Positions 1 through 35,161 of a DNA stretch of 35,161 nt are shown here, piece after piece. A program made the translations under genes and the position numbers. Source of the stretch: Saitoella complicata NRRL Y-17804. Taxonomy: Eukaryota > Ascomycota > Saitoellomycetes > Saitoellales > Saitoellaceae. The notes under the pieces are model-generated. The model searched no databases and was not told where the DNA came from. It saw only the letters and a program-made list of their open reading frames with translations. Where the stretch lies: positions 365,210-400,370 of the forward strand of contig NW_017566992.1 in assembly GCF_001661265.1 (NCBI RefSeq), given 5' to 3'. How positions within the stretch are numbered: position 1 is the stretch's first letter; each line of letters starts with the position of its first letter.

Positions 1-928
1 ATCAACAGAGGGGACGTGTACCGAAGATTTCTGGCGAATGTCTGGAGGTTTGACGCTTTTTGTGAGTCGTTGTTCGCTACTTACGCTGAAAACAGACCCT
101 TCAAAAAATGTACGATGATGCGCCCGATACGTACCAAGACGAAGCAGCCGAAGCTCTCACGAAGCTCTATGGCTTTAAACTCGACAAATGGGATGTCTGC
201 CGCGCCCTCAAACGACTCAGGTACACCTACCATAAGGTCAGCACGCTGACACTCCATCCATGGATGTACTGGAGAGGCTGACAGCCTACTAGTTGGAAGA
301 AACAGCCGCCCAGCGCAACGAGGAACTACGTGCGCATCATACTATGCTCATGTCACACTATTCTGCGGAACAGTTGATGTATCTCGACGAGTCCGGTGTC
401 AACGAATCCAATGCTCGGCGGACCCATGGATTTGCTCCCAAGGGCAGAAAAGCCAGGGTATCGAGAGTCCTCAAACGTACACCCGGATGGTCCATCCTCC
501 CAGGTCTTACAGTTGATGGATTCGTGGCCCTGCACATCTACCAAGGTGCTTACAATGCGGACCTATTTTACGACTTCGTCGAGAAAGAGGTTCTCCCAAA
601 CACAACACCCTTCCCAGGGCCTCGATCTGTGATTGTAATGGACAATGTGCGCTTTCACCATGATCCCAGAATTGCAGAAATCCTCTCGTACCGTGGTCGG
701 AAATGCATCTATTTACCGCCGTATTCGCCAGATCTGAACCCCATTGAGGGATGCTTCGGTATAATGAAGCAGTATATGCGCAAACATAGCAAGGATTCGA
801 CTGATATCATTACAAATCCCTACTACTTTTACTGGGAAACCGCGAAATCCTCGATTACGCCCGAGATAGCAAGGTCCATGTTCCAGCATGCTGGGATCTC
901 TGCAGAAGTCACACAGAGCTTCTTTTAG
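1..928 (+). mobile_element. Tc1/mariner-type (DD34E) transposase relic, cut by the left edge
   Basis: Remnant of a cut-and-paste DNA transposon. The C-terminal catalytic part reads openly from about 293 to 928. It shows a first Asp in YLDESGVNE, a second Asp in VIVMDNVRFHH and a Glu in SPDLNPIEGCFG. Exactly 34 residues lie between the second Asp and the Glu, the Tc1-type DD34E spacing of the DDE_3 endonuclease fold. The N-terminal helix-turn-helix part is visible in another frame from about 108 (YDDAPDTYQDEAAEAL... then WDVCRALKRLRYTYHKVS). The copy is inactive: the frame changes between about 250 and 270, an in-frame TAG lies at 290-292, and a further shift is likely near 50-100. The 5' end lies outside the window. 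I did not find a right terminal inverted repeat with confidence. Confidence 0.88.
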
Positions 929-1362
929 GTCTTATCTATCAATAGCTTAAGTTTCAGCTCAGAATACAATCTTACCCTTGAGTTCTTGGCCGTTGTTCTT
1001 GTACGCTGAATGACCATGAAAAGGCAGCCGTGGGATGTGGGGAGCATAACTGCGCCACAGCTGACGCCACACGCTGGAAAAAGGGTTGTGAGAGGTGACA
1101 TCCTAATGGTGGAAAGAGTGCGTTTTGCGCTTTCAGACAAGCCCTTTTTGACTTCGTTGCGACCATTTTTGCGGGGGTTATAAGCTCATGAAAAGCGTGG
1201 GATTCCCGTATGCAGGAGTTTAAGGCCGCATTAGCTCGCATGATCATGCATACGGAGAACTTCGAGGCCGTTGATTGAAGAGAAAACGAATAACTATATG
1301 AATTTACATCTCCCAGAGCTGAGAGTGGTACCATCTTGATCACCGAGGTCGACTCTATCATC
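929..1362. other. Gap between transposase relic and pseudogene, no gene seen
   Basis: About 430 bases between the stop of the transposase relic and the stop of the minus-strand pseudogene. It probably contains the transposon's 3' end and the former 3' UTR of the pseudogene. No convincing coding frame, RNA gene or terminal repeat was seen. Confidence 0.4.
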
Positions 1363-2653
1363 CTACGCGCTGCTGGGCTTCCGCTTCCTGCGGTAGTGCA
1401 GCAAGCGGTCGTAGTTCCCTCGAGTGATTCCCATGGATTTTGCGCCTTCCCATGACAGATGTTTGAGCATTTTGACGTCATAGTCAGCTTCAGTGAGCCT
1501 ATTAAAGTGTTCCTCATCAGAGAAGGCGCGCGCTTCAGACTTCTCCTTGACGTATTCCAAGAAATCCCTGAGCAACGACCCTTCAGCATCCTCCTCGATT
1601 GGTGGACTTGAACGGGGGTCTGCTGGAGACAGCTGACGCTGAACAGTGTGCTGCATCATAGGCGCCATCGGCCACATGGGTGGGAGCATTGGGTAAGGGT
1701 AAGGGAGCCCAGGAGATTGGGGCATGAAGGTAAACGGCAAAGGGCTGGAGTTATTTGTGCGGGGCGTTTCCGCGCCGGGATTGTCCGTATTGAAGTATTT
1801 GTCGAAGCGCGAACCTCTGGGAGGGTTGTGGAGGGTTGCAATGGGTGTCTATCCTACCATACCCGCTGCCCAAGCCGCAATGTCCTCCTCCATCAATCTC
1901 ATATGCTTCCCATTGCGCACAAAGCACTGCCGATCGCACTGAAGGCAAAAGTACGTGTCTTTTAACCTCAAAATCATCTCTCGATGAGTTGCGGTATCCG
2001 TGGGGAGCTGGGCTACCATTTGCGCATTGACGGTTCTGCGGCCCTGCTGCGAAGAGGGAGGTGCACCTATCAGGCACGTTAAATTACGCGTTTCCGCGAC
2101 ATAGGATGATAAAACAAACTTACTTGAGTCATTTGACGCGCCTTTCTGCGTCCCTATCAGGAACAATTCAACATACTTGCGGGCACCGCGAATTAACCCA
2201 CAGCGAGATTGAAGCTGATTCCAGTCGGATTCTGTGGCAAAAATTCACCTCCCCCTCCTTCGAACGGGTTGGCCCAAGCTTCATATCATAGGTCCAGGTG
2301 AATAATATGGCGTCATCTTCACTGAGACGCAAAGCTTGGAACCCTAACTCCCTCAACTGAACTCGAGCCATATCCCAGACCTGGGCGATCTCGAAATCAA
2401 TAACCGACGCCGGATTCAACTTCCCCTGGGTTCTTACAGCAACCTTGGTCTGCGGGATTGGCGATAGGTCGACTGGTGGAGCTGCTGGTGGAGGAGAGAG
2501 GTCCTCTTGGATGGTACGAGACCTTCGAGGCAGGGGTAGCTCAGGCTCAGGGGCATCCTCGGGAGCCGGACGACGGGATGGGATTGAAGGGGAGGGTGAA
2601 AAACGCGTGTGCTCACCCCTCCCGCTACGCCTGGGCCTCTGAATAGATGACAT
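1363..2653 (-). pseudogene. Broken gene of unknown family with a helical C-terminal domain
   Basis: A minus-strand gene can be followed from a Met (SSIQRPRRSGRGEH...) at 2653 to a stop at 1363, but not in one frame. The order is: a basic, Pro-rich N-terminus; a structured segment (VIDFEIAQVWDMARVQLREL... SDWNQLQSRCGLIRGARKYVEL); a 57-bp intron (2123-2067, GTAAGT...GATAG); a Cys-containing segment (TYFCLQCDRQCF); a Pro/Met-rich stretch; and a C-terminal helical region (EEHFNRLTEADYDVKML). Two lesions are visible. The frame slips by one base at an A5/T5 homopolymer at 2239-2243, and an in-frame TAG lies at 1849-1851 with clear coding on both sides. I do not recognise the family. The neighbouring transposon relic suggests a decaying accessory region. 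A sequencing error at the homopolymer could explain the slip but not the nonsense codon. Confidence 0.6.
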
Positions 2654-3039
2654 TGTGGATGAAACGGTCATTTTTTTGCGATTTGGAATACAGGGCGTGC
2701 GCAGGGGCGCATGCACAAACTATAGTGCAACTGAGAGTATCTCACAAACCATTGACCGAGGTACGTCGGTTTATGGGCAGGTCCATCCCCAAGTGCCTTG
2801 ACTGGGGACAAGTGAACAGCCATTTTGTTAGGGAAGTCGTCTGTAGGAAAAGCTTCAAAGATAGTTATATTTGTATAGATATAACTAATCTCGTACAAAC
2901 TACTACAAGATTCCCAGCTAAGCTGCATTCGATGGCTCGTGAAGTTGAGTGGGGTTTCACTTACCGATCAAGTGCCTCCTGCGTTAGCGCATACCCACAG
3001 TTCATATACAGATTTGTATTTTTGACCGATCAGACTTGA
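2654..3039. other. Intergenic, no supported gene
   Basis: Sequence upstream of the pseudogene. One open frame of 130 codons runs on the plus strand, but it has no recognisable motif and is rich in codons for Cys, Phe and Arg. I regard it as chance. Confidence 0.35.
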
Positions 3040-3500
3040 TATTAGGGGACCGAGACCGGGATGACGTAACACTGACGTAAGACACAATCACTGGTAAGAC
3101 CAGGCCCAAACCAAGACTGACATAAAAGACGTAACAAGGTGGTTGAGGGCGGTTTGTATGCGGAGCTGGAACAAGGGATGACTTGGTTGAAGAATACTTG
3201 AAGTGGCGTAGACGAAGGAGATACCCAAGAGGTTAAGGAACTTTCTTGAGCTGGTGATACAGTAAGGTCTTGGTTTTCTCAAAGACTCTTGTTGCTAACT
3301 CAAGAACTAGAGCAGTGGGGGGGAAACACACCCCTTTATATACTAATCCAGGCTAAGTTCCACTGTGACCTTCCTTCCGCTGCGGCCGTCCTTCTGCCGC
3401 GCCGCTAAGGAGCTGTATCACGTACCATTAAATGACTCACTGAAAATAACTCAACAATCAAACCACTAATACGCAGAACTAAAACATAATATAACACATA
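3040..3500 (-). mobile_element. LTR-like sequence (copy A), degenerate
   Basis: Read on the minus strand, this stretch has a TATATAAAGG box (about 3337-3346). Upstream of it are a TGACTCA-type element inside TAAATGACTCAC (about 3428-3439 on plus) and an AATCAAACCA block (about 3456). The same three blocks recur in the same order in copy B about 1 kb away. The plus strand near 3062-3080 holds two TGACGTAA motifs. The arrangement (upstream elements, then a TATA box, then about 300 bases without coding) resembles the U3-R-U5 of an LTR. No reverse transcriptase or gag coding was seen, so it may be a solo LTR or part of a small non-coding element. Boundaries are approximate. Confidence 0.35.
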
Positions 3501-4190
3501 ATAATAAGAGTGTGGGAACCCCGAGGTCATGAAGCCATTCATGACAGTGCGGGTCTTTCCCATCCTTCCAATGGAGGATAATATTGCGTCGCTCTGTATC
3601 GGTAGTGACTTCACCGAGCATTTTGAGGTCTTTCTGAGCTTCCTAGACCTTACAATGGTTTGTTCGTTGGTATTCTAATGGTCCCGGTTCCATGGAGTTT
3701 GAGGACCCTGGCGCATGTCGCAAGAAAATCTCACACCGCTGTAACGACCAGCATACAGCTAAGCGCAATATTCTTCACAAATGAGCGTTTCATGGGCCCC
3801 AGCATGGGGTTGTCACATCAACACTAGATCAGGGTAGCTAAAGGCCTAGACTGTAAAGTGAAGACGGCTATGGACAGTCCAGACGCCCAGCAGTCGATTG
3901 GTGTCCTCCAATCATCTGTAGCTTCACTCTTCCTGCCGTCGTGACATCACAAGGTCTTTCAGTGGCGATGCAGACACTGCATATCCGTGCATATCCGTGC
4001 ATACAACATCATCATGTTGAAGCTCATAGAAAGCCAAGAAAGCCAACACCATTGAGCACATCCGCGGTACATATGATTCTGAGCTCCCTCTATCATATGG
4101 CACCCCATGCACTGCCATTGGGTAGCTTATGGAGGGGCCTCCAATCACAACAAGCTGAAGCCCCCTCCCAACATGATTATACACAATAGA
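3501..4190. other. Non-coding stretch between the two LTR-like copies
   Basis: About 690 bases with no coding frame that looks real. A short tandem repeat (two and a half units of about 10 bp, gcatatccgt) lies at about 3978-4002. If copies A and B belong to one element, this would be its short internal region. Confidence 0.3.
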
Positions 4191-4590
4191 CGCTTTGAAA
4201 GTGTCAGACGTACCACTGGCTGGGGTAAGTCTCTATGAGAGGATCTCAGAAATTGTGATATACTCGAAGAGAAGGTTGTATTGGATGAGTATCCTAAGGT
4301 GGCATAAGGCCTGGCTTATATAGTTTTCCATGTACGTCCAATGTACGTCCAAGTGTACGTCCAAGTGTACGTCATGATGAGTCATGACGCCGGTGCCGTG
4401 CCATAACTAAATGACTCACGCAATCTAAGTAAGACGAGGTGTTACACCAGCTCATCAAACTCATGCGCAGTAATCAAACCATATGCCAACTAATTTAACT
4501 CTGCTAAACGAGATGTCCACACACGTATGACAGAAAGCGAGAAGTGGGACACTGCATGGTTCATAAAGATAAACGCAATCATTTTGACAC
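4191..4590 (-). mobile_element. LTR-like sequence (copy B), degenerate
   Basis: The minus strand carries a TATATAAG box (about 4314-4322). Upstream of it lie a tandem array of TGTACGTCC units (4329-4372), a palindromic ATGAGTCAT, TAAATGACTCAC (about 4408) and AATCAAACCA (about 4472). The order and the roughly 90-bp distance from TATA box to TAAATGACTCAC match copy A. I infer two related LTR-like promoters on the same strand. Ends and target-site duplications could not be set by eye. Confidence 0.35.
4329..4372. repeat. Short tandem repeat, four TGTACGTC-containing units
   Basis: Four near-identical 11-12 bp units (tgtacgtccaa, tgtacgtccaag) run head to tail just upstream of the copy-B TATA box as read on minus. 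They are followed by a palindromic atgatgagtcatgacg. Such arrays in a U3-like position may be enhancer-type repeats. This role is inferred. Confidence 0.6.
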
Positions 4591-4742
4591 TCTACCTGCA
4601 CTCCCAGACCTTTATCTGTGTTGTTTGAAGGGTCTTTGTGATTCCAAGTTTTGCTATTCGCGCGCTCTTGCATTTCGCGTCAAGAATTTTGCACTTGGCA
4701 GTACTGGCAAGAATTAAAAACTGCATTGATACGTGCAACTCT

Positions 4743-7700
4743 CTAGTGACTTTCCCCCATGATATACACCACATCAGTCTTCTTAAGAACCGTTGCTGCC
4801 TCCGGATTGACGACCACGTACGGAAGAGCAGCGCCGCGATGCGCAGTGGTCCGGTATAAGCCGATTGGAACCTTGCTTTGCCGAAAGAGATAACGAACAA
4901 GAGCTCCATATTCTCGTCCTGCCTCGGGTCAAAAACTGTATATTCCGCATAGAGGACCGACTTACCGATGTATTTCTCCATGATTGGACTGCTGGTGATC
5001 GGAGCAGCTCCATTGACTTGTTCCGCCAGCGGAGCAATACCAAGGAAAAGTTTGAACAGATAAAGAACATGACGATTGTGGAAGCTGTAACTTCGCGTTA
5101 GTGATTTGTGACCACTTAGAGATCACGCCAAGATACCATTGGGAAATCAGAGGCTGAATTTGTGATCCGGAAATGACATGCCCGCTCATGAAACTGGGCC
5201 TTACGAGGGCTTGAACCCAATCGGCCTCAGGAAACCCTATGGCGGATGTTAGCTGATGCAAAGTACCCAAAAGTGTAAGTGTACGAAAGAAGCTCACCAA
5301 AGGTTTCGGACTCTCCGATCAGTTTGAACGTCTCACGCTGTGAGCAAGCTATGACAATGAGTACCTCTTCACGTTCATTCATGGACTCGATGTTTAACGC
5401 GGTCAAGAGCGTCATAGCATCCGCTGTTCTGGAGCTATATGGCGTTGTTAGTTAAGCACAGCAAAACGTGATGGTTGGCTTACTTCGACTGCTCCTCGAG
5501 TGGACCTAACACCACAATCTTTGCCGCCTTTCTCACGTTGCACAACTCCAGATCACGCCGACTGGTCCCACTGCCCGAAACGTACATGACGTCCGTCCAT
5601 TCATTCAGAACCTCGGCAAGAATAACATTGGGCCCGAGAATCACGATGTACCGTCCTCGTTCTTTCGGATCAAGACTTTGACGGATGGTCGAGACAAAGG
5701 CATTGAGCGTCGTCGTCGATGGGTGCGAGCAGTCACAAACAAGGATATGGTCTTCGAACTTTGTCGAGAAGATATCGTTACCCTTCAGGGGCAGTGGCTT
5801 CTGTGGGGGTGTCCGGTGGAGCTCAGCGTCTTGAGGGATGAGCATGTGCGGTCCCCCATCACTGGAGATCCGCTGTACTCTCGGTCGTCCATCACTGCCG
5901 TTGGGTGGCGAAGTTGAGACGTTCCCCTCCAGCAGCGGCGTCTGTTCGTCTACGGGCATATCGAAGGTTTGCGCCTTCCTGAAGAAAGATAGCTTACTCT
6001 TACTTGCCATGGTCTTCCCCGCTCCTGGACCTCGAGGAAGAATCCTAGTCGTCTTCGCCATAGCTGCGCTTTTCTGTGTCCCAGGCAAATCAGCTGGCAC
6101 GAAACGCGAAGGTCCACTGGCCTCACTCGCTTGATTACCGAACACCTCGGAGATGTCAAGCCCACCATCGGCCATACCGAACGTGGCAACCAGATCCGCT
6201 GCCTCAGCATCTCCTGCAATGACGAAAACATGTTCAGATCCACTGATGATGCGCTTCGCAGGGTTGAGAAGGACCTCGAAGTGTGCGTGACCCTCAACAC
6301 GCGCCGAATCTTTCGGCTCGTGCTGAACTGCAAGGCCTACGAGGAGTATGCCATGAGCAGCAAACAAGACTTCTGCGGCCTCAGAGAATGTACAGCCAAC
6401 AAGATGTTCCGAGAAAGTCGTGATGTACGTTTCACAAGAGGCGCCAGCAATATACTCCTCCATAAAGTCGAGATGGCTTTCTCGAGCTCGCCTGAGGAGG
6501 TCTTCTGCTGTACCAGTCGCTATGCTCGTGGCTAGTAAAATGAGAAGACTCGACAAACCTGGCACCAAGATACTCTGTGCCAACAGCCCCATCACCAACT
6601 CCGGCGTACACACGACCTCATTGGCCAAATACTCAAAGTGACTCGCATTCTCCGCCTTCAAAATCTGCGCATAAAGTCTCATGTGCCGATTATACTTCTT
6701 CAAACTCAAAGCCGCCATCATCTGTTGCGCGTCCATTTCATCCAGGTCATCCGATTCTGGTTCAGAATGATGGGCGAGGAGGAATGCGGCGGACGCAGAG
6801 GCTGCTTTGACTTTCTGGAGAGAGCGAAAGGAGACAGCAGAGCCTTTGACGTAGGTTACGCGTTGAGAGTACATTGGTTGTGCAAGAACGAGTTTGAGTT
6901 CTTCATCAGGTTCCGCGGGGTGGAGGATTACCACGCGCGTGCGAATGGATTCGTGACCGTGATCCATGCTGAAGAATTCCCGAAGAAACTCGATTAGCTG
7001 CAGCGTACGGAACTCGCCCGTTACCAATACATGAGGTAACGTGTCTGGGTTCTTGAACGAATGCTCGTACTTGCTTTTGGATTTGATAAGCGTGACCAGA
7101 GAGGAGATCCGCGTTGGCATGAACAGGGCACCTCCGAGGATCACCAGAAGAACGATGATGCGGGAGAAAACCGTGTCGGGTACCCCAGCATTGAGGTTCA
7201 TAGAGGTGATAGAGCCCACTGCCGTGAAGAAGAAAGCGTCAAAGAAGGTGAGCTTAGGGTCCTTGTGCGCGTGGACAGCCTGCTTGTAAGTGACGAGGTG
7301 GAGGTACGAAGCCAAGAAAGACAGCGTCAGGAGGATTGTAGTAGCCAACTGAACCGCCTTTCGTACGATCAAGCTCATGTGAGGTAACACCGTATCTTTC
7401 CCCAATGGCTTGTAGAGATGACTGAGGGACTCATGAAGCCTCACGAATCGGAAGGGATACAGGAAGATCAAGCTCCCGGCACTCATGTACGTCGTGTCAA
7501 TATCTGGCAAGAAGACACCCCCGATAGACTCCGTTTCGTCGACGACCCATGAGACGAGCACCGAGAAGCAAGAGACCCAGGTACCATAAGCCCACACACT
7601 GGCTGAAAACCGCGGCCGATTTTCAGCTATCCAGATTCGCGGCAAGAACTGCAAAAAGATAAGAACAGCGAGGGCCCGGTCAATCCGTTTGCAAGGCTCA

Positions 7701-8095
7701 GGAAGAGCCTGTGGCGTGGACTCCTTTCGTGCGAACCGAGTATTGTAGATATACAGACATGCAAACGCCAACGAAAGTATCGCGTCGAACATTTCCCAAA
7801 GCCGTCCAAAGACATGAGAGTCCACTGTCAATGCAATGCGCTGCTTCAAAGTGGGTTTCCTGGTGCGGTGAACGTACGGCCCAGAAGAACGATTGGGCAG
7901 GAAGGACTCCACAGAGAGGAACCGCTCATGGTTATTAATGACTGGCAGCTTTGATGCAGACGGACTGGAGACAATTGGTAAGAGAGATTTGGGGAGGAAG
8001 AAGCGGCCGCCGGTAGCAGCGTCCTTCTTCTTCCGTTCACCTGCTTGGTTTGCGCTTGGCGACACCGAAGCTCTCCTCTTCAATAAAGTCGCCAT
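4743..8095 (-). CDS. BK/Slo-type ion channel with RCK domains and an atypical pore
   Basis: Predicted 1047-residue membrane channel related to calcium-activated (BK/Slo) potassium channels. Exons: 8095-5484, 5434-5298, 5236-5137, 5084-4966, 4918-4743. The four introns of 47-61 bp have clean GT/AG ends, and the exons sum to 3144 nt. Order: a basic cytosolic N-terminus; about six membrane segments (residues about 100-340); a first RCK-like Rossmann region (about 353-470); the BK-alpha signature near 478-525 (LYAQILKAENASH... GLLAQSILVPGLSSL); a long disordered linker; and a second RCK-like region from about 780, ending in VPIGLYRT... PYVVVNPEAA... VVYIMGESH. The pore helix and inner helix are recognisable (TFFDAFFF at about 283-290, ILGGALF at about 319-325). 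However, the selectivity filter at about 291-299 reads TAVGSITSM where potassium channels have TVGYGD. The S4-like segment carries few charges. Family assignment is firm; potassium selectivity is doubtful. Confidence 0.9.
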
Positions 8096-8279
8096 GGTCG
8101 TTGCTGTTCGTCATCACTGCTACTATTGTTCTTATATTGGCCATGGTGTTGTGCACGGACCTCGAATGTTTTGGCTGAGACGGGGACGTTCATGAATTTG
8201 CCGTTTTGGGAAATTCGAACTCCAACCTTGTGGCTGCAACGTCGTCTCAACTTTTTGACCCCATCCAACGAAAATCCCA
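8096..8279. promoter_or_regulatory. Short divergent promoter region
   Basis: The 184 bases between the start codons of the minus-strand channel gene and the plus-strand aminopeptidase gene must hold both promoters. No clear TATA box was seen. Confidence 0.45.
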
Positions 8280-9440
8280 ATGAGGACCAGAATACGATCG
8301 CTATTCTCGAAGGCTTCCGCTCAGCCATGGTTTTCAGACCCCACCTACCATCAGATCGTACAGACAAAGCCAGCAGCTCCTCTGCCGAACAGCCTGCCTC
8401 CTATACCAGAACACCTGCCTCGGCCATGGTATTTTAAGCACGGAAGGAGTTCACCATGGGAGGCTAAAATTCCATCAACGAACCAGGATCCATTATTGGA
8501 AAGTGGTGTAAAACATGCAAGCCGATTGGCGGCGCACTGCTTGAAAGAAGCGAGCAAGCTCGTGAAGCCGGGGGTGACAACTGAAGAAATCGATGATTTC
8601 GCAAGGGAATGGGCGTTTGCGAATGGCGCTGTTCCATCATCACGTACGTTTCGTTGGAAAACTCCGTGTGAACTCAACCGTGTACTAATGGATACTACAG
8701 TGAACTATTCAGGCTTCCCGAAGTCAATTGTACGTCACATCCCACTCTTTTTGATACACCGCTCCTAACCTCATCATCCCAAGTGTACTTCAGTCAACAA
8801 TGTCGTTGCCCACGGCATCCCAGACAAGACGATACTCAAGGAGGGATCCATCATCAATCTCGACATCGCCCTCTTCGCCGCCCACCCCTCCGACCCAAGT
8901 GCTTGCTTTCATGGCGACACCTCCGCAACCTTCCCCGTCGGCCAGATCTCCCCACTCTCTTCCCGCCTCCTCGAAGCCACCAAGCTCGCCCTCGACGAAG
9001 GTATCAAGGCCTGTGGCCCTGGAAATCGCTATGAAGAGATTGGTCTAGCCGTCGAAAGAGTCGCTGAGGAACACGGCTACGAAATCAACACCGCACTATG
9101 CGGGCACGGAATCGGTCGAGAATACCACCAAAATCCTCTGATTATCCACTGTGGTAGGCCACCCTTTGCTCTCCTTTGCCGTAACATCATAATAAAGTTA
9201 CTTTCAGCGAACGATAAGAGTAATGAGATCATGCTTCCTGGTACGATATTTACTGTTGAGCCGGTGCTGTGTGAGGGCGGTGCGGAGTTCTCGGTATGGA
9301 ATGATAATTGGACGATCGTGACGGACGATGGGGGACGGAGTGCACAGTTTGAGCACACGATTATGATCACGGAGGATGGAGTTGAGATCTTGACGGATCT
9401 GGGAAAAGAAGAACAGCGAGAGGTCATGTACGTCCAATAA
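8280..9440 (+). CDS. Methionine aminopeptidase, type I, probably mitochondrial
   Basis: Metal-dependent peptidase that removes the initiator Met from new proteins. Exons: 8280-8643, 8701-8729, 8784-9153, 9208-9440 (331 residues, sum 996 nt). All three introns (54-57 bp) have good GT...AG ends, and a 29-nt exon encodes LNYSGFPKSI. The five pita-bread metal ligands are present: Asp in INLDIA, Asp in FHGDTS, His in CGHGIG, Glu in TVEPVL and Glu in QFEHTI. The substrate-binding His is in VVAHGIPD. The protein lacks the N-terminal zinc finger of cytosolic MetAP1. It begins with an Arg-rich, acid-free stretch (MRTRIRSLFSKASAQPW) that looks like a mitochondrial presequence, which favours the MAP1D-like organellar form. 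It ends tail to tail with the BRCT gene, 38 bases away. Confidence 0.93.
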
Positions 9441-9478
9441 ACGAACACAACTCCTAAAACATCAGACTACCTCTCTTA

Positions 9479-12057
9479 TCATACTTTTATGACAAAGTCG
9501 TCATCACCAGCCAACTCCTGTCTCAACACACTCGTCAAAATCCACTCCGTAGAGTAAACCTTTGGATCTTCTCCTTTCGCACGGGCAGCCTTCACCAGCT
9601 TGTCCCACTGCTTCCGATCTTTCTCGATGCTGACAATGACCCTCTCCACCCCTTCCTCCTTCGTCGCCAACTGCCTTGCACTCGGCACGCCGATCTCCAC
9701 CTTTCCCCCATTAGCCTCAATGATCCGCGTGGAGGGCTCGACACCACCCTTGATCCCCGTCGTCAAATGAACGATATATCCTTTAAACAGCGTTCTCTGA
9801 TTCTTCCTCGCACGAGCGAGTGTGTCGGCCAGCTTACACTTATACTGCGTCTCCATCTTTTTATCCTGCAGGACGTACTCATCCACATCAACAATCTTCC
9901 GATCAGCCAGACACACTTCCAACCACTCTGTCGAAATGATGATAGGTGCGTATGGGATCGCTGACATGAACTTCTCTGTTCGGAGAATTCCTGGTGCAGC
10001 AAGGTGTGTACAGTCTGGTGCCGTACTGACGAAGTCAATGCCGAGTTCAGTTAGTTCGTCAACTTTCACATCATCCCAGTCTTTGTATCCGGTGACCATA
10101 ACCCGAATACCAGAGGAGGGACGCGCAGTAGTACTGACACTCCTCGCCCTGCCCGTCCCATTTCCAGCGGCTTTCTTCGACGCTTCCGCCACAACAGCCT
10201 GCTTCGTCTTCTTGCTCTTCTTCGCTGGCGGCTGCTCTTCAGCTGGTGTCGATGACCTTGGCCTAAGAGGGAGCGGAGGTTCAACAATCGACGACGTCTT
10301 CCTCCTCTTCTCCTTCTCATACGCGACAACGTCGGGCATGATAACACTGTGTAATCTAGCAATAGCAACATCCGCTGCCTTCCTCTTCCCAGAACTCGGT
10401 GGTTCGCTGGACAGATGCGCTAAACGTCCCCTCGACGTTGGCGTTTCCTGGGGAAGTTTCGTGGTCCGTGGGCGAGGTGTGGGCGTATGTGCCGTTGCTG
10501 GAGACGTTAAATCTCTGTCCTTCAATCCATCGGATGGCAAAGCACTGGACAGCCCGCTCGTATGCGGCGCCAATATAGGCTTCGAGGGCTTTGTCGTGGT
10601 TGGCTCTTCCTCTTCATCGCTCTCCTCTTCGTCCTCGCTTTCCCAGAATTGACGCAGTGCTTCGCCGTCAATAGGCGTCTTATACACAACCTCCATCAAG
10701 TTCCGACCCTCCGGTAATGCAGTGAACCTACTCTCCGTCGGGCTCATCGGACACCACTTCGCATATGTCTCCTCCAACCAAAGATGATTCACCACGACTA
10801 ATCCCCAACTTCGTGCATGTTCATATTTCGAGCCAGTCGGTGATGCAGTAATCAGATGCGTATTCTCGTTTTGTCGCATACTCTTCGTGAACTTCGCCCC
10901 CGAGGCAAGGACAAGCTGTTCGAGGTAGGTACGGGTATTGCCGGTGTAATTCGAGACCGTGATGACCATGTTCCTCATGTGAGGAAGTCCGCCTTTCACC
11001 TTGGGGTAGTGAAGCAGATGAACCCGCGGTGAAATCCATTGGGTGTGAGCGAGCATCCAATACAGCCAGATTAAGTTGCCCACAACGAGGTCTCGCTTGC
11101 TCGCGTCCACGAAGTCATCACCTTCTCGCCATTGTCCAACATACACATCTGCGTTTGCCAACTGGTCCACAGGTACACCGCCGGCATTCGAAATCGTCTG
11201 TTGCAATGACTGACGCAGATGCGGTGCCACCTCCCAATCCTTGGCCAAGAAGAACTTTCGACCGGAAAGGAAGGGACTTGTTGGTTGTGGAGGCTCACTC
11301 GGCAAACGGGATGGATCCGCATGCGTGTACTTCCCCTCCGCACTCGCCTCCGCTGGCGGCACCGGTGGCAGTGATCCATCCGGAAGGTTAGCCCCCTTGC
11401 AAATCTCCGGCACTTCCCCATCTCCCCCAAACAAATACGGCCCCTCCCCAATCCTCCTCCTCAACTTCAAACAATCATCAAACCAATGCGGTAACACAAT
11501 TTTAATCCCCAACCCCGGTCTCGCCATCGCTTGCCTACATTTTTCATTATTGGTGGAAAGCGCGACGATGTGTGTTGTTGTTCGGAGGAGTTTATCGGTG
11601 TACTCGCCGCCGAGGGCTTTAATGCCTCCATAGATTGCGTCGCGGTCGCCGGGGGGAAGTTCGGAGCAGGTGACGAGGAGGCCGGAGAAGATCATGCGTG
11701 GGTCTGGAGAGTAGCATTGCGGACTATTGCCACTCGTTAGCTAGCAGTCATTTGATCGATGGAATATGCGCACTTGAGCTGCTTACTCCGCTGCACAGAC
11801 GTCTCCACCCACTTCGGCGTAACAACCTCAACACCCCGCGCTTCACACTCCCTGAACTCCTTAAAATCAATATCCCCCGTAACGATATGCGTCAATTTTC
11901 CCAAATCAATCCCATCCGGCATATGCGGTGCTTCTCGTGCCCCATTACTCAGAAGTTTCTGTCGAAGCTCGGCGGTCCGGGCTTCGTCTATCGAGGGTTG
12001 ACAAATATAGAAGACGACATCTTCGAAGATCAGCGGTGATGGCTCATTGGTAGCCAT
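9479..12057 (-). CDS. RTT107: Six-BRCT genome-stability protein, Rtt107/Brc1-like
   Basis: Predicted 842-residue scaffold for replication-associated DNA damage repair. Exons: 12057-11774 and 11723-9479. The single intron (50 bp, GTGCGC...AATAG, branch GCTAAC) restores the family motif YSPDPRMIFSG across the junction. BRCT-like folds are visible at about residues 5-95, 105-193, 245-340 and 344-420, then at about 634-715 and 739-840 after a long Ser/Pro/Lys-rich linker with an acidic patch (SEDEEESDEEEE). Four N-terminal plus two C-terminal BRCTs is the layout of yeast Rtt107 and fission yeast Brc1. In those proteins the C-terminal pair binds phosphorylated H2A. The BRCT1 region (FEDVVFYICQ... 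THIVTGDIDF) and the Trp residues typical of BRCT helix 3 (WVETS, HWFDDC, LWLEET, EWLEVC) are present. PTIP-like proteins are more distant alternatives. Confidence 0.88.
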
Positions 12058-12254
12058 CGTGATCTACTGCTTGGACAGGGACCGTTGCGATAGGTTTGGA
12101 GTAGCACTTTCGCGGAGTCGACTTGGGGAAACGCGCCGGCACGCGAGTAAAGATCACGTGAAGACGGTAACGCGTAAGAAGGACATCTGAATAACCACCC
12201 AGAATTGCGGTATATCCATTACTTTGAGTGTCTATAGCCCTAATCCGTGGTATC

Positions 12255-13379
12255 TTATGCTCCCGTCCTGTTGCTCTCCAGTGCCCTAATCTCATTATGC
12301 ACATCCGCAACTCCCGCACTCAAATTCATAAAGCTACTCTGCTGCTCCCTCAATGCACCCAACAACACCTCTCCCTTCTTATTCCCTTCATGCGTGTACT
12401 CCACCGTCTCCAAATGTCTTCCGATTTCCTGGATAACGCCTGCGTAGCCTTGGAGTCTGTACTCCATCTCTGTAGCTTGTTCGGCGAAATATTGGATCAT
12501 GGGTTCTGCAGAACGGGGAATACCGCCTGTTCGGAGGCCATCAACGAGGCGGGTTGCGACTCGGGCGTTGTTGGAGTCGTTGTCCACGACTTCTCGGAGG
12601 GCGCGGAGAGAGGTTTGGTCGGTTGAGAGGAACGATTGTGTCGTGCGAAGTTTGCGGTTAACTTCCTGGACGTCGTTCAAGATGGTGGAAATGCTAGTAT
12701 TCTGGGTAGGGAGACGAGCGGACAAGTCGTCCGCCAACATGGTCTGGGTGGCGATGAATTTGTCCATTTCGTCAAGAAGCTTTTGGGCATCGGGGGGAAG
12801 ATCGGAGTATCGAGTGTTCAATGTGATATTAGAGGCGTTTTGCTGTTGCATTTGGGGCATCTGCTGCTGCTGCTGCTGTCCTCCGAACCCTCCGAATCCC
12901 ATCGACTGAGTGCCTACCACCGGTGTCTGAGTTTGTCCGAACAGTCCGCCACCAAGGCCTCCAGTTGCAGACTGCTGAGTCTGCGACTGCCCAAACAATC
13001 CAGCACTCAAACCTCCGAACGCTGGCTGCTGAGCCTGTGTCTGTCCAAATTGTCCACCGCCAAAAGCTCCCGCTGCTGGCTGCTGAGTCTGAGCGGTTGC
13101 AAAGCCTGTCTGTTGAGGCTGCGTGCTACCGAAGTGCTGCTGCTGAGCCTGGGCACCACCGAACGACAAGGTCGGCATATCCGATCTTCCTCCAAACATA
13201 TTCGTACCAGCACCGGCCTGCGCAGTTCCATTGAACCCCATTGCACCAGCCATTGTCGGCCGTGTGGTCCCTGGAGCAGCCCCGAAGCTCGGGGTAGCAT
13301 TGGCCGTACTTCCCGCAGCTGGTGTAGAACCGAAAGAAAACGGACTCGCCGACGATTGAGCTGCTTGCTGACCGAACAT
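12255..13379 (-). CDS. NUP49: FG nucleoporin Nup49 / p58 type
   Basis: Single-exon gene of 374 residues for a central-channel nuclear pore component. I chose MFGQQAAQS at 13379 because FG nucleoporins usually begin this way. An in-frame upstream Met at 13448 would add 23 low-complexity residues. The first half is an FG-repeat domain with several GLFGQ and FGG motifs embedded in Gln/Ala/Thr-rich sequence and a run of six Gln. The second half begins TRYSDLPPDAQKLLDEMDKF and continues as a long coiled coil with little Pro. This is the layout of Nup49/p58, which joins Nsp1/p62 and Nup57/p54 in a trimeric coiled coil. Nup57/p54 was considered, but the TRYSDLP start of the helical part fits Nup49 better. 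It lies head to head with FIP1. Confidence 0.85.
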   Translation of the reverse strand: MFGQQAAQSSASPFSFGSTPAAGSTANATPSFGAAPGTTRPTMAGAMGFNGTAQAGAGTNMFGGRSDMPTLSFGGAQAQQQHFGSTQPQQTGFATAQTQQPAAGAFGGGQFGQTQAQQPAFGGLSAGLFGQSQTQQSATGGLGGGLFGQTQTPVVGTQSMGFGGFGGQQQQQQMPQMQQQNASNITLNTRYSDLPPDAQKLLDEMDKFIATQTMLADDLSARLPTQNTSISTILNDVQEVNRKLRTTQSFLSTDQTSLRALREVVDNDSNNARVATRLVDGLRTGGIPRSAEPMIQYFAEQATEMEYRLQGYAGVIQEIGRHLETVEYTHEGNKKGEVLLGALREQQSSFMNLSAGVADVHNEIRALESNRTGA

Positions 13380-13533
13380 TCTTGCAATTGGTCTCTTTTG
13401 TTTGTTGGTGTTGGTGTTGGTGTTTGGAGCAGCGTGGTGCCTGAACACCTGAAGTCCGGGGGTTCAGGTGAGGGCAGGCGATACCGACGGAACGAGAGTT
13501 CGTTATACGAAGGACAGTGAGCAATTCGCAGCA
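13380..13533. promoter_or_regulatory. Divergent promoter between NUP49 and FIP1
   Basis: Only 154 bases separate the two start codons, so the genes must share a bidirectional promoter. A short GT-rich repeat (ttggtgttggtgttgg) lies at about 13404-13421. It would be in the NUP49 leader, or would be translated if the upstream Met at 13448 is used. Confidence 0.5.
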
Positions 13534-14772
13534 ATGGAAGACGACGAAGATACCTTTTTGTATGGAGATGATAGGCAGGCTGGTAGTGCTGCTGAGTACT
13601 CGCCGCCCGCTGCGAACAACGACGCCGAGATGAAGGATGCGGAGACTGTTGAGAGGGCGGAGCAGGATAAGGATGGCGAAGAGGTGGATGAAGAAGATGA
13701 AGATGAGGATGATGATGACTCGGTACGGGACAGTAACAGCTAATTCAACCATGGCTAACATCATCTCCCGTACAGGACATCGAATTCGTGGTCGACGCAA
13801 AACCCGGGACAAGAGCCGAAGCACCCCCCTCAAAAGCCCCCTCTCACACACTCGTCCGAACACCTCTAAAAAAGGAAACTTCAACGTCGGATAAACCATC
13901 CTTAAAGACAGACCCCGACCTCACAGCCCCCACGTCCCCCTCCCAAACCCAAACAGGCCCGAAGCTAGACATCAACCCGCCCATCCCCTCGCACCTCAAA
14001 AACCCCGACACCGTCGAAGGCGACAAACCTTGGCGCGCACCCGGCGCAGATCCAAGCGATTACTTCAATTACGGGTTCGACGAGTTTACGTGGGCTGCGT
14101 ATGTTGCGAAACAGGATGGGCTGCGTGAGGAGTTCAATCCAGGGAAGGTTATGGCGAGTATGATGCCGCCGGATATGATGGCGATGATGGGAGGAATGGG
14201 AGGGATGGGAGGGATGGGGGGCATGATGGGGATGCCTGGGATGGATATGGGTATGATGATGGGGATGGGTGGACCTGGGATGCAGAAGCCGGTGGGTGGT
14301 GTACCAGGAGGACCGGGGATGCCGCAAGGTCCCCGAGTGTCTGCACCTCCAGTAGACGGAAGAGGAGGGTATGTCGCGCTTTTTCCCTTTTTGGAAGTGT
14401 TCCATATGTTAACAAACGTGAATTAGAACACCCATGTCAGACGGCCACCAGAGACAACAATCTCAAACACCAGCCGGCCCTCCATCCTTCTACGATGGCA
14501 CCCTCGGCGCACAATCAACACCAGCACCCAACATGCCCGGAATGCCTTCTGGTCCGGGTGCGGGTGGAATGCCAAATATGAATATGGCAGGAATGCAAGG
14601 AATGCCTCCAATGGGAATGGGAATGCCCAGTATGCCGAATATGCCAAACATGCCTATGGGCCCTGGGTTTATGGGTGGGAATATGGGGATGGGAAGAGGG
14701 AGGGGACAGATGCCGCCTGGCTTTGCGGGTGGGCCGCCGAGAATGGGAAGAGGACGGGGAGGAATGTACTAG
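13534..14772 (+). CDS. FIP1: FIP1, mRNA cleavage and polyadenylation factor subunit
   Basis: Component of the pre-mRNA 3'-end processing complex that tethers poly(A) polymerase. Exons: 13534-13722, 13776-14368, 14427-14772 (375 residues, sum 1128 nt). The introns are 53 and 58 bp with GTACGG/CAG and GTATGT/TAG ends. The N-terminus is acidic (residues about 45-63 almost all Asp/Glu), as in yeast Fip1. The diagnostic Fip1 motif is at about 155-172 ([18 protein letters not shown]), preceded by KPWRAPGA. The C-terminal 190 residues are a Gly/Met/Pro-rich low-complexity tail with GGMGGMGG-type repeats, ending in an RGRG-rich patch. No RNA-binding domain is present. The assignment is secure. Confidence 0.95.
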
Positions 14773-14966
14773 GAAGACACAATGGATATCATCAGGATAT
14801 CCATCAGTATATCCATCAGGATAGACGTAGGATTAGGGAATTGTGAGTGCGCTGGGCGGGACATGCACGTGAACTGCACTCCCGCTCGAAAACCCCCTGA
14901 CCAAAACTCAAGTCATTGCTCTCCGCCAAAATACGTAAAGAAACGTTCAGAGATCCATAACGTACG

Positions 14967-15531
14967 ATGTCGAAGGCTGTTCAGAAGACGAATGTACTGT
15001 TGAAGTTGCTCGTGCCTGCTGGTTTGTTGCCCGATCTGCGTTGCTGAGTGCTCAAAATGCTGACAAAGTAACAAACAGGTGGTGCTACTCCTCAACCTCC
15101 TATCGGTCCGGCACTTGGTGCTAGGGGTGTCAAGTCCATCGATTTCTGCAAAGGTCTGCAATAACCTTGCATGGTTTCTTCCTTATGGGCATTGCTGACA
15201 GCCATCTCCAGAATTCAACGCCCGCACAGCCAAACTCGTAAAAGGAACCCCAGTACCCTGCATCATCACCGTCCGCCCCGACCGAACATTCTCCTTTGAC
15301 ACAACCTCCCCACCAACCTCCTACCTCCTTCTCAAAGCTGCTGGTCTCGAGAAGGGATCTTCTACGCCTGGCGTGAAGAACCCGAAGGTCGGAACGGTTT
15401 CTGTGAAGCATGTCTATGAGATTGCGAAGATGAAGCACAAGGATACCAGGTTGCAGGAGCTGAGTTTGGAGGCTATTGCAAAGTCTATTGTTGGAAGCGC
15501 AAAATCGATGGGAATTGCTGTTGTTCCCTAG
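14967..15531 (+). CDS. MRPL19: Mitochondrial large-subunit ribosomal protein L11
   Basis: 149-residue protein of the bacterial L11 (uL11) family, which binds the GTPase-associated region of large-subunit rRNA. Exons: 14967-15021, 15079-15153, 15212-15531 (sum 450 nt), with introns of 57 and 58 bp. The L11 N-terminal signature [17 protein letters not shown] spans the first junction. Next come [15 protein letters not shown] across the second junction, then [18 protein letters not shown] and the C-terminal rRNA-binding domain ending AKSMGIAVV. The AKxMGI-type ending and short length match the bacterial and mitochondrial form, not cytosolic L12. No strong cleavable presequence is evident, as is common for mitochondrial L11. 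Confidence 0.93.
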
Positions 15532-15590
15532 ATGGTGGAGCATGGCTTGAGAGATGAAGAGGCGATCGCCATGGACCTTGCAATACGACA

Positions 15591-15845
15591 GTGGTGAGAG
15601 GAGGTTGGGTCGCGATGCAAAAGGACATATGGGAAGAGGATGTCTATACTGTGATTTTATACGGCGTCATTTTGGGATTCGGCATTTTCTTATTGGTTCA
15701 TCAGTTGTATGATGGAGGCAGACAAAGGCAAGGCGAGGATAGAGAATACAACCACAGCGGTCCTCCTACAACGCACATCCACCCAAATCGTTATCAATTT
15801 CATACAAGTTGTTTCAACGTCTGTCTTTCTGAGTTACCCGGATAG
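15591..15845 (+). CDS. Possible small single-span membrane protein (weak)
   Basis: An open frame of 84 codons with one strongly hydrophobic stretch (VYTVILYGVILGFGIFLLVH) after an acidic start (MQKDIWEED from the second Met), then a basic polar tail. No family is recognised and no introns are needed. It lies within an 870-base gap downstream of the L11 gene and could be a chance frame in the L11 3' UTR. Confidence 0.2.
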   Translation: MVRGGWVAMQKDIWEEDVYTVILYGVILGFGIFLLVHQLYDGGRQRQGEDREYNHSGPPTTHIHPNRYQFHTSCFNVCLSELPG

Positions 15846-16401
15846 ACGGCCAGTGGATCGTCGCCTAATATACCCCGCTCCTGAGGTTTACTCCGGGGTA
15901 ACGGAGAACTTCCAGTCCAGCAATCGACTGAGCACAACGTTTCCATCATTCAAACCAAAATCATAAGACAATAACCCATCGTAACCTTCACCGTCCATCC
16001 CTATCCTATCAAACCCAATCCTCGCGCAGCTCGTGCTGCAAGTTGGTGCTGCGCAGTTCGGGCCGATTTCCAATTGCTCTGCTGTAACGTCACATGTGCA
16101 CTCCAGCAGAATCTTATCCACCGCAACAACGAATTCCTCCATCCCCGGCCACAGCTGTTCACCCCAGTCTGTCCGAGTCCGTCTAGGTCCGAAGATTCAC
16201 ATTCGCTGTTCTGACGTCTCGCTCCGGTTTGATCTATTTGCACGAGCTCGGTACGCACGGCACGAGTGCACGAGACAGCGACATTGCGTCTTCTTTGCCT
16301 CGCTTCCCCGACCCCGGTCTCCGATCCCGCATCGCAAGTTATTGTCGTGCCGAGTAACCGTCTACGTTACATACCGTATATAACTTGAGTCAAGTCTCAC
16401 C
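15846..16401. other. Upstream region of the kinase gene
   Basis: About 550 bases holding the promoter and leader of the kinase gene. A TATATAA lies at 16377-16383, only about 20 bases before the start codon, too close to be an ordinary TATA box. A minus-strand open frame here has no recognised motif and I do not call it. Confidence 0.35.
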
Positions 16402-18249
16402 ATGTCGTCGACTACGAACAACAACAATCAAGGTCAAGGCCGCAGCAGCGGAGTCAAATTCTCACTCACGCCCGACATCATCGACTCAGGTGCTGCAAGC
16501 CCCATGGTCCCTCGCGAAGAACAAGATCGTTTTCGCGTTCCGATTGAACAGTTGGAGCATATGCGAGTCGAGGACCTGACGAGTAAGAGATTCATTCAGC
16601 ACGGAGGATACGATACTGCGTACAGTTTACCGTGTAGTCGCGTCCCGTCTCTAGCGACAGATACTGAGACGCCGACGCCGAGGGAAAGTGCGTTTCCGTC
16701 TGCAGCAGGGAGTCGGCAGCCTACGCCTCCGCTTTCACCGGCTCATCTACCTCAAAATTCGCATTCGTTGCCTGGACCGTCTGCACTCCAGCGCGAACAG
16801 AATTTGCCGAAGCAGTCTGGGCTTTTCACGCCTGAAGATACCCTTGAGACACCACCAGACCCGGATAACCCATACAAGCGTTCTCGCCGACAACCGCAGT
16901 CTCATTCCCTTGCCGACATTGCGCCGCAGTTTATCTTCAAGAAACTTGCACATTTGGGTGATAGGAGTCGTAACTCTTCGCATAAGAGCTTGAAGAGTTT
17001 GGCGCACGAGGAGAGTTCTGGGAGTACGAAGACGCCGAGAGGAAGTAGTATGGATTTGAAGAGATTTTTCAAGATCGGGAATCATCACCATAAGCCATCC
17101 GAGAAAGATCTTCCCAAGGCGGCTCCTGCACCGATAAAGTCAAATGCGCCGAGTAACCTGCCGTTCGGAGATGATCACGCCGGTCTGTTCAGGAAATACG
17201 GAAAGTTTGGAAAGGTCCTCGGTGCGGGAGCTGGTGGGAGTGTGCGTTTGATGAAGAGAGCAGCGGATGGGACGACGTTTGCCGTGAAGGAGTTCCGTGC
17301 AAAGACGCCGTATGAAACGGATCGGGAGTATGCGAAGAAGGTTACGGCAGAGTTTTGTGTGGGTAGTGCACTACACCATCCCAACATTATCGAAACGCTG
17401 GATATCGTCAAGGAGCATGGGAAGTACTACGAGATCATGGAGTACTGTCCATATGATCTCTTTGCGATTGTGATGACGGGAAGGATGACACAACCTGAGA
17501 TCAACTGCGCATTCACACAAATTGTCGCTGGTGTCGCATATCTTCACAACATGGGTATCGCCCACCGCGACCTCAAACTCGACAACTGCGTCGTAAACGA
17601 ACACGGCATCGTCAAACTCATCGATTTCGGCTCCGCCGCAGTATTCCGCTACCCCTTCGAAGAAGACATCGTCGAAGCCCACGGCATCGTCGGCAGCGAC
17701 CCCTACCTCTCCCCCGAAGTATGCGAACAAAAAACTTATGACCCACGAGCGGCAGATATCTGGAGTATCGCGATTATATTTTGTTGTATGACGTTGAGAC
17801 GGTTTCCGTGGAAGGCGCCGAGGAGTTCGGATTCGAGTTATAAGGCGTTTGTGAGTCTGCCTGATGCGGATGCGATTTATGATCCTGCGACGAATTCGTT
17901 GCTCAATAACTCGTCGTCACATCTTGATCCGCATTCCTCGTCCAGGCCATCGTCTGCACGAACGTCGACATCGACATCGACATCCGTTCATGGCGCCGGA
18001 GGCGGTAGCGCTTCAGCCTCCATCAAGGGTCCATGGCGTCTCCTGCGACTATTACCCTATGAATCCCGACCACTCGTGCACAAGATGCTCGCGCTCGATC
18101 CCAGGAGACGGGCTACGATGGCGGACCTGAGGAGGGACGATTGGTTGGCGAATGTGGAGACTTGTACGATTGCTGATGGAAGGATTGTGAGGAGTAAGGG
18201 ACATACGCATGTGCTTGTTGGCGCGAGTGAGGCTGGTGGTAAGAAGTGA
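16402..18249 (+). CDS. Ser/Thr protein kinase of the fungal Hal/Sat4/Hrk1 group
   Basis: Single-exon gene of 615 residues. The N-terminal 255 residues are Ser/Pro-rich and probably disordered. The kinase domain follows from about 263 (YGKFGKVLGAGAGGSVRLMK). Catalytic residues are visible: Gly-rich loop GAGAGGS at 274-280, Lys296 in FAVKEF, HRDLKLDN at about 388-395, DFG at about 408-410, and SPE in the activation segment. The features EYCPYDLFAIV, GIAHRDLKLDN and DFGSAAVF are typical of the fungal-specific Npr1/Hal/Sat4/Hrk1 branch. That branch controls plasma-membrane cation and nutrient transporters and the proton pump. A Ser/Thr-rich insert (SSSRPSSARTSTSTST) sits near the C-terminal part of the domain. 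Assignment to the group is good; the exact orthologue is not settled. Confidence 0.9.
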   Translation: MSSTTNNNNQGQGRSSGVKFSLTPDIIDSGAASPMVPREEQDRFRVPIEQLEHMRVEDLTSKRFIQHGGYDTAYSLPCSRVPSLATDTETPTPRESAFPSAAGSRQPTPPLSPAHLPQNSHSLPGPSALQREQNLPKQSGLFTPEDTLETPPDPDNPYKRSRRQPQSHSLADIAPQFIFKKLAHLGDRSRNSSHKSLKSLAHEESSGSTKTPRGSSMDLKRFFKIGNHHHKPSEKDLPKAAPAPIKSNAPSNLPFGDDHAGLFRKYGKFGKVLGAGAGGSVRLMKRAADGTTFAVKEFRAKTPYETDREYAKKVTAEFCVGSALHHPNIIETLDIVKEHGKYYEIMEYCPYDLFAIVMTGRMTQPEINCAFTQIVAGVAYLHNMGIAHRDLKLDNCVVNEHGIVKLIDFGSAAVFRYPFEEDIVEAHGIVGSDPYLSPEVCEQKTYDPRAADIWSIAIIFCCMTLRRFPWKAPRSSDSSYKAFVSLPDADAIYDPATNSLLNNSSSHLDPHSSSRPSSARTSTSTSTSVHGAGGGSASASIKGPWRLLRLLPYESRPLVHKMLALDPRRRATMADLRRDDWLANVETCTIADGRIVRSKGHTHVLVGASEAGGKK

Positions 18250-18669
18250 GCTGTTGGGGAAGTTTGATGAGATAGACAATGCGGGGTTGTGGGTCATGGG
18301 GAGTGTACGATATATTGGAACGGAGCGTTTGCTATTTCGTGCACTTGGTTTGGCTTAGGCTTAAGTTTAGCTTTGGTGGAGTTTAGATGTGTTAGCAAAT
18401 CTTACATGATCAGTGTAGCTGGGCCAGTCAACAGCGCTGCCAGAAATAAGGTGTCCTTACAGTAGGTGAGACTCGCAGTCAGGCGTCGCATGCCGTAACT
18501 CAGCTGGCTATTCCTGTCCACTTCTTTCATCATATGTTCTTTGTCAACCGGGCTCACCCTCCGCGTTTTGGACATGTGTCCCACGCGTATGTCAAACCGC
18601 GTATCACGCATACAACCCACAGCCGGCGCATTTATGACCAATAATCACAACCCGCAGGCCTCTTCCATA
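18250..18669. other. Intergenic region between kinase and Zip2-like gene
   Basis: About 420 bases. In-frame Met codons upstream of 18670 would allow a longer N-terminus for the next gene, but that extension lacks a recognisable feature. No RNA gene or repeat was seen. Confidence 0.35.
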
Positions 18670-21414
18670 ATGCCAAACGAGGCATCAGACGTCCTCTTTA
18701 CCGATTATGCCCTCCTACTATATGTGCGACAGCATTCACTCGCCTCCGACTACCGTCTCGTCACTCCCCCACGCGTCGTCGCAATTGCAGCCCATGTAAC
18801 AACCTCCCTCGAAGCTGCGCAAGAGCTCTTGGCATCATTCTCGGTGCTGAAGGAAGATGGACGGCTTAATATGAGGGAGAGGTTGGATGTTGGGAAGGCT
18901 GTGGTTAAGTTCTTGACGGAGGTGACGCGTGCGCCGGAGTTGAAGAGGGATGAGTGGGATATTAGGGAGGGAGCAAAGATCAGGTTGACGGTAGCCTTGC
19001 TGACGAGGAAGGCTGAAGAGGGGACGAGAACGACTTTGAAGAGGGCTGGACCGTATGCTATGGGTGAGGTGGTAAAGGGGGTGAGCATTGATAAGGAAGA
19101 GGAGGATGAGGAGGTTGCGCGGGGTGTGAAGGAGATGGAGGAATTAAAGTTGTCCGATCGGAAACTGGTAATGGGTCCGGATATTGGGGAGTTTTTGAGG
19201 AGTACGGTGTTGTTGGCGAAGGATGTTAAGGAGGGGACGGATGAAATTCCTGATTTCGAGAGACCGGTGAGCATACAATCCACCAATCGACTCTTTGATG
19301 TGTTTCTAACCTTTGCTAGGAGGTTGAGAAAGCACCGCTTACGATTGAAGTCCCTCTTTTACCTCGAGACCTTGTGACGACGAAATTTACGTTTTCTCCC
19401 GCCACTCTACCGGCTCTATGTCACTCACTTCCTCAACATGACCCATCAATATCAGCCCGCAATCATATCGAAGAGTTGCAAGATCTGATGGCGGCGGATG
19501 GTCTCTCATCCGCTTCGCCGTCCCTTTTTGAGGCTCCTCCTTCGTCCTCGCCAATTCCCACGTTCAAGCGACCGAGAGACTGGGCAGTGGAGACACCGTT
19601 GACTCCACCGATGAGCATACACAAGAAGAGAGTCATTGAATCATTCATAACCATAGCCGAACTAGGTTTACGTCCGTTACTTGATACGACTCTGCCTTCT
19701 ACGCCCGACATCACGGCGGTACTTCCTACCAATGAAGATGGTCTCAACAAGAGGTTCGTTTTGAGAGAAAGACTGGACGAAGTTGATGGAACAATGAGAG
19801 TCGCCATGGCAGAGGAGAAGTTGGCGCCAATCTTGGCACACTTGCGTACACCTCCGTTACCTCTTGATCTTGCTGAACTCATACACCCTCCTCGGCGGAT
19901 GAAAGAATTTGAAGCTAAATCTATCATCTCTTCAGCAAGCGGAGTGAAGAGTCTCAGTTTGGATCTGAGTTGGAAGCCGTTCACAGGGAAGGTAAGGTAT
20001 GTGCCCGACGATGGCGGAGATGGCGAGGGGAGGATTGAGGAGGTGTGGGCTCCCTTCGTGGGCACAGTGCAAGAGGAGGAGGATTTCATGGATACACTGT
20101 ATCGTGCCGCCGAATCAGATGGATTGGACGATGTTGGCGGAGCAGCTAGGTGTCAGGAAGATCTGCCTGAGGATTACGTGATGCTGGATGTACCGTCTGT
20201 GGGCGATATGGTGTCGCTTAGCTCCGGCCACAGTGTGGTATCTCGGCTTTCACCGGATCACAGAAACCACTCGCCAAGAAAGAGTTTCTCCAGGATATCA
20301 CGGCCTGTCGAATCACCGATGAGGCCGGCTCCGGTCACAACGATGAACGGCATCGCCAACCCAGCAACAATGGAAGCTTTGCTATCCTTGCATATGTCGA
20401 GAAAAAAAGATACCAAACCGCAAGAGCAGACATTCTCAGCGGTCTCATCACTGCAGCGGTTCATGGTCTTGCGTGGTAAAAGAGATGCAGTTGAAGTGGA
20501 GTCTGCGCCCGTTCGCGTAAAACACCCTGGTGAGACTTCCAGCAAGGCACAACCTGCTCCAATTGTCCAAGATTCCCTCCTTGAGGATACACGAGCAACA
20601 GTGATACCGACATTGGAGACTGACGATGGAACTTTGTCACGAACTTGCTGGGTACTCAACACCTCCCTACTACGCTTCTCACGCCTGTCGCGGTTGCTCA
20701 GAGAGCTGAACCCATCGGTGCGCTTCGTCGAACGAGATCTTGAAATCTCCGAAGCCGCAGATAAAGAAATCACACTGGGTTATGAAGCCGATTTGACCCC
20801 TTCGCCAACGTGCGGCATACTCTTCATTACTGTGCAAACTCTGGTTCAGCAGCGGACAGGTGATGGCCAAGAGCCAGGGCCACTGAGACGAGTTCGCTAT
20901 TGTAGCGCACTTTATGATAATGTTGAGATTGTCGTTGGATTGTCTGACAAGGTCAGCAGAAATGAAGCCAAAGCATTGGCAGCTTTTGCTGGTTGGATTG
21001 GGTCGCTGCAAGCCGGCAATCCTCATACTTCGATAAAGTGGTTATCAGCCGCCGGGCCTGAGGAACAGGCGAGGTGGTTAATATGGATTGCTCGGGCTTA
21101 TTCATCAGGGTCTCAGGATCTGCAGATGCAAGAAGAAGAGACAGCGGTATGTCCTTTGTCAGCAATAGTTGGTTCCAGGCTAACCCCGGCCCCAGCACGA
21201 ACGTTTCCTTCGTCGAGCAGGCTTGAATTGCTTTTCAGCATTGTTTATTCTCTCCCAAATGCCATTAAAACAGTTCGTAACTATCACCTACGCGGAACGA
21301 ACGCAGTATTTTGGGAAATATCTGGGTCACTCAAGGCTGCAAAAGCTCACTGAACTGATGGAGGGCGCGGTGACAGAATCGGATGCATTTATAAGTAGTA
21401 ATAAATTGAGGTGA
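18670..21414 (+). CDS. ZIP2: Zip2/SHOC1-like meiotic crossover protein (XPF-like domain)
   Basis: Predicted 880-residue protein. Exons: 18670-19266, 19320-21146, 21196-21414, with introns of 53 and 49 bp that keep frame. The last splice is needed to reach the coherent end HERFLRRAGLNCFSALFIL... QYFGKYLGHSRL. The N-terminal and middle parts are mostly helical and acidic with no recognised domain. From about residue 640 the sequence resembles an XPF/ERCC4-type nuclease fold without a clear catalytic motif: LLRELNPSVRFVERDLE, then YEADLTPSPTCGILFITVQT, then a helix-hairpin-helix-like C-terminus. This pattern matches Zip2 (yeast) and SHOC1/MZIP2 (animals). These pair with Spo16 in the ZMM pathway to bind branched meiotic recombination intermediates. 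I chose MPNEASDVLF as the start; upstream in-frame Mets exist. The call rests on motif resemblance only. Confidence 0.65.
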
Positions 21415-21544
21415 TCGGTTGATAGGAGTTTGATACGTATACGAGGTACAACATTTGCGTTGACAAGTCATCATGTTGTGTCTCATTCACCTCATCGAAT
21501 CGTATTCCAAGTAAGTCACCATCCTTTTCGTCTTCCATCTTCCA

Positions 21545-21667
21545 TCACTGTCAAGATTCAAGTCCATACTTGAAGTATCCACTTTGTATTGCCGTCACTC
21601 TGTTGCAGCTCTGTGACTGAACAACGACAATACTAGGAAGAGACTTCTCCCACGCATACTCTTGCTT
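21545..21667 (+). repeat. Diverged direct repeat, copy 1
   Basis: Shares with copy 2 (about 21830-21981), in the same order, blocks such as CAAGT(C)CATAC, GAAGTATCCACTT, GTATTG, ACTGAACAACGACAA and ACTAGGAAGAGACTTC. Identity looks like roughly 70-75% with small gaps. The copies lie about 300 bp apart on the same strand. No coding is evident. A related fragment may occur near 24601. Confidence 0.55.
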
Positions 21668-21829
21668 CGAAAGCAAGTACGATTGCTACCCAGCATCAAC
21701 CAAGTATGAATGGACACATTCGTTGCAACACTGTCATTACCGAGGTCTTGACACCGTATACAGCAATTGCGCAGTTTCCACATATCTCCGGACATGCTCC
21801 CCATCCTCTCTATCTCCATCCATCACTCC

Positions 21830-21981
21830 AAGCCACCGCTGCCCAGACTGTTAGTACTCAAGTGCATACCGAAGTATCCACTTGGTATTGTTGTCCCTCG
21901 GTTGCGACTTTTAGGTCCACAACTGAATGACAACAACACTAGGAAGAGACTTCCCCGACGCATGTCGCATACCCTTGCTCC
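21830..21981 (+). repeat. Diverged direct repeat, copy 2
   Basis: Partner of the copy at 21545-21667. The shared blocks include GAAGTATCCACTTGGTATTG and CACTAGGAAGAGACTTC. It could be an old tandem duplication or the remains of a non-autonomous element. Confidence 0.55.
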
Positions 21982-22264
21982 GATAACGGCGGAAACACTG
22001 AGCACCCTGTAATGCCTGTACACTACAAACGTCACCAACCAGAGACACATTCGCCATAACATCAGCTATCTCGTTGTTAGATCAAGAAGGGCATTTGTCA
22101 TCAGCCATGTCACGGTTCATCTTGTTAGTAGGTTATAAAAGGTATCGGTCGTCAGCCATGTAATCATTTATTTCATGGGCAGAGCATGAGGGTCTCAAGT
22201 GCCTTCGAGAACCCTTAAATACACTCCGGACTCCATCAAACTCGGGACATCGTTGGATTGCCTC

Positions 22265-22330
22265 TGGGGTGGTACACAGACGAAGGGCACTCGGTTCAAG
22301 ACCTGAACCTCGTTATGCCATTGCACCCCA
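22265..22330. other. Nested inverted repeat (hairpin-forming)
   Basis: A perfect 7-bp outer stem (TGGGGTG at 22265-22271 against CACCCCA at 22324-22330) encloses a perfect 6-bp stem with a 5-base loop (GGTTCA at 22293-22298, TGAACC at 22304-22309). It resembles a tRNA cloverleaf in length only: at 66 bases it lacks A-box and anticodon-arm features. Confidence 0.5.
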
Positions 22331-22510
22331 CAGTCATCAAACGTGAAACGTCAAAGCTTCTTACATCAGCTTCGGACTCTACTTGCCGTTGTAACTCCAT
22401 CGCATTCGGCCCATGATGATCACCCAATCCGGACTTTTTTATGTATTGTTGATGTGCTGTTGAGTGTGGTTGAGGGAAAGTTTGTGCTGAAGGTTAGTTT
22501 GAGCGTAAGA

Positions 22511-22562
22511 AACCTCTTTCACACTAAGGGGTCTAGCGCACCCTCGCCCAACCCGGCACAGG
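22511..22562 (+). repeat. 52-bp dispersed repeat, copy 1
   Basis: Matches 23230-23280 at roughly 80-85% by eye. The shared core reads TCTTTC, CACTAA, CTAGCGCACC, CGCCCAA, CCGGCA and AGG in the same order. Confidence 0.6.
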
Positions 22563-22840
22563 TCTCCAAGATCAACATCCCCAACCGCGATGCCGAGTAA
22601 GCAATCAAATTACCACACGTTGAGGACACCAAAACGACATCAATCTCAGATCAAATCCTTTCGGAGCTGACGAGGTGAGCATCATTACTGGAAGACCAAG
22701 CGGAAACTCCTTTGCGGAACCCCAATTATAGCACTTGCTCCAGTTGCTCACCAAATCCTTAAGTTCAGAGAATGAGCATATTACCGTCTTTGTAATGCGG
22801 TCGAGACGAGAAGGGATACTACAAGTACTTCGGGACGAGG

Positions 22841-22986
22841 TGTGACGAGATGACCGAATTACTTATTCGAATAGAGAGACGAATTTATTGAGTTAACCAG
22901 TGAAGCTCTAAAGGAAGGCATAGGGCCTTTCCTTATATACAGTTTTCCGGACGAGGGTCTAGACCCTTGCTCGGTGGCGTTCCACA
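22841..22986 (-). mobile_element. Short LTR-like unit with TG...CA ends
   Basis: On the minus strand the unit starts TGTGGAACG and ends CGTCACA, with an internal TATATAAGG box and, further on, an AATAAA polyadenylation-type signal. The length (about 146 bp), TG/CA ends, TATA box and AATAAA order resemble a very short solo LTR or a TRIM-type terminal repeat. A 10-bp block CTCGGTGGCG occurs inside it (22971-22980) and again just outside (22997-23006). I saw no target-site duplication and no coding sequence nearby. It appears old. Confidence 0.35.
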
Positions 22987-23229
22987 TTTAGTTAACTCGG
23001 TGGCGCCGAGAACAAGATCTCGAACGAGAGGAGTGAAGATAAGATGGGCCATGATAGGACCCGAGACAAATCGAGTCTCGGGTTGATCGCGAAACTCGAA
23101 GTAGTTCTTCGGTTCATGACAGTCTTGAAGGCTGTTAATCCCATGTCACCGTTGTTGCTGATATGTTGTCGGAGCACGGTGTGTGTAGGTAAAAGAGAGT
23201 TTCTGACGGAGACCAGGTGGGGGTATGGG

Positions 23230-23280
23230 AAAGTCTTTCGCACTAACGGGCCTAGCGCACCACCGCCCAATCCGGCAGAG
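23230..23280 (+). repeat. 52-bp dispersed repeat, copy 2
   Basis: Partner of 22511-22562. The two copies flank the LTR-like unit in the same orientation. Weaker similarity seems to extend about 80 bases upstream of both. Confidence 0.6.
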
Positions 23281-23559
23281 GCATGGTAGACTGCCGTGGT
23301 CCGTCCACCACTGCAATAGTAGGAAGCAGCCATATATTCTGGATTATCTCCTGGATCCGCTCTATCTCACTAGTTATGATGCATCTTGAACCTCTCAAAG
23401 AAGGTGCGACATTGTAATGTCAGTCTTTCTTGTTGATTTTTTTCTCGCGCATAGCGCATGCGGAAGATCTACTGTGCCCCGCTCGAGCACAGATTGGAAT
23501 CAGTTCATGACGGTCTCCACGCCTTGTCCCCAGAACGAGGTATGGCGTTCTTCTGAATT

Positions 23560-24207
23560 GTCTACAAAAGGGGCCCTTCCGCATTCCCAAAGAACCCACG
23601 TAGAATGTCGTTATTGACGTAGATGACACCATTGTACTTACCGACGATGTACTTAGCGAAATCTGCTCTGAAGTATATGGTGACAGACTCGCAAAGGAGT
23701 CCATGGCCTCGACCTATATACCCAGGATTTCGCGGACAGGTGAGCGATTGCCATCGGCTGCAATCATATACCGTGCTCAAATGATCCTCTTCGCACACGT
23801 CTCCGTAGACCGCACAAGAGCTGTGGCACCTTCATCATTTTGCTCCCGGATTATTGGTTCAAACATGTGCTGCGTCAAGAACAACCTGCACGCTGGACTG
23901 ATCATCTCCACCTCCTTATTTATATCACTCAATCAACTCCCCAAAAATTTCCCTGCCAGACTCTCCACAGCAACAATCCCGGCATGCTCGCCGTACGCTT
24001 TCTGGCTCTCCTCTCGCATAGTTTCGAAGATACCCAATTGCCGCATGATCTCCATCGATCGAATGTGAAAGAGAGCTGCGCGAGGATGTTTTGCGGTGGA
24101 GGTATGTTTTTCTTAGCAAGCAGAGCGGACAGTGTCACGCCAACCATTGAGGAGCCAACGATGAGCACCGGTGTCTTTTCAATTGGAAGTTCAGTAAGTG
24201 AATTCAT
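23560..24207 (-). pseudogene. FAD-dependent aromatic monooxygenase pseudogene
   Basis: Remnant of a class-A flavoprotein hydroxylase (PF01494, phenol hydroxylase-like fold). Family pieces follow in order on the minus strand: the FAD-binding start TPVLIVGSSMVGVTLSALLA; then AKHPRAALFHIRSMEIMRQL and GIVAVESLAGKFLG; then CRLFLTQHMFEPIIREQ; then the second FAD motif YMIAADGNRSPVREILG; then GHGLLCESVTIYFRADFAKY and KYNGVIYVNNDILRGFFG. The pieces sit in three frames, implying two shifts, with three in-frame stops in the middle stretch. The C-terminal half normal for the family is absent. It is clearly dead. The family acts on phenolic or polyketide substrates using NADPH and oxygen. Confidence 0.85.
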
Positions 24208-24764
24208 CGTGGAGCAAGTCGATCAAACGAGGAACGTTGCGAAGCAACCATACTCTTAGTCGAGAGGATTGATCCCTTTATAAGTAGCACGTTGTAGAGC
24301 GGTCAAAAGCCATGGCTACCACTGATAACGGAAATGACACCGACGGTAAAAGTATCCCATATCGTCCTTTATCGGCTTGAGCTCCAGGCCTCAGGAGCCG
24401 AGATGTGGGGTGCAGCCGACCCGTCAGCCTTGAATAGTGCGAGCCAGGGTCAGCCAAGTTTCTCGTCAAATTGTCTTCAATCCAGGTGCTTTTCTTTTCA
24501 TTATGGGGTTCGATGTGATACGGCATGGAACGTTCCTGTCGCCGTCGCCATGTCGATGCAAACCGCTCATACGTGAGAGGAGTTTGAAGAGCAGAAGTAC
24601 GCAAGTGTATACCAAAGTCCATTTGTATAATAACCCGCTGGGATGTTCGTCTACAGAGAAGCATAAGCGCTCAACGCAAGCATAAGTATGGAACCATTCC
24701 ATCTACAACAAAGTCCGAAAACGCCTTTCACCTATCGCCATACTCGAACTCGATCGCAACCCCC
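24208..24764. other. Intergenic, no supported gene
   Basis: About 560 bases between the monooxygenase pseudogene and the methyltransferase-like gene. A short stretch near 24601-24630 (CAAGTGTATACCAAAGT) resembles the direct repeats at 21.5-22.0 kb. Nothing else was recognised. Confidence 0.3.
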
Positions 24765-26316
24765 TCACATAGGCTTCTCCGCGACGATGGCATACCTCTC
24801 AATCGTTCCCCTTGCCAAGAGCTGTAAACACGCGTTAGCTTCTTTCACGTCTGAGATAAGCCCAGGTTTACCGCAGCCTTCCATCCATTCCGAACCTTCC
24901 ACGGTCTCCACTGCTCCTGGTTACACACGGGACTCCCCTCGGTCTCTCTGCAAAGAGCGTAGGCCACGCGTGCTTCTTGATCCTGTCCGCCATTGCGTAA
25001 GCCAAGTGATCTCTGTACATGACGAGAATAGACGTACCGTAATGTTCTGCACGACCTTCACATGCATCCCAGCCTCGTTCACTGCCTTCAACAACCGCTC
25101 AAGCGACAACAACGCACACGAGCTCCTCTCAAGCGGATAGTCCACAAACTCCATCGCTTCCGGAGTCCACTTAGGCAATATTGTAAGCTCCAACAACATC
25201 CGCCCACCAGGCGCCAGCATAACCCGGACCCTCTCCAATGTCGCCGGAGTGAGGTGCGAGGGATCACGGAGGATCACAGTGGTATACTGAGACGCAAGAG
25301 TGGACTTACGCAGAGCGAGGTCAGTCACGAAGGAGATGCGATTGACTTGTTTTCCAGCATATGCGACGATGTGAGAAAGTTTGTCTTGCGCGTCATCACG
25401 GTGTGGTTTGAGAACGTGGAGGTCCTCGAAGTCTATAAGACTTGTCAGTCAATGACACAATGCTACCTCAGCTGTCAACGGTACCAAAGTACTTGAGCAA
25501 ATGCAGTTCGAAGAACCCGTCCGTAGGCGTGGCACACAAAATCCTATTGGTATGCTTGAGATCGAGCATGTTCGCGAGGCGTGTATGCTTCGTCAAGAGG
25601 GTTTGGCGAGCCGGTGAATTCGGCGTCAACTCCAGCGGAATGGCGAAAGTCTTGACAGAACTGTAGACTCGGATTAGAACCAGTTTTGGCACTCTCTCAG
25701 TTCTGTCTACCTCATAGGGATGTCTGCATGCCGGGCATGCTCGAGCAGGTTGTCAAGGTAGAAGTTGACGATTGTCCGCAGATGATGAGGATACCACTTA
25801 GCAAAGACCGACTGGTTTGCGCCTTGCCATAACCTGCCCATAAGTCAGCATACACCCGGCTTCGAACACGAATGCACCGCACGTCTCCCCCAAATCACCA
25901 AGACTAGCCTCCACCTTCCCTTCAGTCAAATGCCTAATCAACTTCCCAATCTCGATCCTTGATGTCACAGTCTTGTACTCCTCACTCTGCCAATGACTCG
26001 TCGTAGGCGTAAACAGATTCGACAAGGGGACTTTAGCACGCGGAACCCAGGCGAGATAGACATTATAGCAGAGCCAACAAAACATGAAGAAAGCAGAAGA
26101 GACTAAGAGCAAGGAAGACTTGTGTTCATCCATCCAGGCGAAGAGGATGAGGGCGTACTTCCACAGGACTTGGAAGACGCGGACAGCGAGATGTTCAAGG
26201 CACTCCACGGCTTTGCTGGCCTCAACACGGATGGCGGCGGCTGAGAGCTGGCGTCCAACGAATGTTGAAAGAATGCCATGGATCCATTCAAGGAGTCCTA
26301 AAGGTAAGAGCTCCAT
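24765..26316 (-). CDS. Membrane-anchored methyltransferase-like protein, one apparent frame slip
   Basis: Exons on minus: 26316-25711, 25660-25485, 25432-25038, 24982-24872, 24821-24765, with introns of 50-55 bp and good GT/AG ends. The N-terminus has a hydrophobic span (SLLLVSSAFFMFCWLCYNVYL, about residues 68-88). The C-terminal part resembles a SAM-dependent methyltransferase: ATPTDGFFELHLLKYF, then YTTVILRDPSHLTPATLERV, then MLAPGGRMLLELT. It ends LARGTIERYAIVAEKPM. Total exon length is one base over a multiple of three. Near 25830-25840 the frame changes from GCMLTYGQV to WQGANQSVFAKWYP. Either one base is inserted there (deleting it gives 447 residues), or an unseen intron of about 58 bp (GTGTTC...CCAG) removes the junction. 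The substrate is unknown. It could be accessory to secondary metabolism, given the dead monooxygenase beside it. Confidence 0.6.
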
Positions 26317-26653
26317 GATAAGAATGTTGGTGGTGCAGAACGTTGAGTGCGGCCGACGCGCTCATCCAGCTGGCGGTCCACTGCACAAACGCGTGGGGAA
26401 CCGTGTGGGGCACCTCAGCCCCTGATTCCCCCAGGTTCAAGCTGACTTGACCAAACTTGAAGAATGGAAGGTTCAGCTGGAAGGAGTAGTCAATATTTCT
26501 TGGGCAAGATGTAGCTATAAGAGTATGGAAATAGTAGAAATCAGTTAGATGTACCGTGCGTGCCGTGTTCAGCGGATTCGAAAGAGATTAAGGTCATGTT
26601 GCGATTAAGATGGCCATAAATGTTATCATAATACTCTATCCCATAGCTCTCCT
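26317..26653. other. Intergenic, no supported gene
   Basis: About 340 bases: promoter of the methyltransferase-like gene and terminator side of the SidJ-like gene. No motif stood out. Confidence 0.3.
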
Positions 26654-27921
26654 TCACGCCTGGGCACGCTCGACTGCGTTCAAGTACCCCACGACCCTCC
26701 TAACCAAATCCCTCCTCGGCTCCGCCTGATCATCATTACTCAACGCATGCGAAGCCCCCTGTATAATCCCACTCCACTCCGTATCCCAAACCTCCCTACC
26801 CTCTCCCCCGGCATCCGTTGCATCCTTCCACCTCAACATCAACTTCTCCTTATCGACCCACCCCGGGACAGCTTGATCCGCGCCGGATACCATGACCATG
26901 AGTTTGTAATTGAGGAGCTGGTGGGAGTGAATGAGTCCGAATGTTTGTTGCAGGTGGGTGTCGGGGAGGTCGGAGGAGAAGAGGTCGTCTGGGCGGGGGC
27001 AGTGAGGAGAGTCGGGGCTCACGAGGCTTAGGAAGCGACGGGCGCTGAGGGGGGTATTACCATACCCAATTTGACATGTCAACGACAACGGCAGCAACGA
27101 CTCGCATGACTGATCACCACGTTCGAACTCCCTTGCCATGGTGAGGAGTTTGTCATACACCGCTTGACAATCAGCTGGAGATTTCCCCAACCATTCACAT
27201 CCGTACTTCAATACCCAATGCATCGCTTGCCTATCGGACACCGGTGCTTGCATGATCGCTCCATCCAGCGGCAAACGCTCCTCATGCTTCAAATCTGGAT
27301 CAAATACCGGGGTACTCGTGTGCGGGTTCGGTCGGTATAGGTAGTGCAATACCTGCTGACTCCCCGTCGAATGACCGATGAGCACGATCTTCCCATTCCC
27401 GTTGCCGTACTTGCTGGTCTTGTACTCCTTCACATATCTCAAGCAGGTCGCTATTTCGTCGGTATCTCGATCGAGGTGCCCGAGGCCCCATGATTGGTAC
27501 GATGAGGATAGGTTCAGTGTGAAGAGGGACCACTCTGTAGGCTCGAGAGCACGGGCAATATCGGCCATGTAGGAGGTTGTGCCGAGACCATCTCCTAGAC
27601 CTCCGATGAAGACGAGACTGTGGGGTTTGCGAGTGGTATTGGAGGTGAACTCGAATGTGGTGAGGGTCTCGGTCTACATCGTAGATGTTAGCGCAACTGA
27701 GTGTGGAGGAGAGCAGAGAGGAAGCGTACATAATGGTGCAAGATCCCTGGGAGGCCGCCCATGGGCCAGAATTTGGAGTACATCTTCGAAGGAGAACGGG
27801 AATGGTGTGATTGTAAGATGGAAGTGACCGTAATGGAACGACGGAAACGAGGATGACTCTTGAGTAAGAATAAAGCCGTCGTAGCCAACGATCCAGCGAG
27901 CAACCAGGCGATCTCAATCAT
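26654..27921 (-). CDS. sidJ: SidJ-family (DUF1749) alpha/beta hydrolase, likely siderophore esterase
   Basis: Predicted 403-residue serine hydrolase. Exons: 27921-27730 and 27673-26654, with one 56-bp intron (GTACGC...TGTAG). The N-terminus has a hydrophobic stretch (WLLAGSLATTALFLL) that may anchor it. The core then reads HSLVFIGGLGDGLGTTSYMA, the DUF1749 start, and IVLIGHSTGS with the nucleophile Ser at about 166. Further on are a likely acid in VSGADQAVPGWVD and a His in QGASHALSNDD. In Aspergillus fumigatus the family member SidJ hydrolyses fusarinine-type siderophores inside the cell, as I recall. Here the gene sits directly downstream of a siderophore transporter on the same strand and carries three ATCAGAT-type GATA motifs upstream. 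This supports a role in releasing iron from imported siderophore. A general esterase role cannot be excluded. Confidence 0.82.
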
Positions 27922-28314
27922 GTCCGATCCTTGCACAATCTGTGGCAGGAGGAAGGCCCATTTCACCTAAGTGACCGCAGCTGCTGTAACGTCGAGGTGC
28001 AGCAGCTACGGGGAATGACTCGGGGCATCCTCTCGCCGGGGCAATTTCAACGCTAGCGATCTGACAAGCTGTTAGCCTCGGGTGACAGGCTAATCTGATC
28101 CAGGACGTCAAGCCACGCGCGCCAAGGGCAACAAGGCGCGATGTAATCTGATCTAGCCTCGGATCAGATACTCCCGAGCCCGACCGCAATACGAAGTTGA
28201 ATTAAAAAAATGAGTGAATTATAGCAGGATTAAGTATACTTTTGTTGTCACGAAGACGAATCAACAGCCCCAATCATTCCCTTCACAGCATCCAACTGCC
28301 CATCATTCAACCCC
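27922..28314. other. SidJ-like promoter and SIT 3' flank
   Basis: The 393-base gap upstream of the SidJ-like gene (minus). It holds the cluster of GATA-type motifs annotated separately and an A-rich run at 28204-28210. No RNA gene was seen. Confidence 0.5.
28091..28171 (-). promoter_or_regulatory. Cluster of three iron-GATA-like motifs upstream of the SidJ-like gene
   Basis: TAATCTGAT (ATCAGATTA on minus) occurs at 28091-28099 and 28144-28152, and ATCAGATAC on plus at 28163-28171. Each matches 8 of 9 positions of the fungal iron-repressor GATA consensus ATCWGATAA. The last two form an 8-bp perfect inverted repeat (ATCTGATC, 8-base spacer, GATCAGAT). They lie 170-250 bases upstream of the start codon at 27921. 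Binding by a Urbs1/SreA/Cir1-type factor is inferred. Confidence 0.6.
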
Positions 28315-30276
28315 CTAGAACAAGACTCCCTTGGTTTGCGCCTTGGTCACCTTCAAGTCCTTCACCAAGAACATCCAGAAGAGCGAAAGCGCCATGATAC
28401 AGGTACCAGCCGTCAACATCCACTTCTGCGAAATCGCATAAGAGTCACTGATAGCATCACGCGCCGCCGTACCCCTCTCGTAGCCCAATTGAACATCAAG
28501 CGAATCGTAGATGTCCTCCCAACTGTCCACAACGTCGGCAGGAAGAAGACGCTGCAAAGCGGCGGGCAAAGTGTGCGTCCAGATGGCTCCAGAGATAGAG
28601 CTTCCGATAGCTCCTCCCATGTTACCGAAGACATTGAGGAAAGCGAGCGCGGAGGCAGCATTGTTGTGATCCGCGACAGCCAAAACAGCGACCTGTTGCA
28701 CGATAATCATCGTACCACCAGAGAACGCAAGGAAAACCTGACACATGATGTTCCACCCCACCGACCAATGCGGCTGACGGAAGTAAATCATCAATCCCTC
28801 ACCGAGAAGGTAAAGTGGCACAGACCAAAGCAACAACCACCTAAACCTCCCCGTCCTCCTGATCGAGTACCCGACAACCAAGAGCCAAACACCAGAAACA
28901 ACGTCGAAGATACTACTAATATACCCCGCCGTCTCAAGACTAACACCGTACACAACCTGCAAATAACTCGTCCAATATCCATTCCAACAATAATAGGCGA
29001 TTTGGTACGTCGCATCAATCAAACATGCACCCAGGATGGTCCTCGTCGCGAGCATTTCCCACGGGAGGAAAGGCTTGGGAGCGACCCAGTGTTCGACGGC
29101 GGCGAAAGCGAGAAGGCAGGCGATTCCGAAGACGAGCATGATGATGATGTGCGCGGTTTTCCAGTCGTCGGGGGCTGAGCCGGCGAGGTTGAAGGGGAGG
29201 AGGAAGAGGACGAGGCCGGCGGTCAGAAGAATGACACCCAAGACTGTACCCGGGAGGTTAACAACCAGAATTGACATGAAGCCGTAGGAGAGAACTCACG
29301 ATCGAACTCGATAACGTAGTGCTTGACATGTTGCAAAAATGTTCTGCCACTGGGCTCCTTTTCCTTCAACAAACCTCTCTTCTTCGCCAAATGCCTGTTG
29401 TACCTCAACAAACAGAACATAGGCGCAGCAACAACGGGGAGGATAATAGCGAAGCATCCGTATCCCCACCTCCAGTTCGACTCGTAGAATCGCGCAGCAG
29501 CTGCAGGACCAGCGTAAGCCGTAATGATGTACGGCGACGATGTAAACGCAAACGCAAGACCTCGATCCCGAAGCGACGAAGTATCAGCCGTAATAACATC
29601 AACACAAAAAATCAACCCATAAAACCCGATATTATAAAACACCTGGGCAGCACAATACGTCCCAATCCCAGTACACGTCGCACTCAAAATCAACCCCAAC
29701 ACCGCGAACACCACCATCAACATGAACCCCACGGACCTATCCCAGAGGTTGAGGATTTTGGCGACGGGCATGTAGGTCGCTGCGCCCATTACGGAGGCGA
29801 CGATGTCGATTACGGGGAGGAGGGAGTGGGATTCGAAGTCGGAAGTGATGTAGGCGGAGAGGTTGTAGGTGATCTGAGATTGGAAGGCGTTGACGAGGTA
29901 GAGGCACCACATGCTATCGATCGCATTGTCAGTAACTGGTAGGTAAGTGGAGAAATAAGAGGAGGAGTTGAACGTACAGGCCATAGGCAGTAGCCAAGGA
30001 CGTCTTGGTCCATGTCAAAGTGATGGCTTCAGCTTGCGTGACACCATCTTGTGCAGCCTCGTTGGGCACGGCTTCCTCCGGCAATTGATCCTCGCCGACG
30101 AACACCCTCCCTGGGGCCTTACTGTCACTGACGCCTTGCTCGGCGGATCCGTGGGTGTCGAGGTTGTACTGAGGAACATCGGTACCAGTGGAGAAGCCAC
30201 TGTCCGAGGTTGGCTCTGGGACAGGAAAGAACTTCCTACGGAAGGCCGCAGCCGCGTTGGAGAACTCTTTTCCCAT
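28315..30276 (-). CDS. SIT1: Siderophore-iron transporter (SIT family, MFS)
   Basis: Predicted 613-residue plasma-membrane importer of ferric siderophores by proton symport. Exons: 30276-29978, 29913-29300, 29243-28315 (sum 1842 nt), with introns of 64 and 56 bp. The first junction restores AYGLMWCLYLVNAFQSQITY and the second EFDLLGVILLTAGLVLFLLP, both hallmarks of the SIT1/MirB/Str1 group. A roughly 90-residue polar N-terminus precedes about 14 hydrophobic segments. Other family features are YNLSAYITSDF, NIGFYGLIFCVDVITADTSS, RNRHLAKK-like RYNRHLAKKRG, and WNGYWTSYLQVVYGVS in the second half. I chose MGKEFSN as the start because a TATA box lies about 70 bases upstream; in-frame upstream codons precede that box. 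Its promoter holds GATA motifs like those of the SidJ-like neighbour downstream. Confidence 0.95.
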
Positions 30277-30344
30277 GCTCTTGACTGTGTGAAGCGTGTC
30301 GTCTACGAGCAATGGCAACAGGGAGTGGACGACCGGGCAGACCC

Positions 30345-30353
30345 ATATAAATA
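30345..30353 (-). promoter_or_regulatory. TATA box of the SIT gene
   Basis: Read on minus the sequence is TATTTATAT, about 70 bases before the start codon. It supports the choice of start at 30276. Confidence 0.5.
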
Positions 30354-30455
30354 CTTTTTTTTCGCAACCCCTCCAGGCTGCCCGTCGTCCGCCGAGGCTT
30401 GCAAGGCGATGAGCTCGGCCTCTGCCACTCCTAAACGAACACATTATCTTCCGGG

Positions 30456-30611
30456 ATCAGATCGATCAGATTACGCCCAACAATGCAGTCTTCAAGCCAA
30501 GCGAGCCATCCACGCTCCCCGTCACATTGAAAAAATCATGGGATCCATGCTTAGGCTTTGGGTTAGGGCAGCCCAATGCAACGCAGTAAGACCCGGGTGC
30601 GGATCAGATAA
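30456..30611 (+). promoter_or_regulatory. Cluster of three iron-GATA-like motifs upstream of the SIT gene
   Basis: ATCAGATCG at 30456-30464 is followed directly by ATCAGATTA at 30465-30473. An exact ATCAGATAA lies at 30603-30611, where the preceding G also fits the extended RATCWGATAA consensus. A further GATAA core (TTATC on plus) lies near 30444. The cluster is 180-335 bases upstream of the transporter start codon. ATCWGATAA is the published site of fungal iron-responsive GATA repressors. The role here is inferred. Confidence 0.65.
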
Positions 30612-31054
30612 GATTAGTCCTGCGAAAACGCGATCTAGGGTCACTAAAGAGGCCTAGGGAGTAGGGTCGGTACGAGATCCGGTCTGGGTACCGGTGCAAT
30701 GGTAGCGGACCTAGCTGGGAAGCCAAACAGCCTGGCCTCGGCTTTTAGCTTGGCGAGAATTCCCCGAGTGACGCTTAAGGGTCCTTGAAGACGGAAGCTC
30801 TCGAGGCTGTTTGGTCGCCCGCGTAGGCGCAAGCGCGCGCTTCGTTGCGTCCGGACTTCGGCGATTTTGTTTGCACGAGGCGCCCTCTGCAGACTCAATG
30901 CACCCTGATAACCTTAACCAACAACAACGACATCAACACATCAGGCCTCCCTCGCAGTCAGTCAGTCGCCTATTCACCTGTTTTCACGTCACGTCTCGTT
31001 TCTTTTCTGCTTCGCTCTTCTTTTTGGTGTTAATTACCGGTCTCCTCAGCATTC

Positions 31055-32379
31055 ATGGATCAGATCCTCAAGTGCAACCACCTCCGATGCAGGGCGGCTT
31101 TGGGCAATCAAGGAGTCGTTACGACGTGTTCGCACATCTTCTGCGTTGATTGGTGGATTTTGACAATAACCTCGAACCCTAAGTTCGAGCTGATTGAAGT
31201 CTACAGTGCGAACCAACTCTTCACCGCCGACAGAACGTGTCCTGCTTGTGAGACGACGCTTGGTGAACCGGATGTATGCACCGATATCATGCCTGAAAAG
31301 CACATATACTGACAGTCTGTGAAGGACGTCGTATTGACTAATCTCAATCCCACTGAGTAAGCTTTTTCCCCCGATGTATGCTGGTTACAACCTAACAATG
31401 GTATTCAGTGACTACAAGACGGTGAACAGGAATGTTTCGAACACTTGTTCAAGTAGCTAATTCGTTCACAGAGCGTCCTTGCAGGTCTTTCTCCGAACAT
31501 CATTGTGGAGATATGCAGCCGTGCTTTAAGCTTCTGGACGTACCAAGCTACTCAGGAGATGTGCGGCATCTAACTTTTGCACTACTACCATTGTTAACGA
31601 CTATATGCAGCGTGTACCAAGAGTTCATGTCGAAGACGCTGCAGGAGAAGTATGGTGCATTGAATGCCCAGATGGATAGTGTCGTTCGAGATGCGAACAA
31701 CGAGATTACCGGTATGCACAACCGTCCTCGACTGAATGATCCATCTAACGTGAACTATAGCTTTGCAAGAGAAGTTGGAGACTACTAAGCAGCAACAAGG
31801 CAACGAGAAGAGGCGTAACCACGAACTCATCGAGAGCTTGCAGGACAAGTCGAGGCAGTTCAGCAAGCTACAAGTGAGGTCCTCCTTTGTTTCGCTTTGG
31901 ATCATGACTAACTGATGACCGTACAGCTCCTCTACGACAAACTCAAACGCAAGGCTCTCCTCTCCCCCATGCAAAACGCCGCAACCCAAAACATCGACGC
32001 AGCAGCGTACCAAAACATGCCCACCCACGCCTCACCACCCGCCGGCAAGATCTCTTTCCCTGGCCCTCGTGCCTTCGCTCCCGACAACAGGCAAGAACAG
32101 CAGCAACCTCAAGACTGGTCTCAGGACGGTCCGGTTCAAGTCGCGCAGACTCCTCGTCCGCATCACAACGTCGGGAATCCGAGGAATGCTGGGAGGACGC
32201 CGTTGGCTGCGATGCATGGGAATACCCCGTATGCCGGACGTCCGAGGGGAGGGAGTGGTGGGAATGGTGGTGGGTTGATTAAGCCTATGGGGGCCACGCC
32301 GATGGGAGGGAGGGGGAATCCGGGGTTGATGAGGCCGAGCCATACGAGGACAGGAGGAGGAGGAGGATGGGGTGGGTAA
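31055..32379 (+). CDS. HEI10: HEI10-type RING E3 ligase for meiotic crossover
   Basis: Predicted 321-residue RING and coiled-coil protein. Exons: 31055-31152, 31207-31273, 31325-31356, 31409-31421, 31472-31560, 31611-31711, 31761-31873, 31927-32379 (sum 966 nt). Introns are 49-54 bp; exon 4 is only 13 nt. The RING is a perfect C3HC4: C7, C12, C25, H27, C30, C33, C44, C47. C33 is formed across the first splice junction. Next come DVVLTNLNPTDDYKT, SVLAGLSPNIIVEICSRALS and FWTYQATQEIVYQEF, all close to CCNB1IP1/HEI10. A coiled coil (EKLETTKQQQGNEKRRNHEL) and a Gly/Arg/Pro-rich tail follow. An alternative acceptor at 31315 would add three residues. HEI10 accumulates at crossover sites on meiotic chromosomes. 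Confidence 0.92.
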
Positions 32380-32572
32380 GCGCTACGCAAGGACGAGGTG
32401 AGCACGCTATCTGAAGGAAGCGAACCATGGACGTCAAGTATGATTATGTATTGACGATGCTCTTCTTTATTATTGTGTAAAGCAACGCGACGTTGTATAG
32501 TATCATCTAAAGAAATACCAATCGCGCAAAAATCAAACTCCGCCAATTGAACGCCCTCTTTCTGTGAGTATT

Positions 32573-35023
32573 TCAGTGTTCGATCTTTCTCGACCCTCTC
32601 ATCTGCAACAATGTATTATCAGGCCCATCCTCCCTCCCACACTCCACACAAATCAACCTCGCAAAGTCCTTCTGTTCCCAATAACACGAATGCGCATAGA
32701 TCATCTGATAATACTGCGAATCTAACACACCACCAGTATTAGGTAACACAAAATCCACCTGTCCGTTATCATTTAACGCCCTCAACCTCCTCTCCGCCTT
32801 TGCCTCCCTCGAGAAATCATGCACTTCCAATTCTATAGTCGACGGGAGCCTCCGACCGCCTCCAGGGCGAGGATCCTCACCCCCAGCCCCCGTAATCGCA
32901 ACACTAGCGTTCTTGATCCCATGCGCCAAACTCTCCATCACCTGCGTCCCCCCAACACCGGGAACGACGGTCGGCTTCAACGTTTCCGCATACTCCTTAT
33001 CCACCGTCGGCGCCAGCCTCATCGCAACCGGATCAGCAGAGTGGTAAATATTGTACACGTTTTGTACGGCTGGGCAACCGTATTTTCCGGGACCGTCGTG
33101 GGATTCGGACCGGGGGAGGTTGGCAGTTTTGGGGGTGTTGGGGTTGGCGCGGGGGATGAGGTTTGCTTGGTTTAGGAGCATAAAGAACCCGACGGGACTT
33201 CCGCAGAAGAACAGATTGTGCGTTTCGAACTCGAACTGATCGGTACTCTCCTTTCCCTGGTCTTGTCGATCAGGCGTCCACACGTCCGTCTTGGTCGGCT
33301 GTCGAGATAAAATGTCCATACTGATTGCACTCCCCAAGGAATGGCCAACAATATGCACCCTCCCCCCTCTCTCCACAAACCCCGGATCGTTCCTTATCCA
33401 CAGCCTCCACACCCGATTTGCCTCCCCCACCACAGCCCTCGTGATCCGATCCTTATGGTGTGACAGATAGTATGGGATGTCAAGCATCACGTCAGCGATT
33501 AACCCACGCACCGCTGGGATCCCTTCGGGGGTGATGTCGTTTAGATTGTATTTCCCGCCGAATTCTTCGGTGCCGCCGACAGCTTCGGTCTCGTCCTCTT
33601 CGCCCCTCTCGGCGTCGAATACCAGTTTCTGGCGCCAGTTGACGGGGAGGACTTGGGGGTGGTAACCCTCCCGAACATGCGCACTCGCTGCCCCAAGCCT
33701 TTCCTCTTCGAGGAGGATGCGAAAATGGTTGATGGCATGCGTGAACGTAAAACTCTCCACCCTCTCAGAGAGTTTCTGTCCAATACCATGCACGACCAAA
33801 ATCAAATCCGTCACGGGCGCAGGCGTCGGATCCTCATCGATGAGTTCCGTCGCACTCGGTTTCAACTTGCTCTCGACACTCATCTCGCTAGGAGACATAC
33901 TCGGTCTTCTCGTCCCGTTCGTCCTCGCACTCGCAACACTCAAACTCCTGGTCCGTGCCCTTGCCCTACTCTGACTTTGCTTCGAAGACTTCCCAGCCTT
34001 GGTAGGGGAAGTATAGTCATACCCTCTGACAATTCCAACACCCACAGGACCCCTCCCCCTCCCCAAGCTCCCCAACAGACTCTTCGCCAGACTCAGCTTC
34101 CCTTGATGGAGCATAATCCACGCCTCCCTCTCATCCGTATATATCACATAACGATTCTTTAACAACGGATCCACTTGTAACTCCTCAACGGCTGAGGGAT
34201 CGGTGGAGGACGGGTGAGAAGTGGAATCGAGTTCATATCCGAGTTTATGCTCAGCCTCCTGCCCCACCTCCTTCGCAGCCGATAACTCAAGCGCATACAC
34301 GTCTGTATAAGGCCGAATAAACCGATATCCGGCTTCCAATGCCTCCTCCAACACTGGCTCGATAGGAAAGTTTGTCTCGGCATAAAACCACGTGGCACGG
34401 ATGACTTGGCTGTGGTCTGTCAGTGTTGCGAGGGGAGACCAATAGATCGGCTCCAGCGTCATGGTTGGCAGATGGACTTTGTGGAGGCGGGAGATACCGA
34501 CGACAACTTCTTCGAGTGCTGATTCCGTGCCGGTTTGGCCTTCATTTGTGAGGTTCGGTGTATCTTCTTCTTCGGGTTTCTCCAGCACCGCAGCCTCCTC
34601 CTCTGCCATGACATCTTCCGCAGTCTCCGGCGGTGATGCAGGCTCGAACCGGCCGAAAGGATTAACTCTCTCCCTCTTTGGTGTTTTCGTAATGATCAGT
34701 CTCTGTTTCGCCTTTAGTTTCCGCTTCTCCTCTTCCACCTTCTTGATTTCTCGCATTTTCTTCCCATCCCTCCCCCTCCCCTCCTCCGTCCACCTCCTCC
34801 ATCCCTGTTCCAAATCCTCATTGTCCCTGGGCGCAAACGGCGTCCACTTGATCTGTGCATGCGGGATATCTTTCAGTGATGGTGGTTGGCTGGTTGGGTA
34901 GGGTGCCAGGGGGTCATTGAGGTCGAGGGGGGAGCAGTGGAACCACCATTGGCATGGGGGAGGGATGTCGGAGGGGTCGGTTAGGGTTGAGAGGACGCTT
35001 TGGTCTTGATCGAAGTGATCCAT
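32573..35023 (-). CDS. DDHD-domain phospholipase A1 (PA-PLA1 type)
   Basis: Single-exon gene of 816 residues for an intracellular phospholipase of the DDHD family (mammalian DDHD1/DDHD2/SEC23IP, yeast Ddl1), which cleaves phosphatidic acid and related phospholipids. The N-terminus reads CQWWFHCSPLDLNDPLAPYP, typical of the family, followed by a basic, acidic and Pro-rich stretch. The lipase part has TDLILVVHGIGQKLSERVES and the nucleophile elbow HIVGHSLGSAIS at about residue 560. The C-terminal DDHD region holds NLFFCGSPVGFFMLLNQ, then VYNIYHSADPVAMRLAP (conserved Asp), and ends RLRALNDNGQVDFVLP... AHSCYWEQKDFARL (conserved Asp and His). Length fits the family. It converges on HEI10 with a 193-base gap. 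Confidence 0.93.
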   Translation of the reverse strand: MDHFDQDQSVLSTLTDPSDIPPPCQWWFHCSPLDLNDPLAPYPTSQPPSLKDIPHAQIKWTPFAPRDNEDLEQGWRRWTEEGRGRDGKKMREIKKVEEEKRKLKAKQRLIITKTPKRERVNPFGRFEPASPPETAEDVMAEEEAAVLEKPEEEDTPNLTNEGQTGTESALEEVVVGISRLHKVHLPTMTLEPIYWSPLATLTDHSQVIRATWFYAETNFPIEPVLEEALEAGYRFIRPYTDVYALELSAAKEVGQEAEHKLGYELDSTSHPSSTDPSAVEELQVDPLLKNRYVIYTDEREAWIMLHQGKLSLAKSLLGSLGRGRGPVGVGIVRGYDYTSPTKAGKSSKQSQSRARARTRSLSVASARTNGTRRPSMSPSEMSVESKLKPSATELIDEDPTPAPVTDLILVVHGIGQKLSERVESFTFTHAINHFRILLEEERLGAASAHVREGYHPQVLPVNWRQKLVFDAERGEEDETEAVGGTEEFGGKYNLNDITPEGIPAVRGLIADVMLDIPYYLSHHKDRITRAVVGEANRVWRLWIRNDPGFVERGGRVHIVGHSLGSAISMDILSRQPTKTDVWTPDRQDQGKESTDQFEFETHNLFFCGSPVGFFMLLNQANLIPRANPNTPKTANLPRSESHDGPGKYGCPAVQNVYNIYHSADPVAMRLAPTVDKEYAETLKPTVVPGVGGTQVMESLAHGIKNASVAITGAGGEDPRPGGGRRLPSTIELEVHDFSREAKAERRLRALNDNGQVDFVLPNTGGVLDSQYYQMIYAHSCYWEQKDFARLICVECGREDGPDNTLLQMRGSRKIEH

Positions 35024-35161
35024 GGCTATGGTGGGATTTGTTTGTTTGGAGTTTTTGTTTGCTTAAGGGTTCTTGCGGGATGCAGCCAACGTCACCTTGC
35101 ATACTGCTGGTTGCAAAATGCCTGTCGCAAACTGCAGGTAGCTGCACATGCTCCGTAAGTC
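35024..35161. other. Upstream edge of the DDHD gene
   Basis: The last 138 bases hold the proximal promoter and leader of the minus-strand phospholipase gene. No TATA box was seen before the window ends. Confidence 0.4.

What the first reader, a model, noticed from the sequence alone, without database searches (positions are those of the whole stretch)
26654..30611. Candidate iron-regulated siderophore uptake-and-hydrolysis module (SIT transporter plus SidJ-like esterase)
A SIT-family siderophore importer and a DUF1749/SidJ-like hydrolase lie next to each other on the same strand. Each has a cluster of three ATCAGAT-type motifs 170-340 bases upstream of its start, including one exact ATCAGATAA. 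The sequence shows the genes, motifs and positions directly. Family knowledge links SIT to ferri-siderophore import, SidJ to intracellular siderophore hydrolysis, and ATCWGATAA to iron-GATA repressors. Joint iron control is inferred. Such a pairing is known in ascomycete siderophore clusters; in a basidiomycete, and without biosynthesis genes in the window, it would be a compact scavenging module for host-made or foreign siderophores.
Basis: partly seen in the sequence, partly recalled or inferred. Interest (0 to 1): 0.8.

Follow-up and report, generated by a model that had tools for sequence, protein, structure and literature searches.

The report
Borrowed siderophore-scavenging gene pair in yeast
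An early-branching ascomycete yeast carries, side by side, an importer and a cutting enzyme for an iron carrier that it probably cannot make itself; both genes look acquired from a mould, and both have upstream sites like the iron switch found near the yeast's own iron genes.

Summary
In detail: two intact minus-strand genes, a SidJ/DUF1749 esterase (27783-26654) and a SIT transporter (30276-28315), each with three ATCWGAT sites upstream. The host is not a basidiomycete but Saitoella, probably S. complicata, an ascomycete. The pair looks foreign. Both proteins group with Botryosphaeriales moulds (support 98/96 and 100/99), with 76% and 81% identity to Neofusicoccum, while a neighbouring gene reaches 44% at most. 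Vertical descent of the SIT is rejected (p-AU 0.0016). All NRPS condensation matches lie in one ferrichrome-like locus, so fusarinine C is probably not made. Best reading: the import and hydrolysis ends of a mould fusarinine C cluster (MirD, SidJ), gained by horizontal transfer, used to take foreign fusarinines. Substrate and iron response are inferred; nested or sister to Botryosphaeriales is unresolved.

The parts
26654..27783 (-). SidJ-like esterase gene, 357 aa; exons 27730-27783 and 26654-27673, one intron 27674-27729
   Evidence: Model; DUF1749 308.5 bits; 6gup 524 bits over residues 2-354; Ser120, Asp284, His327 present
28315..30276 (-). SIT siderophore transporter gene, 613 aa, MirD-type by tree position and linkage; exons 29978-30276, 29300-29913, 28315-29243
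   Evidence: Model; MFS_1 72.9 bits; trees
28093..28169 (.). Three ATCWGAT sites (28093, 28146, 28163) in the SidJ upstream region, 310-380 bases from its start
30456..30611 (.). Three ATCWGAT sites (30456, 30465, 30603) upstream of SIT, 180-327 bases from its start, the last an exact ATCAGATAA (30603-30611)
32573..35062 (-). Neighbouring DDHD-domain gene, used as a control for ordinary descent; not part of the module
   Evidence: DDHD 139.7 bits; 37-44% identity in the 119 listed hits other than its own entry

Best explanation
The pair is a horizontally acquired fusarinine-scavenging module. A MirD-type SIT imports ferri-fusarinine C, or a close ester-linked fusarinine, released by moulds. 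A SidJ-type esterase then cuts the ester bonds inside the cell, and the weaker monomers give up their iron. Both promoters carry sites of the type that the yeast's own SreA/Fep1-like GATA protein should bind, so both genes should be repressed in iron-replete cells and expressed in iron starvation. The pair corresponds to the import and hydrolysis ends of the mould fusarinine C cluster (A. fumigatus Afu3g03390 to Afu3g03440) without its biosynthesis genes, and came from a Botryosphaeriales-related donor, at least for the SIT before the two known Saitoella species split. Shown by computation: gene identity, adjacency, grouping with Botryosphaeriales, motif regulon, no NRPS locus besides a ferrichrome-like one. 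Inferred: substrate, transfer as one piece, iron response.
For: Gene models and families; SidJ against 6gup 524 bits. Saitoella groups with Botryosphaeriales: SidJ 98/96, SIT 100/99, and a tree with 17 Pezizomycotina rows held together without Saitoella is rejected, p-AU 0.0016. Identity to Neofusicoccum 76% and 81%, to the non-Botryosphaeriales moulds compared 62-70% and 65-70%; neighbouring DDHD gene 37-44%. SIT and SidJ share a contig in 18 of 20 mould species that have both in the listed hits (hand count). ATCWGATAA near 7 of 8 siderophore-gene starts; two-finger GATA protein with a cysteine-rich stretch. Six condensation-domain matches, all in one 16-kb locus on C2. In A. fumigatus MirD takes up fusarinine C (PMC9600649, abstract) and SidJ hydrolyses it (PMC10500206, passages).
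Against: Botryosphaeriales without Saitoella is not rejected for SIT (p 0.21) or SidJ (p 0.43), so the donor may be only a sister line. For SidJ no clean test of vertical descent was possible: its one significant test (p 0.02) is confounded, because Dothideomycetes are not one clade in that tree anyway. The groups tested were named after the quick tree had been seen. Third-position GC gives no foreign signal. No Saitoella SidJ is in the listed hits, so its presence in S. coloradoensis is unverified. The SidJ promoter has no complete ATCWGATAA. The single acyltransferase's best solved relative is SidF (159.5 bits, over its last 200 residues), so a SidF-like activity is not excluded. That the SIT clade is MirD rather than MirB rests on linkage to SidJ, not on a direct comparison with named A. 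fumigatus proteins.
Confidence: 0.7

Rival explanations
1. Vertical relic: the ascomycete ancestor had the pair, Saitoella kept it and other Taphrinomycotina lost it.
For: S. complicata proteins in general resemble Pezizomycotina most (PMC4447899, whole text), so a best hit in a mould is not by itself evidence of transfer. Third-position GC is ordinary.
Against: Rejected for SIT (p-AU 0.0016). A vertically inherited protein should be about equally far from all Pezizomycotina; both proteins are instead closest to Botryosphaeriales. The neighbouring DDHD gene shows only 37-44% identity.
Confidence: 0.08
2. Same pair and origin, but the cargo is another siderophore (TAFC, coprogen-like or broad range) and the esterase has another main substrate.
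For: Substrate is inferred from clade and linkage only. MirB and MirD are sister clades (PMC9600649, section 8), and the A. fumigatus row P0129 was not checked to be MirD.
Against: SIT and SidJ are linked in 18 of 20 mould species in the listed hits; in A. fumigatus the transporter in the cluster of the putative siderophore-degrading enzyme Afu3g03390 is Afu3g03440, not Afu3g03640 (PMC2610380, passages).
Confidence: 0.2
3. Motif sites are incidental: ATCWGAT sites here serve another GATA factor (for example nitrogen control), not iron.
For: The genome has 12 GATA-finger matches at 10 loci. SidJ has only 7-base cores. Of five loci picked by eye from motif clusters alone, one has no Pfam match, one has an MFS and a Zn-cluster regulator.
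Against: 7 of 8 siderophore-gene starts carry ATCWGATAA within 1 kb, 0 of 2 controls. Two of the five motif-picked loci are FTR1 with a multicopper oxidase, and a ferric reductase. Known Fep1 sites in S. pombe fit ATCWGATAA (PMC2610380, section 12).
Confidence: 0.1
4. Assembly contamination by mould DNA.
For: Both proteins look like those of moulds.
Against: The window lies 365 kb inside a contig of 1,476,293 bases, and S. coloradoensis has the SIT at 97% identity (contig of 486,712 bases).
Confidence: 0.01

Closest known systems
A. fumigatus SreA-regulated gene cluster 3 (Afu3g03390 to Afu3g03440)
   Same: Holds a putative siderophore-degrading enzyme (SidJ) and a SIT (MirD), repressed through SreA (PMC2610380 passages; PMC9600649 passages)
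   Different: The Saitoella pair has no SidF or SidD beside it (their families were searched genome-wide); the two genes are direct neighbours
MirD and SidJ of A. fumigatus (fusarinine C uptake and hydrolysis)
   Same: SidJ-like over its whole length; SIT in the clade that is linked to SidJ in moulds
   Different: Sits in a yeast of another subphylum that probably does not make fusarinine C; function untested
SIT importers for foreign siderophores in non-producing or other-type fungi
   Same: Uptake of siderophores that the cell does not make (PMC10500206, section 5)
   Different: Here importer and intracellular hydrolase are adjacent and seem to have come in by transfer
Intra-kingdom transfer of a fungal transporter gene (FSY1 fructose transporter)
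   Same: Fungus-to-fungus transfer of a transporter (PMC3688497, listing and start of abstract only)
   Different: Here a transporter together with the enzyme for its cargo

Membership tests
SidJ esterase (DUF1749) | DUF1749 over nearly the whole protein and close match to the solved siderophore esterase | tested here: met
   308.5 bits, residues 12-350; 6gup 524 bits. The genome's other DUF1749 gene on C29 reaches 80.8 bits
SidJ esterase (DUF1749) | Ser-Asp-His residues of an alpha/beta hydrolase | tested here: met
   Ser120, Asp284, His327; the surrounding words are in 116, 120 and 119 of the 120 listed homologues. Their catalytic role is recalled
SidJ esterase (DUF1749) | Hydrolyses fusarinine C | not testable with these tools
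   Needs enzyme assay
SIT family, MirD-type subclade | Falls in the clade of mould SITs linked to SidJ | tested here: met
   30-row clade with support 99 in the quick tree, 19-row clade 100/100 in the careful tree; that this clade is MirD is inferred
SIT family, MirD-type subclade | 14 transmembrane helices | not tested
   No topology prediction was run
SIT family, MirD-type subclade | Transports fusarinine C | not testable with these tools
   Needs uptake assay
Fusarinine C biosynthetic cluster | SidD-type NRPS | tested here: not met
   All 6 condensation matches (9 candidates scored) lie in one locus, C2:708983-725073
SreA/Fep1 iron-GATA regulon | ATCWGATAA in the promoter | tested here: inconclusive
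   SIT has one at 327 bases; SidJ has three ATCWGAT but no complete site
SreA/Fep1 iron-GATA regulon | Regulator with two GATA fingers and a cysteine-rich stretch between them is encoded | tested here: met
   L041 2688-4370, C8
SreA/Fep1 iron-GATA regulon | Repressed by iron | not testable with these tools
   Needs RNA data
Horizontal transfer from a Botryosphaeriales-related donor | Gene tree in conflict with the species tree | tested here: met
   SIT: p-AU 0.0016. SidJ: same grouping, 98/96, but no clean test of its own
Horizontal transfer from a Botryosphaeriales-related donor | Nested inside the donor group | tested here: inconclusive
   p 0.21 for SIT, 0.43 for SidJ

The most novel reading that the evidence does not exclude
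The transfer moved a pre-wired unit: importer, intracellular hydrolase and their iron-GATA promoter sites arrived together as one DNA segment and worked at once, because the SreA code of moulds and the Fep1 code of Taphrinomycotina read the same ATCWGATAA word. The import-and-hydrolysis half of a siderophore cluster would then be a portable piracy cassette that turns a ferrichrome-type yeast into a user of its neighbours' fusarinines.
Probability: 0.3. Interest if true: 0.65.

Novelty: new variant of a known kind. Interest (0 to 1): 0.5.

Why it matters
Use of foreign siderophores by fungi is usually put down to native importers. Here a yeast of an early ascomycete line seems to have gained from a mould both the importer and the enzyme needed to open the cargo, without the genes to make it. 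That makes a question testable: can siderophore use spread as a two-gene cassette whose regulation works on arrival, because the iron-GATA word is shared across Ascomycota? The genome-wide motif pattern also gives a predicted iron regulon for Saitoella.

Tried and rejected
Basidiomycete origin: rejected by the 97% match to Saitoella coloradoensis, the taxonomy and the genome size. Contamination: rejected. The genome's other DUF1749 gene (C29) as the native SidJ: far from 6gup (80.8 bits), with no ATCWGAT in the 8 kb read around it. Base composition as evidence of transfer: no support. Third-position GC is 0.66 for both genes, 0.48-0.62 in six other window frames, but 0.65-0.69 in five iron or siderophore frames elsewhere in the genome. 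Border marks: no tRNA in the window, only short or imperfect repeats in 25500-31100. NIS siderophore synthetases: 0 matches. NCBIfam on six frames added nothing decisive. The first SidJ tree, with the distant C29 protein as outgroup, did not finish its careful search and had a very long outgroup branch; it was rebuilt without the outgroup. In searches for Saitoella with 'horizontal gene transfer' (7 of 7 papers listed), 'siderophore' (2 of 2) or 'horizontally' (7 of 7), and for fusarinine with 'horizontal gene transfer' (10 of 25 listed), no title or abstract start that I saw reports this transfer; these papers were not opened. A wider search listed 15 of 5,592.
Full report
What is there. The minus strand carries two adjacent, intact genes. 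The SidJ-like gene is join(27730-27783, 26654-27673), 357 aa; the SIT gene is join(29978-30276, 29300-29913, 28315-29243), 613 aa; all three introns are GT..AG. Pfam gives DUF1749 at 308.5 bits and MFS_1 at 72.9 bits. The SidJ protein matches a solved siderophore esterase, 6gup, at 524 bits over residues 2-354, with Ser120, Asp284 and His327 kept. That 6gup is A. fumigatus SidJ, and that these residues are catalytic, is recalled.

Which organism. The SIT is 97% identical to a protein of Saitoella coloradoensis. The window lies at 365210-400370 of contig 1 of a 14,122,262-base genome, and S. complicata is published at 14.1 Mbp (PMC4447899, whole text read). Saitoella is Ascomycota, Taphrinomycotina. 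That this is S. complicata itself is an inference.

Motifs in the window. The six ATCWGAT sites are as reported, with ATCAGATAA at 30603. They lie 180, 189 and 327 bases from the SIT start and 310, 363 and 380 from the SidJ start. ATCWGAT: 12 in the window against 6.7 in shuffles, reached by 1 of 100. ATCWGATAA: 2 against 0.56, reached by 9 of 100, so not significant alone. The genome has 1,656 ATCWGAT, against 253 for the pattern read backwards, and 180 ATCWGATAA, against 32; reading backwards also changes the base steps, so this control is weak. In the 100 of 1,656 sites listed, only two triplets fit in 160 bases, and they are these two.

Does the motif mark iron genes here? I took siderophore genes found by protein family, not by motif: four SIT-like genes, SidJ, SidA (the one strong match, 323 bits, of 10 for its family), the NRPS and one Acetyltransf_8 gene. 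ATCWGATAA lies within 1 kb upstream of 7 of 8 starts. SidJ is the exception, with three 7-base cores. SidA and the NRPS share one intergenic region, so 6 of 7 separate regions have it; background is 1.27% per kb and the binomial chance 2.9e-11. Two controls, the C29 DUF1749 gene and a C15 MFS gene, had none. Starts outside the window are ends of open frames, not verified. Conversely, five further loci were picked by eye from clusters among the 100 of 180 ATCWGATAA sites listed. One is FTR1 beside a multicopper oxidase, one a ferric reductase, one an ABC transporter; one has an MFS and a Zn-cluster regulator, and one has no Pfam match in the three frames tested. The genome encodes a protein with two GATA fingers and a cysteine-rich stretch between them, the SreA/Fep1 layout. 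ATCWGATAA is the SreA site in A. fumigatus, and known Fep1 sites in S. pombe fit it (PMC2610380, section 12 read; PMC10500206, passages).

Origin. Outside Saitoella the best named hits are Botryosphaeriales moulds for both genes. Identity to Neofusicoccum parvum is 76% for SidJ and 81% for SIT, against 62-70% (7 moulds) and 65-70% (6 moulds) for those compared outside Botryosphaeriales. Tree rows were chosen by me for taxon spread: 50 of 120 listed SidJ hits (850 found) and 53 of 120 listed SIT hits (722 found) in the quick trees, then 27 and 24 in the careful trees. Saitoella joins Botryosphaeriales with 98/96 (SidJ) and 100/99 (SIT). A SIT tree that holds 17 Pezizomycotina rows together without Saitoella is rejected (p-AU 0.0016). 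Against, or open: Botryosphaeriales without Saitoella is not rejected for SIT (p 0.21) or SidJ (p 0.43). The SidJ test with Dothideomycetes (p 0.02) is confounded, since they are not one clade in that tree. The tested groups were named after the quick tree was seen. Third-position GC gives no foreign signal. As a control, the neighbouring DDHD gene finds, besides its own entry, 37-44% identity in the other 119 listed hits (658 found), the named ones Pezizomycotina of several classes. The control matters because S. complicata proteins in general resemble Pezizomycotina most (PMC4447899).

Linkage in moulds. The two misses are Lasiodiplodia theobromae and Aspergillus hiratsukae, where the rows may come from different assemblies. 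Diplodia seriata, Xylariales sp. PMI_506, A. cavernicola and A. homomorphus were left out because their listed SIT is of another kind (by tree or by lower identity). Of the 18, 11 are in the tree and fall in the same SIT clade as Saitoella; the other 7 were not in a tree. Locus tags are consecutive in Aspergillus nanangensis (FE257_000192/000193) and Verruconis gallopava (PV09_08975/08976). Elsewhere this shows shared contigs, not gene order. In A. [quoted passage not shown] A. nidulans AN6238, in the same SIT clade, is placed in the AN6236 cluster by one of the predictions tabulated in PMC3689640 (one passage).

Function. In A. fumigatus MirD takes up fusarinine C and MirB takes up TAFC (PMC9600649, abstract, passages and section 8), and SidJ hydrolyses fusarinine C (PMC10500206, passages; its section on uptake read). 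The Saitoella genome has SidA, one NRPS locus with six condensation matches, one Acetyltransf_8 gene and no NIS synthetase match. That looks like a ferrichrome route, and ferrichromes have no ester bond for SidJ to cut (established knowledge). No SidD candidate was seen, so the pair most likely serves foreign fusarinines. Limits: the genome search scores only its best candidates, and the acyltransferase's best solved relative is SidF (159.5 bits over residues 154-353), so a SidF-like activity is not excluded.

What is open. No Saitoella SidJ appears in the listed hits, although Saitoella rows appear for SIT and DDHD; a gene-model gap and a loss in S. coloradoensis cannot be told apart. Whether the promoter sites came with the genes could not be tested, since I had no mould promoters. 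Verdict: a real pair with strong in-silico support for iron control, most likely a horizontally acquired fusarinine-scavenging module; a new variant of a known kind.

Noticed in passing
L047:1-3775 (own genome C5:42500-46274): An ABC transporter frame of two membrane and two ATPase domains with four ATCWGATAA sites just upstream. In A. fumigatus an ABC transporter (Afu3g03430) lies next to the siderophore transporter of cluster 3; whether this one is related was not tested.
   Followed up: partly
L044:1984-5911 (own genome C3:342983-346910): Divergent FTR1 permease and multicopper oxidase genes with six ATCWGAT sites between them, the usual reductive iron uptake pair.
   Followed up: partly
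L043 (own genome C1:545000-553500): ATCWGATAA cluster beside frames without Pfam match (three frames tested); a possible unknown iron-regulated gene.
   Followed up: no
L049:2902-4440 (own genome C15:150401-151939): A second protein with two GATA fingers, without the cysteine-rich stretch seen in the C8 protein (translation).
   Followed up: no
window 31055 (+): A RING-like gene (zf-RING_5 19.2 bits, below the 27.9 cut-off) starts 779 bases from the SIT start, so it shares the SIT upstream region and its ATCAGATAA.
   Followed up: partly
window 5480-8110 (-): Frame with Slo-like RCK and BK-channel alpha domains (128.8 and 63.4 bits), a calcium-activated potassium channel type in a yeast.
   Followed up: no
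window 9479-11740 (-): Frame with several BRCT domains including RTT107_BRCT_5 (90.6 bits), probably the Rtt107/Brc1 gene.
   Followed up: no
hit list: No Saitoella SidJ protein is among the 120 listed hits, although Saitoella proteins appear for SIT and DDHD; perhaps a gene-model gap in public annotation.
   Followed up: no
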